56,810 bases of DNA from a virus: positions 1 through 56,810 of IMG/VR virus record IMGVR_UViG_3300013093_000003. The stretch is one strand, 5' to 3'. A program made the position numbers and the translations under genes. Position 1 is the first letter of the stretch, and every line of letters begins with the position of its first letter. This document shows positions 1-56,810 of the stretch, piece after piece. The notes below the pieces were generated by a model. That model was not told where the DNA came from. It ran no database searches and worked only from the letters and a program-made list of their open reading frames with translations.

Positions 1-123
1 CCGTCTCGCTTCCTCCTGCTCTTGTCAAAGGGCTCATACCCTTTGAAGGGGTTTGCTTCATCGGCGGGCAGAGCGGCGCGGGCAAAACATTTCTTGTTTG
101 CGATCTGGCAGTCAGTCTGGCCA
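1..123. repeat. Terminal direct repeat, left copy
   Basis: Bases 1-123 are identical to 56688-56810. The repeat lies inside the primase-helicase coding sequence and joining the ends keeps the frame open, which is what a circular assembly with an odd k-mer overlap produces. A true short terminal redundancy is possible but less likely in mid-gene. Confidence 0.97.
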
Positions 124-1187
124 GCGGTGTTGATTTTTTCAGCAAGAAGATAAAGGAAAAGGTCGGGGTCATTATTCTGGCGGGTGAAGGCGCGGCTACG
201 CTCAAGACGCGATTGCGCGCCATTCGCATTTCAAAGGGGCTAGACGAGGCTTCGCTTCCGATTGCGTGGTTGGGTGCCGTTCCGAATTTGGCGGACGCTG
301 CCGAGGTCGCCAAGCTGATTCCGAGGCTTAAGGCGGTGGCCTCTCTCTTTCAGGAACGTTACGGCGTCCGGCTGGGCATGGTTGTTTACGACACGCTCGC
401 GGCGACGTTTTCTCTGAGCGACGAGAACGATAATTCGGAAGCGTCCAAGATCATTCGCATGATGAACCACGTCGGTGCTGCAGTCGGTTGTGTGCAGGTT
501 CCGGTGCATCACTACGGCAAGGGCGCCGAGACAGGGCTGCGGGGGGCGAGTGGGTGGCGCGCAGGCTGTGACGCCGTGTTGTCCGTTACGTGCGACCGCA
601 ATCAGGTGACGGGGGAGACATCGAACCACTATCTGTCCCTGTCGAAAAACCGCGTAGGCGAGGAAGGGCCAATCGGGCCGTTCGAGCTGCGCAAGATAAA
701 CTTGGGCACCGACGAGGACGGAGAAAGCTTCGGGTCGTGCTACGTGGTGCCCGGCGCGCTCTACGAAGACGCAAAGCCTACAGACGACAAAGATAAAGAA
801 CATGACGCTCTGGCAGCTCTGTCTACCGGCGATTGGAAGAAGGATATGCAGGCCGGGGAGCTTTGGGCAGGGCACCCGATTGCGGACGCTTTTGACATGG
901 ATTTGGCCATTTCGTCGAACGAGAAGGCGGTCAAAACGCTTATTAAAGAATGGCTCAAAACAGGCAAATTGACCGAGTATCAGAAGATGAACGAGCACCG
1001 CAAAATGCGTAAATTTGTTCGGTCAACTGTGAAAATAAACGGCGAAAACGACGAAGAAAACGACGAAAACGAGCGTGGACAAGATGTAAAAATACAACTT
1101 GTAAGAAATGACGAAAAACTCGATGATACAAGTCGTATTTTAGCAGGTGACGCAAAGGTGACGCAAGCTAAGTCATTGTTTGATTGA
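1..1187 (+). CDS. Primase-polymerase/helicase, C-terminal part (continued from 56810)
   Basis: In-frame continuation of the gene at the right edge of the window. It carries the RepA/AAA_25-type ATPase: Walker A GGQSGAGKT at nt 63-89, a Walker B-like MVVYDTLAAT segment around nt 378-407, and a histidine-containing VPVHHYGKG segment near nt 500-530. The tail is acidic (repeated EN/DEEN) and the last residues are AKSLFD, a C-terminal tripeptide shared with three other proteins of this genome. The last codons overlap the first GGTGACGCAA repeats of the adjacent array. The ATPase family is secure; the exact mechanism is inferred. Confidence 0.85.
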   Translation, partial: VSLPPALVKGLIPFEGVCFIGGQSGAGKTFLVCDLAVSLASGVDFFSKKIKEKVGVIILAGEGAATLKTRLRAIRISKGLDEASLPIAWLGAVPNLADAAEVAKLIPRLKAVASLFQERYGVRLGMVVYDTLAATFSLSDENDNSEASKIIRMMNHVGAAVGCVQVPVHHYGKGAETGLRGASGWRAGCDAVLSVTCDRNQVTGETSNHYLSLSKNRVGEEGPIGPFELRKINLGTDEDGESFGSCYVVPGALYEDAKPTDDKDKEHDALAALSTGDWKKDMQAGELWAGHPIADAFDMDLAISSNEKAVKTLIKEWLKTGKLTEYQKMNEHRKMRKFVRSTVKINGENDEENDENERGQDVKIQLVRNDEKLDDTSRILAGDAKVTQAKSLFD

Positions 1188-1308
1188 GGTTTGCGTCACC
1201 TCGAAAAAGGTGACGCAAAGGTGACGCAGCCGGCCCATACAGTTTTGCGTCACCTTTGCGCGTCACCTTCATCCCTAGAAGGATGAAGGTGACGCAAACG
1301 GTGACGCA
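1146..1308. repeat. GGTGACGCA repeat array, candidate replication origin
   Basis: The word GGTGACGCA(A) occurs forward at 1146, 1157, 1209, 1220, 1288 and 1300 and reversed at 1191 and 1245, with a further imperfect reverse copy at 1256-1267. Forward copies come in pairs spaced 11-12 bp, about one helical turn. The array also contains a 15-bp perfect inverted repeat (1260-1274 / 1281-1295). It sits directly downstream of, and overlaps the end of, the primase-helicase gene. This arrangement is iteron-like and fits an origin or Rep-binding/autoregulatory site. No initiator other than the primase-helicase is adjacent. Confidence 0.6.
1260..1295. other. Large stem-loop inside the repeat array
   Basis: Arms 1260-1274 and 1281-1295 pair over 15 bp around the 6-base loop CTAGAA; the outer part of each arm is itself a GGTGACGC repeat. 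No T-run follows, so it is more likely a DNA structure or dimeric protein site than a terminator. Confidence 0.7.
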
Positions 1309-1348
1309 GTGTGGGAAACTAGAGTGAAGAATTAAATAAAAATGCTTT

Positions 1349-1361
1349 ATACAAGTTGTAT
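1349..1361. promoter_or_regulatory. Perfect ATACAAGTTGTAT palindrome, candidate operator
   Basis: A 13-bp perfect palindrome (centre G). The same sequence, as its complement, recurs perfectly at 5560-5572, with degenerate copies at 1092, 1126, 5530, 37945 and 37959. Its left edge, TATACA, could serve as a -10 element, so a bound protein would block or replace RNA polymerase. Function is inferred from recurrence and position. Confidence 0.5.
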
Positions 1362-1527
1362 TTAACGAGGACCTAAAAACCTGTTTGGGTAGGCCAACCC
1401 CCGAACTTTTTAATTTTTAAAAGATGGTTTGGTTTGACCCCTTGGTTCCGAAAAGTCCCCTTGGGGGAAACCAAAAGGCGAAACCGAAATAATTTTGGAA
1501 AATCGCCTTATAAGGGTTTTGAAAAGT

Positions 1528-1562
1528 AAAACCCACCGAGGCTTTTTCTTGGCGGGTTTTTA
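1528..1562. terminator. Terminator-like hairpin, probably bidirectional
   Basis: AAAACCC (1528-1534) pairs with GGGTTTT (1554-1560), and the inner bases continue the stem with one A.C mismatch and one G.T pair around the loop GCTTTTT. T-runs flank both sides. It lies between the rightward primase transcript and the leftward recombinase operon, where a shared terminator is expected. Confidence 0.6.
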
Positions 1563-1604
1563 AAAAGGCCGATTTCAAAAAACGCATAACGGAATCGGGT
1601 GCGG

Positions 1605-1712
1605 CCGCCCAGCCCAGCGACCGCCCAGAGCCTCGGACAGCGACCGCCCAGCCCAGCGACCGCCCAGCCCAGCGACCGCCCAGCCCAGCGACCGCCCAGA
1701 GCCTCGGACAGC
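1605..1712. repeat. Tandem 16-bp repeat CCGCCCAGCCCAGCGA
   Basis: Five perfect 16-bp units start at 1605, 1644, 1660, 1676 and, in the same phase, are interrupted by longer variants containing GAGCCTCGGACAGC at 1621-1643 and 1692-1712 (four perfect units are contiguous or near-contiguous in 1605-1691). The array ends five bases from the recombinase stop codon. The core word GCCCAG is frequent through the neighbouring 3.8 kb. It might be a recombination site or simply a GC-rich minisatellite. Confidence 0.8.
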
Positions 1713-1716
1713 AGGC

Positions 1717-2256
1717 TCAGGACGTCCGATAGACCGTGCTGCGGCTCACCCCTAGCGTTGCCGCGATCTCGGTCGCGCCCAGCCCCCGCTCCCTCAACTT
1801 GGCGATAGCAGCCAGATCTGTGACAGGTGGCCGCCCTTTGCCGATATATCGGCCCGCGCGCTTTGCCGCCTCTATTCCCTCTCGTTGCCGCTCGGAACGC
1901 AGCGCTGTTTCAAATTCCGCAAAAACCCCCAGCATCGAGAGAAACGCCACACCAGCAGGCGTTGACGCGTCAATCGGCTGTTGCGTCGCTCGCAACGTGA
2001 CGCGTGATTTTTTCAGCTCATCCAGAATATTGGCCAGATCACGGATAGACCGGGCCAGTCGGTCAATGCGTGTTATCCAGAGCTCATCACCCGGCCGTAG
2101 GAATTGTAGCAGCGTGTTTAGTTCCTCGCGGCCCTGTCTCGACGTGCCGCTAATTTTTTCAGATCTGATTATCTCGCAACCGGCAGCCGTCAATTGTGCT
2201 ATTTGCTCATCCAGATTTTGCCCCGTTGACGAGACTCGCGCGTAACCGTATCTCAT
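1717..2256 (-). CDS. Small serine recombinase (resolvase/invertase family)
   Basis: 179-residue site-specific recombinase. The N-terminus RYGYARVSSTGQNLDEQ carries the catalytic serine of the resolvase/invertase family; GDELWITRIDRLARS around residues 60-75 contains the conserved arginines; the C-terminus (about 155-178) is the usual helix-turn-helix, ending GVSRSTVYRTS. The ATG at 2256 is preferred over an in-frame GTG upstream because AGGAG sits 8 bases before it. It is the last gene of the leftward operon that starts near 4400. It is too short for a large serine integrase, so resolving genome multimers or inverting a segment is more likely than integration. Confidence 0.88.
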   Translation of the reverse strand: MRYGYARVSSTGQNLDEQIAQLTAAGCEIIRSEKISGTSRQGREELNTLLQFLRPGDELWITRIDRLARSIRDLANILDELKKSRVTLRATQQPIDASTPAGVAFLSMLGVFAEFETALRSERQREGIEAAKRAGRYIGKGRPPVTDLAAIAKLRERGLGATEIAATLGVSRSTVYRTS

Positions 2257-2382
2257 TTTTACCACTCCTCGTTTTTAAATTGACTTGTTGCCACCTAGCA
2301 GCCCCGCCAACGGGCAACAGCCGTCACAGGCTAGCACGTATGCAATAGGCCAAGAGCTTGCCGCCCTTGGCCTCCTAATTGA

Positions 2383-2469
2383 TTATTTTGAATCTCGTAT
2401 CGCTTGTATCGTTGCCGCCATTAACCCAATCGGGATCAGCAGCAGCGCGAGCGGCAATAGATAATCCAT
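2383..2469 (-). CDS. Small membrane protein (28 aa)
   Basis: ATG to TAA frame of 28 residues with one hydrophobic segment (MDYLLPLALLLIPIGLMAA) and a short polar tail. It lies between two leftward genes in the same operon. It is too short for confident recognition; a GAGGG-type ribosome-binding sequence is only weakly present. Confidence 0.35.
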   Translation of the reverse strand: MDYLLPLALLLIPIGLMAATIQAIRDSK

Positions 2470-2479
2470 CGCGCCGCCC

Positions 2480-2626
2480 TCACTGTTGCCTCGCCCAGAT
2501 TGCAGCATCCCGCGCGGACTCAAATGCCATAAACCCGCCATAAACTCGCACCGTCACAGCCGCCCATGGCGCAATTTTGCGCGCGCTTTTACGGCTCTTT
2601 ACAGCCTCTAAAAATAGTTGTCGCAT
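2480..2626 (-). CDS. Hypothetical small basic protein (48 aa)
   Basis: Starts at the ATG at 2626 preceded by a G-rich ribosome-binding sequence and overlaps the 3' end of the upstream gene. Residues are basic at the N-terminus (VKSRKSARK), followed by APWAAVTVRVYGG and FESARDAAIWARQQ. Its shape resembles small phage accessory proteins but the family is not recognised. Confidence 0.45.
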   Translation of the reverse strand: MRQLFLEAVKSRKSARKIAPWAAVTVRVYGGFMAFESARDAAIWARQQ

Positions 2627-2943
2627 ATTAACCCCCCTGTTTTTTGCAGTAATGACTCTATCAGGCGCAGCGTTGCCACGGCATCGTCCGGCGCAGCGCA
2701 GCCCAGATGTCCGCCGTTTGCTATCAGCCGCCCCAGCCACGGCGCAGCGCGCGCCAACGCGTCCCGCATATCAGGTGCAGCCGCGATCAGGTCACAGTTG
2801 GCCTCGATCTCGGAATCAGACAGCCCAGCGCTGCAAATTTGCGCGATATGGGTGTTACGGCCCGCAAACACGGTTGCGTGTTTGCGCGTCGGCGAGATAT
2901 TGCGAGACCACGGCCCGCGCGTATGTTTTGGCGTGTTTTTCAT
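2608..2943 (-). CDS. Phage accessory protein with LIAAAPDM motif (111 aa)
   Basis: Begins after a clear AGGAGA ribosome-binding site. The N-terminal HTRGPWS and the later NCDLIAAAPDMRDAL segment match a widespread family of small phage proteins of unknown function that share the pattern GPW...N-x-x-LIAAAPEM. A second member is encoded at 53529-53882, with PGPW and ARLIAAAPEML. The duplication suggests a conserved phage role, but no activity can be assigned. Confidence 0.65.
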   Translation of the reverse strand: MKNTPKHTRGPWSRNISPTRKHATVFAGRNTHIAQICSAGLSDSEIEANCDLIAAAPDMRDALARAAPWLGRLIANGGHLGCAAPDDAVATLRLIESLLQKTGGLICDNYF

Positions 2944-2965
2944 TTTTTAATCTCCTGTTAATTCG

Positions 2966-3565
2966 TTATTTTGTTTCGCCGGTGAATTTTGCCCAGCTCG
3001 GCGCACGTCCGGTCTCATCCCTGTTTTGCCGCACTGGCATGACCACGCCAAACACATCAGGACTATCAAACAATACCAGCGCAGGCTTCTGCCCAGCAGG
3101 ATAGATCGCGAATCCATCGCCGCTCGTTTTGCCCAGCGTTGCCGCCGCTTTGGCCATGACTGCCAAATATTTCGACGCAAACCAGCATTTCTCAACGCTC
3201 AACTCCGAACAATCCGCAGGCACGACTCGGCGCCAGTTTGGAAACGTCCCGTCGATAGGCTCAAACATGGTATTGCCCAGCATCCAGCGGGTGCCTGCCA
3301 TTTTTTCCAGCCCAACCTCGACCTGATTTTTCAACGGTTTAAACGATTTAATAACGTCAAACGGGATAATGATAGCAGCCGCTAACATGTCCGGATTAGC
3401 AATTTCGTGGCGTGCGCCGAGCAGGATATGACCATTCGTTGCCACCATCGTTGCGTGCTCGGTCGAGATCTCGACAAATACACCGGTCAGGTAATATCGG
3501 GCTGCCTCCGTAGATACGGCCAACGATACGGCGCGCAGCATGTCACAATTCAACATAGTTTTCAT
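2966..3565 (-). CDS. Two-domain sliding-clamp-like protein (DNA polymerase III beta-like)
   Basis: 199 residues resembling only the second and third domains of bacterial beta clamps. Visible signatures are EAARYYLTGVFVEI then ATNGHILLG (compare ATDGHRLA), the domain-2/3 linker segment PIDGTFPNWRRVVP, and the C-terminal VFGVVMPVR (compare YVVMPMR). Full clamps are about 370 residues and form dimeric rings; two domains per chain would require a trimer or another arrangement. A good GGAG ribosome-binding site precedes the ATG at 3565. It may tether phage DNA enzymes to DNA; four phage proteins end in a possible clamp-binding tail. Similar short proteins occur in other phages; their function is inferred. 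Confidence 0.75.
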   Translation of the reverse strand: MKTMLNCDMLRAVSLAVSTEAARYYLTGVFVEISTEHATMVATNGHILLGARHEIANPDMLAAAIIIPFDVIKSFKPLKNQVEVGLEKMAGTRWMLGNTMFEPIDGTFPNWRRVVPADCSELSVEKCWFASKYLAVMAKAAATLGKTSGDGFAIYPAGQKPALVLFDSPDVFGVVMPVRQNRDETGRAPSWAKFTGETK

Positions 3566-3642
3566 TTTGTTTTCTCCGGTTTAAAGCAAGCCACCTCGGC
3601 GCTTTTGATTGCGCCCCTCGTGAGAGGCGCAAGATAAAAACG

Positions 3643-4002
3643 TCAAATTGCCCAAAAAACCCTGAACCCGGCAGCGTCAACGCAATCATACCAGTGCCTG
3701 CCACCGTCAATCTCTAACGCGTCCAACAGAGCCGTTGTGTGAGGGAATAACGGAAATTTATCGTTCTCCGGTAAACCGGCACGAATTTTTTTTGCCGCAT
3801 TTGCGACCGCAGCCGTTTGCCGGTCGTAGTTGTAACCGGTCGCAGAGCCTCTAGCACCGTCAATGCCGACGATGCGGAGATACGCGTCAGCGCGATCGTT
3901 GTCCTTGATTGCCACGTCAGCGATGTGCACGCCATCGCGCACAATAACAGCAGCCGACACGTTTCGAAAAGCGGTCCTTTTTTGCGTATAAACATCAGAC
4001 AT
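3643..4002 (-). CDS. Hypothetical protein (119 aa)
   Basis: Starts at the ATG at 4002 after GAGGG; a longer frame to 4056 has no better site. Residues include a KKIRAGLPENDKFP segment and an aromatic C-terminus (HWYDCVDAAGFRVFWAI). The polar N-terminal half looks like a small soluble alpha/beta protein. Not recognised. It belongs to the leftward operon led from about 4430. Confidence 0.6.
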   Translation of the reverse strand: MSDVYTQKRTAFRNVSAAVIVRDGVHIADVAIKDNDRADAYLRIVGIDGARGSATGYNYDRQTAAVANAAKKIRAGLPENDKFPLFPHTTALLDALEIDGGRHWYDCVDAAGFRVFWAI

Positions 4003-4012
4003 TTTGAAACCC

Positions 4013-4108
4013 TCACATAAAAAATGAAATTGCAATAACCGCACCGCAGCCACCAACAGCCGCCAGCATCACGGTAAACGCCACCACGGCGCGCAAATTA
4101 TTCAGCAT
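4013..4108 (-). CDS. Small membrane protein (31 aa)
   Basis: Frame with a single strongly hydrophobic segment (VVAFTVMLAAVGGCGAVIAI). Its ATG overlaps the last codons of the upstream gene, which suggests translational coupling. No function is recognised. Confidence 0.4.
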   Translation of the reverse strand: MLNNLRAVVAFTVMLAAVGGCGAVIAISFFM

Positions 4109-4400
4109 CGACGTCACCCATATAAAATTCAAAAACCAGTTCCCGGCCCTCATTAGTGTTTTCGTAAATGCTAATAGACTCCCAGCCGGACGCGTCCCGC
4201 GTATATCCAACAATCCAGCGATTTGCGGCCTGATACGAGTCAAACGACTCTAATACGGTTTCGTGGTCACCTAAAATCACGTAACGCATCGCCTCTGCGT
4301 CCGTGCCATAGTGGGCGCGCAATGCGATGCGCAGCACGTCGCAGGATTCGACAGCGGCGATGCGCAGGGTTGTTACTGTTGCGGTTCCGGTGTTAGTCAT
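4098..4400 (-). CDS. Hypothetical protein, first gene of leftward operon (100 aa)
   Basis: Starts at 4400 with GAGG upstream and lies nearest the divergent promoter region at 4432-4475. The protein is acidic, with an aromatic-rich middle (SYQAANRWIVGYTRD) and the end EFYMGDVDAE. Not recognised. Confidence 0.6.
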   Translation of the reverse strand: MTNTGTATVTTLRIAAVESCDVLRIALRAHYGTDAEAMRYVILGDHETVLESFDSYQAANRWIVGYTRDASGWESISIYENTNEGRELVFEFYMGDVDAE

Positions 4401-4431
4401 TTTGTTGCCTCGTTGCGTTGTTGATGTGTTT

Positions 4432-4475
4432 TAAAATATACTGTCCCCCGGATATGTCAAACAATCTGTTTGACA
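4432..4475. promoter_or_regulatory. Divergent promoter/operator with 9-bp inverted repeat
   Basis: TGTCAAACA (4455-4463) and TGTTTGACA (4467-4475) form a perfect 9-bp inverted repeat with spacer ATC. On the minus strand TTGACA is followed after 16 bp by TATTTT, a plausible sigma-70 promoter for the 4400-1717 operon. On the plus strand TTGACA points toward the gene at 4511, with only a weak -10. A repressor at the palindrome would cover both -35 boxes. Confidence 0.55.
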
Positions 4476-4510
4476 TTTTGAGATTATTTTTGTGCGTGCT
4501 AAAAATAACC

Positions 4511-4975
4511 ATGCAAACAGCCAGACGCCGCCACATCCCGCCATTGCCGATCGAGGACGTGTTAGATCATCCCGTTGCACAGGCGCTCCCGGTTGCCGCC
4601 TACGGGATGCTTATGCGCGTTATCATGATTTATTGGCATAGCGAGTGCAGGCCGTTGCCTAAGCAGGACGTAGCGCTCGCATTGCTCGCAATGGCGCACA
4701 GGCCAACATGGGCGGCGCATAGGACTGATATAAAGGACGTTTTGTCCGATATAACGCCCAAACTTGAGCGCGCGTGGCACACCCGCACGAATCGCAAAAT
4801 CAGGCTAGCAGAGCGCGGACTAGAAGGCGCGTCGGCGCGTCGGCTGGACGCGTTGCGCAAAAAAACAGCGCCAGCCCTCACCATTGGCGAGACAATAACG
4901 ACGCCACGGGTTACGCGTGATAAAGCACCGGCGATGCCAGCAGGTGACGCTAAGGGATTTCGGGACCGAGGCTAG
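4511..4975 (+). CDS. DUF1376-like protein (154 aa)
   Basis: Start chosen at the ATG at 4511 (MQTARRRHIPPLP); an upstream in-frame ATG would extend into the promoter palindrome. The core, VAAYGMLMRVIMIYWHSEC then RPLPKQDVALALLA and a lysine/arginine-rich third quarter, resembles DUF1376 (YdaU-type) phage proteins, in which a helical domain precedes a basic tail and which are often encoded near replication genes. Divergently transcribed from the clamp/recombinase operon. The match is by pattern only. Confidence 0.6.
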   Translation: MQTARRRHIPPLPIEDVLDHPVAQALPVAAYGMLMRVIMIYWHSECRPLPKQDVALALLAMAHRPTWAAHRTDIKDVLSDITPKLERAWHTRTNRKIRLAERGLEGASARRLDALRKKTAPALTIGETITTPRVTRDKAPAMPAGDAKGFRDRG

Positions 4976-5654
4976 CAACAGCCAATCAGCGGCAAAGGTT
5001 CAATATACAATCTGTCTCACGCGTTGAGGTGTTGCGCCTCACGAACAATTTAATTTTAAAAACTCTCAAACCGTGCCAGCAGGAAATGAGGCCAACCGGC
5101 ACGCCGTGACGCCCGCCCAGCCGCACCCGCCCAGCCGTTCCACAGTTTAACAGCGCCCAGCCGATGCCAGCGCCCAGCCGTTGCCCGGTAATGTCGCATA
5201 ACGGCCCCTGCTATTTATGCGACACATTCGGCATTAAAACACACGACAAAGACACACCGCCCGGCGTCCCACCCAGCGTATACCGTAAAGACACAGCGCC
5301 AGCGACGCGGCCCAGCCTGCTAGGGCGCCAGCGGCCCCGCCGGGGCGGATTCGGGCCGGAAAACCGCGTTTTCCAAACCGTTTTGGGCTTTCGGGATTTA
5401 TTTTAAAGTGCCCCACTGCCAAATGCCCCCAGAAAAAATGCCAAATAATATAATTTTTTCAAACACTTAACCGAAACACGTCACCACCTACTCGAACGCC
5501 GCAACAACCGCCGCATAACCGCCGCATAGATACAGCCTGTATTAAGCAACGCCTTAACGATACAACTTGTATAAAAATTGCCGCTCAACCCGCCTGTTTC
5601 CCCTTAAATCGAACCGTGCTATGGTGCCTCCAGTCTTAACCACCGGAAACCACC
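4976..5654. other. 679-bp mostly non-coding region upstream of the first fibre gene
   Basis: Contains GC-rich GCCCAGCC repeats (about 5105-5180), a GGAAAAC/GTTTTCC hairpin (5358-5374), two tandem copies of AACCGCCGCATA near 5506-5529, and two palindromic candidate operators (5530-5542 and 5560-5572). A frame at 5191-5406 starting MSHNGPCYLCDTFG has one CxxC pair but no clear ribosome-binding site and was not called as a gene. Confidence 0.6.
5530..5572. promoter_or_regulatory. Pair of palindromic candidate operators upstream of the fibre gene
   Basis: ATACAGCCTGTAT (5530-5542) and the perfect palindrome ATACAACTTGTAT (5560-5572) are spaced 30 bp centre to centre, close to three helical turns. 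The second runs into TATAAA, a possible -10. They lie 83 bp upstream of the fibre start. Confidence 0.5.
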
Positions 5655-8600
5655 ATGCGCTTTATCAAACCGATGATGGCCATAGCAGCGGCCTTAACGC
5701 TGTTCACCCAGCCCCTTCAGGCGCAATCCACGCGGTCGGCTCTGACGACTGTCAACAACGCCGAGTTTAAGTCGTGCGGCAACGGCTGTATTACCGGGCC
5801 GATGGTGAACAGCTTCAATGCCCAGATGCTCGCCAGCACAGGGTTTCTGGCCGATACGAACAACTGGACAGGAACCAACAACTTTCTTGGGCCAATCAGT
5901 TTCGCCACGCTTGGTCTGACAGGGGTTATTAGCTCGGCCTCTCCGACGGGGGCGCTGTCTTACGGGATACTGCCGTATAGTGACGTGAACATTTTTGCGT
6001 CGTTCAATTCGAACGTGAACAGTTATGCGCAGCAGGTCGTTTCCAACTCGAACGCTGGAACGTCGGCGTCGGCGGATTACATTGTCAGCAACAACTTGGG
6101 CACAGCGTCGTCCTATTTTGGCGACTTCGGAATAAACAGCTCCGGGTTCGTTGGTGTCGGCAGCTTGAACTTGCCGAACGCAACGTTCTTGGCCGCGACG
6201 TCTGGCGACTTGTCTTTGGGGACGACCGGTGCAAACGCGGTGCACATAGTGGCCAATGGTTCGGCCACAGATGCGATCACGGTCACGTCGGGGAACGCGG
6301 TCGCGCTTCCGCAACTGACCGGATACGTTTATGCGAACGGGTCGTCGGCTGCGACGGCATCCAGCAACATTCCAGTTGCGGCGTTAAACGGCGGTAGTGG
6401 CGCAAGTTCTACGACATTTTGGCGCGGCGACGGGACATGGGCGACGCCCGCTGGGGGTGGTGGCGGAACGCCGGGCGGCAGTTCGGGTCAGATTCAGTAT
6501 AACAACGCCGGAGCGTTCGGAGGATTTACGGCATCCGGCGATGCGACGATTGTCGCCAGCACCGGTGCGGTGACGCTCTCGACCGTCAACAGCAACGTCG
6601 GTTCGTTCGGGTCTGCAACGGCAGCGCCGACCTTCACGGTCAACGGTAAGGGTTTGTTGACGGCGGCGGGGTCGGTTACGATTGCTCCGCCGTTCTCGGC
6701 TGTGACAGGCCAAACGACTTTGGCGCAGCTTCCGTCGCTTGCCACGAATACGATTTTGGGCAACGGGACGGCTTCGACTGCAACACCGACCGCGCTTGCG
6801 ATTCCGTCGTGCTCGACAGCTTCGAGCGCTTTGACGTGGACGACCAGCACGGGCTTCGGGTGTAACTCGATTTCGGGCGGCGGTAGCGGCACGGTCAACA
6901 GCGGCACGATTGGTCAACTTGCCTACTACGCGTCTACCGGAACGGCGGTAAGCGGCGAGACAACGCTTGCGGCCTCGCAAATGCCTGCGTTGACTGGTGA
7001 TGTGACCAACACGGCTGGGTCTTTGGCGACAACGGTTGGTTCAATCGGCGGTAAAGCGGTGTCGCTGGGCGGCTCGTTTACGACGTCCGGCGCGTTCAAT
7101 ACGACTTTGACAACGACGGGCACAACGACGCTGACGCTGCCGACGTCCGGTACTGTGACGGCGCTGGGCAATACGGTTACGGGCATAGGCTCGATTGTTC
7201 TAAATTCAGGAGCAACTCTTGCGGGGCCGCTTCTGACCAACGCGTCGGCTTCAGGGTTTTTCTCTGCGCCGGGCCTCATAACAACGACCGATCTTGCTTC
7301 GCAAAACGCCAATACTATTTTAGGCAACGGAACGGCTTCGGCTGCAACACCAACCGCATTGGCGGTGCCCTCGTGCGCTGGTGCAACCAATGCTTTGATC
7401 TGGACGAGCGGAACCGGATTCGGGTGCAACACGATCACAGGCAGCGGTTCGGGAACAGTCAGCAGTGGCACAGCGGGGCAGCTTGCCTATTACGCTTCAT
7501 CGGGCACTGTTGTTAGCGGCGAAACAACGCTGGTAGCTTCGCAGATGCCGGCACTGACCGGCGACGTGACCAACACGGCTGGGTCTTTGGCAACAACGGT
7601 CGGTTCGATCGGCGGTAAAGCGGTGTCTCTGGGCGGGAACCTGACGACTTCGGGTGCGTTCAACACAACTTTGACCACAACGGGCACCACCTCGTTAACA
7701 TTGCCGACGTCCGGCACTGTGACGGCGCTGGGCAATACGGTTACGGGTTCGGGCTCGATCGTATTGGCCACGTCTCCGACTTTGACGTCGCCCACGGAAT
7801 CGGGAACGACGGTGACAGGGTCGTTTACAGCAACGGGTCTGGTGACACTGGCCGACCAAGCAACGCAAGCGGCTAACACGGTTACGGGTAACGGAACAGG
7901 GTCAACTGCGTCTCCGACTGCGCTTGCGGTTCCAAGCTGCTCGACGGGCACCAGCGCGTTGACGTGGACAAGCGGAACGGGTTTCGGGTGTAACTCTATC
8001 ACGGGCGGTTCAAGCACCGTCACGAGCGTTCGTCAGTCTGTGCAAAGCGGGCCGGGCGGCGGAACGCCAACCTTCTTACCCGCAACATCGGCGTCTTTGG
8101 CCATTACGTCGCAGAACATATCGACGGGTGCTAACTCGTTTGTCGTTTCATCTGCGGGCGGGTTTGGGTCTTCGGGTAACGTAGATAACGTAGGCGTCAG
8201 CACAGCCAACCTAACGTGGTCAAGCTTAACAGCGTCCACCACAGACTTTTTGGGCGTGACAGTATCGGGCGGCGCGCTGACGACATTAAGCACGGCGTTA
8301 GTGCCAATTTACCAATACGGCGGGACAATCTCGGTCACGTCGGGTCAATACACGTTTGATATTTCGCAAATGAAAATGTTCTTGGGCAACGGCTCAACAG
8401 CATCTGCGGTCAACGTGGTGTTCGTGGGTGAAGCTGTAACAAGCGGGTCTGCGGTTACAAGCACGGTCGCTTATCAGTATCTCGGCTATTACGACAGCGG
8501 GTATATTGCAACACTCCCCGCCGTTTCAACATCTGTAAGCAAGAACTCTAATCTAGGAATAGCCGCGCACAATATAACACTGCACGTAAAAAACATAACA

Positions 8601-8816
8601 ACAGAAGGCGGTTTTTCGGTCGGTGATGAAATTGTCCCTTTCACATATACCGCTCCATACGTGGCGCCGTTTTCTCCTGCTTCGAGCAGGAATACTAGCC
8701 AGTTTACAACAGCATCTTCAAATTCTTTTGCGGCGTTGACTAAGACAAGCGGAGCGTTTTTTGCTTTAACAGCCGCAAATTGGTCTTACCGCGTAATCGC
8801 AACAAGGGGTTGGTAA
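5655..8816 (+). CDS. Large repetitive tail fibre/adhesin-like protein with N-terminal signal peptide
   Basis: 1053 residues. The first about 23 residues (MRFIKPMMAIAAALTLFTQP then LQAQ) are a textbook Sec signal peptide ending in an AxA-like site. A Gly/Ser/Thr-rich shaft follows, with 188-residue repeats from about residue 365 to 790, each containing ILGNGTAS, PTALAVPSC, TGFGCN, LTGDVTNTAG and GGKAVSLGG segments. The C-terminus (about 800-1053) is a different, probably receptor-binding or exported domain. The gene is followed after one base by a small fibre-associated gene, as at the second fibre locus. Being a phage fibre is inferred from repeats and neighbours; the signal peptide is unusual for a virion component. 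Confidence 0.75.
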   Translation: MRFIKPMMAIAAALTLFTQPLQAQSTRSALTTVNNAEFKSCGNGCITGPMVNSFNAQMLASTGFLADTNNWTGTNNFLGPISFATLGLTGVISSASPTGALSYGILPYSDVNIFASFNSNVNSYAQQVVSNSNAGTSASADYIVSNNLGTASSYFGDFGINSSGFVGVGSLNLPNATFLAATSGDLSLGTTGANAVHIVANGSATDAITVTSGNAVALPQLTGYVYANGSSAATASSNIPVAALNGGSGASSTTFWRGDGTWATPAGGGGGTPGGSSGQIQYNNAGAFGGFTASGDATIVASTGAVTLSTVNSNVGSFGSATAAPTFTVNGKGLLTAAGSVTIAPPFSAVTGQTTLAQLPSLATNTILGNGTASTATPTALAIPSCSTASSALTWTTSTGFGCNSISGGGSGTVNSGTIGQLAYYASTGTAVSGETTLAASQMPALTGDVTNTAGSLATTVGSIGGKAVSLGGSFTTSGAFNTTLTTTGTTTLTLPTSGTVTALGNTVTGIGSIVLNSGATLAGPLLTNASASGFFSAPGLITTTDLASQNANTILGNGTASAATPTALAVPSCAGATNALIWTSGTGFGCNTITGSGSGTVSSGTAGQLAYYASSGTVVSGETTLVASQMPALTGDVTNTAGSLATTVGSIGGKAVSLGGNLTTSGAFNTTLTTTGTTSLTLPTSGTVTALGNTVTGSGSIVLATSPTLTSPTESGTTVTGSFTATGLVTLADQATQAANTVTGNGTGSTASPTALAVPSCSTGTSALTWTSGTGFGCNSITGGSSTVTSVRQSVQSGPGGGTPTFLPATSASLAITSQNISTGANSFVVSSAGGFGSSGNVDNVGVSTANLTWSSLTASTTDFLGVTVSGGALTTLSTALVPIYQYGGTISVTSGQYTFDISQMKMFLGNGSTASAVNVVFVGEAVTSGSAVTSTVAYQYLGYYDSGYIATLPAVSTSVSKNSNLGIAAHNITLHVKNITTEGGFSVGDEIVPFTYTAPYVAPFSPASSRNTSQFTTASSNSFAALTKTSGAFFALTAANWSYRVIATRGW
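6747..8020 (+). repeat. 564-bp (188-codon) in-frame tandem repeats within the fibre gene
   Basis: The codons for NT(I/V)xGNGT begin at 6747, 7311 and 7875, exactly 564 bp apart. Units one and two are nearly complete copies, with long stretches such as LTGDVTNTAGSLATTVGSIG unchanged; the third is partial. Such repeats can expand or contract by recombination and alter fibre length. Confidence 0.85.
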
Positions 8817-8817
8817 C

Positions 8818-9216
8818 ATGATCTATTTTCTCAACACGCAAGACGGTTCTATCTATCAGGGTGATTGCCGAGTTGGCGACCGGCAGGCAACAGACGCCGA
8901 AGTGGCGGCGTGGCAAGCCGCGCACGCCGCACCGGTAAACTTCGTGCAGGTCAATTCAACCAGCACGCCCGCACTTAATTCGACGTATTTGTATGACACG
9001 GCGCATATTCAGGACATGATGGCGACGAGCCTTTACATTCAGGTCAACGGGAAATTCCCCGCAGGCCAAGCCGCTTTTCCTTGGTATGATTCCAACGGCG
9101 CCGTGCGGATGTTCACATCGCCTGCCCAGTTCCAGACTTTCGCAAGCGCAATGGCGGATTACGTGGCGATGTTGAATATAGGTCAGACGCCAACGGAGCC
9201 GATTACAATTTCGTAA
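8818..9216 (+). CDS. Small fibre-associated protein, DUF4376-like (copy 1)
   Basis: 132 residues, starting one base after the fibre stop. From residue 42 to the end it is paralogous to the protein at 34599-35048: both carry VQVNSxSTPALN, SLYxQVNGKFPAxQ, FPWYD, TxxQFQxFASAxADY and end in PITI(S/P). The arrangement resembles DUF4376-type domains found at the ends of phage fibres or in fibre-assembly proteins. A role in fibre folding or attachment is inferred. Confidence 0.7.
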   Translation: MIYFLNTQDGSIYQGDCRVGDRQATDAEVAAWQAAHAAPVNFVQVNSTSTPALNSTYLYDTAHIQDMMATSLYIQVNGKFPAGQAAFPWYDSNGAVRMFTSPAQFQTFASAMADYVAMLNIGQTPTEPITIS

Positions 9217-9225
9217 TTTACGGGC

Positions 9226-9417
9226 TTGACACCATACTATCCTATCAAGTAGGTTGGGGCTTGTGGGGTTGAAAGCCCCGACGGATTGCCAAAGCCAAGA
9301 CCCGATTGCGTGGAGAGGCTGCGGCGTAAGGGGAAGAACAACTCGGCAGTCTGCGCAAGCAGCAACGGAGCTTCCCCTTTTTGTTTCGATGCGCGTTCCT
9401 CCCCGCGCATCGTCCTT
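9226..9417 (+). ncRNA. Candidate structured RNA between the fibre unit and the late operon
   Basis: A 252-bp gene-free gap. A TTGACA box (9226-9231) is followed by several strong potential stems: GGGGCTT/AAGCCCC (9256-9279); GGGGAAG (9330-9336) with CTTCCCC (9371-9377) enclosing a CTGC-GCAA-GCAG stem capped by a GNRA-type tetraloop (9351-9362) and followed by TTTTTGTTT; and CGATGCGCG/CGCGCATCG (9387-9412). The pattern suits a small RNA with its own terminator or a structured leader. No known RNA family was recognised; covariation cannot be judged from one sequence. Confidence 0.45.
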
Positions 9418-9452
9418 GCGGGGTTCCGAGCTACGACGGAACCCCGCCTTTT
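9418..9452 (+). terminator. Rho-independent terminator
   Basis: GCGGGGTTCCG (9418-9428) pairs perfectly with CGGAACCCCGC (9437-9447) around an 8-base loop, followed by CTTTT. It ends just 17 bases before the next gene and would insulate the late operon or act as an attenuator for it. Confidence 0.8.
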
Positions 9453-9468
9453 ATTTCAAGGAAATTCT

Positions 9469-9690
9469 ATGAGCAACGATGTGTTCGAAGACGCGCCCGC
9501 CAAAAGCAAGCCTGCTAAGGCGATGCCAGAGTCCAACGACCGGCTTTATGAAAAGCTGACCGAAGTGTTTGGCGCTCGCAAGGAAACTCTCCGCGCGTTG
9601 ATAGATTATCATCTGCCGGAAGCACATACGGGTATGGTCACAGAACCACAAATGCGTGCTATGTTGCTTGCGATGGTCAACGCAATCTGA
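9469..9690 (+). CDS. Hypothetical protein, first gene of late operon (73 aa)
   Basis: ATG at 9469 preceded by AAGGAAA. The protein has a lysine/alanine-rich N-terminus (DAPAKSKPAKAMP) and a helical C-terminal half (YEKLTEVFGARKETLRAL... MRAMLLAMVNAI). Not recognised. Its place ahead of TerL is common for small structural or regulatory phage genes. Confidence 0.65.
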   Translation: MSNDVFEDAPAKSKPAKAMPESNDRLYEKLTEVFGARKETLRALIDYHLPEAHTGMVTEPQMRAMLLAMVNAI

Positions 9691-9719
9691 TTTTGGCCAG
9701 TTCAACTCAGGGGAAAGCC

Positions 9720-9857
9720 ATGCTGAAGAAAACCAAATCCGAAAAAGACATGAAGAAAAACGTCGCTATGGAAGTTAAGTCCGGCAAGCCGGTTAAACAG
9801 GCCGTGGCGATTGCAAAAGATGTGCAGCGTAAAGCTAAAGCCAAGGGCTCAAAGTGA
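9720..9857 (+). CDS. Small lysine-rich protein (45 aa)
   Basis: ATG at 9720 with AGGGGAAA upstream. About one third lysine/arginine, with the pattern MEVKSGKPVKQAVAIAKDVQ, which resembles the KSGKxVKxRKQAIAIA motif of DUF6496-type small phage proteins. Overlaps the next start (GTGA). DNA binding or packaging-related roles are only guesses. Confidence 0.6.
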   Translation: MLKKTKSEKDMKKNVAMEVKSGKPVKQAVAIAKDVQRKAKAKGSK

Positions 9858-10099
9858 ACTTCTGGCTCTCCGCCTACGCTGCTGGTGTGACGCTGGGGCT
9901 TATCGCCTCAGCCGTCATCGTGGACATGCTTCATGTAAAGTTTGACCAGAAGGCGCGATTACTTGAAACTTACCGCCGTCGTTGCGTGGACGACGCGTAT
10001 GTTAAAGGTTTCAACGAAGGCGTAAACGCGAAACGCATGGTGGACGAAGTGTTGAAATTGCAAGAAAACCGCGTCCCGCATGAAGGTTTTCTCCAGTGA
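9854..10099 (+). CDS. Membrane-anchored small protein (81 aa)
   Basis: Starts at a GTG overlapping the previous stop. One N-terminal membrane segment (residues about 4-25, YAAGVTLGLIASAVIVDML) is followed by a charged helix (FDQKARLLETYRRRCVDDAY). No family recognised. Confidence 0.6.
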   Translation: MNFWLSAYAAGVTLGLIASAVIVDMLHVKFDQKARLLETYRRRCVDDAYVKGFNEGVNAKRMVDEVLKLQENRVPHEGFLQ

Positions 10100-10111
10100 A
10101 CGGGACGCGTC

Positions 10112-10303
10112 ATGCCGAGAATTTATAAAACAAAGGGCGATGAGGCTCTGCGCGAAAAGATCACCGTCCCTGTGACGCAAGCCATGCTGTCTCGGTTGAA
10201 AGAGTTTTCAAAAGCGCTCAAAGTCTCTCCGACTTCACTTGCAAGGTTGTTTATCGAAGAAGGTATGCACCGCGCCGCGAAACCCCCTAAACCGGAAAAG
10301 TAA
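10112..10303 (+). CDS. Ribbon-helix-helix-like small protein (63 aa)
   Basis: The segment EKITVPVTQAMLSRLKEFSK followed by SPTSLARLFIEEGM matches the beta-strand plus two-helix pattern of Arc/CopG-type DNA-binding proteins. It could be a regulator of the late operon. The assignment is by pattern only. Confidence 0.55.
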   Translation: MPRIYKTKGDEALREKITVPVTQAMLSRLKEFSKALKVSPTSLARLFIEEGMHRAAKPPKPEK

Positions 10304-10304
10304 A

Positions 10305-10415
10305 ATGAAAAACTGGTATTCTGTTCGTATCGCATCGGTTGCTACTGTTCTGGCTGTTTGGTTTGTCGTGATGGTTATTTTTGCCGCCAGCATAGTGGCA
10401 GGCGCGCGCGCATGA
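10305..10415 (+). CDS. Small membrane protein (36 aa)
   Basis: Frame from the ATG at 10305, overlapping the next start. A single hydrophobic segment (ASVATVLAVWFVVMVIFAA) makes up most of it. No function recognised. Confidence 0.5.
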   Translation: MKNWYSVRIASVATVLAVWFVVMVIFAASIVAGARA

Positions 10416-10675
10416 ACTTCACGATGGAAGATTTTATCATTTTCTTACCGTTGACTCTGGTCAACGGGGTTCCGCTGATGATGCGCGCCGATGACCTGTC
10501 CGGTAAGACGCTCTACGCGTGGAGCGACGATGAGTTTACAGCATGGCGGGCCGAGCGCCTTCAGGCGATGAAGGGCAAGTTTGCACCGTCCGAAGACCAG
10601 CCCGAACCGCAGTTCGAGATAAATCCTGTTGTGGAAAAGCCCGCAACGTTCCGCAGCAAAATGGGGCTTGAATAA
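10412..10675 (+). CDS. Hypothetical protein immediately upstream of TerL (87 aa)
   Basis: Start ATG 10412 overlaps the preceding stop, and its own stop overlaps the TerL start. Residues 35-47 (YAWSDDEFTAWRA) resemble a short acidic helix motif; the C-terminus is FRSKMGLE. The position suits a small terminase-associated protein, but no small-terminase signature is visible. Confidence 0.6.
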   Translation: MNFTMEDFIIFLPLTLVNGVPLMMRADDLSGKTLYAWSDDEFTAWRAERLQAMKGKFAPSEDQPEPQFEINPVVEKPATFRSKMGLE

Positions 10676-12561
10676 TGGCCGTGTCCTCGAACAAATGGCT
10701 GAAGCTGTTTGAAACTTTCATCGGTGACATTCGTATCAAGTCAAAAGAGTCCAACACACAGGACGAACGCGGCTCGCCGCTCATTCTTTGGGAAAGCCAA
10801 CGCCGGTTTATTCAGGAAGTCGGTTCGGGGCTCGATAACGGCATTCACTCGTTCAACTGTTTAAAGTCTCGCCAGCTCGGTGTTACCACCGTGTCTCTGG
10901 CGATTGACGTGTTCTGGTTGGCCATGCACCCGAATATCATCGGTTGTCTGGTGACGGATACGGAAAAGAACAGTCTGGCCAACCGAAGCCTGATCGAGCA
11001 CTATGTCAAATCGTTTCCTGAAAATTATTTCGGTGACGCGTTCAAGATCGTAACGTCGAACCGGAAACAGATTGTTTTCTCCAATGGCGCGCGGCTTGAT
11101 CTCTTGGTTGCGGGCACCAAGAACAAGGGCACGTCTTGGGGTGAGGGTATCGGTTACACGTTCGCACATCTGACCGAGACCGCCGCTTACGGCAGCGTGG
11201 ACGGTCTGAAGTCTTTGGAAGAAGGGTTTGCGCAGGAAAACCCCAGCCGCTTATTCATTTACGAATCCACGGCTAAGGGGTTCAACCATTGGCGCACCCG
11301 CTGGGTTGACGGGCTGAACGCCACGCTGACCCAGCGTTCGTTCTTCGTGGGCTGGTGGGCAGGCGATACCAACATTCTGCGCCGCAGCGACCCGCGATTC
11401 AGCGCTTACTCTTACCCGCCCGCACCAGATGAACGCGACCTGATTGCGACGGTTGCACGCCTCTACGGGCACAAGATCACCGCAGAGCAGCTCGCATGGA
11501 TACGCTGGAAAGGCCAGAACGCCGGAGCCGAGCAAGACTTGCTTGAGCAGAACCAGCCGTGGACGCACGACCAAGCGTTCGTTATGACGGGTTATTCGTT
11601 CTTTCAAACGCGCATGGTCACACAGGACACCAAGCGCATTCTGGAAAGCGGCATGGTCTACAAGGGCTATCGCTACGAAGTGGACGGAGATTTCTTCAAC
11701 TTCAAAATGATTGAACTTGACCCAGACCGCGACGACATTTCGCAAGTTGAATTGAAAGTCTGGGAAGAACCGGTAGAGGGCGCGCAATACGTCATCGGGT
11801 TCGACCCAGCCTACGGCAGAAACGACCATAAAGATGGCCATGCAATAATTATTTTTCGGTGCTTTGCCGACAAGCTCGTGCAAGTGGCCGAGTATGTGAC
11901 CGCAGATGTGGAAACAAAGCACGCGACTTGGGTTCTGTTTCATCTGTCAGCGGCTTATCGCAACTGCATGGTCAACGTCGAACTCGGCGGGCCGGGGCAG
12001 ATGATTATGCCTGAATTTGACCATCTGCGCCAGCTTCTTGCCGTCGAAATGAACGCCGGTAAGACAGCGGCAAAGGGGTGGGAAGACGCAGCCGGTCAGG
12101 CGCGTTGGTATCTATACCACCGCCCCGATTCGTTCGGTGCCGGATATATGGCCAACTTCGAGACGAACTGGCGCACCAAGCAAATGATTATGCACCAGTT
12201 GCGCGGCACCTACGTTAGCAACGAGCTTGAGATAAGATCGGTTGCGTTGCTGCGCGAGATGAGCATCGTTGTTGTTAATGACGGCGAAATCGGCGCACCA
12301 GAGTCACGCGACCCGAACGCCAAAGACGACCGCGTGTTTGCAATGGCGCTCGCTACTCGCGCATGGCTGGACTGGATTCGCAAAGACATGCTGGCGCAAG
12401 GCATGACTTATGAATCCGTCATGGAAAAAGAAGCCGGCAACGCAACAGAAATCAGCACCGTCGTAAACTCTATCGTGTTCAACTTTCTTCGGTCTCAGGA
12501 AGAAATGGAGCGCGACGAAGAACCGACAACTCCGCGCTGGATGTCTGACCAAGGTCTATAA
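10675..12561 (+). CDS. terL: Terminase large subunit
   Basis: 628-residue DNA-packaging motor. The ATPase has a Walker A variant SRQLGVTT at 65-72 and a Walker B/C region near FAHLTETAA. The RNase H-like nuclease shows D377 in VIGFDPAYG, E436 in NVELGGPG and D551/D552 in AKDDRVFAMA. Its length is typical. It follows a chain of overlapping small genes and is followed by three small genes before the inverted portal gene. It packages concatemeric or circular DNA into the prohead with the portal. Confidence 0.95.
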   Translation: MAVSSNKWLKLFETFIGDIRIKSKESNTQDERGSPLILWESQRRFIQEVGSGLDNGIHSFNCLKSRQLGVTTVSLAIDVFWLAMHPNIIGCLVTDTEKNSLANRSLIEHYVKSFPENYFGDAFKIVTSNRKQIVFSNGARLDLLVAGTKNKGTSWGEGIGYTFAHLTETAAYGSVDGLKSLEEGFAQENPSRLFIYESTAKGFNHWRTRWVDGLNATLTQRSFFVGWWAGDTNILRRSDPRFSAYSYPPAPDERDLIATVARLYGHKITAEQLAWIRWKGQNAGAEQDLLEQNQPWTHDQAFVMTGYSFFQTRMVTQDTKRILESGMVYKGYRYEVDGDFFNFKMIELDPDRDDISQVELKVWEEPVEGAQYVIGFDPAYGRNDHKDGHAIIIFRCFADKLVQVAEYVTADVETKHATWVLFHLSAAYRNCMVNVELGGPGQMIMPEFDHLRQLLAVEMNAGKTAAKGWEDAAGQARWYLYHRPDSFGAGYMANFETNWRTKQMIMHQLRGTYVSNELEIRSVALLREMSIVVVNDGEIGAPESRDPNAKDDRVFAMALATRAWLDWIRKDMLAQGMTYESVMEKEAGNATEISTVVNSIVFNFLRSQEEMERDEEPTTPRWMSDQGL

Positions 12562-12576
12562 CTTTAGGAAAATAAC

Positions 12577-12924
12577 ATGGCCAAAGAGCACAATTTCAAA
12601 ATGCCGCAAGATGTGGTATTGAAGGTTCAGCCAACAAAAGCTGAAAGCCTGTTTGATGAAGAAACAAAAACCGAAAAGACAGGAGAAGCCGTGGACTGGC
12701 TCGACCTCCCCACCGCTCCGGTAGCGTCTATGGGCGAATACCCTTATGACGGCGCTCCGGTGTTCCTTACGTCGAACGGCGACGATTTCTATGAGGGTGT
12801 CTGGCGCACGTCGCGCACGTTCGGGAAAACGTCATGGGTGACAACAAGCTTCTGGGCTCGCCGCAACGCGGGCGGGGCAAAGATCGGTTTTGAACCTCTC
12901 GGATATAAAAAGATTTCGGAATGA
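12577..12924 (+). CDS. Hypothetical protein (115 aa)
   Basis: Begins 15 bp after TerL with a GGAAAA ribosome-binding sequence. The C-terminal half is aromatic-rich and basic (GVWRTSRTFGKTSWVTTSFW), which suggests a small beta-rich domain. Contains an internal SLFDEE at about 26-31. Not recognised. Confidence 0.65.
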   Translation: MAKEHNFKMPQDVVLKVQPTKAESLFDEETKTEKTGEAVDWLDLPTAPVASMGEYPYDGAPVFLTSNGDDFYEGVWRTSRTFGKTSWVTTSFWARRNAGGAKIGFEPLGYKKISE

Positions 12925-13112
12925 TAACGCGCATGTCGGCAAAAATGGCCGTAACGCTTGGCCTCAAACTCTGGGATGCTCTCTGGGCAGCAGACCCGAC
13001 GCGTGCATCTATCATGGCGCTGACCTCGTTCAAAGTGCAGGACGAACGGCAACGAATCTGGCTGTGGCCAGCAGACCCGACTATCATTAACGAAGTGAAG
13101 GCAGTGCGATGA
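12921..13112 (+). CDS. Hypothetical protein (63 aa)
   Basis: Overlaps both neighbours with ATGA-type junctions. Contains two tryptophan-rich segments (LKLWDALWAADPT and RIWLWPADPT) with a shared W-x-ADPT ending. Not recognised. Confidence 0.55.
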   Translation: MITRMSAKMAVTLGLKLWDALWAADPTRASIMALTSFKVQDERQRIWLWPADPTIINEVKAVR

Positions 13113-13702
13113 CGACGAAGATGCTGGAGTCAGAAATGATCGAGCCGACCGAGTTTATGGAAAAAGTGAAATACAAGGTCAACTATCAGTGCGAGAAGTG
13201 TGGCCACCACTATTCCCGCGTCTGTAAGGCTGTGCCAAAGAACGACCCGCCTTGCCCGAATAAGTCCTGCGCTGACAAGTCAGAACTGGCCGAACTGCGC
13301 TTACAGGTCGAACGCATGGCCAAGATGATCGAAGAAGGCCGAGCGCCCGCGCAAAACGGAACGCATGTCGTCGTCAAAGCGATCGACGAGACCGCAAAGA
13401 TTGTCATGGAGGACTTCCAGATGACAAATTTGCGCGATGGTATCCGGCACGGCGAAAGTATGGCGCCCAAGCTGCCGCCCGCGCAGCAAGCCGCCGCAGA
13501 CGGGTATTTCGGCACTGAAGGCTTGAAGGCACGCGGCATCTCGTCGAAGCAAGCCGCAGCCCTCGGCAAGCGCGCAATCGCAGGCGCGTTTCGCGGAATG
13601 GCGGTCGCACCAACAGCGGTTCTTGGGAATCAGACCGCAGCGCCCGGTCAGTCTCCGCTCCGCGTATTACGAACCGAACCGCTCGGCGGGCAGAGACGCT
13701 AA
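13109..13702 (+). CDS. Zinc-ribbon phage protein (197 aa)
   Basis: Residues 27-55 contain two CxxC-type pairs (YQCEKCGHHY and PPCPNKSCADK) that would bind one zinc. A helix (ELAELRLQVERMAKMIEEGR) and an Ala/Gly-rich C-terminus follow. Last gene of the plus-strand TerL unit, ending at a bidirectional terminator opposite the portal gene. A structural or packaging-linked role is inferred from position. Confidence 0.65.
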   Translation: MTTKMLESEMIEPTEFMEKVKYKVNYQCEKCGHHYSRVCKAVPKNDPPCPNKSCADKSELAELRLQVERMAKMIEEGRAPAQNGTHVVVKAIDETAKIVMEDFQMTNLRDGIRHGESMAPKLPPAQQAAADGYFGTEGLKARGISSKQAAALGKRAIAGAFRGMAVAPTAVLGNQTAAPGQSPLRVLRTEPLGGQRR

Positions 13703-13703
13703 G

Positions 13704-13734
13704 AAAAAGCCCCGAAGCAATTCGGGGCTTTTTT
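13704..13734. terminator. Bidirectional terminator between the TerL unit and the portal gene
   Basis: A 13-bp perfect stem AAAAAGCCCCGAA / TTCGGGGCTTTTT with GCAA loop. A-run and T-run flanks serve both strands. It separates two convergent genes whose stops lie 2 and 5 bases away. Confidence 0.9.
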
Positions 13735-13738
13735 GTTT

Positions 13739-15523
13739 CTACTTTTTGCCGGGGTGTTGGTGGGCTTTGAGTTTCATTTCTTCCGCGTGTCGAACCGCTT
13801 CGGCCTTTGCAATTTCGCGGCGCGTAATACCCGCTTGCAACTCGTCCGGGTCGGTCACGTCTACGTGTTCGACCAATTCCGAAGCCGACATTGCGCCGAC
13901 CTTCAGCAAATCGAAAGCCAAGTTCTTTGCTTCGTTCGAGAATGCAGGCGATGACGAATGCGAATCGACGGTCAAGATTACATCGTCCGGCAAGTCCGCG
14001 AACTGAAAGAATACAGGCACCATGCCGGGGGCTGGGGGTATCAACAGTTCCAGTTCGGCCTTTGGTGTTACGAACTCCATCCCCGCCGCTTTCTCCGGAA
14101 CCCAAGCGATAAGCTTCCGGTCAACGTGAGCGCGCGCCAAATCCAGCGTCAAAGCGCCGAAGCTTTCGACCGCCCGTTCAACCAGCAGGGCGCGATCTTT
14201 AAAGCGCGGCGAAAACATTCGAATGAGCGTTTCCGCATGATTGCCCGACCGGACACCCGCATCGCCTTGGCCCTTTGCAATCGGCGGCAAGCCCATCATT
14301 TCATCGAACATGCGCTCATACTCGTGCAACGACGCCCAAATGTCTTGAGGGATGTTGGTTATGTCGCGTTCGACCTTGGCATTCGGGTTTGAATCCGAAT
14401 AGTATCCGCCCGGCTTATTCAGACGGCTTAACACGGTCTGGTTTACGCCGTTCGAACCCATGAACTTCGTTGCGGGTTCTTCCTGCTTGCGCAACATTTT
14501 GTTCGTCCCGACGATGCGGGAATTGATAGCTTCTTGCAGCATAATCAACTGCGCCACTTCCGACTTACCCCAGAAATAATTCGGCACAGGGTTTGAGCAG
14601 AACGTGTTGAACGGGTGCACACCCTTCAACGGCGGCGAGCTGACGCGCGTGTTCGGGTCATAGGCCAGAGCGTTTATAATAGAATAGCGCCCCAGCAACA
14701 GAATGTCGTCTCCGATCAACTGGAATGTCGCCCAGTCGTCGCGCTCGTCATCCCAAATCCAGACTTCCATAAGCTCCATCATCTGCTGCTCGACTTGCGG
14801 CGAGACAGACGGCTTTGGTTGGCTCATCCAGTCCACAACGCCGCGCGTCACAGAACCGCCCGCGCCGCCAGCTTGCAACGGATACATGCCGCCTACGACG
14901 ATATTCATGGCAGAACCGGACGTGCCGGTAAGGCCACCCGCCGATTCTTTCATGTAGCGTCGGCCTTTCTTGCGCAGCTCGGCTTCGTCGGGCGAGTTGG
15001 CAATCAGCCGGTCAAACTGATGTTTCGTAATCATCATGGAGTGGCAGAACCCCTCCATGTCTTTATCAAGCTTTGTGTGGTTCTCGCGCATAACGCCGAA
15101 ATCTTCCGGCTCGATGAGATGAACCGAAAATTCTTTATCTTTGAACATCTGCTTGGTGATGCCAAGACCTTTGACCAAGCTACATCCGACCGCTTGCGAA
15201 ATCAAAGAGTCCGCGTCCGCCTGTCGGCAATACTGCCGGATGCGGGACGCCGCCGCACGACCCTTGGCCTCGTTTATGATGTTCGGCACGTCTGGGTCGC
15301 CAATGTGAAACCGCAAGGCCACAGGCGAAAACAACAAGGATTCCAGATCGTCCAGAGACGAAAAGGTCTTGTTGAACATGGCCGGAGTCCCCGCGTCCCC
15401 CGAACCAATTGTGGCGTAGCTGTTGAAAAACACGCCCCTGTTTGTCCGGTCGGTGCGTGATGACATGCACTGGTCAGCGATCTCTCGCACGAATTTAGTC
15501 AGTTCTCGTCTGGGTATTCTCAC
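13739..15523 (-). CDS. Portal protein, on the opposite strand to the other head genes
   Basis: 594 residues. Portal-like features include the conserved central region with FQLIGDDILLLGRYSI, PNYFWGKSEVAQLIMLQEAI and RIVGTNKMLRK, the long helical ERMFDEMMGLPPIAKGQGD segment with the loop RSGNHAETLIRMFSPRF, and a C-terminal helical tail. Length is typical of podovirus-type portals. The start is a GTG at 15523 with AGGATGG upstream. It is the only virion gene in the head cluster on the minus strand, bounded by a bidirectional terminator and by a divergent promoter region. Family assignment is by pattern. Confidence 0.85.
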   Translation of the reverse strand: MRIPRRELTKFVREIADQCMSSRTDRTNRGVFFNSYATIGSGDAGTPAMFNKTFSSLDDLESLLFSPVALRFHIGDPDVPNIINEAKGRAAASRIRQYCRQADADSLISQAVGCSLVKGLGITKQMFKDKEFSVHLIEPEDFGVMRENHTKLDKDMEGFCHSMMITKHQFDRLIANSPDEAELRKKGRRYMKESAGGLTGTSGSAMNIVVGGMYPLQAGGAGGSVTRGVVDWMSQPKPSVSPQVEQQMMELMEVWIWDDERDDWATFQLIGDDILLLGRYSIINALAYDPNTRVSSPPLKGVHPFNTFCSNPVPNYFWGKSEVAQLIMLQEAINSRIVGTNKMLRKQEEPATKFMGSNGVNQTVLSRLNKPGGYYSDSNPNAKVERDITNIPQDIWASLHEYERMFDEMMGLPPIAKGQGDAGVRSGNHAETLIRMFSPRFKDRALLVERAVESFGALTLDLARAHVDRKLIAWVPEKAAGMEFVTPKAELELLIPPAPGMVPVFFQFADLPDDVILTVDSHSSSPAFSNEAKNLAFDLLKVGAMSASELVEHVDVTDPDELQAGITRREIAKAEAVRHAEEMKLKAHQHPGKK

Positions 15524-15681
15524 GTCATACCATCCTATGATATTGATTTAGCGAAGCTAAATAGCAGCATATATTGACAGACTGTCCAAATCCAGAGTAA
15601 TCTAGCCCCACGAGTTGAGGCAAGTCTCGCTCGTCGTGGGCGAAAAACCTTCGCGCATGGACTCAAACTTTGGAGACTCCT

Positions 15682-15738
15682 ATGACCAATCTGCCAGTTC
15701 TCGACGCTCGTCACAAGGGCCGCAAGGGCCGCAAGTAA
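15682..15738 (+). CDS. Tiny basic peptide ORF (18 aa)
   Basis: MTNLPVLDARHKGRKGRK, preceded by TTGGAGACTCCT at good ribosome-binding spacing, and followed within 40 bases by two hairpins, the second terminator-like. It may be a real basic peptide or a leader whose translation controls read-through into the head genes. Confidence 0.4.
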   Translation: MTNLPVLDARHKGRKGRK

Positions 15739-15772
15739 TCTTTGCGAAAGCAAAGGTTGCCGGTTATAAATT

Positions 15773-15799
15773 GGCGGGGGTTTAACGACCCCCGCCTTT
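15773..15799 (+). terminator. Terminator-like or attenuator hairpin
   Basis: GGCGGGGGT (15773-15781) pairs with ACCCCCGCC (15788-15796) over 9 bp, followed by TTTA. The T-run is short, so partial termination or attenuation ahead of the scaffold/capsid genes is plausible. Confidence 0.6.
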
Positions 15800-15817
15800 A
15801 CAACAGGATTATCATAC

Positions 15818-16249
15818 GTGGCTTTGCCTCCAATGCCAATACCAAGTTCAGGCGCTCCCCCGATGGGCGGCATGGGTGCTCATCCGCCAGCAGGCGGCAT
15901 GGGCGGAACCGGCCCCGCGATAACGGGTGGCCCAATGGCGGGCGCAGCGGCACAGGGCACAGCCCTTGTTCACACTGCGCTTGAAGCCCTACAGAAAGCC
16001 CTTCCGCAGCTCCCTATGGGAACTCCGATGCACGCCGCCGTTCTTAAAGCTGTCACTGACATCAGTAAGCACATGGACAAGGGCGGAACCGAAGGTGGCG
16101 ACAAGTCCGCCATTATTCAGCAGCTCATGGAATTGGCACGCAATGCCAAGACCAATCCGAACGCTGCGGCAGCAATGCCGCAGGGCACACCACCCCAAGC
16201 ACCACCGATGCTGGGCGCACCGCCCATGCCATCGCCAATGGGCGAATAA
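15818..16249 (+). CDS. Pro/Gly/Met-rich head-region protein (143 aa)
   Basis: GTG start at 15818. Both ends are low-complexity Pro/Gly/Met/Ala; the middle (about 45-110) is helical with HAAVLKAVTDISKHMDKGG and SAIIQQLMELARNAKTNP. Similar proline-rich proteins with a central helix occur between portal and scaffold genes in podoviruses. The role is inferred from location only. Confidence 0.6.
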   Translation: MALPPMPIPSSGAPPMGGMGAHPPAGGMGGTGPAITGGPMAGAAAQGTALVHTALEALQKALPQLPMGTPMHAAVLKAVTDISKHMDKGGTEGGDKSAIIQQLMELARNAKTNPNAAAAMPQGTPPQAPPMLGAPPMPSPMGE

Positions 16250-16260
16250 AGGACAAAGAC

Positions 16261-16446
16261 ATGGCCGACCGTTTTCCAAAACCCTACGTAAGCGACGTTA
16301 AAAAAGACGACAGCCTTATGGTTTATATTAATACCGAGACAATGGGCATCGGCGCTAACAAAGCCGGTTTGCCAAAGGCGGCTTCTGAAGGCCCCGGTTC
16401 TCTCGATCACGTCGGCACATCTGCTGGCGGCAAAAACAAGAAGTGA
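16261..16446 (+). CDS. Hypothetical small head-region protein (61 aa)
   Basis: ATG preceded by AAAGGACAAAGAC. Polar protein with a VSDVKKDDSLMVYINTETMG segment and a Gly/Lys tail. Not recognised; co-transcribed with the scaffold-like and capsid genes. Confidence 0.55.
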   Translation: MADRFPKPYVSDVKKDDSLMVYINTETMGIGANKAGLPKAASEGPGSLDHVGTSAGGKNKK

Positions 16447-16454
16447 GTTGAATC

Positions 16455-17039
16455 ATGGCTGAAGCAACTGCTGCCCAAATTCGCGCTGCCGAGCTCCTAG
16501 AGACGCTCTGGCATGACGGCGAAATCGGTGAACGAATCCAGAAGGCCGCTAAGGCCAAATGGGATGATGTTAAGACGACCGGCGAAGCATTCGCGCCGAT
16601 TGTCGCCCCGTTGAAAGCAGGCCAAGACGCGCTTGCCGCAGAGTTGAAAGCTATTCGTGAAGAACGTGCTGCCGAACGCAAGGCAAACGAAGACCGCGAA
16701 AACGAAGTTCAGAAAAAGACATTTCAGGCGTCGCTCGAAGACGCTCGAAAGAGCTACAACTTGACGGAAGAAGGCTTCGACAAGATGGTCGAACGCATGA
16801 AGACGACAAGCAACTACTCCGACCCCGAAGCCGCCGCTGCGTGGGTTGCGTCCAAGACACCACCTGTCCGCGTGGACGGGCCAACATTCGGGCCGCAGTC
16901 TTTGAACCTTTACGGTTCGCAGAAGGCAGACGAGAACATGGCCTCTCTGCACCGCGACCCACAGCGCTACATGGATGAACAGTTGAGCGAATTTGTTCGT
17001 GACCCTGATCGTTATGTCCGCGAAACGATGGGCGGCTGA
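16455..17039 (+). CDS. Scaffolding-like protein (194 aa)
   Basis: Highly charged and helical, with a predicted coiled coil around residues 55-95 (AAELKAIREERAAERKANED) and a more globular C-terminus. Its size, composition and place directly upstream of the capsid gene are those of an internal scaffold. The capsid gene originally probably followed directly; an HNH gene now lies between them. Confidence 0.65.
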   Translation: MAEATAAQIRAAELLETLWHDGEIGERIQKAAKAKWDDVKTTGEAFAPIVAPLKAGQDALAAELKAIREERAAERKANEDRENEVQKKTFQASLEDARKSYNLTEEGFDKMVERMKTTSNYSDPEAAAAWVASKTPPVRVDGPTFGPQSLNLYGSQKADENMASLHRDPQRYMDEQLSEFVRDPDRYVRETMGG

Positions 17040-17041
17040 TG

Positions 17042-17800
17042 TCAATCTTTGGCCTTAATCAGTTTGAATCCAAGCCGACTCGCGAAATCCGCGTAGTCGG
17101 TGAGGATTTTTATAGCGAATCCGACTTGATCGGAAACGCGCTGACCGGGGCCGTGGTTACTCAGGAACAGTTCAAGGTTTTCAATCCGGTTGTCGGCTCT
17201 ATTCCCGTTGACGTGGTGAACAGTCTCCCCTTTACGAAGCTCACGTCCGATATGCTGCTCCATGACATACCGATGTTCGAGAACGTTTCGGGAAGGGGCT
17301 CCGTCTACCCCAGTAATGGTGATACGCATATACCCGTGTCTAGCCAAGACAGGAACGGGAACGCGATCTTTGTTGGCAACTTGCATCTGTATTCTTCGCC
17401 GCATACTTTTACATACCGCACTACAAAGAAACTTTTTGGTGTTTATGTAGCCGTCGGTTCTTATGAATACGGGAACGTCTTTTCCGCATTGATCGCACGA
17501 TCTTTGCCAATTTTCAGGTTTAAATCTTCGGCCTTTTCCGCTGCAATCAATCGAGCAGTAGATAGGGTCTTTGCCATGCAATTTACGGTAACTTCTCAGT
17601 TCTCCTGGATTGCGGCTAAACGGTTTGCTACACTCTTTGCACTCGAAAGCGATAGGTGTGACAGTAGAGTTAGGTCGCCCATGCACTTTTTCATGAGCCC
17701 TATAGCAGTCTTTGCTGCAAAATTTTCTTCCTTCTCGGGCAAACCGATTAGTAGTTGTAAAAGTTTTGTCGCATTGCTGGCAAATAACGTCCGTCGGCAT
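17042..17800 (-). CDS. HNH homing endonuclease inserted antisense in the capsid operon
   Basis: 252 residues. Three treble-clef-like zinc segments with CxxC/CxxxC pairs (CQQCDKTF...FCSKDCYR; CKECSKPF...YCSIDCSG; CDQCGKD...LCSAVCKS) precede an HNH core near 195-215, GETVHHVNGNRADNRIENLEL. It lies between the scaffold-like stop (17039) and the capsid start (17884) on the opposite strand and leaves the capsid ribosome-binding site GAAGGAG intact. A free-standing mobile endonuclease that nicks or cuts capsid-region DNA of related phages is the usual interpretation. Confidence 0.88.
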   Translation of the reverse strand: MPTDVICQQCDKTFTTTNRFAREGRKFCSKDCYRAHEKVHGRPNSTVTPIAFECKECSKPFSRNPGELRSYRKLHGKDPIYCSIDCSGKGRRFKPENWQRSCDQCGKDVPVFIRTDGYINTKKFLCSAVCKSMRRRIQMQVANKDRVPVPVLARHGYMRITITGVDGAPSRNVLEHRYVMEQHIGRELRKGETVHHVNGNRADNRIENLELFLSNHGPGQRVSDQVGFAIKILTDYADFASRLGFKLIKAKD

Positions 17801-17883
17801 GGTTTACTCCGGTTGATTGGCACTAACTATCAATACAGGGCTCCTCACGCCTTGGCAACTGAAATATTTGAAGGAGTCGCCTA

Positions 17884-18954
17884 ATGGCATACCCAACATC
17901 ACCTGTTGGCACCTTGACCGGATCGGGCATTACGCCCTCTGGGGCGTTAGGAGCCCAACTTGCAGCCATCACACGCCGGGCTTTTTTGCCAAGCGTCTAC
18001 GTCCAAGTTTACCAGTCACACCCATTATTGAGCCTGTTTATGGCCAATGCGAAGGCCGCTCGCGGCGGTGTATCGCAGATTACCGTTCCGGTTCAGGGTT
18101 CTTCTTTCGTCTCCTTCAACTGGGGCAGCTTTGCGGGTGACTTCCCGATGCCGCAAGATCAGGCGGCAATCCAGAACGCCCAGTTCTCCTTGAAGCTCGG
18201 CATGGTGCCAATCGGATTCTTCGGCATGGAAGCAATCTTGCAGTCCTCCGAAGTTGTTATCCCCAAGCTGCGCGCCGTCATGTCTGACGCTGCCGTGGTC
18301 ATCAAGCAGGCTTACGCGCAGTCGCTCTACAGCAACAACTACGCAAACCCGCAGATGTGGGATTCTTTGACGCAGGCTTACGACGACGGCACCAACGTCC
18401 CGTCCTACGGCGGCATTGCTCGTAATCCCGGTTCGTTCTGGTCTGGCCAGCTTATCAACAACACCGGCGCAGCGGCGACAACCCGCGTTGGCATGGCGCA
18501 GCTTCTCACCCGCATTCAGGCTGGTGCAGGCGGCGAAGCTCCGGACTACGCTGTCATGAACCCTGCCAACTGGGCGGAACTGATGACCGACTTTATGTCG
18601 CTCGAAATGTTCACCACGAAGCCTCGTTCGATCTACGAAAAAGAAGATGCGGTCAATGCGGGCTTCCGCGCTATCCGCGTTCTCGATACTCCGATCTTCC
18701 CAGACCCCTTCTGCCCACTCGGAACCTGCATCGTCGTAAACAGCCGCTACACCGGCCTGTATATGTCGGAATACGCGCCTATGACCTTCTCCGGCTTTGA
18801 AAGCCAGATCGCGGTAGGCCAGATTTCAGACATTGGCGTGCTCATCTCCGCAGCCGATCTGGTTTGCGCGAAGCCTTCATCCGGTGCTCAGATCACCAAC
18901 ATCACTGGCGCCGCATGGCCCAACGTTCCGGGCACCTCGCCCGCCGTTCTTTAA
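17884..18954 (+). CDS. Major capsid protein
   Basis: 356 residues, between the scaffold-like gene and the adaptor genes. The pattern is that of HK97-fold coat proteins: an N-terminal region with PVQGSSFVSFNWGSFAG, a long helix region (IPKLRAVMSDAAVVIKQAYA), a GEAPDYAVMNPANWAEL segment and a C-terminal beta-rich domain. No protease-like region is visible. A strong GAAGGAG site precedes the ATG. Confidence 0.8.
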   Translation: MAYPTSPVGTLTGSGITPSGALGAQLAAITRRAFLPSVYVQVYQSHPLLSLFMANAKAARGGVSQITVPVQGSSFVSFNWGSFAGDFPMPQDQAAIQNAQFSLKLGMVPIGFFGMEAILQSSEVVIPKLRAVMSDAAVVIKQAYAQSLYSNNYANPQMWDSLTQAYDDGTNVPSYGGIARNPGSFWSGQLINNTGAAATTRVGMAQLLTRIQAGAGGEAPDYAVMNPANWAELMTDFMSLEMFTTKPRSIYEKEDAVNAGFRAIRVLDTPIFPDPFCPLGTCIVVNSRYTGLYMSEYAPMTFSGFESQIAVGQISDIGVLISAADLVCAKPSSGAQITNITGAAWPNVPGTSPAVL

Positions 18955-18967
18955 GGAGTATTGAACT

Positions 18968-20053
18968 ATGGGTCTTTTTTCAGGTAGCGGTCTTACACCT
19001 TCCCTTAAAGGTGTTGTTTCTAACGTCTACAACTTGAATGCCGGACAGGTTCAGATCATTTCACCAGCAGGCTGGTATGCTATGGTCTTGAGCAAGTATC
19101 ACGTCATTCAGCAATATGACCCGATCACGACAACGTGGCGTGCTGTCGGTAACAGCGGCGACGGCGCTTCCATCCAGTATCAGTATTCTGATGGTGTAAA
19201 CTACCGCGTTGCCAACCAGACAGGCGCACTCGTCGGCGCTCTCATCACCAACGCCGGTTCGGGTTACATTTCGGCTCCGGTTGTGACCGCTTCGGCGGGC
19301 GGCTCGATCTGGAAGGCCATCGTCGGCGGCGCGATTAACACCACTGTCACCGTGACAAACGGCGGCGTTGGCTATACCTACGCGCCAGCCGTGCAGATTG
19401 CAGCCCCGCCAGCAGGCGGCATTCAGGCAACAGCCTATGCCACTTTGACTTCCGGTGTTGTGACTTCTGTCACCGTGACCGATCAGGGTGCGGGTTATGC
19501 TTCGCCTCCAATCATCACTTTCGTGAACGACCCCCGCGAAGGCGTGAACGGTATCCCGACTGGTTACAACGCGGCGGCTATCACCACTTTGACAGGTGCG
19601 GGCACAATCACAGGTCTTCTCTGCACTGACCACGGTCAGGGCGGTTTGACCGCATTGCCTACTCTGTCCTTCGCGGGCGGCGGCGGCACCTCGGCTGCGG
19701 CAACCGGCATCATGTGCTGGACAATCACTGCTTACGCAGCGGGCACAGCAGGCGCAGGTCTGGCGGGCTCCGTTGCACGTATCACAGCAGAAGATGCGTT
19801 CCCAACCACAGCTTCGGCTTATGTGAACACCACCACGCAGTCTAACTGGGTCAACACCCGTGCTGCCGATATTAAAGCCCCGATCTCCGGTGCCGGCATT
19901 ACAGCAACAGGTCAGGTGATTTACGACGGCGGTATCTACACTTCGGTTCCAACTCCGATTGTCATTCCGACCGCCTCCATCATCACCACTGCCCCCGTCG
20001 TGACATTCACAATGGGCGGCGCAAACGGTGCAACATACCTTACACAGATTTAA
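18968..20053 (+). CDS. Putative capsid decoration/fibre protein with GxGYxSAP repeats
   Basis: 361 residues, directly after the capsid gene. After about 80 residues come three repeats of the type GxGY(I/T/A)(S/Y)xPxV: GSGYISAPVV, GVGYTYAPAV and GAGYASPPII, each followed by a variable linker rich in Gly/Ala. The same repeat occurs in the proteins at 21227 and 31594. The rest is Thr/Ala-rich beta. Head decoration is inferred from position and composition. A terminator follows. Confidence 0.6.
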   Translation: MGLFSGSGLTPSLKGVVSNVYNLNAGQVQIISPAGWYAMVLSKYHVIQQYDPITTTWRAVGNSGDGASIQYQYSDGVNYRVANQTGALVGALITNAGSGYISAPVVTASAGGSIWKAIVGGAINTTVTVTNGGVGYTYAPAVQIAAPPAGGIQATAYATLTSGVVTSVTVTDQGAGYASPPIITFVNDPREGVNGIPTGYNAAAITTLTGAGTITGLLCTDHGQGGLTALPTLSFAGGGGTSAAATGIMCWTITAYAAGTAGAGLAGSVARITAEDAFPTTASAYVNTTTQSNWVNTRAADIKAPISGAGITATGQVIYDGGIYTSVPTPIVIPTASIITTAPVVTFTMGGANGATYLTQI

Positions 20054-20076
20054 TTCTGTCTGATATGTGGTAATGT

Positions 20077-20115
20077 AATCCCGCGCCTGCGGATAAAGCG
20101 GGCGCGGGATTTTTC
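20077..20115 (+). terminator. Rho-independent terminator after the capsid unit
   Basis: AATCCCGCGCC (20077-20087) pairs with GGCGCGGGATT (20101-20111), 11 bp, followed by TTTCATTTT. It separates the abundantly needed capsid/decoration genes from the tail genes. Confidence 0.85.
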
Positions 20116-20131
20116 ATTTTAAGGCGACCCC

Positions 20132-21004
20132 ATGCTTCTAAGTATGTATCTGAACGACACTGCGGCGCTGATGAACGATTCAAGTTTCACGTTCACGTCA
20201 AAGCCCCAGATGATTCGGTGGATAAACGAGGCCAGAACCGAATGCGCGCGCCGCACCGGCTGCGTTCGCCGTCTTATTACGGGGCAGTCGGCCTTTGGCG
20301 CCAGCACACAGCCGGGGTTTCTCATACCGGGCGGTGCGCAGCCCGGAAGCTTGCCCGGTGCTTTTCCGCAGTCCTCATCAACAACGGGTCTGACCAGCGA
20401 CTTTAACAACAACTTCAGCGCAGATTTCACCGCGTCTCCGACAACGCCCGTCGGGGTTGTCGGGGCTGTGCAAAACGCGATGATGACCATTCCTGGTGTC
20501 GAGCGTTACCCGTATGCAGGGTTTTTCAACCCGCAACTTCGCGCCCAGCACGCCGGAACAGATCGGGTCACAGATACAATCGCCTGTTCGGTGAACTGGG
20601 GCGGCGCGTCTCGACCTACCTTAGACTGGATGCCTTGGGATGATCTACAGGCTTACGCCCGCGCTTACGCGGTGCTAAACGAGTCTTACCCCTCGGTTTG
20701 GTCGGTCTACAACGACGGGCCGCAAGGCGAAATCTGGATGTTTCCTGTCCCGTCTCAGGTCGGTGAAATCGAACTTGACGTCTTCGCATCACCCGCTAAT
20801 CTGAACACCGACAGCGACTATGACGTCATACCCGAAGGGTTCAGCGATGCAATTAAATTCGGCGCAGCCAAACTGTGCTATATGTCGTCGAACCGTTTTG
20901 CGCAAGCGCAGATGATGGAAGACACGTTTGCGGATAGCATGGGCGTCGCCCGTGTTTCGGCTGACCGAGGAAAAGCGCCTTCTTACTACTTTAGGAATGT
21001 TTGA
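20132..21004 (+). CDS. Head-tail adaptor / tail tubular protein A-like
   Basis: 290 residues. The N-terminal FTFTSKPQMIRWINEARTEC, the middle WMPWDDLQAYARAYAVLNESYP and the segment GEIWMFPVPSQVGEIELDV resemble podovirus adaptor (gp4/gp11-like) proteins that bind beneath the portal. Position after the capsid and before the large tail gene agrees. Assigned from pattern and position. Confidence 0.65.
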   Translation: MLLSMYLNDTAALMNDSSFTFTSKPQMIRWINEARTECARRTGCVRRLITGQSAFGASTQPGFLIPGGAQPGSLPGAFPQSSSTTGLTSDFNNNFSADFTASPTTPVGVVGAVQNAMMTIPGVERYPYAGFFNPQLRAQHAGTDRVTDTIACSVNWGGASRPTLDWMPWDDLQAYARAYAVLNESYPSVWSVYNDGPQGEIWMFPVPSQVGEIELDVFASPANLNTDSDYDVIPEGFSDAIKFGAAKLCYMSSNRFAQAQMMEDTFADSMGVARVSADRGKAPSYYFRNV

Positions 21005-21234
21005 TGCTGCACGACCGCACGGCTTCTGTTTTGTCGCTCGCCCGCACTGTTCGCGCAGGGCTGGATTCACGCGACGTTGAATCGAAGGTTACGACAGCCA
21101 CACTTATTTTGCTTCTGGACACGCTGATTGATCTCGGCGTCTCGGCGGGGTCTGTTAAAGTGGCCGAATCCGCGAACAGAACGGTGATGGGCCAAATGTC
21201 CTCTATGACGATGCACGGTGGCCGCAATGGCTAG
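21004..21234 (+). CDS. Hypothetical small protein (76 aa)
   Basis: Overlaps the adaptor stop (TGATG) and the start of the next gene. Helical with an ATLILLLDTLIDLGVSAGSV segment. Not recognised. Confidence 0.6.
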   Translation: MLHDRTASVLSLARTVRAGLDSRDVESKVTTATLILLLDTLIDLGVSAGSVKVAESANRTVMGQMSSMTMHGGRNG

Positions 21235-23785
21235 AGACCCGCAACTTTCGCAGAAAGCTTCGGAACAACTGGGCTTACCGCCCGGCTTCAAAGCCTATTC
21301 GCCTTTTCCGTTTTCGGGCATGAACACGCAATCGTCGTCTATTGCAATGGCCGACAACGAGTTCGCTTACATCGAGAATTTCGTGAAGCTGGGCGACGGC
21401 AAATTGCGCACGCTTTGGGACGTCGGGACTTCGGCCTACACGGCGCCAACAGGCTTGACCATAGTTTATTATATGTTCTACACGCTGGGGTCGAGCTACT
21501 ATTGCGCAATATTTCTGTCTGACGGGTCGGCTGTCCAGCTCAACATGACGACTGCCGCGCAGTTATCTATCGCGCCCGCGGGCACGTTCTATCAGTCCGC
21601 CACAGGCTACGTTCCCTACGCGAAACAGTGGGGCTCAACCTATCTCCTTATCTCCAACCGCAACACCCAAAACGATTATTGGGTGTGGGACGGAGCTCTG
21701 CTTTACGGGGCGGGCACAATAGGGCCAAACTCCGCGGTGCTGACGTCAAGCGGGTTTAACTATACGTCCGCGCCCGGTGTCATCGCGGTTGGCGGCAGCG
21801 GAACAGGAATACTTGTTCAAGCGGCGGTCAGCGGCGGGTCGGTCGTTCAACTTCAAATATTAAACCCCGGCACAGGATACTTGCCGGGCGATGTGGTGCA
21901 GCTCTTGTTCACAGGCGGCAGCACGGCATCGAGCGCTGTTCTAGTGGCCCGTCTTGCAGCAGGAACAGTCGCAGGCGTGTCAATCTCATCGGGCGGAACG
22001 GGCTATTCAGCGTCTTTTGCAGTTACGTTCACGGGCGGCGGGGGCACAGGAGCGGCGGCAACTGCGACAGCGGTCAGCGGTGTGGTAACAAACGTCACAA
22101 TCACGAATGCGGGGTCTGGCTACACTTCGGCACCCTCTGTAAGCTTTTCGCTCGGCGGCGGAACAGGCGCTGTCGGCGTGGCGTCCCTTGCGCCGACAGG
22201 CGTCGGTTCTGTTACGGTTACGAACGGCGGCAGCGGGTTTACGTCGGTTCCTTTGCTTTCAGTGTCGGGTGGCGGCGGGTCTGGCGCAACCGCGATTGCC
22301 GTTCTAACGCCGACATCTATCGCAACGGTCAATTTGACGGCGGGCGGTTCGAACTACACTTCGGCACCGACAATAAGTTTCACGGGCGGGAACTCGTCGA
22401 ACACAGGCGGCGGCGCAACGGCAACTGCGGTAATGGCGGGCAACTCGGTTGCGGCCATTACGCTTACCAATGCAGGCTCCGGCATAACAGCGCCAGTGCA
22501 AGCGGTGTTCAGCGGAGGCGGCGGCTCTGGCGCTGGGGCAACTATCATCTTTGTTCCGACGTCTATCGCGTCCGTCACGGTGTCCAGCACAGGCCAATAC
22601 TACGTCAATGCGCCCAGCGTGACCGTTCAACCCGGCGCAAGTCCTGCCGCCTCTGCTACGTTGTCGCTTATGCCTTACGGGGTGTCGGGCTCCGCGATGG
22701 AAACTTTCTTGTCCCGAGTCTGGTTGGTCAACCCCGCAACGCAACAGTATTCCACAATCCCAGCAGGTAATTTATATTCGGTCAGCGCGCCGGGGTCTGT
22801 TACAGACTTTGCAACATCCGACGGCGGCGTGCAGGGGCTTAACACCGACGCGTTCTTGCAAACAAAATACGTCAATGTCCGGCAATCGAGCGGCTACCTT
22901 TATTTCTTCGGAGATGGTTCGGTCAGCGTGGTTTCGAACGTTACGTCTGCGGGGTCGCCCGTCACGACCACGTATAACTATCAGAACGTAGACCCGCAAA
23001 TCGGGTTGTCGTTCCGCGATTCATTACAGGATTTTGGCCGTTCGACAATCTTGATGAACGAAACCGGTGTTTACGGTCTTTACGGCGGAGCGGTCACGAA
23101 AATATCGGCCAAGATGGACGCCGTGTTCGACAATGCCGTTTTCCCAGTCAACGGCGGGATAACGCCGTCGGCTGCGATCGCCACGGTTCACGAAGTCAAA
23201 CACTACTTTAGTCTTATGACGATCGTAGACCCCGACACGAACGTGTCTAGAAATGTCATGGTGGCGTGGAATGAAAAAGATTGGACAATCGCGTCGCAAA
23301 GCGTGTCGTTTACGGCCATAGCCACGCAGAAAATCGGCAGTCAATATCTGGCTTGGGGGACAGACGGGTCAAAGCTCTACCCGATGTTCAACACACCCTC
23401 GTCAAATCTGACGAAGCGCTTAGACACAAAAATCTACGGCACTGATCGAATGTTTATCCAAAAGCAGGCGTTGTCTACGTGGATGCAAGCGCAAGACAAT
23501 TCTCCGAACCAGTCAGGGGTTAGCGGAACGCTCTCGCTGGCAGTGTCCGGCATTGCCACTTTGACCAACCAGAACGCCCCAGCCTTGACAAATGGCGTGT
23601 ATTACACGTTTAATGTGCAGCCAAGTTTTCAGGCTCCTTCGTCGTTCTGGCCATTGTGGGGAACGTCAATGGGCGGTATCTATTTCGGTGCTGCCGGTAT
23701 CCGCATGTCGTCCAATTCACCGGATTTCACTTTAGGCAATCTCGTCATAGGCTACACAGACGTAGCAGCATATTACGGGCAATAG
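21227..23785 (+). CDS. Large tail protein with GxGYxSAP beta repeats
   Basis: 852 residues from the ATG at 21227 (a GTG at 21218 is possible). The N-terminal domain (1-165) has AYIENFVKLGDGKLRTLWD, typical of tail tubular protein B/stabilisation proteins. Residues about 165-485 carry at least seven degenerate repeats such as GTGYLPGDVV, GSGYTSAPSV, GSGFTSVPLL and GSNYTSAPTI with GGGGTGA linkers. The C-terminal third resumes a globular tail-protein pattern (ETFLSRVWLVNP, GDGSVSVVSN). It looks like a tail tube/stabilisation protein with an inserted repeat domain. Confidence 0.65.
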   Translation: MARDPQLSQKASEQLGLPPGFKAYSPFPFSGMNTQSSSIAMADNEFAYIENFVKLGDGKLRTLWDVGTSAYTAPTGLTIVYYMFYTLGSSYYCAIFLSDGSAVQLNMTTAAQLSIAPAGTFYQSATGYVPYAKQWGSTYLLISNRNTQNDYWVWDGALLYGAGTIGPNSAVLTSSGFNYTSAPGVIAVGGSGTGILVQAAVSGGSVVQLQILNPGTGYLPGDVVQLLFTGGSTASSAVLVARLAAGTVAGVSISSGGTGYSASFAVTFTGGGGTGAAATATAVSGVVTNVTITNAGSGYTSAPSVSFSLGGGTGAVGVASLAPTGVGSVTVTNGGSGFTSVPLLSVSGGGGSGATAIAVLTPTSIATVNLTAGGSNYTSAPTISFTGGNSSNTGGGATATAVMAGNSVAAITLTNAGSGITAPVQAVFSGGGGSGAGATIIFVPTSIASVTVSSTGQYYVNAPSVTVQPGASPAASATLSLMPYGVSGSAMETFLSRVWLVNPATQQYSTIPAGNLYSVSAPGSVTDFATSDGGVQGLNTDAFLQTKYVNVRQSSGYLYFFGDGSVSVVSNVTSAGSPVTTTYNYQNVDPQIGLSFRDSLQDFGRSTILMNETGVYGLYGGAVTKISAKMDAVFDNAVFPVNGGITPSAAIATVHEVKHYFSLMTIVDPDTNVSRNVMVAWNEKDWTIASQSVSFTAIATQKIGSQYLAWGTDGSKLYPMFNTPSSNLTKRLDTKIYGTDRMFIQKQALSTWMQAQDNSPNQSGVSGTLSLAVSGIATLTNQNAPALTNGVYYTFNVQPSFQAPSSFWPLWGTSMGGIYFGAAGIRMSSNSPDFTLGNLVIGYTDVAAYYGQ

Positions 23786-23794
23786 GAGTAAAAC

Positions 23795-24001
23795 ATGGCC
23801 AAGAAAACACCAAACCAACCGAAACTCGATTTCGAAAAGCTTATTCAGGCGGGTGAACATCCTGCCGGTTTCACGTCGCAGACGGTCAACGGCACCGCAC
23901 ATTATAAGGGCGGCGGCTGGAATAAGCAGTGGAACTGGGACGAGGGCGCACCACAGGTCGAACAAAAAGGCGCGTGGAACGGCAACCGGACAGGTGAGTG
24001 A
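23795..24001 (+). CDS. Hypothetical small protein (68 aa)
   Basis: ATG 9 bp after the large tail gene, with AGGAGTAAAAC upstream. C-terminal half is Trp/Gly-rich (GGGWNKQWNWDEGAP). Stop overlaps the next start. Not recognised. Confidence 0.55.
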   Translation: MAKKTPNQPKLDFEKLIQAGEHPAGFTSQTVNGTAHYKGGGWNKQWNWDEGAPQVEQKGAWNGNRTGE

Positions 24002-24333
24002 TGCTGCCTGCGCTGGAAAATATCCCGCACACACCTGAAGATTGGAACCGTTTCGCGTTCGATCACCGCGACAGCCACAACCGGATTCGTGCCGGCATAC
24101 TGAAAAAGTATAATGTGGCTTTGAACGACTATCCGATAGACCCGATAAACCCAGACAGCATAAACAACTTTCTGGAATATAATTCGCAGCTTCACGGCGA
24201 CATGAACGGCGTCTTGAAGCTGCAAAGTTCCGATCTTCAGGACATTAACTTGCAAGACGAAAAGCAGTTAGCGTCATGGATACGGCTCCACTATTTAGAA
24301 CACTATTACGCCGAATCGGCTCTAGGAGTTTAG
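24001..24333 (+). CDS. Hypothetical virion-region protein (110 aa)
   Basis: Start ATG overlaps the previous stop. The segment DWNRFAFDHRDSHNRIRAGI followed by LNDYPIDPINPDSINNFLEY resembles a small family of proteins found just before the ejection proteins in podoviruses. No activity assigned. Confidence 0.6.
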   Translation: MLPALENIPHTPEDWNRFAFDHRDSHNRIRAGILKKYNVALNDYPIDPINPDSINNFLEYNSQLHGDMNGVLKLQSSDLQDINLQDEKQLASWIRLHYLEHYYAESALGV

Positions 24334-24792
24334 ATGACGAAATTCAGTGTCGAGCCTTACACAAAGGCCATCGCGGATGCAAAGACAATGCTTATGGAGC
24401 ATTGGCAAGAACTTGCCGTCCATAAAGACATTCCCTTAGACCCCGATTTCGGGTTCTACGAAACAGCGGAGCGTATCGGCATCTTGACCGTTATCACGGC
24501 GCGAGACGACGCGACGAACGCTCTGATTGGCTACGCCGCTTTCATTGTAAGGCCGGGGCATATTCATTATAAGCGCCACAAATGGGCGATCAATGATATT
24601 GTCTGGGTGCACCCGAAACATCGAAATGCTGGCGTGGGCAAGTCTTTTGTTACATACTGGGATAACGAACTGAAAAACGCCGGTGTCGATGTGGTTCACA
24701 TCGGCACCAAAACGTCCAATCCGGCTCTGGCTTTCCTCCTTGGGGCTTGTGGCTACGCCAAGACTGGCGAAAACTACGAAAAGAGGCTCTGA
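24334..24792 (+). CDS. GNAT-family N-acetyltransferase
   Basis: 152 residues. Motif A of GNAT enzymes is visible as DIVWVHPKHRNAGVGKSFV (about 88-106), where R/N-x-G-V-G binds the acetyl-CoA pyrophosphate, and the C-terminus NPALAFLLGACGYAKTGE matches motif B. Encoded within the virion operon between tail and ejection genes and overlapping the next start. GNAT genes at this location recur in podoviruses. The substrate is unknown. Confidence 0.8.
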   Translation: MTKFSVEPYTKAIADAKTMLMEHWQELAVHKDIPLDPDFGFYETAERIGILTVITARDDATNALIGYAAFIVRPGHIHYKRHKWAINDIVWVHPKHRNAGVGKSFVTYWDNELKNAGVDVVHIGTKTSNPALAFLLGACGYAKTGENYEKRL

Positions 24793-25913
24793 TGGGTATC
24801 GAAGCAGCAATCGCCGCAATCGGCAGCGAACTGTCCGCTGGTGCGGCTGGTGTCGGGTCAGCATTGACCGCTGGTGCGGCTGACGTTGGGTCGGCTCTTG
24901 GGTTGAGCGGGGCTGCGGCGGGTGCTGATGCAGCCGCAGCAGGGACGGGTCTTGGCGTTGCCAGCGGCGGCGTGGACGCAGCAGGGGCTTTGACGGCAAC
25001 GGGTGCAGCCGACGCCGCAGCGGGTTTGGGCGCTTCGGCGCTTGGGGCTGATGCGCTCGGCACAGGCGCGAGCGCAGCGGGAACCGCCGCTGGCACCTTG
25101 GGGGCTACAGCCGCTCCCGCCGCTTCGGCTTTGACGGGCGGCGCAGCCACAGGCGCGACTTCAGCTTTGACAGGGGCGGCGGGTTCTGCGGCAGCGGGCG
25201 TTGCTCCAGCCGCAGCGTCGGCAGGCGGCGCGGCAGCAGGTGACATTGCGGGGTCTCTTGCGGGTGTCGATGCAGCAGGCGGCGCGGGTGCAGCCGCTCT
25301 CCCGACAGCGGGAACACTGGGGGCTTCGGGCGCTCCGTTGGCCTTGGCTGGCGCATCTGGTGTTCCTGCCGCTACGGTTCCTGCGGCGACGAGCTTAGGT
25401 TCGCAACTTAGCAGCCTCGGCGCGGATTTAATGACTCCTAAAATGCTTTTATCAGGTGCAGGTCTTGCCGCTAGCGCATTGTCAGGAAGTAAAAAACCCG
25501 CCGATTACGCGCAACTTCAGGCTTTAGCCGCGCAAGATCAGGCGCAAGGCACGCAATTACAAAGCTATTTGACTTCAGGCACTTTGCCGCCCGGCGTATC
25601 CGCAGGCTTACAATCCGCACATGACAGCGCTGCCGCAACAATTCGTTCGCAATATGCGTCTCGCGGGCAGAGCGGGTCAAGCGCCGAGGCACAAGACTTG
25701 GCAAACTTGGCCAGCACAACGGTTTCGCAAGGCGCAAACATTGCGTCAAATCTGTTGTCGCAAGGCATTCAGGAAAGCAATCTGGCGAGTGGCATCTACG
25801 AGAATTTGATGAAGACGTCTATATCGCAAGACGAAGCTCTATCCAACTCTATTGCAGGGTTTGCGGGCGCACTTGCGGGACAACCCGCAAAGACCCCGAC
25901 AACTTCCGCGTAA
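24792..25913 (+). CDS. Ejection (internal virion) protein, Ala/Gly-rich
   Basis: 373 residues from the ATG overlapping the GNAT stop; an upstream in-frame start is unlikely. The N-terminal two thirds is extremely Ala/Gly-rich; the C-terminal 120 residues are a Gln/Ser/Ala helical domain (DSAAATIRSQYASRGQSG and SQGIQESNLASGIYE) that is characteristic of small podovirus ejection proteins of the T7 gp14/P22 gp7 type. It probably inserts in the host outer membrane during DNA entry. Inferred from pattern and order. Confidence 0.65.
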   Translation: MGIEAAIAAIGSELSAGAAGVGSALTAGAADVGSALGLSGAAAGADAAAAGTGLGVASGGVDAAGALTATGAADAAAGLGASALGADALGTGASAAGTAAGTLGATAAPAASALTGGAATGATSALTGAAGSAAAGVAPAAASAGGAAAGDIAGSLAGVDAAGGAGAAALPTAGTLGASGAPLALAGASGVPAATVPAATSLGSQLSSLGADLMTPKMLLSGAGLAASALSGSKKPADYAQLQALAAQDQAQGTQLQSYLTSGTLPPGVSAGLQSAHDSAAATIRSQYASRGQSGSSAEAQDLANLASTTVSQGANIASNLLSQGIQESNLASGIYENLMKTSISQDEALSNSIAGFAGALAGQPAKTPTTSA

Positions 25914-25925
25914 GGCAGAAACACA

Positions 25926-27665
25926 ATGGCCGACTTACTTCCTTTCAGCGCTCCGACAGACTGGACGGCTTCAACCGCAATAGCGCCGAAGTCCGGCCCC
26001 GTTGCTAAACCGGCTGCGCCTGCCGCGCCGAAAGAAGCGGCAAAGCCTGCCCCAGCGCCAACACCGCCACCACCTCCGGCTGCGCCACAAGCGCCTGCCG
26101 CGCCGTCGGCGTCTATGGAAGCCGCAAAGAAAGTGGACGCGCTCGAAAAGGATTCGATGAAGCTTAACGCGCCTACGCTGCATTTGCCGCCGAAGCCCGA
26201 ACCTAAAATGACGTCGCCGCAAGAGATGTGGGGCTCTACCGCGATGATCTTTGCGGGCTTGGCGGGTCTTATGACACGTAGGCCAATGGTCACGGCTATG
26301 AACGCTGCAACTGCCGCGATCAACGGGTTCAAAGCCAAAGACCAAGCCGCGACCGACCAAGCAATGAAGGTCTGGGAAACCGAGACCAAAAACGCGATAG
26401 AACTGTCGAAATTTCAGCGGGAAGCTTACGATACCGCTCTGGCTGGCGTCCGCCACCGCGAGGATTTGGCCATCCGCACAGGCGATCTTCAAGAGCGGGA
26501 AGCAACGGCTAAAGTGGCCGCGCTAGCCGCCGCCATGAAAGACCCGATGATGTCGGAAGCTATAAAAAAGGGGCCGGACGAAGCTGTTAAATTGCAAAAG
26601 ATGAGAGAAGACGTCGAGCAAAAAAACATTGACGCCAAAAATTCTATGAACAAATACTTCTTGGTGCACCAAGCTACAGAAGCATTGAAAGACGACCCTG
26701 AATGGGGCAGCTTAACAAAACTTCAGCAGCTTGATAAAACCCTAGAAATTGAAGAAAAAATCATGGGGTCGTCGAGACACATAAGCGCTTTCGAATCTCC
26801 GCAACAACAAAACGCCCTTTACAAAGCGCTGGTTGAAGGCGTTGAACCCCCTGCAACATCAGGGCCGATGATGCGCGACCCTAACTATCGAAAAGTTCTC
26901 ACGCGCGCACAAGAGAACCCGAACTACGACCCGAATAAATTCCTCAACACAAAGATCATGGAGAAGAATTTAGAATCTGGTGCAGACGGTAAGACGTTGC
27001 TCGCTATCGACACGGCCAACAACCATTTGAACGCCATGGAGACATTGGTCGATAACATACCCACGAACAGCGATATAACGACCAAAAACGCACTAGCCGT
27101 TCGTTATGCTAAAGAGTTTGGACTTGTTGGCGTTACGGATTTCGAATCGTTTTCTCAGCTTGTGGCGGGCGAAGTTGTCAAAGCCATGACAGGCGGCGAA
27201 GGTGGCGGCCAAACTGAACGGCAAGAAACAGCAGGTCGGTTTAGTCCAAGCCTCAGCCACGAAGTGCTAAAATCTAACATCTCAGCCTACCGTGTAGGTA
27301 TGGGCGGTAAAGCAGAGCCCCTATACAATAAATATAGCGGCCAAGTTCCAGATAAATTCCGCGATAAGTATTTTACACCTGAAGTTATGGCTTACGTGAA
27401 AGCGGAGAAAGACGCGAAAGATAAACAGAAAGTGGAAAAAGAAGCTAAAGCGCATCCGGAAAAAGCAACAACTCCGAGCGCCGCGTCATTGGCCGTTTCA
27501 CCAAAGACTGAAACCGCCAAGCCGGAGCCTGCTAAAACCGAAGCGGTTCCTGCGGGCGCTACGCCTTACAGCCTTAAAAACCCTGACGGGTCTACGAAAC
27601 AAGTGTATGTTGTCGGTAAGAAGATTTTTAATATGGACGGAACACCTTACACGAAAGCCCCGTAA
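25926..27665 (+). CDS. Ejection (internal virion) protein
   Basis: 579 residues. A Pro/Ala-rich N-terminus (about 25-65) leads to a mostly helical body with a single possible membrane-associating stretch (MWGSTAMIFAGLAGLM, about 98-113) and long charged helices. The C-terminus is a Lys/Pro/Ala linker ending in a small domain, YSLKNPDGSTKQVYVVGKK. It is the middle of three consecutive ejection-type proteins and its stop adjoins the next ATG. Confidence 0.65.
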   Translation: MADLLPFSAPTDWTASTAIAPKSGPVAKPAAPAAPKEAAKPAPAPTPPPPPAAPQAPAAPSASMEAAKKVDALEKDSMKLNAPTLHLPPKPEPKMTSPQEMWGSTAMIFAGLAGLMTRRPMVTAMNAATAAINGFKAKDQAATDQAMKVWETETKNAIELSKFQREAYDTALAGVRHREDLAIRTGDLQEREATAKVAALAAAMKDPMMSEAIKKGPDEAVKLQKMREDVEQKNIDAKNSMNKYFLVHQATEALKDDPEWGSLTKLQQLDKTLEIEEKIMGSSRHISAFESPQQQNALYKALVEGVEPPATSGPMMRDPNYRKVLTRAQENPNYDPNKFLNTKIMEKNLESGADGKTLLAIDTANNHLNAMETLVDNIPTNSDITTKNALAVRYAKEFGLVGVTDFESFSQLVAGEVVKAMTGGEGGGQTERQETAGRFSPSLSHEVLKSNISAYRVGMGGKAEPLYNKYSGQVPDKFRDKYFTPEVMAYVKAEKDAKDKQKVEKEAKAHPEKATTPSAASLAVSPKTETAKPEPAKTEAVPAGATPYSLKNPDGSTKQVYVVGKKIFNMDGTPYTKAP

Positions 27666-30600
27666 ATGAGTGACGCGACAACTACGGACGACACAGACGC
27701 CAAGAAGGCCGAAACCAAGGCCGACAAGCCAGAACCGAAGACTTTGGTGCCTGCGCCGTCCGTTATGGACGTCGTGCTCGCGCCGAAGAAAGCTGCACCG
27801 TGGGCGCCTGAAACACCCGCTGGCCCCGTCATCACGTCGGCCTATTCGCCGCTTGCTGCGCATACGCCGCAACCCAAGCCAGCAGGGCCGGTTCAGACAG
27901 ACTATTATAAATCGCTGAAATCCGCAGAAAGCGGCAACAATCCGTTTGCTAACTCTGGCGTTGCTAAGGGGCTTTACCAGTTCACGCCGCAAACGTGGAA
28001 CGGTGTCGCGGCTTCGCATCCCGAACTTGGGTTGCGCCCCGAAGATATTATGAATCCTGAAAAGCAGGAAATGGCTATCCGTGCGTTCACAGCCGACAAC
28101 GCGAAGATATTGACCAATCATAAGCTAGAGCCAACACCGGCCAATCTTCGCATGATGCACTTCTTGGGTGCGGGGGCTGGGCCTAAATTTCTCGATGCTG
28201 TTCGCAGCACGCCGGAAGCAAGCGCCGTCTCGCTGTTCCCGAAAGAAGCACAATACAACCACAACGTCTTTTTCAACAAGGACGGGTCGCCGCGCACAGT
28301 CGCGCAAGTCTATTCGTTGCAGACGAAAAACTTTGGCGGAACGCAAGTCGATATGTCGATGCCTGCTCAACAGGCACAGCAAGCGCAACAGGAAGCAGCG
28401 ATCGACCCAGACATTCTGTCGCAATTGCCTGAAGGCGCAAAGCTGGAGGCTGTCAGCCCCGCTAAAGCTCCTGCTCAAGCTATTGACCCTGATATTCTGG
28501 CGCAACTTCCAGAAGGTGCAACGCTCGACCCTGTTAAAGCGGGCTTAGAGAGCGCGGACAAGTTCAAGGGCAGCGGTGCTCCGCTCGGCGCAGCTGCAGC
28601 GGACGTGTCAAAACTCGGCGTTCCTGCACAAGCGCCGACACCAGAACCTTCTTTCGCCGGAGAGATTCCAGCAGATTCGCCGGAAGAATACGCCGCACGT
28701 GTGAAACGGGAAGGCGAGTTCTATATTGAAACCGCGAAGGGCGTCGGAGCCGGTGTCGGGGAAGTCGGCACGGGGCTTGCGGAGATGCTTCCGAACGATA
28801 TGGGCGGCGCGAAAGCGGCGGAAGCGACTCGCTATCTTCAAACGGTCGGAAACCCGCTTGGCCGCGCTATCGGGCAAACACTGCCTTGGTTGATGGGTGC
28901 AGGAGAGATAGCGGGCGCGGAAGAATTAGGGTTAGGCGCTAAAACTTTGCTTGGCATGGGCGAAGGCGGGCTCGCGGGCGCATCGGAAGCAACCGGAAAA
29001 GAGTCGGGCACAGAACGCGCCGCTGAGAAAGCCGAAGCTGCGGGTATCGGTGCGGGGCTTGGCGCTATTCCGGGCGTGGGCGAAGTTGCGTGGAGCGGAC
29101 TTAAAGGTGCAGGCAACAAGCTGAACGCATTCCTTGGCGGCGCAAAGTCAGCCTCGGAAACCGCACGATCAACTATCCTTACCGAGAGCGAAAAGGCCAT
29201 TGCCGCTGCGGAAAAGACCGCCGCAGAAAAAGGCGCCGAAATATCGAAAGGCGAAAAGGCTCTTGCCGCGCATAACGAGGAACTGGGGCGCATTGAAAAA
29301 GCGCAACAGCAAATTGCCGAGCGCGATCAGGTGCGCGAGACAGGCGCAATTATCGGCAGAGACCCGATGACAGGAAAACCGATATACGGCCCGCGCAGCA
29401 CCGCGCAAGCGCCTGATCTGGCCAAGGTCGCGGAGACGCGCGCCGCCGTGTCGGAACGGATGCGCGATTCCGTGCGCGATGCCGAACGGCACGCAGAGGC
29501 GGCTGGCCTTGCCAAGAAAGACGCCGCCGATTTTGCCGTATCGGAACAGCAAAAGATCGTAGACGCGGATGAAGCCGCACAAAAGCTGAAAGCCGAGCAC
29601 GCCGCAAACCCAACGATGTCGTCTGAAGAACTGGGCGATAAAGTGCAGAACGCTGCAAATGAAATTTACGAAAAGCACGCCAACATTCGCCGGAAGAATG
29701 CGGGGTTCAAAGAGGCTATCGAGAAATCGGGATCTGCTCCGAATGTGAACACCAGCTCGGCTTTGGCCTACATCAATCGCATTTTGCCCGACCAAGGCAA
29801 CAATACGACGATTGCCATTTTGCGCTCCATAGCCGAAAAGCTGAAGACTGCTACGAAAGTAGCAGAAGGCGCGGAACCAGAGTTCGTCGAAGGCGTGAAC
29901 TTGGCCAAAGCCGACTCTATTCGAAAAGACGTGTCGTCGGCTGTGCGGTCTAAGATGATGGCTATGGAAGGCGCTAATCCCGCGCCGGTTCCAGCCGAAG
30001 CCGCGCATCACTTGGGCGAAGTTTACAAGCGCTTGCTGAAATCCATAGGCGACGAATCAAAGCCGTATATGGAAGCCATGCAGCGCTACAGAGAATTGTC
30101 ACGGCCTCTTGATGTGTTCGAGCGTAAAGGCGCTTTGAAATCTGTAATTGCAGATGACAGCTTGTCGGGCGATTTCGCAATGGGGAAATCCGCCGTCGTT
30201 GTTAAACTGCTCAACAGCGCCAAGCAAGGCCAGCCTGCTATTCAAAGACTGGTTTCGGAAAACCCAGAGTTGAAAGATTCGCTGCGTATGTATTTCAGCC
30301 GCGAACTATTCGGCTTTGATACCGCTGCGGCTCCGTCTGTCGGAAAGATGGAGACGTTTTTAAAAAACAACGAGAACGCGCTGCACCAGTCCGGCTTATG
30401 GGATGAGTTCTCGTCAATGAAGCGCGCGCGTGAATCCGCCGAGCAAGCCGTGTCACGCGCCAAAGAAAACGCGAAGATAGCGGCTTCCGCCGAGAAAGAA
30501 GCGTCCTCCGCCGAAAAGCAAGCGTTGGCCGAAGTCGAAAAAACACGGAAGCTGTCGGCTGAAGCGCGCGCCCGCGAAGAAGCCATTGCGCCCCGCGAGC

Positions 30601-31064
30601 AGGACAAGCTTGCAGCAAAGCAGGAAAAGGTTGAGAAGCCCTCCGACGTTGCCGCCGCCGAAAAGGCAAAAGCAGCGGAAGAAAAATTGGCAGCCCAGAA
30701 GAAAGAGGCAACCGGAAAAGCTAAAGAAACTGAATCGTCCATAGGCAAGATGGCCACTGAAAAGGCCAAAGCCGAAAAAACTGCGAGAGAGTTTGGCACA
30801 TTCAAAACCGTAATTGAAAACCCTAAACTGACAACTTCCCGCCAAGTATCGACAGAAGGTTTGAAATTTGCGGAGCGGATGCGAAACAGCGACCTGATAA
30901 CCGAAGAACAGTTTAAGACCATGACGGACAAATTGGGCGAGCTGGAAAAATTAAATATGGACGCTGACCAAGCCAGAAAATATGCGCTCTGGGCAATTCA
31001 AATTGGCCTCGGCGGCGTATCCGCAACTTGGCTATATCGCGTCACCAACCCGTCAGGACATTAA
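27666..31064 (+). CDS. Large ejection protein with lytic transglycosylase domain
   Basis: 1132 residues. Residues about 78-220 form an SLT-type lysozyme-like domain: catalytic Glu88 in SAESGNN, then GVAKGLYQFTPQTWNGVA. Two copies of IDPDIL(S/A)QLPEGA follow at 246 and 273. A glycine/alanine-rich hydrophobic region (about 360-480) and a very long Lys/Glu/Ala coiled-coil region (about 500-1050) come next, with a short membrane-like C-terminus (YALWAIQIGLGGVSATWLY). It likely digests peptidoglycan and forms the entry channel, like T7 gp16. Largest gene in the genome. Confidence 0.8.
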   Translation: MSDATTTDDTDAKKAETKADKPEPKTLVPAPSVMDVVLAPKKAAPWAPETPAGPVITSAYSPLAAHTPQPKPAGPVQTDYYKSLKSAESGNNPFANSGVAKGLYQFTPQTWNGVAASHPELGLRPEDIMNPEKQEMAIRAFTADNAKILTNHKLEPTPANLRMMHFLGAGAGPKFLDAVRSTPEASAVSLFPKEAQYNHNVFFNKDGSPRTVAQVYSLQTKNFGGTQVDMSMPAQQAQQAQQEAAIDPDILSQLPEGAKLEAVSPAKAPAQAIDPDILAQLPEGATLDPVKAGLESADKFKGSGAPLGAAAADVSKLGVPAQAPTPEPSFAGEIPADSPEEYAARVKREGEFYIETAKGVGAGVGEVGTGLAEMLPNDMGGAKAAEATRYLQTVGNPLGRAIGQTLPWLMGAGEIAGAEELGLGAKTLLGMGEGGLAGASEATGKESGTERAAEKAEAAGIGAGLGAIPGVGEVAWSGLKGAGNKLNAFLGGAKSASETARSTILTESEKAIAAAEKTAAEKGAEISKGEKALAAHNEELGRIEKAQQQIAERDQVRETGAIIGRDPMTGKPIYGPRSTAQAPDLAKVAETRAAVSERMRDSVRDAERHAEAAGLAKKDAADFAVSEQQKIVDADEAAQKLKAEHAANPTMSSEELGDKVQNAANEIYEKHANIRRKNAGFKEAIEKSGSAPNVNTSSALAYINRILPDQGNNTTIAILRSIAEKLKTATKVAEGAEPEFVEGVNLAKADSIRKDVSSAVRSKMMAMEGANPAPVPAEAAHHLGEVYKRLLKSIGDESKPYMEAMQRYRELSRPLDVFERKGALKSVIADDSLSGDFAMGKSAVVVKLLNSAKQGQPAIQRLVSENPELKDSLRMYFSRELFGFDTAAAPSVGKMETFLKNNENALHQSGLWDEFSSMKRARESAEQAVSRAKENAKIAASAEKEASSAEKQALAEVEKTRKLSAEARAREEAIAPREQDKLAAKQEKVEKPSDVAAAEKAKAAEEKLAAQKKEATGKAKETESSIGKMATEKAKAEKTAREFGTFKTVIENPKLTTSRQVSTEGLKFAERMRNSDLITEEQFKTMTDKLGELEKLNMDADQARKYALWAIQIGLGGVSATWLYRVTNPSGH

Positions 31065-31065
31065 A

Positions 31066-31398
31066 ATGAGTTCTAAGATCACTCTTATTGAGTCGCTCGA
31101 TTTAGCCGCCGCGCATCTATTGGCGAGAGCGCAGTCGTGTGATAAGGTCACGGAAGACGGCAAGATTGAAAAAGTCACGTTGGCAGAGCAGGTTAAAGCA
31201 TTTGAAGCGGTCGTCGATTATGCTAAAACCCGCAAAGAGTTAGCGCCGCCAGAGAAGAAGGAATCCCAATTTGACAAACTCAAGCGAGACTTCAGCGGTT
31301 CGCCGCCTAAACGTGGAAGAAATCGTCCAAAAGCCTCGCAAGATGCCGGAGACGATTCAGATTCAGGAAGTGACTTCCCGACAATCTACTCCGCTTGA
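31066..31398 (+). CDS. Hypothetical protein (110 aa)
   Basis: ATG two bases after the ejection gene. N-terminal helices (SLDLAAAHLLARAQSCDKV) and a basic, Ser/Asp-rich tail (PPKRGRNRPKASQDAGDD). The tail-end overlaps the next gene in another frame. Not recognised; a small accessory structural or packaging role is possible. Confidence 0.55.
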   Translation: MSSKITLIESLDLAAAHLLARAQSCDKVTEDGKIEKVTLAEQVKAFEAVVDYAKTRKELAPPEKKESQFDKLKRDFSGSPPKRGRNRPKASQDAGDDSDSGSDFPTIYSA

Positions 31399-31594
31399 TA
31401 CCGTCGTTACGGCTTTTGCCGGTCTCGGTTACGCGCTTTCTGCGCGCGCACTTTTGCTGCTGGCGTTGATCGGTTCGTTCGTTTTGGCCGTCATGGCCAT
31501 GATGAGTCAGACACCCGCCGCGCTTGAAGTGCTCGTCGCTTACGCTTTCCTCACCGTGATTCCGGTGGCCTTTCTCGAAGTCAGGAAACGCTAA
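31343..31594 (+). CDS. Two-span membrane protein (83 aa)
   Basis: ATG at 31343 gives a polar N-terminus and two hydrophobic segments (ALLLLALIGSFVLAVMAMM and LEVLVAYAFLTVIPVAFLEV). A TTG at 31271 would add 24 residues and a larger overlap. Its size suits a small holin-like or envelope protein, but it lies among tail genes. Not recognised. Confidence 0.5.
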   Translation: MPETIQIQEVTSRQSTPLDTVVTAFAGLGYALSARALLLLALIGSFVLAVMAMMSQTPAALEVLVAYAFLTVIPVAFLEVRKR

Positions 31595-32226
31595 TGGCCT
31601 CGCTCGTCGGTTTCCGCGAACAAAGAGTTCTTATCCCAAGCTACCGCGCGGACGGGGTTATCGCCTCGGCTACCGCGCCGCAGCTTATTTTGCCGAGCGC
31701 TGCGCCGCGCTCGTCCGTTCTTTTGCAGAACACGTCCACATCGAATATGTGGATTGAGTTCGGGTCGGGCCGCGCGAAGGCCACTATCTCGAACGGCGTC
31801 GTCACCAGCATCGCTGTAACGAACGCAGGGTTCGGCTTCTCTTACGCGCCGCGTATTATTCTTCTTGGCGGCAGCAACCACCAGAACGGCTTGAACCTCG
31901 GCCTCGGCTTGCCGGGGCAGGAAGCGCCGTCGAATATCGCAACTGCGGTTTGCGTTATGACCGGAACCGCGCCGAATATGTCGATTGCCTCGATCACCGT
32001 TACGAACGGCGGGTCTGGCTACTCGGCTGCGCCTTACGTGCAGATTTTGAACGACCCCAACGATTCATACGGCGCGGCAAACCCGTATAATGCGGGTGCA
32101 GGCGTAGGTTTCGAGCTATATCCCGGCCAGTCTCTTTATGAAGCGCATTCAATTGTTTGCACCGATGCGATTGCGGTTTTCTGCGCCACGGTCAGCGCAA
32201 CTTATTTCTGCCGATACACCGTTTGA
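31594..32226 (+). CDS. Tail/fibre protein with GxGYxSAP repeats (210 aa)
   Basis: Starts within the previous stop. A beta-rich N-terminus (SSVLLQNTSTSNMWIEFGSG) is followed by two copies of the GxG(F/Y)(S)xAPx(I/V) repeat: GFGFSYAPRI and GSGYSAAPYVQILNDP. The second is closest in wording to a repeat of the 18968 protein, which ends in NDP as well. The C-terminus is Cys-containing and beta-rich. Probably a tail-tip or connector protein. Confidence 0.6.
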   Translation: MASLVGFREQRVLIPSYRADGVIASATAPQLILPSAAPRSSVLLQNTSTSNMWIEFGSGRAKATISNGVVTSIAVTNAGFGFSYAPRIILLGGSNHQNGLNLGLGLPGQEAPSNIATAVCVMTGTAPNMSIASITVTNGGSGYSAAPYVQILNDPNDSYGAANPYNAGAGVGFELYPGQSLYEAHSIVCTDAIAVFCATVSATYFCRYTV

Positions 32227-32233
32227 GGGCTTC

Positions 32234-33160
32234 ATGCGTTTAACCTTCCGCGCTATTCTCCTGTTTGCCGCTTGTCTTGTTCCGCCGCCCCTCATGGCGC
32301 AACAAGGCGGCGGCGTTGTCGTGTCTGGTCCAATCACTGCGGGCGACTGCACGAAGTGGGTCGCCTTCAATATCGTAGGAGACGCGGGCGCAGCTTGCGG
32401 TTCGGGCGGCGGTGGCGGCACGTTGACCGCGGGCACCACGGCGACGTCAGGCTATACAGCGGGCCAACTGCTGTCCAGCAACGGGTCTGTGCTAGCTGTG
32501 GCGCCAACGAGCGGTGCAAACAGCGTCGTGTTGCGTGACTCTAACCAAAACATTGTGGTGAATAACGAATCGCAAGCCGTAAACTCTTTTGTCGCAACGT
32601 CGGGCACCGTTACGCTTACGGCGGCGTCTGCGCATACGCAGCTTATCACCGGAACACTTGCCCAAACTCTCCAACTCCCCGATGAAACAACCTTGGCAAT
32701 CGGGGCTTCGTTCCTGATTACGAACACGGCTATCGGAACCGCTACTATAAAAGACAGCGGCGGGACAACTCTCGGCACGGCGTTGTCGGGCATGGCCGTT
32801 GTTTACTATTCGGTTTCGAACGGCTCGGCTACAGGCAATTGGGCAAGCTACGTTTTGACGCCTGCCGTTGTAACGTGGGGGACGCTGGGGCTTAACCTTG
32901 GGTCTGGCGCTATCACGACAAGCGGCACAATTCTAGGCGGCGCACTGGCGGGCACTTCGGTCACAACGACAGGCCCTATTCAGGGTTCTACGTTGAAACT
33001 GACAACAATTTACACGGTAGGAACACTGCCTGCCGGCGTCACAGGCACGCGCACCCAAGTTTCGGACGCAGTGACTTGCACATTTTTAGCTACTCTAACG
33101 GGCGGCGGGTCTGTGTTCTGCCCCGTTATCTATAACGGCACGGCTTGGGTGGCAGACTGA
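32234..33160 (+). CDS. Fibre-like protein with N-terminal signal peptide (308 aa)
   Basis: The ATG at 32234 gives a clear Sec signal peptide (MRLTFRAILLFAACLVPPPL then MAQQ). A Gly/Thr/Ser-rich stem follows and the C-terminus (TLPAGVTGTRTQVSDAVTC and GGSVFCPVIYNGTAWVAD) matches a common phage fibre/tail end domain. Like the 5655 protein it couples a secretion signal with fibre-like sequence. Two cysteines in the C-terminal domain could pair if exported. Confidence 0.65.
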   Translation: MRLTFRAILLFAACLVPPPLMAQQGGGVVVSGPITAGDCTKWVAFNIVGDAGAACGSGGGGGTLTAGTTATSGYTAGQLLSSNGSVLAVAPTSGANSVVLRDSNQNIVVNNESQAVNSFVATSGTVTLTAASAHTQLITGTLAQTLQLPDETTLAIGASFLITNTAIGTATIKDSGGTTLGTALSGMAVVYYSVSNGSATGNWASYVLTPAVVTWGTLGLNLGSGAITTSGTILGGALAGTSVTTTGPIQGSTLKLTTIYTVGTLPAGVTGTRTQVSDAVTCTFLATLTGGGSVFCPVIYNGTAWVAD

Positions 33161-33264
33161 TGACCAAAGCTTACGCCACACTCATCGCGCTTATCTTGCT
33201 CGGCTTGTTTATCACGTTGACGGCAAGACCCGCACCCGCGCAAACCACAACGGAAACGAGATAA
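33160..33264 (+). CDS. Very small signal-peptide-like protein (34 aa)
   Basis: ATG overlaps the preceding stop (TGATG). The peptide is essentially a signal or anchor sequence (YATLIALILLGLFITLTA) followed by RPAPAQTTTETR with an AxA-like site. It lies between two fibre genes. It may be a membrane peptide or a remnant of a signal peptide that once belonged to the next gene. Confidence 0.45.
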   Translation: MTKAYATLIALILLGLFITLTARPAPAQTTTETR

Positions 33265-33267
33265 GCA

Positions 33268-34596
33268 ATGGCCGCACCTACCCTAAGCACGTTTTATCAA
33301 GGGCAAGGCTCGGTCAATGCCGACATGCTCAACACGTTTCAACAGTCTTGCGATAACTACGCCCAGCTTCGCGCTTTCACAGGCATAGCAGGGCTTCAGG
33401 TCTATGCACGCGGCACAACTGCGGCAGGTGATGGTGGCCAAGGTACGTTCTACTGGAACGCCACGTCTGCAGCGACCGACAACAACTCGACCGTGATTGT
33501 GCCGACCGGTTCAGTTCTAGGGGCGTGGATTCTGCTCCCCGCTTCTGTCAACGCCCCCGCAGGAACTTTGACCGGAACGACGCTTGCGGCAAACGTCGTC
33601 AATTCGTCTCTCATCAACCAGACTGCCAACTATGCGACTGGCTCGGTCACATTGGCCAAGCTGGACGAAACAGGCTTGGCGGGCTATGTGCTGACGGCAG
33701 AAGGCCCCGGCAATGCGCCGCAATGGCAGCCTGTCGGCGGCGCAAACTCTGGCATGACAGGATTCCGTAACCGTATCATCAACGGCGGTATGAATATCGA
33801 CCAGCGCAACGCAGGCGCTTCGCAAACCTTTACGGCTGGCGCGGCTCTGGCATACTCGGTTGACCGGTTCTACGGCTATTGCACAGGCGCGAACGTAACA
33901 GGCCAACGCACGGCGAATGTGGGCGCTTCGGGGTCTCCTTCTCAATACGTTTACCAATTCACAGGCGCTTCGTCTGTGACAGGTATCGGCTTTGCCCAGC
34001 GCATAGAGGCTGTAGACTGCTTTGATTTAGCGGGCAGCTCCGCCACTTTATCCGTAAGTTTGGCCAACAGCCTGTTGACAACGGTGTTGTGGTCGGCGTC
34101 TTACGCCAACACGACCGACACGTTCGGCACTTTGGCGAGCCCGACCAAGACTCAGTTTGCTACGGGTTCCTTTACCGTGTCCTCTACGCAAACGCGGTAC
34201 TCGATCACTGTGTCGGTTCCGTCCGCCGGAACAACAGGTATCGAGATATTGTTCTCTGTCGGCGCACAAGTCAGCGGAACGTGGCAGATTGGTAACGTCC
34301 AATTTGAATTGGGCACTTCTGCAACTTCATTCGAGCGTCGTCCGGTTCCGACCGAACTTCAAATGGCGCAACGCTATTATGCCAATTTTGGGCCAAACTA
34401 CTACGCGCTTCACGTAGTGAACGACGCGGGAACGATACGTAACGGCTCCTTTATGTGGCCTGTTCCGATGCGCACCGTGCCAACTGTTGTTTTCGGCGCA
34501 ACGCCGTCAGCTTCGTCTATCGACGCCTTGGGGGTTTACTACCAAACCAATCAAAGTGTGGCGTGCCAAGTCAACACCATTACAGCGGAGCTTTGA
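33268..34596 (+). CDS. Tail fibre/adhesin
   Basis: 442 residues with no signal peptide. The N-terminal 100 residues resemble a fibre attachment domain; a short Thr-rich linker precedes the classic fibre-tip domain from about residue 165: FRNRIINGGMNIDQRNAG, YSVDRFYGY, and QFELGTSATSFERRPVPTEL followed by MAQRYY. These signatures are widespread in phage receptor-binding proteins. The likely host-recognition fibre. Directly followed by a paralogue of the 8818 fibre-associated gene. Confidence 0.8.
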   Translation: MAAPTLSTFYQGQGSVNADMLNTFQQSCDNYAQLRAFTGIAGLQVYARGTTAAGDGGQGTFYWNATSAATDNNSTVIVPTGSVLGAWILLPASVNAPAGTLTGTTLAANVVNSSLINQTANYATGSVTLAKLDETGLAGYVLTAEGPGNAPQWQPVGGANSGMTGFRNRIINGGMNIDQRNAGASQTFTAGAALAYSVDRFYGYCTGANVTGQRTANVGASGSPSQYVYQFTGASSVTGIGFAQRIEAVDCFDLAGSSATLSVSLANSLLTTVLWSASYANTTDTFGTLASPTKTQFATGSFTVSSTQTRYSITVSVPSAGTTGIEILFSVGAQVSGTWQIGNVQFELGTSATSFERRPVPTELQMAQRYYANFGPNYYALHVVNDAGTIRNGSFMWPVPMRTVPTVVFGATPSASSIDALGVYYQTNQSVACQVNTITAEL

Positions 34597-34598
34597 TA

Positions 34599-35048
34599 GT
34601 GACTATTTCTGCGCAATGGGCTAACGCATCTCAAACCAGCGTCGTCGTTACCGACTCAAGCACGAATATCACAAGCCACGTTCCAGCCGATACAGCTAAC
34701 ACAGACTATCAACAGTTGTTGGCCACTCTGGTTCCGATTGCGAGTTACGCAGCGCCGTCTGTCACTCCTACAACGGTGCAAGTCAACTCTATTAGCACGC
34801 CCGCACTCAACGGAGCTTATTCGTTTGATTCAACCGCACAAGCGAAGCTCATGGCGGTTTCCCTTTACGTGCAGGTCAACGGGAAATTTCCAGCCAACCA
34901 AACAAGTTTCCCTTGGTATGATGCAACCGGCACGCCGCATCTGTTTACCACGACAACACAGTTTCAGGCTTTCGCCAGCGCGATCGCGGACTACGACACC
35001 AACCTTTCTTTGGGGCTCGCAACCGCAGCTCCGATCACCATTCCGTAA
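34599..35048 (+). CDS. Small fibre-associated protein, DUF4376-like (copy 2)
   Basis: 149 residues from a GTG at 34599, two bases after the fibre stop. The C-terminal 90 residues parallel the 8818 protein nearly throughout (VQVNSISTPALN, SLYVQVNGKFPANQ, FPWYDATG, TQFQAFASAIADY, PITIP). The N-terminal 50 residues differ and begin TISAQWANASQTSVVVTDSS. Likely a fibre assembly or cap protein. Confidence 0.7.
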   Translation: MTISAQWANASQTSVVVTDSSTNITSHVPADTANTDYQQLLATLVPIASYAAPSVTPTTVQVNSISTPALNGAYSFDSTAQAKLMAVSLYVQVNGKFPANQTSFPWYDATGTPHLFTTTTQFQAFASAIADYDTNLSLGLATAAPITIP

Positions 35049-35057
35049 GAGGCCAAC

Positions 35058-35369
35058 ATGACCACTCTCAGCATTCCAACAAGCGTATCTTCCGTTAAGG
35101 TTCCTACCTTGTTTCTTGATAGCGCCGCAATGAACATGGTGTTTCCTGCTGTCAACGCCGTTACTGAAGTTACCTCGTCTGACACATCGGTCGCAACTGC
35201 GACAATCGACGCTTCGGGCGAAGTGACGATCTCGCGCGTTGGCACGTCCGGCTCTGCGATTATCACCGCAAGGTCGGGCGGCATAACCGGAACTGTTACG
35301 GTCGAAATTACCGTGCCCGTTCTCGCTATTATCGAGTTTGACGTCAACAAGGCGGCCTATATTGCTTGA
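35058..35369 (+). CDS. Ig-like (Big_2-type) domain protein (103 aa)
   Basis: Nearly the whole chain is one bacterial Ig-like fold: SVSSVKVPT...TSSDTSVATATIDASGEVTI...GSAIITARSGGITGTVTVEI. Single Ig-like proteins of this type decorate phage capsids or tails and may bind surface sugars. It ends the structural block before the lysis genes. Confidence 0.7.
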   Translation: MTTLSIPTSVSSVKVPTLFLDSAAMNMVFPAVNAVTEVTSSDTSVATATIDASGEVTISRVGTSGSAIITARSGGITGTVTVEITVPVLAIIEFDVNKAAYIA

Positions 35370-35408
35370 CTGCACGCGGCTCTCGCTGACGCGTTCAAAG
35401 GAAAACCG

Positions 35409-36026
35409 ATGATTTACCCGACCGTTGCCGATATTCTCTCCGTCTGCCCGAAAGCCAACAAGGCCATCGTAGCGGGCATTGTCTCGTCGTTGCCGACGGT
35501 TGGCGCGGCGGGTGGCCTTACCAGCATTGCGCGGGTCGCGCATTTCCTGGGGCAGGCTGGCGTAGAAACCGACCATTTCCTCACCTATGAAGAATACGCA
35601 TCGGGTGCGGCTTACGAAGGACGCCACGATCTCGGCAACACTCATGCCGGCGACGGTCGCCGGTTTAAAGGGCGTGGCGCTTTTGATCTGACAGGTCGTG
35701 CCAATTACGCGGCCGCGACGACATGGGTTGCTAATCTCATGAATCGGCCTTCGCTTGATCTGGTCGCCACACCTGAAATTGTCTCGGCTGATAAGGCTGT
35801 CGGGCTGGCAACATCGCTCTGGTTCTGGAAGAACCGCAAGCTGAACGTCTTTGCAGATACGGGCGTGAACGACACGTCCATAGAGCACATTACGCACGTC
35901 ATAAACGGCGGCTACAACGGGCTGCACGAACGCGCCCGCCTCACCTACGCCTTCTATAAGGTTCTGGTGAACCGCCAAGCCCACGCTGTCGTAATGGCCA
36001 GCAAATACGTTAACCGGAGTCATTAA
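35409..36026 (+). CDS. Endolysin, GH19 chitinase-like
   Basis: 205 residues. The glycoside hydrolase 19 signature is visible: catalytic Glu53 in FLGQAGVETDHF, Glu61/Glu62 downstream, and DGRRFKGRGAFDLTGRANY (82-100). It degrades peptidoglycan at lysis. No signal peptide, so release depends on the adjacent holin-like protein. First gene of the lysis cassette; the ATG follows AAAGGAAAA. Confidence 0.88.
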   Translation: MIYPTVADILSVCPKANKAIVAGIVSSLPTVGAAGGLTSIARVAHFLGQAGVETDHFLTYEEYASGAAYEGRHDLGNTHAGDGRRFKGRGAFDLTGRANYAAATTWVANLMNRPSLDLVATPEIVSADKAVGLATSLWFWKNRKLNVFADTGVNDTSIEHITHVINGGYNGLHERARLTYAFYKVLVNRQAHAVVMASKYVNRSH

Positions 36027-36027
36027 G

Positions 36028-36348
36028 ATGAACGATCTAACCCCAGTCTCTAAGCCCGCCTTCGCGTCTACGACGGTGTGGAACTCTATCGCTGTTATTG
36101 GCGCCGCGGCAACCGCCGCTTATTCCGCATGGAAAACAGGCGACACCGCCATGTTCGGAGCCGCTATCGTTGGCGTTATCGGCGGCGTGAACTCGATCGT
36201 TGGCCGTTTCAAGGCGCAAGGCCCGCTGTCGGGCTGGATGGCCACGGCTGCGGACGTCATTCAGGAAGCTGACACCTTAGCACCCATCCTTGTCAGCAAT
36301 CTTGCGCCACCCGTTCCGGCAAGCGCACCTTTGCCTGAATCACACTGA
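36028..36348 (+). CDS. Holin-like membrane protein (106 aa)
   Basis: One or two hydrophobic segments (VWNSIAVIGAAATAAYSAW and AMFGAAIVGVIGGVNSIVG) with a soluble C-terminus. The size, the topology and the position directly after the endolysin support a holin. Its stop adjoins the lipase start. Confidence 0.7.
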   Translation: MNDLTPVSKPAFASTTVWNSIAVIGAAATAAYSAWKTGDTAMFGAAIVGVIGGVNSIVGRFKAQGPLSGWMATAADVIQEADTLAPILVSNLAPPVPASAPLPESH

Positions 36349-36959
36349 TGCTGCGGCACGCCTCTCTCGCGCTTCTAGCGCAACAGTCCTATTCAGGCCC
36401 GCAAACCTTACAGGTCGCGGGAGACGTGCGCGCCGACATAACGGAGTATACGACGGAAGTCGTAGTGGCGTGCCCCGGCACTCACCCGTCTGACTTGCAA
36501 GACTGGATTCGAGACGTTCGCGCATTCCCGTCTTATTTCAAGAAACTCGGTTTCTGCCATTCGGGCTTCGGGTCGGGCGGTATAGACCTTTGGTCTAAGC
36601 TGAAAGGCCAACTACCAAAAGACAAGCTTGTCACTTACACGGGGCATTCTCTGGGCGGCGCTTTAGCGCAGGTTCTCGCGGCACTGCACGTTGCCGAAAT
36701 GAAACAGACCTGCCGCGTCGTAACGTTCGGTGCGCCGCGCGTCCCGTTTATGCTGAACCGTTCTTTCAAAAAACGCGCCAAAATGTTGACGGACAGCGTG
36801 GGCTACCAACGGTCGGGCGACCCAGTTCCCGAAATGCCGACGTGGCCTTTCTACTACCACCCGATAAAAACGCAAAAAATCGGCGTTCGTGTGTTCGACC
36901 CAATTGAGAACCATTCCATTTCCCGCTATGCTGCTGACTTAGCGGCACTCAACCTTTAG
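36348..36959 (+). CDS. Class 3 lipase-like alpha/beta hydrolase
   Basis: 203 residues with a full class 3 lipase arrangement: an oxyanion-region CPGTHPSDLQDWIRD (42-55), the nucleophile elbow GHSLGG with Ser101, TFGAPRVP (127-133), catalytic Asp158 in GDPVPEMP, and His189 in IENHSISRY. No signal peptide is present, so, like the endolysin, it would reach membranes after holin action or act from the cytosol on the inner leaflet. It lies inside the lysis cassette, which suggests membrane lipid attack during release. Lipases are rare in phage lysis regions. Confidence 0.85.
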   Translation: MLRHASLALLAQQSYSGPQTLQVAGDVRADITEYTTEVVVACPGTHPSDLQDWIRDVRAFPSYFKKLGFCHSGFGSGGIDLWSKLKGQLPKDKLVTYTGHSLGGALAQVLAALHVAEMKQTCRVVTFGAPRVPFMLNRSFKKRAKMLTDSVGYQRSGDPVPEMPTWPFYYHPIKTQKIGVRVFDPIENHSISRYAADLAALNL

Positions 36960-36967
36960 GAAAACCC

Positions 36968-37330
36968 ATGAATCGTTTTGCTCCTGCTTTCATCCTTCTA
37001 GGCGCTTTGTGCTCTGGTTGCTCGACTTCGGCTGTGACCCAGTTCGGCACCAATGCTGCTGCGGTCGCCGTGTCAATCAACACCGTGAACAACTCGATCA
37101 TTCAGTTGAACACAACCATCATCAACAACACAGCCCAGCTCGCTGCAGCTTTGGCCAAAGTTGAATGCCCTATCATCAACGCTTCGGTGTCTTTGGGTAA
37201 GGCGATTGCCGCTGACCCGAACGTCTCCGCAAGTGTGAAGGCCAAGCTCAACAAGGCTGGCCCAGCAGGCGCTTTGGTGTCTGATGTTTGCGCCGCTGCT
37301 GGCTTCGGCCCTACCGCCGCTGTGAACTAA
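36968..37330 (+). CDS. Lipoprotein of the lysis region (120 aa)
   Basis: Signal peptide ending LLGALCSGC, a slightly atypical lipobox, so Cys20-21 would be lipidated. The mature part has repeats of Asn/Thr/Ile (NSIIQLNTTIINNTAQLAAA), resembling a short coiled coil, then a small Cys-containing end. It could be an outer-membrane spanin-like component, but its length and composition are not diagnostic. Confidence 0.55.
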   Translation: MNRFAPAFILLGALCSGCSTSAVTQFGTNAAAVAVSINTVNNSIIQLNTTIINNTAQLAAALAKVECPIINASVSLGKAIAADPNVSASVKAKLNKAGPAGALVSDVCAAAGFGPTAAVN

Positions 37331-37677
37331 TGGCTCCGCTGATCGTCGCTCTTGTCGGGCTGTTCACGGGTGCGGGAGCAGGCGCTTACGCCTTTCCCGC
37401 GCTGACGGGTGCTGCCAAGACTGAAGCGGTTATCGCGGGCCTCTACGCCGACTTGCCGACGATTTGCGCGGCAACCCAGCCCGTTATTGACCAGCTTGCT
37501 TTAGCTGCGCCTCGGTCAAAAGCACTGGTCAAACTCTCTTACGCGTCGGATGCTGTTTGCGCCGCCGCCAAAAGACCCGACAACCCCATCGACCAAGCCC
37601 GACTCATCATTGACTTGGTTCAAGCAATACACGCCGCGAACGTTAAGATTGCGGCGTCCCAACCTGTAAAGAAGTAA
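37330..37677 (+). CDS. Hypothetical exported or membrane protein (115 aa)
   Basis: Starts at the ATG overlapping the lipoprotein stop. The N-terminal hydrophobic segment (PLIVALVGLFTGAGAGAYA) could be a signal or anchor; the rest is helical with two cysteines (LPTICAATQ and DAVCAAAKR). Not recognised; a partner of the adjacent lipoprotein is possible. Confidence 0.55.
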   Translation: MAPLIVALVGLFTGAGAGAYAFPALTGAAKTEAVIAGLYADLPTICAATQPVIDQLALAAPRSKALVKLSYASDAVCAAAKRPDNPIDQARLIIDLVQAIHAANVKIAASQPVKK

Positions 37678-37679
37678 GA

Positions 37680-37943
37680 ATGCCGAATTTCACTTTTGAC
37701 GGTTCCATCAACGCTGGCCAAATTCTCACAGGTCTTATTTTTCTTTTCGGCTGCGGCGTCGTCTGGGGCACAACAAGTCGTCGGCTGAAAGAAGTTCAGA
37801 AAGACGTAAGCGGGGTGCAGGAAGAAATAAAAAAGCTTACCGAGATTACTATTTCAAACGCGGCTCGTGACGAGCGCGAGAAAGCTTTGGCTGCACGCCT
37901 TGACCGCTTGGAGCGTCAATTAGAAATAATGCAGAATAAATAA
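37680..37943 (+). CDS. Membrane protein with coiled coil, possible inner-membrane spanin-like (87 aa)
   Basis: One N-terminal transmembrane segment (AGQILTGLIFLFGCGVVWG) followed by a long charged coiled coil (about 33-87: TSRRLKEVQKDVSGVQEEIK ... RLDRLERQLEIMQNK). This is the layout expected of an inner-membrane spanin or holin-associated protein. The assignment is tentative. Confidence 0.55.
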   Translation: MPNFTFDGSINAGQILTGLIFLFGCGVVWGTTSRRLKEVQKDVSGVQEEIKKLTEITISNAARDEREKALAARLDRLERQLEIMQNK

Positions 37944-37944
37944 A

Positions 37945-37971
37945 ATACAGCTTGTCAAATACAACTTGTCT
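37945..37971. promoter_or_regulatory. Two degenerate ATACAACTTGT motifs
   Basis: ATACAGCTTGTC (37945) and ATACAACTTGTC (37959) are spaced 14 bp and match the left 11-12 bases of the palindrome seen perfectly at 1349 and 5560. They lie between the lysis unit and the replication unit, where a promoter is expected. Confidence 0.45.
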
Positions 37972-37985
37972 TGATAAAAGAAGGT

Positions 37986-38201
37986 ATGTTTGACACTTAC
38001 AAATTTCTTACCGGCAATTGGCCGAACGCTGACGAGCTTTTGAAGTTCGCGCACAACTACGGCTGCTCTCATCTCAAGCGGCAAACCGCGTATAAGTGGT
38101 TTGAGCGAAAGTCCGTCCCTTCCGACTGGCTTCCTATTTTGCTGGCCTTAATGGAACTCGACCAAGGCAAGCCCATCTCTCTCGCAAAGTATCTGAAATG
38201 A
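37986..38201 (+). CDS. HTH-like small protein (71 aa)
   Basis: The ATG at 37986 is preceded by AGAAGG; a frame from 37971 is also open. The segment LLKFAHNYGCSHLKRQTAYK then WFERKSVPSDWLPILLALME resembles a phage repressor-type helix-turn-helix. First gene of the replication unit; stop overlaps the RusA start. A regulatory role is inferred. Confidence 0.55.
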   Translation: MFDTYKFLTGNWPNADELLKFAHNYGCSHLKRQTAYKWFERKSVPSDWLPILLALMELDQGKPISLAKYLK

Positions 38202-38605
38202 TTGAAATCGTCTTGGCTGGAGAGCCTGTCGGCAAAGGCCGTCCGCGTTTTGTAAAGGCCACCGGTCGGGCTTATACACCAGAAAAGACAGCGCGTTACG
38301 AAGATCGGCTCGCATGGGCGGCGCAAGCTGTCATGGGTGGTCGGCCTTTGTTTGAGGGTGCCGTAAAGCTCGAAATTGATATTTACATGAGCATACCGAG
38401 CAGCAAGCCGAAGAAGTGGCAGGCCGACGCTCTTTCTGGGGTGATTCGCCCGACCAAAAAGCCGGACTGGGAAAACGTCGCCAAGATGACAGACGCGTTC
38501 AATAAAGTTGTCTGGCTTGATGACAGTCAGGTTGTCGAAGGCATTGTGCGAAAATTCTATTCCAACCAGCCGCGTATCGTTATTCGTGTTGACAACTTGT
38601 ATTAG
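38198..38605 (+). CDS. rusA: RusA-family Holliday junction resolvase
   Basis: 135 residues. The RusA signatures are clear: EPVGKGRPRF at 8-17, YTPEKTARYEDRLAW, KKPDWENVAKMTDAFN with the catalytic aspartates, and VVWLDDSQVVEG. The dimeric enzyme cleaves branched DNA before packaging. Start ATG overlaps the upstream stop. Confidence 0.93.
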   Translation: MIEIVLAGEPVGKGRPRFVKATGRAYTPEKTARYEDRLAWAAQAVMGGRPLFEGAVKLEIDIYMSIPSSKPKKWQADALSGVIRPTKKPDWENVAKMTDAFNKVVWLDDSQVVEGIVRKFYSNQPRIVIRVDNLY

Positions 38606-38647
38606 ATCAAATACCGTAATTGCAGAAACAGAGAAACGGACGAAACG

Positions 38648-38959
38648 ATGACGACGCAAGAGCTGATAGCTATTCTTAAAACCCAAGATCAAAACGCGAC
38701 TGTGGTTTTGTCGGCAAAAGATTTGTATTTTAGGGACGATCATTTTTACACGGTAAACACTGTCACGGTTGAGTTAGCCGCGAAGTGCTCTAAGAATTTC
38801 TACGCAATAGCTGGAAGCCGTGACGACGTAGCAGACGCTCGACACTACTTGGCTGACGGGAAAGAAATTCTTGCAGATCAAGTCGTGGTTTTGTCGATGG
38901 TTCAAGAAGATTTCGACCCTGAAAATTTAACGCTCGTAAAATCGGTGTTATCGTTTTGA
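38648..38959 (+). CDS. Hypothetical protein (103 aa)
   Basis: Lies between RusA and the helicase. The N-terminus is TTQELIAILKTQDQNATVVL, followed by mixed alpha/beta sequence. Similar small proteins of unknown role are common in phage replication operons, but the family is not recognised. Confidence 0.6.
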   Translation: MTTQELIAILKTQDQNATVVLSAKDLYFRDDHFYTVNTVTVELAAKCSKNFYAIAGSRDDVADARHYLADGKEILADQVVVLSMVQEDFDPENLTLVKSVLSF

Positions 38960-38964
38960 CACCG

Positions 38965-41364
38965 ATGCCCACACAGTTAAGCGGAGCCGAGTTCCTCGCC
39001 TCTCGCCATCGCGCACTTCTTGCAGACGCTCCACGCGTCGGGAAACAGCAGCCTACTTACTGCAAAGTCATGACGCCTATTGGGCCATTGCCGCTCGGTA
39101 ACATTTGTGTCGGTGATAAAGTTTGTCACCCGAACGGCGGAGTTTCTACTGTCACTGGCGTGTTTCCGCAGGGTGTTCAGCCCGCATATCGAGTAACTTT
39201 TCGTGACGGAACATCTACTCTCTGCGGAATAGACCATTTATGGTCTGTGCGAGACTCCAATAGTTTGCGGAACAGTAAGCTTGGCCGTTCTCGCTATCGC
39301 ACTCTTTCGTTGAGAAGCATAACGCAAACCGGCTTGTTGCGAGCCGATGGTAAGTCGAATTTTCGCATTCCCGACCACGACTCAGTTGCGTTTACGAAAA
39401 AAGAATTGCCTGTTCCGCCCTATTTAGTCGGCGCGCTTTTAGGCGACGCGTATTTGCTGGGCGGGGTTGTCCTTAGCGTAGCCGACCGAGATTTGGATAT
39501 TTTAGACCGCGTAAAAAGTTTAATGCCGGCTTTGAACGTAAAAGAAAGCAGAACTGGCCCATCTTGTGTCGCGTATCGGCTAACCCTTCAGGACGCTCCG
39601 AGAGGTGAATTTTTTAAAATTATTAAGCAAGCAGGACTTGCGCAATATTCCGCCGACAAGTTTATACCCGACAATTATCTTATGTCATGCACCGAAGATA
39701 GAATCGAGCTGCTCCGGGGGTTGATGGACACGGATGGAAGCTGCGGAGTTTCTGGAAACGTGTCCCCAAGCGGTATTCATCGTTACACAGGCTCGGTAAC
39801 TTTTAGCAGCAGTTCTAAAACAATGGCTGTGCAAGTAGCTTGGTTAGTTCGTAGCTTGGGCGGTAAAGCGACGTTGTCGTCATTTGAGCGAGGCGAAAAA
39901 GAGGTAGACCATGTTGTGCGCATGCAAGTAGGGTTCTGTCCTTTTTATACCGCCTTTAAACGCGATAGGTGGTCTGCAATAGCAAACGCATCGGCGAAAA
40001 TCACGCGGGCTATTACGAAGATAGAATACGTTGAGAACACCGAACAGGTATGTATCAGCGTAGATGCGCCAGACGGTTTGTATTTGACCGATGATTTTAT
40101 CGTCACCCACAACACTGGCGCAGCAATTATCGCCGCCGATTACGTCCTTGCCCGCACAATTTTCGTTTTAACGACCGCTTCAGGCCGCGCCGTCTGGCGC
40201 AAAGCTTTCGCGGATTGGTCGTCGGCTGGCCGCACTGTGAAAGTGCTCGGCGTCGATAAGAACGCAGAACTGGCCGACGTGACGATTGCCTCGTGGGGTT
40301 CGGCGCAGAACATAAGCAACGCCCATACAAAGAACCGCGACTTGTTTATTCTGGACGAAGACCATTACGGCAAGTCTCCTGAAGCAAAACGCACAACGTC
40401 CGTTTACGGCAAAATGTATGACGGCGGCACGCAAATGCTGGTTGGCGGGGCTTTGCTCCAGCCCAACGTGCAAGCGTGGCATTTGACCGGCACCCCTATG
40501 CCGCACGACCCCGGCGACATGTATGTGCGTTTGCGTGCATCTGCTCCTGAAATGCTGCTGGAGAATAAAGAAAAAGGTTGGCCAGATGTGCTGCGCTTCG
40601 AAGATTTCCGTAAGCGGTATTGCATAATCCGGATGAAGAAGTTGTCGGCTTGGAACCGCATCCCTGTTGTGATTGGCGGTCAGAACGAAGCCGAGCTTAG
40701 TGCGCGCATTGAAGGGTTCTGGCTGCGCCGTTTACCATCCGACGTAGGAATGCGCCCGCCGTCTTACGAAACATTCCCGTTGCTTGTGTCTGCCACCCAG
40801 CGCAGATCCGCCAATGGCGACGTTGACATCGAGAAAGTGTTGTCCGCAGCCGAAAACGGCAACACGAAAGAACTTGAGATGGAGCTTGGCGTTTTGCGCC
40901 GTTTGACCGGCAAGATCAAAGCTGAAGCGGTCGTCGGCGCGATTGAAGAAGATTTCGACAACGGGCTCGATAAGACAGTGCTGATGTTTTGGCACACCGA
41001 AGTCGGAAACATGCTGGCCGAAGCTTTGGCCAAATTCGGGGTCGTGTTTGTTGACGGTTCGACGCCGGCACGCGAACGCGAAACCGCAGAGATTGCTTTC
41101 CGCACCGACCCGGCTAAGCGAGTGTTTATCGGCCAGATTCAAGCTTGCTGCGAAGCGATTGATTTGAGCGCAGCTTCGGTGCTGTGGTTCGTTGAAACAA
41201 GTTTCACGCCCGCCCATATGGCGCAGGCAAGCCAAAGAATTTCGAACGTCAAACAGACGCGAAATACATTCGTGCGGGTCTGCACGATTGAAGGAAGCAT
41301 TGACGATGCACTACAGGCATCGCTGATGCGGTTATGGACAGCAATTAACAAAGTCATCAAGTAG
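38965..41364 (+). CDS. SNF2-type DNA helicase interrupted by an intein
   Basis: Precursor of 799 residues from the ATG at 38965 (a TTG at 38956 is possible). N-extein residues 1-27 end in RVGK; residues 28-383 are the intein; the C-extein resumes TGAAIIAADY. Splicing restores Walker A as DAPRVGKTGAAI. Motif II is LDEDHYGKS, an Ala/Thr motif is LTGTPMP, and helicase C motifs appear as FVDGSTPARERE and AQASQRISN. The mature enzyme is 443 residues, a size usual for phage single-subunit SNF2-type helicases. It needs splicing to bind ATP. Confidence 0.9.
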   Translation: MPTQLSGAEFLASRHRALLADAPRVGKQQPTYCKVMTPIGPLPLGNICVGDKVCHPNGGVSTVTGVFPQGVQPAYRVTFRDGTSTLCGIDHLWSVRDSNSLRNSKLGRSRYRTLSLRSITQTGLLRADGKSNFRIPDHDSVAFTKKELPVPPYLVGALLGDAYLLGGVVLSVADRDLDILDRVKSLMPALNVKESRTGPSCVAYRLTLQDAPRGEFFKIIKQAGLAQYSADKFIPDNYLMSCTEDRIELLRGLMDTDGSCGVSGNVSPSGIHRYTGSVTFSSSSKTMAVQVAWLVRSLGGKATLSSFERGEKEVDHVVRMQVGFCPFYTAFKRDRWSAIANASAKITRAITKIEYVENTEQVCISVDAPDGLYLTDDFIVTHNTGAAIIAADYVLARTIFVLTTASGRAVWRKAFADWSSAGRTVKVLGVDKNAELADVTIASWGSAQNISNAHTKNRDLFILDEDHYGKSPEAKRTTSVYGKMYDGGTQMLVGGALLQPNVQAWHLTGTPMPHDPGDMYVRLRASAPEMLLENKEKGWPDVLRFEDFRKRYCIIRMKKLSAWNRIPVVIGGQNEAELSARIEGFWLRRLPSDVGMRPPSYETFPLLVSATQRRSANGDVDIEKVLSAAENGNTKELEMELGVLRRLTGKIKAEAVVGAIEEDFDNGLDKTVLMFWHTEVGNMLAEALAKFGVVFVDGSTPARERETAEIAFRTDPAKRVFIGQIQACCEAIDLSAASVLWFVETSFTPAHMAQASQRISNVKQTRNTFVRVCTIEGSIDDALQASLMRLWTAINKVIK
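39046..40113 (+). other. Intein with LAGLIDADG homing endonuclease, class 3 signature
   Basis: 356 residues, inserted between Lys and Thr of the helicase Walker A. It starts QQPTYCKV, so the first residue is Gln, not a nucleophile, and ends FIVTHN with Thr at +1. Class 3 markers are all present: Trp93 in HLW (block B), Cys363 in QVCISV (block F position 4) and Thr381 just before His-Asn (block G). The two LAGLIDADG-type motifs are YLVGALLGDAYLLG (from residue 153) and ELLRGLMDTDGS (from 248). Numbering is from the ATG at 38965. Confidence 0.93.
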
Positions 41365-41373
41365 GAGACGAAA

Positions 41374-42270
41374 GTGTCAATTAAGATCGAAATTACAGCG
41401 CACCCCGAAAGCGGTGACATGGCAACCCAGCTCAAAGACGCTTTTGCGGCTCTGGGATATTTTAAATACCCGGCGCGCCCATGGCTGCAAACAACAGGAG
41501 AAATGACGTTCGCGTATGAGCCTCGGCATAAGACCGCCGTGGAAACCCCAGACGCGGCCGCAGCTTCTACGCAAGAACGCGTTGCAGAAGTTTTGGCGGA
41601 AGCCGAGAAAGCCGCAGTCGAAGAACCCAAGCGCGAACGCGGTCAGCCGTCCGGTGGCCGCAGCCGCCGAACCAAGGCAGAGATTGCCGAGGACGAAGCA
41701 GCAACCCAGCCCACGACCTCCCCTGTTGATGTGCTTGCCATATCAACTGGTGAAGAACGTATCGACCCTGAAGTCGTTGCGCAAGACGCCGTCGACGAAG
41801 CCGCCGAAGTGGCCGCGACCAAGACAAAGCTGACCCGCGACGATCTGCGGCAGGCTGTCGGCGCTTACTCGAAAGTGCACGGCATCGTTGCGGCGCAGAA
41901 GAATATCCCGCTCATTTTGGGCTGCTCGATAATGGAACTGCCGGACACCCAAGAAGATTTGTCCGCAGCAATCGCAAAAGTCGTTGCGGCAACTTTCACT
42001 GTAGATGCAACCACAAGCAAGCCTGAAGCGCCGCAGGCAACGAAAGCCGATGTGGTCGAATCGTTCAAAGCTTACATGGCCAAGTATCCCGGCAAGCTGG
42101 ACGGCGTTGATTTTGTGCAGCTTGACGGCAAGGCACTGTTGCGCGGCGTCTTCGGTGAGGAAATCGACCGGATTAACCTTATCCCAGACGAGCCCGCCGC
42201 ATACGGAAAAGCGCTGGCGGCAATCAACGCGGCGATTAGCGCAGACCCGTTCAAGCGCGGAGGCAAGTGA
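41374..42270 (+). CDS. Hypothetical replication-region protein (298 aa)
   Basis: GTG start with GGAGACGAAA. Three parts: a small N-terminal domain (1-50), an acidic/basic Ala-Glu-Lys linker (60-140), and helical domains KLTRDDLRQAVGAYSKVHG ... DLSAAIAKVVAATF (about 152-210) and a C-terminal repeat of similar form. Such proteins occur near phage nucleases and ssDNA-binding proteins; the activity is unknown. Confidence 0.6.
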   Translation: MSIKIEITAHPESGDMATQLKDAFAALGYFKYPARPWLQTTGEMTFAYEPRHKTAVETPDAAAASTQERVAEVLAEAEKAAVEEPKRERGQPSGGRSRRTKAEIAEDEAATQPTTSPVDVLAISTGEERIDPEVVAQDAVDEAAEVAATKTKLTRDDLRQAVGAYSKVHGIVAAQKNIPLILGCSIMELPDTQEDLSAAIAKVVAATFTVDATTSKPEAPQATKADVVESFKAYMAKYPGKLDGVDFVQLDGKALLRGVFGEEIDRINLIPDEPAAYGKALAAINAAISADPFKRGGK

Positions 42271-42629
42271 TGACTGTTGAACTCGGAAAAACTTACCGGA
42301 CTTACGCCGGCCACCCCGTTCGAATCTACGCTGTGGACGGCGTAGGAGAATGCCCTGTGCACGGAGCTTTTGAAGGCAAAGCGGGGTGGACTATGTTCAC
42401 ATGGACTGCATCAGGGTCTTGCAGTCTTAAGCCAACAGGTCCAAAGCATCTTGAGCTTGTCGAAGGCAAGCCGCGCATTCAGCGGGAATCGTGGGTGAAT
42501 ATTTACCCAGACATTTACACAACTACGCACCCGTCAAAAAAGGAGGCAGACAGTATCGCTACGAGGAACCGAATTGCTTGCGTCAAAATAGCAATCGATT
42601 GCGAAGAAGGAGAAGGTCTTGAAAACTGA
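42270..42629 (+). CDS. Hypothetical protein (119 aa)
   Basis: ATG overlaps the preceding stop (TGATG). The segment KTYRTYAGHPVRIYAVDG and several Trp/Cys residues suggest a small beta-rich domain. The 3' end overlaps the next gene. Not recognised. Confidence 0.6.
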   Translation: MTVELGKTYRTYAGHPVRIYAVDGVGECPVHGAFEGKAGWTMFTWTASGSCSLKPTGPKHLELVEGKPRIQRESWVNIYPDIYTTTHPSKKEADSIATRNRIACVKIAIDCEEGEGLEN

Positions 42630-43911
42630 AATCGACCACGGCGCACGAGACCACGCCCAATGGTCTGCTTCGGCTACGGCGCGCAACTGGCAATGTCAGG
42701 GCGCAATGGCAATGGCCACCATTTGCCCCGAAGGCAAAGAATCCGAACATGCGGCGCGCGGCACGGCTGCGCACCAGATTTCAGAAATGTGCTTGCAGAC
42801 ATTCAGCAACGCCATTGACTATCTCGGCACCGTCGAAAAGACCAAGGTGTTCGACGTCGAGATTGACGAAGAAATCGTAAATTCCGCACAGGAATATATC
42901 GACTACGTGCGGAAACAGTCAAAAGACTGTGAGCTGATGTTGGAGACTCGGTTCTCTCTGGCATCGCTTGACCCGCCGTTTCAGGCGGGCGGGACTTGCG
43001 ATGCTATCGTTTTGAACGCGGCAGAGCGGCTCGTGGAAGTCATCGACCTGAAGCACGGCGTCGGCGTCGTCAACGCGAAAGAAAACCCGCAACTGCGCAC
43101 CTATGCTCTGGGTGCTCTGTTGTCGCTTTCCAACGACGAGGCAGCGAACTACGACCGGATTAAGGTCACGATTGTGCAGCCACGCGCACCGCACAGAGAA
43201 GGCCGCATCCGTTCGGAAGAATTTCATGTGGCCGACTTGATCGAGTGGACAAGCGAGCTGATGAAGGCCATGCACCGTTCAAAAGACGCGATGGATGAGT
43301 TCGCCAAGATCAACGGCAATCGCGTCTTGTTCGATGACTGGGCGGACAAGTATCTTCAAACAGGTGCGTGCAAGTTCTGCCCCGCCGAGGGCATGTGTCC
43401 GAAGCAACGGTCGAACGCGTTAAAAGTGGCGCCAGAGATTGCGCAAAAGTGGTTTGAAGATCCGACAGCGGTGACGCTGCCGACTCTGACCAATCTGCCC
43501 GAACTCATGTCGCCCGAAGAACGTGGCCACACTCTTGACGGTCTGCAAATGCTGGAAGACTGGATCAAAGCTCTCCGCAGCGTTGAGCACACAATGGCCG
43601 AGAAGGGCAACCCCGCGACGGGTTGGCAGCTCGTCGATAAGGAGAAGCGGCGCGCATGGGCTGCTCCGGAAGAAAAGATTGCCGCCGACCTCAAGTCGGT
43701 TGTGAAGCTGACAGACGACCAGATTTACAAGAAGACGGTTATCTCGCCAGCGCAAGTCGAGAAGATTTTAGGTGCAAAGCGAAAAGGAGAAATAGCGAGC
43801 ATGTGGCACAACCCGCCGACCACAGAAACGAATCTGGTGTCGGTTACGAAAACAACCCGCCCGGCTGCAAAAAGCAAGACCGCGCAATTTTTTGAAGAAA
43901 CAGGAAACTAA
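42619..43911 (+). CDS. DUF2800 protein, PD-(D/E)XK nuclease-like
   Basis: 430 residues from a TTG with AAGGAGAAGG upstream. The N-terminus SASATARNWQCQGAMAMA ... EHAARGTAAHQISEMCL and the nuclease core GTCDAIVL ... EVIDLKHGVGVVNAKENPQL match DUF2800, a Cas4/RecB-like family. A cysteine cluster (CKFC ... GMCPKQR, about 247-259) could bind iron-sulphur or zinc. Co-transcribed with the DUF2815 ssDNA-binding gene, the usual pairing in phages. It likely processes DNA ends. Confidence 0.85.
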   Translation: MKTEIDHGARDHAQWSASATARNWQCQGAMAMATICPEGKESEHAARGTAAHQISEMCLQTFSNAIDYLGTVEKTKVFDVEIDEEIVNSAQEYIDYVRKQSKDCELMLETRFSLASLDPPFQAGGTCDAIVLNAAERLVEVIDLKHGVGVVNAKENPQLRTYALGALLSLSNDEAANYDRIKVTIVQPRAPHREGRIRSEEFHVADLIEWTSELMKAMHRSKDAMDEFAKINGNRVLFDDWADKYLQTGACKFCPAEGMCPKQRSNALKVAPEIAQKWFEDPTAVTLPTLTNLPELMSPEERGHTLDGLQMLEDWIKALRSVEHTMAEKGNPATGWQLVDKEKRRAWAAPEEKIAADLKSVVKLTDDQIYKKTVISPAQVEKILGAKRKGEIASMWHNPPTTETNLVSVTKTTRPAAKSKTAQFFEETGN

Positions 43912-43914
43912 ATC

Positions 43915-44544
43915 ATGGCTATGAAGCGCAGTGAAGATTTCAAAACCCCAATGGGCCGTCTCGCTTATGCCCAGTCTCTCTACAAGCCGCGCGCGGCTGA
44001 AGCAGGCGGCAAAGAGAAATACGGCTGCACCCTGATTTTCAATAAGGCCGACCGTGCCGCGCTGGAAAAGGTTGTAGCGCAGGTCATTACCGACGAATGG
44101 GGCGTCAAAGGCATTGAGCGTGCAAAGGCTGGCCTTATCAAGTCGCCGTTCCTTGCGGGTGACGGCAAGGAAGCGCGTAATAAGACGACGGGCGAACTGC
44201 ATCCCGGCATGGGGCCGGACGTGTTCTTTATCCGGTGCCAAGCCAATGCTGACCGCCCACCGGCTGTTCGCTGGAAGTCGCCAAACATTCAGGAAACCGA
44301 AGCAACGGTCTATTCGGGCTGTTACGGCAAAGCGGTTGTCAACGTGTTCGCGTGGCACAACGACAAGAACGGCGACGGCGTGTCCTTTGGTTTGGCTATG
44401 TTTCAAAAGATGGGCGAGGGTGAACGTCTTGGCGGCTCTGGTGGTGTTGACGTAGACAGGCACTTTGAGAAGATCGAAGATGCGGGCGAAGCGCCGGAGT
44501 CCACAAAGGGCGGTGCTGGCGCCGGCGGATTGTTCGGAGAGTAG
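43915..44544 (+). CDS. DUF2815 ssDNA-binding protein
   Basis: 209 residues. The N-terminus TPMGRLAYAQSLYKPRA and the later GKAVVNVFAWHNDKNGDGVSFGL segment match DUF2815, an OB-fold family analogous to T7 gp2.5. The C-terminus is acidic then Gly-rich and ends GGLFGE, similar to the flexible tips by which such proteins bind partners. Directly follows the DUF2800 nuclease-like gene. Confidence 0.85.
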   Translation: MAMKRSEDFKTPMGRLAYAQSLYKPRAAEAGGKEKYGCTLIFNKADRAALEKVVAQVITDEWGVKGIERAKAGLIKSPFLAGDGKEARNKTTGELHPGMGPDVFFIRCQANADRPPAVRWKSPNIQETEATVYSGCYGKAVVNVFAWHNDKNGDGVSFGLAMFQKMGEGERLGGSGGVDVDRHFEKIEDAGEAPESTKGGAGAGGLFGE

Positions 44545-44551
44545 TATCAAC

Positions 44552-44576
44552 AGCAGCGCCCGCATAGGGCGCTGCT
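44552..44576. other. Stem-loop between the ssDNA-binding and HNH genes
   Basis: AGCAGCGCCC pairs with GGGCGCTGCT over 10 bp around loop GCATA. No T-run follows, so it is not a typical terminator; it may limit read-through or protect the upstream mRNA. Confidence 0.65.
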
Positions 44577-44592
44577 AACAAAGGTTAACCCG

Positions 44593-45108
44593 ATGCGCCG
44601 ATACATACCCACCGCAGACGAATTAAGAACCGCAATGCTTTACGATAGAGCATCGGGAGTTCTTACTTGGAAACACCGTTCGAATGTTCCGACTTGGTGG
44701 AACACTAAATACGCGGGTAAAGAAGTAGGATGCTTGCTTAGAGGCTATGTCAAATTAATGTTTAACAAAAACGTGTTTTCCGCACACAAACTTGTTTGGC
44801 TTTACGTAACGGGTGAATGGCCAACCGCTGACATAGACCACATCAACATGAACACGTCTGACAACCGTATGGAAAATCTGAGGTTGGCCACCAAGTCCCA
44901 GAATGCCGCAAACCGTCGGGTAACTCGCGCCAGCAAGTCTAAACTGAAAGGCGTGAGTTGGAGTAAAGCTGCGGACAAGTGGGTGGGGCAGATATGCGTC
45001 GATAATAACAGGCTTTACTTAGGTGTGTTCGATTGCCCCGCAGCAGCGCATCTGGCTTATGTAGTCGCATCTGACAAACATTTTGGCGTTTTTGCGAGAA
45101 GCCGATAA
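44593..45108 (+). CDS. HNH endonuclease with AP2-like DNA-binding domain
   Basis: 171 residues. The HNH core is DIDHINMNTSDNRMENLRLA (about 79-98), followed by NAANRR and an AP2-type three-strand domain (LKGVSWSKAADKWVGQICVD, YLGVFDCPAAAHLAY). This is a typical phage free-standing homing endonuclease. It is flanked by a stem-loop upstream and a 12-bp inverted repeat downstream, which may mark the insertion. Confidence 0.88.
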   Translation: MRRYIPTADELRTAMLYDRASGVLTWKHRSNVPTWWNTKYAGKEVGCLLRGYVKLMFNKNVFSAHKLVWLYVTGEWPTADIDHINMNTSDNRMENLRLATKSQNAANRRVTRASKSKLKGVSWSKAADKWVGQICVDNNRLYLGVFDCPAAAHLAYVVASDKHFGVFARSR

Positions 45109-45122
45109 TTAGTTTCTAAACC

Positions 45123-45176
45123 GCAGCCAATACGTTTGACAAACTGTTTTACGTCTGTCAATCTCGTATTGGCTGC
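45123..45176. repeat. 12-bp perfect inverted repeat with embedded TTGACA/TGTCAA
   Basis: GCAGCCAATACG (45123-45134) and CGTATTGGCTGC (45165-45176) flank 30 bp that themselves contain TTTGACA and TGTCAAT in inverted order. TTCGTTTT follows, so the RNA could terminate here. It might also be an operator or promoter for the GapR-like gene, whose start is 22 bases away. Confidence 0.75.
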
Positions 45177-45197
45177 TTCGTTTTAAAGGAGAGTAGA

Positions 45198-45428
45198 ATG
45201 ACTGAAGGCACGAATGTAGGCGAAATGGCGTCTTTCCTAGACCGGATTGAGCGTCTCGAAGAAGAAAAGAAAGCCCTCGGGGAAGACATTTCCGAAGTGT
45301 GGAAAGAAGCAAAAGACCGAGGGTACGACACCGGAATTTTGCGTAAGGCTTACTCCATCCGAAAGATGCAGAAAGACGATCGCGCGGTGCTTCACCTTTA
45401 CGTAGATTCGCTGGGGTTGTTTGACTGA
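45198..45428 (+). CDS. GapR-like (DUF2312) DNA-binding protein
   Basis: 76 residues matching the alphaproteobacterial GapR family along its core: FLDRIERLEEEKKALGEDIS then EVWKEAKDRGYDTGILRKAY and RKMQKDDRA. In Caulobacter GapR encircles overtwisted DNA ahead of replication forks and stimulates topoisomerases. The phage copy may aid its own replication or displace the host protein. It ends LGLFD, the tail shared with three other phage proteins. A GGAGAG ribosome-binding site precedes the ATG. Confidence 0.9.
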   Translation: MTEGTNVGEMASFLDRIERLEEEKKALGEDISEVWKEAKDRGYDTGILRKAYSIRKMQKDDRAVLHLYVDSLGLFD

Positions 45429-45438
45429 GGACACCGCT

Positions 45439-45664
45439 ATGAAACCGACACTTTCCAACTGCACGATTGGCCAATGCCGCTGGCCGCTGGCCGCTTTGGG
45501 ATACTGAATCTTTCCCGACCGTTGACGAAGCATTTGTTTGCGGAGCACCAGCGCGCAAGAGCTATTGCGACACGCATCACAAGCTGGCTTACGAACCTGC
45601 GCCAAAAGTTTATGCGCCGCGCAAACCGAAGCAAGAGGCACCCCATGACAGAATCAACTTTTGA
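45439..45664 (+). pseudogene. GcrA C-terminal (sigma-binding) domain-like gene, frameshifted
   Basis: Frame 1 from the ATG at 45439 reads MKPTLSNCTIGQCRWPL and stops at 45507. A second frame carries WDTESFPTVDEAFVCGAPAR and KSYCDTHHKLAYEP to 45664. They join perfectly if one copy of the tandem heptamer CCGCTGG (45477-45483 / 45484-45490) is removed. The repaired 72-residue protein has the CRWP...FxCG...YCxxHxxLAY zinc-ligand pattern of the GcrA C-terminal domain, which binds sigma-70 in Caulobacter, without the DNA-binding part. Alternatives are sequencing error, phase variation or programmed frameshift. Confidence 0.75.
45477..45495 (+). repeat. 7-bp tandem duplication CCGCTGG
   Basis: Two full copies (45477-45483 and 45484-45490) plus CCGCT. 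The second copy shifts the reading frame of the GcrA-like gene by +1. Confidence 0.9.
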
Positions 45665-45893
45665 TGCGGTTTTCACGGCTGCAAAGCGCCACGGCCTGAA
45701 GCTAAATAACTTCTTCCAGCTCGGCGATATGTTCCGCGCGAACTGGCGCTTGGGCGACGACAAGAACACGTTTTGCAGCGAGTTTATAGACAACGTGGTG
45801 CCGTTCCGGGCTTTAGAAGAATCTTTGGCTGTTGCGATACGCACCATGCCGAAGCCGGAACCTGAATCCGCAGACTTAGACCTATTTGATTAA
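45645..45893 (+). CDS. Hypothetical protein ending DLDLFD (82 aa)
   Basis: Start chosen at the ATG at 45645, within the 3' end of the GcrA-like frame; the longer open frame upstream is the shadow of that gene. Residues include FDAVFTAAKRHGLKLNNFFQ and FCSEFIDNVVPFRALEESLA. The C-terminal ADLDLFD strongly resembles the bacterial clamp-binding consensus QL(S/D)LF. Function unknown. Confidence 0.65.
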   Translation: MTESTFDAVFTAAKRHGLKLNNFFQLGDMFRANWRLGDDKNTFCSEFIDNVVPFRALEESLAVAIRTMPKPEPESADLDLFD

Positions 45894-45903
45894 GGAGAGA
45901 TTA

Positions 45904-46095
45904 ATGAGCATCACATCGCAACCCCGTTATTCCTACGAGACCGTAGAAAACGCGGAAGGCACTTTTGAATTTGAAATTTACGACGTGCAACGCGGGCTGG
46001 AGCCGGACAAGATTATCGGCTGGTTTCGACTCCGCGATGACGCGGAACAGGTTTGCGCGGTTCTAAATCGTGCGCAGCCGTTCTTAAAGCCGTAA
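45904..46095 (+). CDS. Hypothetical small protein (63 aa)
   Basis: ATG at 45904 has AAGGAGAG upstream, making it the preferred start. The sequence (EGTFEFEIYDVQRGLEP ... WFRLRDDAEQVCAVLNRA) suggests a compact alpha/beta domain. Not recognised. Confidence 0.6.
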   Translation: MSITSQPRYSYETVENAEGTFEFEIYDVQRGLEPDKIIGWFRLRDDAEQVCAVLNRAQPFLKP

Positions 46096-46404
46096 ATGAA
46101 GCCCCTGCACGTCTCCGACCATAGCATCGTTCGTTATTTGGAACGGTGCTATGGCATGAACATTGCGGCGGTAGAAGCCGAAATTTTGTCTATCGTCCAG
46201 CCCTACCATGACGCCGGTGCGGTTTACGCGCCAATCGGCGGCATGTGGGCGGCGATCAAGAACGATACGGTTGTGACGATACGCCAATCGAAACCCGGCA
46301 ATGAAGCCAAGATGAAGCACGACGCGGGCGGCGCGAACAAAACGCATCTGCGCGGCAAGCCTTTGCATTGGAAAGCCAAACAACGACACAGGAACCACCG
46401 ATGA
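46096..46404 (+). CDS. Hypothetical protein (102 aa)
   Basis: Begins immediately after the previous stop. The segment VSDHSIVRYLERCYGMNIAA then VEAEILSIV resembles a recurring phage family of unknown function whose N-terminus reads H-S-x-x-R-Y-x-E-R. The basic C-terminus overlaps the next start. Confidence 0.6.
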   Translation: MKPLHVSDHSIVRYLERCYGMNIAAVEAEILSIVQPYHDAGAVYAPIGGMWAAIKNDTVVTIRQSKPGNEAKMKHDAGGANKTHLRGKPLHWKAKQRHRNHR

Positions 46405-46739
46405 AACGAGTTATCATTGAAAGCCCCTACGCGGGGACGCCCGAACAGATCAAGATAAACGTGCGATATGCGCGGGCTTGCGTGCTCGACAGCTTAATGC
46501 GCGGCGAAGCTCCGATTGCGTCCCATTTGCTTTACACGCAAGAAGGCATCTTGCGTGATGAGATACCGGGCGATCGGCAGATGGGAATGGACGCTGGCCA
46601 CGCTTGGTTAATCGGCTGCGACTTAGTGGCTGTCTATACGGATTTGGGCTTATCTATGGGTATGGTCGTAGGCGCTTCTCGTGCGAGAGACGCTGGCAAA
46701 CCTATAGAGATGAGAACTTTAGCGGGGTGGGGAGAATGA
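46401..46739 (+). CDS. Nucleoside deoxyribosyltransferase-like (DUF7768/DUF4406-type) protein
   Basis: 112 residues. The pattern RVIIESPYAGTPEQIKINVR, YARACVLDSLMRGEAPIASH, AGHAWLIGCDLVAVYTDLG and GMVVGASRARDAGKPIEMRT is that of small Rossmann-like proteins related to nucleoside 2-deoxyribosyltransferases. It may act on nucleotides or nucleoside precursors. Overlaps the methyltransferase start. Confidence 0.65.
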   Translation: MKRVIIESPYAGTPEQIKINVRYARACVLDSLMRGEAPIASHLLYTQEGILRDEIPGDRQMGMDAGHAWLIGCDLVAVYTDLGLSMGMVVGASRARDAGKPIEMRTLAGWGE

Positions 46740-47842
46740 CAGTTCGTTTGGTTTGCGGCGACAGCCGTTTTGTTTTGAGCATGGAACCAGACAACTCGGT
46801 TGATTCCGTCGTCACTGACCCGCCCTATGCGCTGGAAAGCGTCGTCAAGCGCTTCGGCGGTGACGGAGCTGCGCCTGCAAAGGGTTACGGCAAGACCGGC
46901 GCGTATCAGCGCGCCAGTTCCGGCTTTATGGGTCAGAAGTGGGATACCGGAGAAACGGCATTTGACCCGCTGTTCTGGGTCGAAGTCATGCGCGTGTTGA
47001 AGCCGGGCGGTCATGTCTTGGCGTTCTCTGGCTCGCGCACTTATCATAGACTTGCTTCGGCCATTGACGACGCGGGGCTTGAAATTCGCGACCAGATCAT
47101 GTGGCTTTACGGTTCAGGGTTCCCGAAATCGCATGACGCTGGCGACGGGTGGGGCACCGCGTTAAAGCCCGCCCACGAACCGATTGTTGTCGCCCGTAAG
47201 CCGTTAGTTGGCACCGTGGCGAAGAACATGGAAGCATGGGGCGTCGGGGCTGTAAATATTGACGGGTGCAGGGTTGGCACCGAAATCGCAGGCTGCGGCG
47301 GAGGTGCAGCCGGAGGCAACACTTGGAACGAAAATAACAGCGGTCTTTGTAAATCCGGTGAAGCGCGTCCCGTAGTTGGACGTTGGCCCGCGAATGTTAT
47401 CCACGACGGCAGCGCGGAAGTTCTTGAAGGGTTTCCGCATTCAAAAAGCGGAGCGCCGGGGGTTCGGCGTAAGCCTCACGAAACAGGGTCGATGGCTGGA
47501 CGTCTCGGCCTGACTGGCGACGTAGAAACAGGCTACGGCGACGAAGGCAGCGCGGCTCGGTTTTTCTATTGCGCCAAGGCCAGCAAGGCAGACCGCAACC
47601 AAGGCGCGACCAACTCTCACCCCACAGTCAAACCGACCGACCTGATGCGCTACCTCTGCCGCCTCGTGACGCCACCAAACGGCATCGTCCTTGACCCGTT
47701 CATGGGTTCGGGCTCGACCGGACGGGGTGCGGTTCTGGAAGGGTTCCGGTTCTTTGGAATCGAAATGAGCGAAGATTACATGGCCATTGCGAAGGCACGC
47801 ATTGACGCGGCAAAACCCGAATTAGAAGGATTGTTTGACTGA
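46736..47842 (+). CDS. DNA methyltransferase (N6-adenine or N4-cytosine, DPPY type)
   Basis: 368 residues. Motif IV DPPY is at 28-31 and motif I DPFMGSG at 320-326, so the order (IV before I) is that of beta-class enzymes such as CcrM. A long variable region (about 150-290) probably holds the target-recognition domain. The C-terminus is EGLFD. The start overlaps the upstream stop (GAATGAC) and the stop overlaps the polymerase start. It could protect phage DNA from restriction or alter host methylation signals; the recognition site cannot be read from sequence. Confidence 0.88.
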   Translation: MTVRLVCGDSRFVLSMEPDNSVDSVVTDPPYALESVVKRFGGDGAAPAKGYGKTGAYQRASSGFMGQKWDTGETAFDPLFWVEVMRVLKPGGHVLAFSGSRTYHRLASAIDDAGLEIRDQIMWLYGSGFPKSHDAGDGWGTALKPAHEPIVVARKPLVGTVAKNMEAWGVGAVNIDGCRVGTEIAGCGGGAAGGNTWNENNSGLCKSGEARPVVGRWPANVIHDGSAEVLEGFPHSKSGAPGVRRKPHETGSMAGRLGLTGDVETGYGDEGSAARFFYCAKASKADRNQGATNSHPTVKPTDLMRYLCRLVTPPNGIVLDPFMGSGSTGRGAVLEGFRFFGIEMSEDYMAIAKARIDAAKPELEGLFD

Positions 47843-50055
47843 TGACTCTTTCGTGGGATTGGGAAACAAGAAGTCCCGTAAACCTTCCGACGCATGGCCC
47901 TTATGTCTACGCCATGCACCCCGACACTGACGCTCTGTTGGCCTCTTACAAATTAAAATGGAATGACGAGGCCAAACATCCGCCCGAAATTCAGGCTTGG
48001 GTGAGCGCAGGCGGAGCCCTTAACAAACTGATGCGCTGGAAAAGGGGTGAACCCTGTCCAGCGCATGTTCGTGCTTACATCGAAGCGGGCGGGCAAGTAT
48101 CGGCGCACAACGCCGCGTTTGAACGCCTTATCTGGTGGCATACCATGGTTCCAAAGCACAAGTGGCCAAAGCCGCGCATGGAGCAATTCAGATGCACGGC
48201 GGTTACGGCTGCGGCTATGTCTTTGCCTAGAAGTCTCGAAAGGCTGGGAGACGCGCTCGACTTATCTATAAAGAAAGATAAGCGCGGGTCAGACCTTATG
48301 AAGATACACTCCATTCCGATTGGCTTTGACGAAACAGGAAAAGCGATCTGGCACCCAAAAGCCGACGACCCGGAATCGTTGGAGCTTTATCATCAGTATT
48401 GCGATTCAGACGTTCTTTCGGAAGAAGAAGCCGACAGCCGTCTCATTCCTTTATCCGATGACGAGATGAAGGTTTACTGGCTTAACGAGACGATCAATGA
48501 CCGTGGCCTTCGTATAGATACCGTGTCGGCCACGGCGGCTTTACATCTGATTGACGAGGCAAAGAGGCTTATCAACGAAGAATTGACAACAGTTACAGAC
48601 AAAGCGGCGACGGCTGTCACGCAAGCTGCCAAGTTAAAAAAATGGGCGGAATCGCAAGGTGTGCTGATGCCGTCGATGGATAAAGACGACGTGAACGATT
48701 TCCTTCACGACTGCGATGATCTGCCAGATCGGGTCAGACGCGCGTTGGAGCTTCGGCAAGAAGGCGCAAAACCTTCGGTCGATAAAATATCTGCGATGAT
48801 GAAGCGTGTCGATTCCGATGGCCGTGCGCGCGGGGTTTATCTGCACAACGGCGCTGGCCAAACAGGGCGATTCAGTTCTCGCGGCGTTCAAGCGCACAAC
48901 ATGCCGAAATACCGCAAGATATTCGAAGACGCGAAAATATCGCAGTCAGAGCTATTCGACACAATACGAAGCGGCGACCCGAATATGCTGACCTTTATGT
49001 ATGGCGCCGACTTAGGCCGTCCCCTGCATCTGTTGTCTGATGCGGTTCGTGGTTTCATCTGGGCTGCGCCGGGGTATGACTTTGTGTGCGCCGATTATTC
49101 ATCTATTGAAGGCCGATTGGCTGCATGGTTTGCGGGCGAAGAATGGCTGCTGGAAGCGTTCCGGTCGCTTGATCGTGGCGAAGGATTCGGCATCTACGAA
49201 TTGGCTGCTGCTGGTATCTATAACATACCTGTAGAAACTGTTGACAAGAAAAAACGAGCCTCTGGTAAAGTGGCGACTCTCGCTCTTGGCTACCAAGGCG
49301 GAGCTGGCGCACTGGCGAAGATGGCCAGACAAAACGGCATAAAGCTTCCGACCGTTTTTGATGCTCTTTGGGAAAGTGTTTCGCCAGAGCGTAGAACCGC
49401 TGCCGAAAAAAGATTTGAGGAGCGGTTGGAAAAGCACGACGCTTTGGCCATGGCACTCGGTAAGCAGGGCTGGATTGCTGCCGAGCTTATCAAAGTCGGT
49501 TGGCGGGCCAAGCACCCGAAAATAGTGGAGTTGTGGGGTAAGCTGGAAGATGCCGCAATAGACGCTGTGAACAACCCCGGCTCTGTTGTAAACGTCGTCG
49601 GGGCTAGATACACGGTCGCGCATGGTTTTCTGTGGTGCCGCTTGCCTTCGGGCCGTTGTCTCGCCTACGGTTCTCCGAAGATGGGGGAAGTCGAAGCGCC
49701 GTGGGCGGATAAGACAGTGGAGCCCGCAAAGAGAGAAAAGAAGCTATCTTTGACTGTTCGCGGCGTTGACGCTGTAAGCGAGAAGTGGATAAGGTTTCCG
49801 ACATACGGCGGCAGTCTTGCGAACAATCTCATTCAGGGGTCTGCGCGCGATATTCTAACGCACGGGATGTTCAGTTCAGAAAAAGCAGGATACCCCGTTG
49901 TGCTGCACACGCACGATGAAATGGCCGCAGAAGTCCCGCACGGTTTTGGTTCAGTGGAAGAATACCAAAACATCTTATCGGTCATGCCGGACTGGGCAAA
50001 GACGCTACCTATGACGGCGAGCGGTTGGCGCGGTAAACGATACAGAAAAGATTAA
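47842..50055 (+). CDS. Family A DNA polymerase
   Basis: 737 residues. The 3'-5' exonuclease begins at once with Asp6 and Glu8 in SWDWETRS; HNAAFERLIWW provides ExoII. Polymerase motif A is DYSSIEGRLAAWFAGE (Asp418), motif B is KVATLALGYQGG (from 476), and motif C is HTHDE with Asp692-Glu693. No 5' nuclease domain. It would replicate the phage genome with the prim-pol/helicase and DUF2815 protein. The ATG overlaps the methyltransferase stop (TGATG). Confidence 0.95.
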   Translation: MTLSWDWETRSPVNLPTHGPYVYAMHPDTDALLASYKLKWNDEAKHPPEIQAWVSAGGALNKLMRWKRGEPCPAHVRAYIEAGGQVSAHNAAFERLIWWHTMVPKHKWPKPRMEQFRCTAVTAAAMSLPRSLERLGDALDLSIKKDKRGSDLMKIHSIPIGFDETGKAIWHPKADDPESLELYHQYCDSDVLSEEEADSRLIPLSDDEMKVYWLNETINDRGLRIDTVSATAALHLIDEAKRLINEELTTVTDKAATAVTQAAKLKKWAESQGVLMPSMDKDDVNDFLHDCDDLPDRVRRALELRQEGAKPSVDKISAMMKRVDSDGRARGVYLHNGAGQTGRFSSRGVQAHNMPKYRKIFEDAKISQSELFDTIRSGDPNMLTFMYGADLGRPLHLLSDAVRGFIWAAPGYDFVCADYSSIEGRLAAWFAGEEWLLEAFRSLDRGEGFGIYELAAAGIYNIPVETVDKKKRASGKVATLALGYQGGAGALAKMARQNGIKLPTVFDALWESVSPERRTAAEKRFEERLEKHDALAMALGKQGWIAAELIKVGWRAKHPKIVELWGKLEDAAIDAVNNPGSVVNVVGARYTVAHGFLWCRLPSGRCLAYGSPKMGEVEAPWADKTVEPAKREKKLSLTVRGVDAVSEKWIRFPTYGGSLANNLIQGSARDILTHGMFSSEKAGYPVVLHTHDEMAAEVPHGFGSVEEYQNILSVMPDWAKTLPMTASGWRGKRYRKD

Positions 50056-50058
50056 AAG

Positions 50059-50087
50059 AAAAACCCGCTCAACCGAGCGGGTTTTTT
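50059..50087. terminator. Bidirectional terminator between convergent operons
   Basis: AAACCCGCTC (50061-50070) pairs with GAGCGGGTTT (50075-50084) around loop AACC, with an A-run on the left and a T-run on the right. It ends both the rightward polymerase operon and the leftward accessory operon. Confidence 0.92.
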
Positions 50088-50088
50088 A

Positions 50089-50496
50089 TTACGCGTAAAC
50101 TAGCATGGTTCTTTTAAACGCTCTTGCTTGTCGGGCAGCTTCCATTTCGCCTTCACGTTGCCAGATGCCAAGGTATCGAATTCTGAAAATGCCCGGGACC
50201 CAGACAGGAACTCTTTCTGTGTTTTTTCTGATAAATTTCCAGCGCTTTAACTGACCTTGGCTGACCTTATATTTAAATTCTTGAGTGACAGACCGAATGC
50301 CTTTATTGGCAACGCGGGGAGCCCCTGAATTTCGATACTGGAAGAACCCGCCTGCTTTTGCGTAATTCCAAGCTGTTGTGCTCGACACGCCCAGCTTTTC
50401 AGCCGCCTCCGCCAAAGTGTAGCCCGCTGACAGCATATCTTTCAACCTCTCTACTCTCTGTTCGCGCGCAAGTTTTGCCGGTGTTTGTGTGGCCAT
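50089..50496 (-). CDS. HTH DNA-binding protein (135 aa)
   Basis: Residues 12-50 (QRVERLKDMLSAGYTLAEAA then EKLGVSSTTAWNYAK) form a helix-turn-helix of the resolvase-C/Sigma-r4 style; the rest is basic and aromatic (QGQLKRWKFIRKNTERVPVW). Last gene of the leftward operon. Could be a homing-endonuclease-associated (NUMOD-like) or regulatory protein. Confidence 0.65.
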   Translation of the reverse strand: MATQTPAKLAREQRVERLKDMLSAGYTLAEAAEKLGVSSTTAWNYAKAGGFFQYRNSGAPRVANKGIRSVTQEFKYKVSQGQLKRWKFIRKNTERVPVWVPGIFRIRYLGIWQREGEMEAARQARAFKRTMLVYA

Positions 50497-50499
50497 TGT

Positions 50500-50871
50500 C
50501 TACTCCTTAACTTCAATCTGAACATGCGCTGTGCCGGAACCGATGATTCCCAATTGCTGTGCTGCGCCTTTGCTTAAATCCAGAGACCGCCCCGTGTAAG
50601 ATGCCGGGCCGCGATCGTTCACAACAACATCGACGTGCCGGCCTTGATGGCTGACGCGAAGAACGGTTCCGAACGGGTAATTGCGGTGGGCTGCGGTGAG
50701 GGCTGACGGGCGAAACACGTCGCCGTTGGCGGTATGTCGTGCAAGACGTTCGCCGCCGCCATACCAGCTCGCCAAAACGGTTCCAGCTTGTTTAAAGTTT
50801 GTGGATGGCTCCGGCGAGTGGCTTTCGCAACCCGCCAGAAAAAGTGTTGAACACAAAAATAAATATTTCAA
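50500..50871 (-). CDS. RlpA-like lipoprotein
   Basis: 123 residues from a TTG at 50871 preceded by AAGGAG. The lipobox LFLAGC gives a lipidated Cys15. The mature part is a double-psi beta barrel of the RlpA/expansin type: ASWYGGGERLARHTANGDVF, TAAHRNYPFGTVLRVSHQG, VNDRGPASYTGRSLDLSKG. Bacterial RlpA proteins are septal lytic transglycosylases acting on denuded glycan. This gene lies in an early-looking accessory operon away from the lysis cassette, so it may modify the envelope or interfere with division rather than cause lysis. Confidence 0.85.
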   Translation of the reverse strand: MKYLFLCSTLFLAGCESHSPEPSTNFKQAGTVLASWYGGGERLARHTANGDVFRPSALTAAHRNYPFGTVLRVSHQGRHVDVVVNDRGPASYTGRSLDLSKGAAQQLGIIGSGTAHVQIEVKE

Positions 50872-50901
50872 AAAATCAAGTCTCCTTTAACGATTCGTTG
50901 G

Positions 50902-51039
50902 TCATGGGGTGCCTCCTGTCCAATAATGGTTATAAACCTCTGCATAGTAGAAAAACGGCGGTACAATTAACGCAAAGGCAACGAACATCAGAAATACAGA
51001 TGCAGCGACCCCCGCTATGATTTTGAAGGCGTCTTTCAT
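50902..51039 (-). CDS. Small membrane protein (45 aa)
   Basis: ATG at 51039 preceded by GAAGGAGCTTTT. One transmembrane segment (IIAGVAASVFLMFVAFALIV) is followed by PPFFYYAEVYNHYW. The stop overlaps an ATGA beginning a 9-codon ORF that carries the AAGGAG site for the RlpA-like gene. Confidence 0.6.
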   Translation of the reverse strand: MKDAFKIIAGVAASVFLMFVAFALIVPPFFYYAEVYNHYWTGGTP

Positions 51040-51082
51040 AAAAGCTCCTTCACGGTTTTAATGATCATCGTGGTCATGGGCG

Positions 51083-51217
51083 TTAATCCTCTTCTCGATT
51101 AACATTTACTTTTGAATTAACGATTGTTTTCTTGCCGCTATGGGCAATTCCGATTGCCAGAACTAAGCAACAGAAAGACATAACCCAAGCTAAGTTATTA
51201 CCAATTTCGAAAGTCAT
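51083..51217 (-). CDS. Small membrane protein (44 aa)
   Basis: ATG at 51217 preceded by ACGGAGAATACGAA. One transmembrane segment (LAWVMSFCCLVLAIGIAHSG) and a polar tail with charged end NREED. A 13-codon ORF (51036-51077) links it to the next gene by overlapping signals. Function unknown. Confidence 0.6.
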   Translation of the reverse strand: MTFEIGNNLAWVMSFCCLVLAIGIAHSGKKTIVNSKVNVNREED

Positions 51218-51444
51218 TTCGTATTCTCCGTTGCAATTGATCGCCCGCAGTCAATGCCGGACAGATAAACGGCCAGAATTGCATTTTGAAATGCCACGCC
51301 GACATTTGAAGCATCGACAAAAATATCAAGGGCGACCTTTGTAAGCGCGGCTTTATGCTCATGCGAAACATTAAGAGCCGTCATTTCGTGTGGCACTCGC
51401 GTTTTGTTCATGAGTGAGAAGTGAACAGGGCGAAGATCGCTCAT
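51214..51444 (-). CDS. Hypothetical protein (76 aa)
   Basis: Start overlaps the upstream stop and its stop overlaps the next start (ATGA). The C-terminus (VGVAFQNAILAVYLSGIDCG) resembles short phage proteins seen near early operons. Not recognised. Confidence 0.6.
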   Translation of the reverse strand: MSDLRPVHFSLMNKTRVPHEMTALNVSHEHKAALTKVALDIFVDASNVGVAFQNAILAVYLSGIDCGRSIATENTK

Positions 51445-52097
51445 CCCTGCACCTCACTGGCTAGGCTGCGGATAGCGGCGAGACCGTGAACTTGGTCTCC
51501 CTCAACCCAAAGCCGGTAAAGCATCGCTATTAATTGACGCATTTCGCCCCGCACGTTTTCAGGTGTTTCGCGTCCTTCCGCGCAGTGAATTGCAGATTTA
51601 ACAACCTCTCCGGCTTCCTCCGCGATTTTGCTGATAACATAGTTTGGCTGCGGAAATTTCTTCATGGCTTTTTCCGCTTCGACTAAACCTTCGTTTACAA
51701 GCGACAAAAATGTGTTGTCGGTTTTCGCCTCCCTTTCCAGCCCCTCCCGCTCGATCAGGGCGCGAAGTTTATCGGTAAACGTAAGAGTTATACCGAATTC
51801 GCTTTCAGTATTTTCAAGGTAATTTAGCGCGGGCCTCGCGGCCAATCGAAAATTGATGAGCTTGTTTTCAGCTTCAATCGCTCGCTCTCGCCAATATTTC
51901 AGACGATGTTCTACGCTCGGCATGTTAGTCTCCGTGATGTTGATTGGACGGCCACTGTCGCAATACCAGCAATCGGCATCAGAAAATCCCTTGGTATCGT
52001 CAGGGACAGCCCCGGCAAAAGCATAAGCCCCATCGCGCGTCCGTATGGATATCCAGCCAGTATCATTGCAGTAACGGCATTTCGGATTATTGCTCAT
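51441..52097 (-). CDS. Protein with zinc-binding N-terminus and MazG-like C-terminus (218 aa)
   Basis: Start chosen at the ATG at 52097, 7 bases after GGAGAG. N-terminal KCRYCNDTGW and CWYCDSG give two CxxC pairs, likely one zinc. The C-terminal part has YVISKIAEEAGEVVKSAIHC and RGEMRQLIAMLYRL, close to the EExxE...ExxD pattern of MazG-type nucleotide pyrophosphohydrolases, though the second acidic residue is replaced by Gln. It could hydrolyse nucleotides or only retain the fold. Confidence 0.6.
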   Translation of the reverse strand: MSNNPKCRYCNDTGWISIRTRDGAYAFAGAVPDDTKGFSDADCWYCDSGRPINITETNMPSVEHRLKYWRERAIEAENKLINFRLAARPALNYLENTESEFGITLTFTDKLRALIEREGLEREAKTDNTFLSLVNEGLVEAEKAMKKFPQPNYVISKIAEEAGEVVKSAIHCAEGRETPENVRGEMRQLIAMLYRLWVEGDQVHGLAAIRSLASEVQG

Positions 52098-52174
52098 CCC
52101 ATCACTCTCCCTCCATTTTCTAAACGCCATTCGGCTTTGGTATCGTTCAAAAGCTCTTCAACAATGTCAGGCAT
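52094..52174 (-). CDS. Very small ORF in an ATGA chain (26 aa)
   Basis: Both its start (within the TGATG of the upstream stop) and its stop (ATGA of the next start) overlap neighbours, so translation is probably coupled. It starts MPDIVEELLND, like the neighbouring MSDIVKLL protein, suggesting it is the remnant or short form of that family. Confidence 0.45.
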   Translation of the reverse strand: MPDIVEELLNDTKAEWRLENGGRVMG

Positions 52175-52494
52175 CACTTCACCTCCGGCTGTGGTGGGGT
52201 GGGTAAGGGTTTCCAGTGAGTGGGTTTCCAACGAGAAACTTCGAAATCGTTGACCTTGCGATCATTAGACGGGTTAAACTCCCAGAACCACGCTAACCAT
52301 ATTTGTCCGTTTTCGAAAAGTAATACGAGTTCACCTATTTGCGGGGGAGTCTCAATCGGCAACCACTTGCCAGCCAACTCGGCGCGGAGACGGGTGATTT
52401 CGGCGGCAGCGTCTCGAAGCAATTTTCCGTTGTCACAGGAAAATTCGTAAAAAATTGCTGCATCTGAATTTAAAAGTTTTACAATATCGCTCAT
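52174..52494 (-). CDS. DUF551 protein (106 aa)
   Basis: ATG at 52494 with GGAGGCGGGG upstream. An N-terminal helix (LLRDAAAEITRLRAEL) and a C-terminal DUF551 domain: WLPIETPPQIGELVLLF ... THWKPLPTPP. Such proteins are frequent in phage accessory operons and have no known activity. Confidence 0.75.
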   Translation of the reverse strand: MSDIVKLLNSDAAIFYEFSCDNGKLLRDAAAEITRLRAELAGKWLPIETPPQIGELVLLFENGQIWLAWFWEFNPSNDRKVNDFEVSRWKPTHWKPLPTPPQPEVK

Positions 52495-53042
52495 TTCCCC
52501 GCCTCCTTCGCTTTGGTGAGGGCGGCGTGCAACCTTATAGATGCGCACGCGCAGGGCCACGGATGCCCGCATGTTTTTTCCCTTGCAACCTCATTGGCTT
52601 GATAATCATTAACCGCCGCCACCAACTCCGCTATTGTCTCGCGCTGGCGGGTGATTTCGTCGCCCTGTAAATACCAATGACGCTCAAAAAATTCGTGGTT
52701 GGCATTGGCTTTCGCCAAACATTTCGTTAACCGTTCAATCTCCGCATCCTTTGCGGCGACCTCATCCGGTGTCAGGACGCGGGCAATAGGCTTAATTTCT
52801 TTTTCGCGGTAATTTCCTAGAGAGGTTAAACACTCTCCATCAGTAATGCGGCCTACGACGATTTTGCCTAAATATTTAGGCAAAACCCACCAATCCTCCC
52901 CGTCTTGCGGCTCCGGCTTGTTTTCTGGCTGTGTCATGGCTGCGCCCTCTGGATAAACACGCGCGGGCTTTTTATCACCGCGCACAACGTCAATTGCCTC
53001 GGCCAATCCGGCTGCAATTTTGTCAAAAGCTTTCTTGGTCAT
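52491..53042 (-). CDS. Hypothetical protein with regulator-like N-terminus (183 aa)
   Basis: The first 30 residues (MTKKAFDKIAAGLAEAIDVV then RGDKKPARVY) resemble the leader that precedes HTH domains in HigA-type regulators, but no HTH follows. The body contains VLTPDEVAAKDAEIERLTKC, a coiled coil, and a Cys-rich end (CGHPWPCACASI). It looks like a fusion of a short regulator start with a typical phage coiled-coil accessory protein. ATGA junctions on both sides. Confidence 0.55.
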   Translation of the reverse strand: MTKKAFDKIAAGLAEAIDVVRGDKKPARVYPEGAAMTQPENKPEPQDGEDWWVLPKYLGKIVVGRITDGECLTSLGNYREKEIKPIARVLTPDEVAAKDAEIERLTKCLAKANANHEFFERHWYLQGDEITRQRETIAELVAAVNDYQANEVAREKTCGHPWPCACASIRLHAALTKAKEAGK

Positions 53043-53359
53043 GGCGACACCCTGCGCAAGTTTTCAATCTTTGCAACGGTCGCGCCGGGAACGACGCCGC
53101 CTAGCTTAACAATCACAGCGAACCCGTTCTGCAAGTGGGTAACGGTGTAAGCGGTTGCCCCGCCAATGTGACCGACCGTATCGCCAACGGCGATCGGCTT
53201 ACCCAAAACCGAATGAATGTCGCCCATATCGAAAGTCGTATCGTCGGAGTAATGTCCGATGCTGATTGATTGAGACTTCGGATAAACGGCTTCAATCTTC
53301 ACTTTGACGAGAACACAGTCGCCGGGTTTAAGATCGTTGAACTGTTTTTCGGTAATCAT
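53039..53359 (-). CDS. Small beta-barrel-like protein (106 aa)
   Basis: Sequence LKPGDCVLVKVKIEAVYPKS and GDTVGHIGGATAYTVTHLQN suggests an SH3- or KOW-like small beta barrel. Overlaps both neighbours by ATGA. Not recognised. Confidence 0.55.
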   Translation of the reverse strand: MITEKQFNDLKPGDCVLVKVKIEAVYPKSQSISIGHYSDDTTFDMGDIHSVLGKPIAVGDTVGHIGGATAYTVTHLQNGFAVIVKLGGVVPGATVAKIENLRRVSP

Positions 53360-53532
53360 GCTGAAAGCCCTTTCACTGGTGCAAGGCTGACCTTTACGTT
53401 CGCTCGCTTTGCGCGATTGGCGCGGATGGCCAACTTCAATTTAAGCGGTGTGCCTTCAGTGCTGGTCTGCGGTGTTACGGCGTGCGGGTTGTTCCCGAAC
53501 CGCATTTTCGACTTATCATCGTTGAGAATCAT
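53356..53532 (-). CDS. Hypothetical basic protein (58 aa)
   Basis: ATG at 53532, ATGA overlap with the next gene. Basic and without a hydrophobic core (LKLKLAIRANRAKRANVKVS). It may bind nucleic acid, but nothing is recognised. Confidence 0.5.
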   Translation of the reverse strand: MILNDDKSKMRFGNNPHAVTPQTSTEGTPLKLKLAIRANRAKRANVKVSLAPVKGLSA

Positions 53533-53882
53533 TTCTTCGCCCCTGTAGCTTTTGCAACAATTTCACGCGCGGCTTGAAACGCTTCTCGGCTGTAAACTTG
53601 CGCATCGTCGTTTTGGATTAAGAACTGAATAACTTTCAACATTTCAGGAGCCGCAGCAATCAAACGCGCGGTGGCCCACTGTATTGCTTCCGCTTCTTCT
53701 TGCGGCAAACTGAGTGCGCCGTGACCTTTTCCCGTAAGATACCCCCAGCCACGAATATCGCATACGTTTGTCACTCCGCCTTTTTCAGACGGCGCGAAGA
53801 CGTTAAGTGCGCGAAATCCTACCGTCCAAGGGCCGGGTAAAGGTTCTGCACGTAAAGTTGGTGTTGTTTCATTTACTAACAT
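53529..53882 (-). CDS. Phage accessory protein with LIAAAPEM motif (117 aa)
   Basis: ATG at 53882 with AAAGGGC upstream; the longer open frame is shadow. PGPWTVGFRALNVFAP at the start and WATARLIAAAPEMLKVI later match the family of the 2608-2943 gene, with a similar spacing. Two divergent copies are thus carried in two accessory operons. Confidence 0.65.
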   Translation of the reverse strand: MLVNETTPTLRAEPLPGPWTVGFRALNVFAPSEKGGVTNVCDIRGWGYLTGKGHGALSLPQEEAEAIQWATARLIAAAPEMLKVIQFLIQNDDAQVYSREAFQAAREIVAKATGAKK

Positions 53883-54060
53883 CTGTTGCCCTTTTTGGTT
53901 CGGCTTCCCAATACCCTTCGCATTTGTCTGCGCCGAACTCCGGCGCAAAGTCTGCCCATGCTTGTCGGTATTCGCTGGGGCGGGTGCCGCTGTCTTTGTG
54001 GCGGTAACACGTCGGGCTGGACGGGCAAAGCACACAAGCGCACATTGAAATGTCGGGCAT
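53869..54060 (-). CDS. Small Cys-rich protein (63 aa)
   Basis: ATG at 54060 overlaps the upstream stop. Cysteines in CACVLCPSSPTCYRH and a later KCEGY could bind one metal ion. The pattern CxxCxxxxxCYRHxxSGT occurs in small phage proteins of unknown role. Confidence 0.6.
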   Translation of the reverse strand: MPDISMCACVLCPSSPTCYRHKDSGTRPSEYRQAWADFAPEFGADKCEGYWEAEPKRATDVSK

Positions 54061-54374
54061 CAAAACCCACCCCAAGATAGCGTATAATCGACAACGCCGT
54101 TCGTGAAATATACTAAAAGCCTTTGGCCATTCATGTTTTTGTAAGTCCAGCTTTCTCTTACGCCGGATTCTTCTGTTGAAACCGTGCGGTCAGAGGGCTT
54201 CCCCAGTTTTATCAGAACCGAAGATTCTGTGTCGCCTACTCTTACGGGGTCTAAGTTATGAACTTTAACGGTGTCGTTGGTCGTTGCACGGCGAACCATA
54301 AACACGCTGACGATAAACGTGTTCACCGCTATAGCCGCAAGTGCCGCGTCAACAATGAGGTTGTCTGTAAACAT
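54060..54374 (-). CDS. Membrane-anchored SmpA/BamE-like protein (104 aa)
   Basis: An N-terminal transmembrane segment (AALAAIAVNTFIVSVFMV) is followed by a BamE/SmpA-like domain: VRVGDTESSVLIKLGKPSDR ... ESWTYKNMNGQRLLVYFTNG. It is anchored by a membrane segment rather than a lipid. Similar domains bind outer-membrane assembly factors or peptidoglycan-linked proteins; the phage role is unknown. Confidence 0.6.
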   Translation of the reverse strand: MFTDNLIVDAALAAIAVNTFIVSVFMVRRATTNDTVKVHNLDPVRVGDTESSVLIKLGKPSDRTVSTEESGVRESWTYKNMNGQRLLVYFTNGVVDYTLSWGGF

Positions 54375-54565
54375 CAGAAACCCCCTAATTTAAATCTGTG
54401 ATTGTAAACGTGCGCCGTTGCAGTCGGTGTCACCGTGCCGAGAAGTTCTTTACGGACGTTCGGGTAAACGATGCGAAACTGCGGCGGCTTGGCCTTGCTG
54501 GTCTTTTCCTGCTGACGGAGCGCGGCTCGGGCAACTTGGCGTGAAACTTTGGTGACTTCGGTCAT
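54374..54565 (-). CDS. Small basic protein, first gene of leftward accessory operon (63 aa)
   Basis: ATG at 54565 with GGAGAG upstream, about 45 bp downstream of the minus-strand promoter. Basic sequence (SRQVARAALRQQEKTSKAKP). Not recognised. Confidence 0.6.
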   Translation of the reverse strand: MTEVTKVSRQVARAALRQQEKTSKAKPPQFRIVYPNVRKELLGTVTPTATAHVYNHRFKLGGF

Positions 54566-54608
54566 AGCATCTCTCCTGCTTTCCGGTTTTTCTGAACCGT
54601 GAGAAAAC

Positions 54609-54649
54609 CCTATATTCTGTTTGACACATTGTCAACCACTTGATACAAC
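54609..54649. promoter_or_regulatory. Divergent promoters sharing a TTGACA-TGTCAA palindrome
   Basis: Plus strand: TTGACA (54621-54626), 17-bp spacer, TACAAC (54644-54649), driving the RHH-kinase-primase unit. Minus strand: TTGACA (54635-54630) and TATAGG (54614-54609) with a 15-bp spacer, driving the accessory operon. The two -35 boxes form TTGACA-CAT-TGTCAA, so one repressor could control both. A RHH regulator gene is adjacent. Confidence 0.65.
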
Positions 54650-54680
54650 AAATTATCAACAACCTCGGCAGATGGATAAC

Positions 54681-54875
54681 ATGGCTAGACTTCCCAGTGA
54701 AAACCCTACCTACCAAACGGCGTTTCGGATTCCTGCCGACTTGCTGAAGATGCTCGACTCTATTGCGAAGCTGAATGAAGTCAGCCGCAGCCGCGTGTTG
54801 GTCACGCTGTTGCGCACGCAATTGAACATGCCTGAACCTGCGCCAGCCGAGCTGGCCATAACACCGGAGACTTAA
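54681..54875 (+). CDS. Ribbon-helix-helix regulator (64 aa)
   Basis: Start chosen at the ATG at 54681 (another at 54672 adds three residues). The pattern YQTAFRIPADLLKMLDSIAK then NEVSRSRVLVTLLRTQL is an Arc/CopG-type ribbon-helix-helix fold. It lies next to the palindromic divergent promoter and is a good candidate for its repressor. Contiguous with the kinase gene. Confidence 0.7.
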   Translation: MARLPSENPTYQTAFRIPADLLKMLDSIAKLNEVSRSRVLVTLLRTQLNMPEPAPAELAITPET

Positions 54876-55469
54876 ATGCTTATTGGATTTTGCGGAAAAA
54901 TGCACAGCGGCAAATCAACGGCTTCGAAATACCTGATGGAGAACCACGTTTTTCGGCAGGAAAGTCTTGCAAAACCGTTAAAAGAAATGTTGCGGGTTCT
55001 CGGCTTGACTTACGAACAGGTCTACGGCGACGAGAAAGACCTTCCTTGCGCTTTGCTGAACGGGAAAACGCCGCGCCACGCAATGCAGACACTCGGCACC
55101 GAATGGGGTCGGAACTGCATCGACGAGAACGTATGGGTGCGTGCCGCAATAAAGAATTTTCAAGTCGCCAAAACGAAGGGGTTTCAAAACGTCGTGTTCG
55201 ACGACCTACGATTTCAGAACGAAGTGGACGCAATCCACAAAGCGGGCGGCGTCGTCATTAAGATCATTCGAGGCGAGCAGACTTACAACGCTGCAACGAC
55301 CCACGTCTCCGAGCACGATCTTAGAGACGTGGACTTCACGTTCCTGAATAACGGTGACGTCAAAGACCTGTTTAATTTTCTGGACGATATTATCGACGCC
55401 GACAGTTGGTCGGATTTTCAAGGCCGTATATTCGGGCTAGCGCCACGCCTAAAAACTATCGTAGACTGA
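54876..55469 (+). CDS. Deoxynucleoside monophosphate kinase
   Basis: 197 residues. P-loop GKMHSGKST at 7-15, then ESLAKPLKEMLRVLGL and the signature LGTEWGRNCIDENVW around 87-101, typical of phage dNMP kinases (T4 gp1-like superfamily). FDDLRFQNEVDAI corresponds to the later substrate-binding segment. It supplies dNDPs for phage replication and is followed by a hairpin then the primase gene. Confidence 0.88.
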   Translation: MLIGFCGKMHSGKSTASKYLMENHVFRQESLAKPLKEMLRVLGLTYEQVYGDEKDLPCALLNGKTPRHAMQTLGTEWGRNCIDENVWVRAAIKNFQVAKTKGFQNVVFDDLRFQNEVDAIHKAGGVVIKIIRGEQTYNAATTHVSEHDLRDVDFTFLNNGDVKDLFNFLDDIIDADSWSDFQGRIFGLAPRLKTIVD

Positions 55470-55485
55470 ACGTCCGATAAAGAAA

Positions 55486-55513
55486 GGCTCCGGTCACAGC
55501 AACGACCGGAGCC
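55486..55513. terminator. GC-rich hairpin, weak terminator
   Basis: GGCTCCGGTC pairs with GACCGGAGCC over 10 bp around an 8-base loop. No T-run follows, so termination would be partial or factor-dependent. It separates the kinase from the primase-helicase gene. Confidence 0.6.
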
Positions 55514-55621
55514 CAAGTCAAAGATCAGCAAAAACAAGTCGAAGGACGACGCGTGTTTATACAACATCTAGTCTATTCGCACAAGACCGCCTACTAACCG
55601 CGCTACAATGTGAGTAGATTC

Positions 55622-56810
55622 ATGTCGTCAAATCCATTCGAAGCCTTATGGGCGTTCGGGTATAACAGACTTGTCCCGATTATTCCGCCAAGCGCCCCGA
55701 TCTCCGAAAAATCAAATATCTCGAAACGCATCGCCAAGGGTGAAGACCCGCGCGGCAAAGTGCCCGGCATCATGTGGCAAGACGGCACATGGTCGGGGTA
55801 TGACTGGGTGCCGCACGAATCGGATGAGCGCGACTTAACACGCTGGCACGCCATGCGCGCCGGTGCCGGCATCAAGACCGGCGCGGTTGGCCAATACTCG
55901 CTCATTGCGATCGACGCCGACACGCTGGATAAAAGCTGCGCAGCCATCATCAAAGGCGAAATTGAAAAGACTTTTGGAACCCTTCCTATAAGGGTAGGCC
56001 AAGAGCCGAAAGCCCTCTACGTTCTTCGGGTCGATGGCAAAATTCCGTATCAGCGCATCGACTTCAATCCAGACGCCAACGGCAAGCACGAACGTGTCGA
56101 AATTCTCTCCGACGGTAAACAGTTCGTTGCTTACGGTATTCACCCGAAAACAAAAGAGCCGTATCGCTGGACACAGAAGCTTATTCCGTTCGACGAGCTC
56201 AAGACCGTTGAACCGGAAGCGATTGAAGCTTTCTTGAGCTCGCTCAAAACCATGCTCCCAGAAGCGCTCCAGCCCGTCAAGGAAGGCGTCGGCAACGCGG
56301 TTGAGCAGTCGTCCTTAAAAGGCGATCTTGCCGTTGTGGCGCGGGCTGTGGCCAATACGCCGAACACGTCGGCTCTGTTCCCGACGCGCGAGTCCTACCG
56401 CGATTTCGGTTATGCGGTCAAAGCATCGCTTCCCGACAACGAGCCCGAAGCCCTTGAGCTTTATCAGGACTGGTGCGCACGCTGGACAGGCGGCACCAAT
56501 GAGCCGGATATTGTGAACGCGGATTGGCGCCGCATGAAAGGCCCGTTCCGGCGTGGTGCGTCATGGCTTTACGATATTGCAGAGCAATACTCCGAGGGTA
56601 GGTTCTCGTCATCCGAACAGTGGTTTGAAGCGCCCCCACCGGAAAAACCAGCTACAGCAGACGGTTTCTTCTTTGACGACAACGAACCCGTCTCGCTTCC
56701 TCCTGCTCTTGTCAAAGGGCTCATACCCTTTGAAGGGGTTTGCTTCATCGGCGGGCAGAGCGGCGCGGGCAAAACATTTCTTGTTTGCGATCTGGCAGTC
56801 AGTCTGGCCA
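55622..56810 (+). CDS. Primase-polymerase/helicase, N-terminal part (continues at position 1)
   Basis: N-terminal part of a replicative primase-helicase whose frame runs off the right edge and continues exactly at position 3, giving one 750-residue protein once the 123-bp redundancy is merged. Residues about 10-180 resemble a bifunctional primase/polymerase domain: GIKTG at 83-87, the acidic pair in IDAD at 97-100, and the VEILSDG...GIHP segment at 159-175. A PriCT-like helical region follows (about 260-330), then the helicase begins with Walker A GGQSGAGKT (377-385). The start ATG lies 152 bp after the dNMP kinase stop. The likely role is priming and unwinding at the phage origin. Function is inferred from motifs. 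Confidence 0.85.
   Translation, partial: MSSNPFEALWAFGYNRLVPIIPPSAPISEKSNISKRIAKGEDPRGKVPGIMWQDGTWSGYDWVPHESDERDLTRWHAMRAGAGIKTGAVGQYSLIAIDADTLDKSCAAIIKGEIEKTFGTLPIRVGQEPKALYVLRVDGKIPYQRIDFNPDANGKHERVEILSDGKQFVAYGIHPKTKEPYRWTQKLIPFDELKTVEPEAIEAFLSSLKTMLPEALQPVKEGVGNAVEQSSLKGDLAVVARAVANTPNTSALFPTRESYRDFGYAVKASLPDNEPEALELYQDWCARWTGGTNEPDIVNADWRRMKGPFRRGASWLYDIAEQYSEGRFSSSEQWFEAPPPEKPATADGFFFDDNEPVSLPPALVKGLIPFEGVCFIGGQSGAGKTFLVCDLAVSLA
56688..56810. repeat. Terminal direct repeat, right copy
   Basis: Exact copy of bases 1-123. See the left copy for interpretation. Confidence 0.97.

Follow-up and report, generated by a model that had tools for sequence, protein, structure and literature searches.

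A putative phage gcrA gene confined to the sigma-interacting domain and probably inactivated by a 7-bp tandem duplication

The GcrA protein of Caulobacter crescentus (PF07750; PDB 5yix, 7ye1) binds methylated DNA through residues 1–45, while its C-terminal sigma-interacting domain (SID; residues 108–173) has sigma domain 2 as its binding partner (PMC7403470). The SID displays the pattern CRWP ... FxCG ... YCxxH, and its Cys/His set is suspected of binding metal. Phage-encoded GcrA has been treated as homologous to the entire regulator (PMC3556154, PMC9437464, PMC7987155); in such full-length proteins the DNA-binding domain is retained and the frame is open. A partial search of mainly open-access literature found no description of GcrA forms consisting of the SID only.

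We analysed such a locus in a 56.8-kb virus record (the whole 56,810-nucleotide stretch is referred to here as the window), where it occupies positions 45439–45664 of the plus strand. The gene sits in a replication-type operon with the order DUF2800/exonuclease, Enc34-type ssDNA-binding protein, HNH/AP2 endonuclease, GapR, SID, small genes, N6/N4 methyltransferase and PolA. The relevant features are as follows.

43915–44544 (+): Enc34-type ssDNA-binding protein gene (PF10991, E 5e-23), used as the query for related phage modules
45198–45428 (+): GapR-like DNA-binding protein gene (PF10073, E 3.4e-19), directly 5' of the SID gene
45439–45507 (+): head frame of the SID-only gcrA gene, with ATG, 22 codons MKPTLSNCTIGQCRWPLAALGY and TGA at 45505–45507 (sequence and translation)
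45443–45664 (+): tail frame of this gene, which encodes the greater part of the GcrA SID (PF07750 match and translation)
45476–45495 (+): period-7 tract GCCGCTG-GCCGCTG-GCCGCT, 20 nt, the point of reading-frame change (window-wide period-7 scan)
45645–45893 (+): small gene that starts before the tail frame has ended (sequence), with a homologue directly after GapR in related phage L002
46096–46404 (+): phrog_8252 gene, a homologue of which follows full-length gcrA in related phages L004 and L024
46736–47842 (+): N6/N4 DNA methyltransferase gene (PF01555, E 3e-28), its start chosen inside a TTG-initiated ORF at 46604–47842
47842–50055 (+): family A DNA polymerase gene (PF00476, E 6e-16), the end of the module

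The head frame begins 10 nt beyond the stop of the gapR-like gene, at an ATG (45439) preceded by a GAGGA ribosome-binding site, such that the SID has a short ORF and a start signal of its own. The frame across the SID is not intact, and changes within 45476–45495. The tail frame (GRWPLWDTESFPTVDEAFVCGAPARKSYCDTHHKLAYEPAPKVYAPRKPKQEAPHDRINF) runs without interruption through 45443–45661 to its stop at 45662–45664 and keeps the motif RWP..FVCGAP..YCDTHHKLAY; its earliest in-frame start is a TTG at 45467, where no ribosome-binding site was seen. Codon usage 3' of the tract favours the tail frame (+4.5 versus −16.8 and −2.9), the head being too short to judge. Because the head encodes just 22 residues and the tail lacks both a good start and the first conserved Cys, neither product should be functional, judging from the two translations. 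An AlphaFold2 model of the tail frame had a mean pLDDT of 57.

The period-7 tract is the sole run of at least 20 nt in the 56.8-kb window, and none arose in 60 first-order Markov shuffles; runs of only 14 nt are at chance level (5 observed, 4 expected). An earlier note on this DNA had described a gene broken at this locus by a 7-bp tandem duplication, and the sequence, coordinates and frame break proved to be as claimed in the translations of both frames. There is indeed a single duplication at the frame change, although the repeat extends over 45476–45495 and not 45477–45495, and the calculation that removal of one unit restores a protein of 72 residues is correct.

Assignment of the gene rests on profile searches in which each frame was run alone, not as a joined head and tail protein. 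The tail frame matched PF07750 with E values of 6.3e-6 (genome profile search) and 6.2e-5 (hmmscan) over profile positions 98–148 of 155, a match confined to the SID, with a sub-threshold score of 22–24 bits against the curated cut-off of 26.9; it also matched phrog_12262 (3e-4). The similarity to GcrA for which the earlier note had proposed a profile search is thus borne out, though below the cut-off. When the window tail is aligned with SIDs from phages and Caulobacter, no sequence departs at the second Cys, the Tyr-Cys pair or the His. Only the window tail lacks the first Cys (of CRWP), having a Gly there as a result of the frame change. A profile search revealed no GcrA DNA-binding domain upstream of the SID or elsewhere in the record, in agreement with the earlier note, and lacking this N-terminal methylated-DNA-binding domain the gene is filed as a GcrA SID rather than a full GcrA. 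Compared with Caulobacter crescentus GcrA, then, it shares the C-terminal SID pattern but has neither the N-terminal domain nor the linker, and is split in two frames. No close relatives of the tail protein were found in the viral contigs or isolated phages searched. A PDB sequence search with the tail returned one weak match, to MMP-23 (E 0.06), which was judged to be due to chance.

Several other features of the window were recorded. A helicase ORF (Helicase_C; 38956–41364, +) seems to be interrupted by an intein-like insertion (C..KV..PIGPLPLGN...VTHNT), which weakly matches LAGLIDADG_3 and falls within the GK/T of Walker A. An HNH-type endonuclease ORF (17042–17800, −) lies inside a plus-strand ORF (17039–17884) just 5' of a putative capsid gene, and looks like a mobile element inserted into or beside a structural gene. 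Near the left end of the record is a serine recombinase/resolvase-like ORF (1717–2265, −; MRYGYARVSSTGQNLDEQ...).

The Enc34-type ssDNA-binding protein is common to the window, viral contigs and one Bosea genome, which was the one genome found in a scan for relatives of the module. Related phages carry a full-length gcrA within a GapR/methyltransferase/polymerase module, and in four of them (L004, L008, L009 and L024) GapR is followed by this gene at the corresponding place. The window gene is likewise phage-borne, as are these and the phiCbK gp222 group (PMC3556154), and occupies the same position of the same module after GapR, but has neither the DNA-binding domain nor the open frame of these homologues. 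The two closest phages to the window by ssDNA-binding protein, L002 and L003, have no gcrA at that place; the homologue of the 45645–45893 gene in L002 matches at 40% over 35 aa (tblastn, E 1.5e-5). In Agrobacterium phage 7-7-1 (L020 1878–2653, +), DUF2312/GapR is directly followed by an unannotated gcrA-like gene (PF07750, 25.5 bits), so that the GapR–GcrA pairing also occurs in an isolated phage. A GcrA-like protein in L032 (8409–9113, +) carries a pair of DNA-binding-like repeats at its N terminus, and its SID has a degraded CRWP motif (CRAI).

A SID-motif pattern scan of viral contigs returned at least 120 contigs, with 121 SID ORFs among the matches listed, and in 109 of these 121 the SID and the DNA-binding domain share one ORF. 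The other 12 listed comprise four ORFs cut by contig ends (L119, L045, L153 and L113), one second frame in contig L058, where a full gene is present too, two frame-split full genes (L065 and L089) and five intact SID-only genes (L069, L134, L132, L136 and L073). The SID-only phage gene P0003 is likewise intact. In L065 (9880–10480, −) one frame encodes the DNA-binding domain and another the SID, with a ten-C run at the junction, in the polyproline linker, reflecting either a homopolymer error or a switchable tract; in L089 (1380–1900, +) the break falls within the DNA-binding domain. The clearest SID-only gene, in L069, encodes 94 aa (PF07750, 65 bits) in the order GapR-MTase-SID-PolA, with a strong Shine-Dalgarno sequence and an ATGA overlap with the upstream methyltransferase gene. 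Comparison with its sister in L134 gives dN 0.133 and dS 0.409 (dN/dS ~0.33; Fisher p 0.001, for one sequence pair only); synonymous changes are enriched, showing that this pair is under purifying selection. Rhizobium phages RHph_TM3_14A, TM27A, TM27B and TM29 carry an annotated SID-only CDS of 71 aa, which has no close relatives beyond its own group in the viral contigs.

These intact genes indicate that the gene type is real. Among 249 genomes of the Bosea order, the SID matches listed all belong to open frames 163 aa or longer, which argues that SID-only genes are not common in hosts and look like a phage habit. The window gene resembles those of L069/L134, L132, L136, L073 and the Rhizobium phages in having a SID without a DNA-binding domain, and shares with L069/L134 an MK-(P/T)-L... 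start, the same type of start signal and the GapR/MTase/PolA setting; the others, however, have intact frames and are just distantly similar to the window protein. The search for an intact gene in related phages that the earlier note had suggested therefore yields intact SID-only relatives but no close intact homologue of the window gene itself among viral contigs and isolated phages. On these comparisons, SID-only GcrA appears to be a recurring phage variant, of which the window copy would be a broken representative.

We conclude that 45439–45664 is probably a phage SID-only gcrA gene in a replication-type operon, inactivated by a slippage-type 7-bp tandem duplication. This is supported by the frame break at a unique tract, the SID-confined PF07750 match, the GAGGA start after gapR and the full-length gcrA of related modules, as well as by the five intact SID-only genes, the selection on L069/L134, the 71-aa Rhizobium phage genes and the binding of the SID to sigma domain 2 (PMC7403470). 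Weighing against it are the sub-cut-off match, the lack of a close intact homologue, the absence of gcrA from L002 and L003 and the possibility of assembly error. That the open reading frame might be unrelated to GcrA, a chance Cys/His-rich product, seems highly improbable: the ORF is short and its score falls under the Pfam cut-off, but the match lies in the right part of the profile, the first Cys, lost through the frame change, is the only invariant position missing, the gene adjoins GapR in a module that in relatives contains gcrA, and the intact SID-only P0003 scores equally low (23.3 bits). It is also very improbable that programmed or leaky +1 frameshifting joins the frames, with the longer SID-only protein still made. 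A shift at any point of the frame overlap (45443–45504) would suffice, but neither a known shift site nor a stimulator was evident, and no related phage gene among the matches listed uses two frames at this point.

With no stop in the tail frame and the motif conserved, the break should be a recent event, a variant within the population or an error. That the duplication arose in assembly or sequencing, or reflects a minority variant in the consensus while most virions carry the intact gene, is unlikely, though more probable than the other alternatives: the tail looks as if broken very recently or never, the record is of metagenome type, and frame-split phage gcrA genes occur in about 2 of the 120 contigs listed (L065 and L089), a base rate that covers errors and real breaks alike. 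Against this, a 7-bp duplication in a 20-nt tract should be spannable by ordinary reads, and would be typical of replication slippage and atypical of assembly error. The earlier note had also proposed phase variation, in which the SID-only protein would be switched by gain and loss of 7-bp units. The idea is suggested by the tract itself, a perfect tandem repeat that coincides with the frame change and is the only one of its kind in the window, but it is improbable. The tract has fewer than three copies, and the codons of CRWP-I and CRWP-L often give a 13-nt period-7 run anyway (e.g. GCCGATGGCCGAT), from which a 7-bp duplication by slippage could naturally start. Moreover, no tract comparable to 20 nt was present in the phage gcrA genes of the 120 viral contigs listed, where the longest period-7 run was 14 nt, and none is found in L069 or L134; since the pattern used in the SID scan begins 3' of the tract, genes with a longer tract would have stayed in the scan. 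This favours a one-off duplication over a maintained phase-variable tract. Recent loss, another proposal of the earlier note, fits the broken gene best, together with a within-population variant, and the window copy is most likely a recently broken gene.

By analogy with the GcrA SID, an intact SID-only protein would be expected to target domain 2 of host sigma-70, while bringing no methylated-DNA specificity of its own. It might then compete with host GcrA for sigma-70, or work at phage promoters as a general sigma-2 cofactor; the role as sigma-70 decoy or adaptor that the earlier note suggested would be plausible. Crl and RbpA, also small sigma domain 2 cofactors, offer a functional analogy only, with no sequence relation claimed (PMC7403470). 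More speculatively, and with some doubt, alphaproteobacterial phages may have repeatedly evolved stand-alone GcrA SIDs as anti-GcrA sigma-70 decoys beside GapR and a DNA methyltransferase, uncoupling host methylation-dependent cell-cycle transcription, with the window gene being switched off or lost. By itself the broken window copy is chiefly an annotation note. SID-only proteins as a group, though, would separate sigma binding from methyl-DNA recognition, and may thereby provide ready-made, genetically testable probes of GcrA action and of the reprogramming of the host cell cycle by phages.
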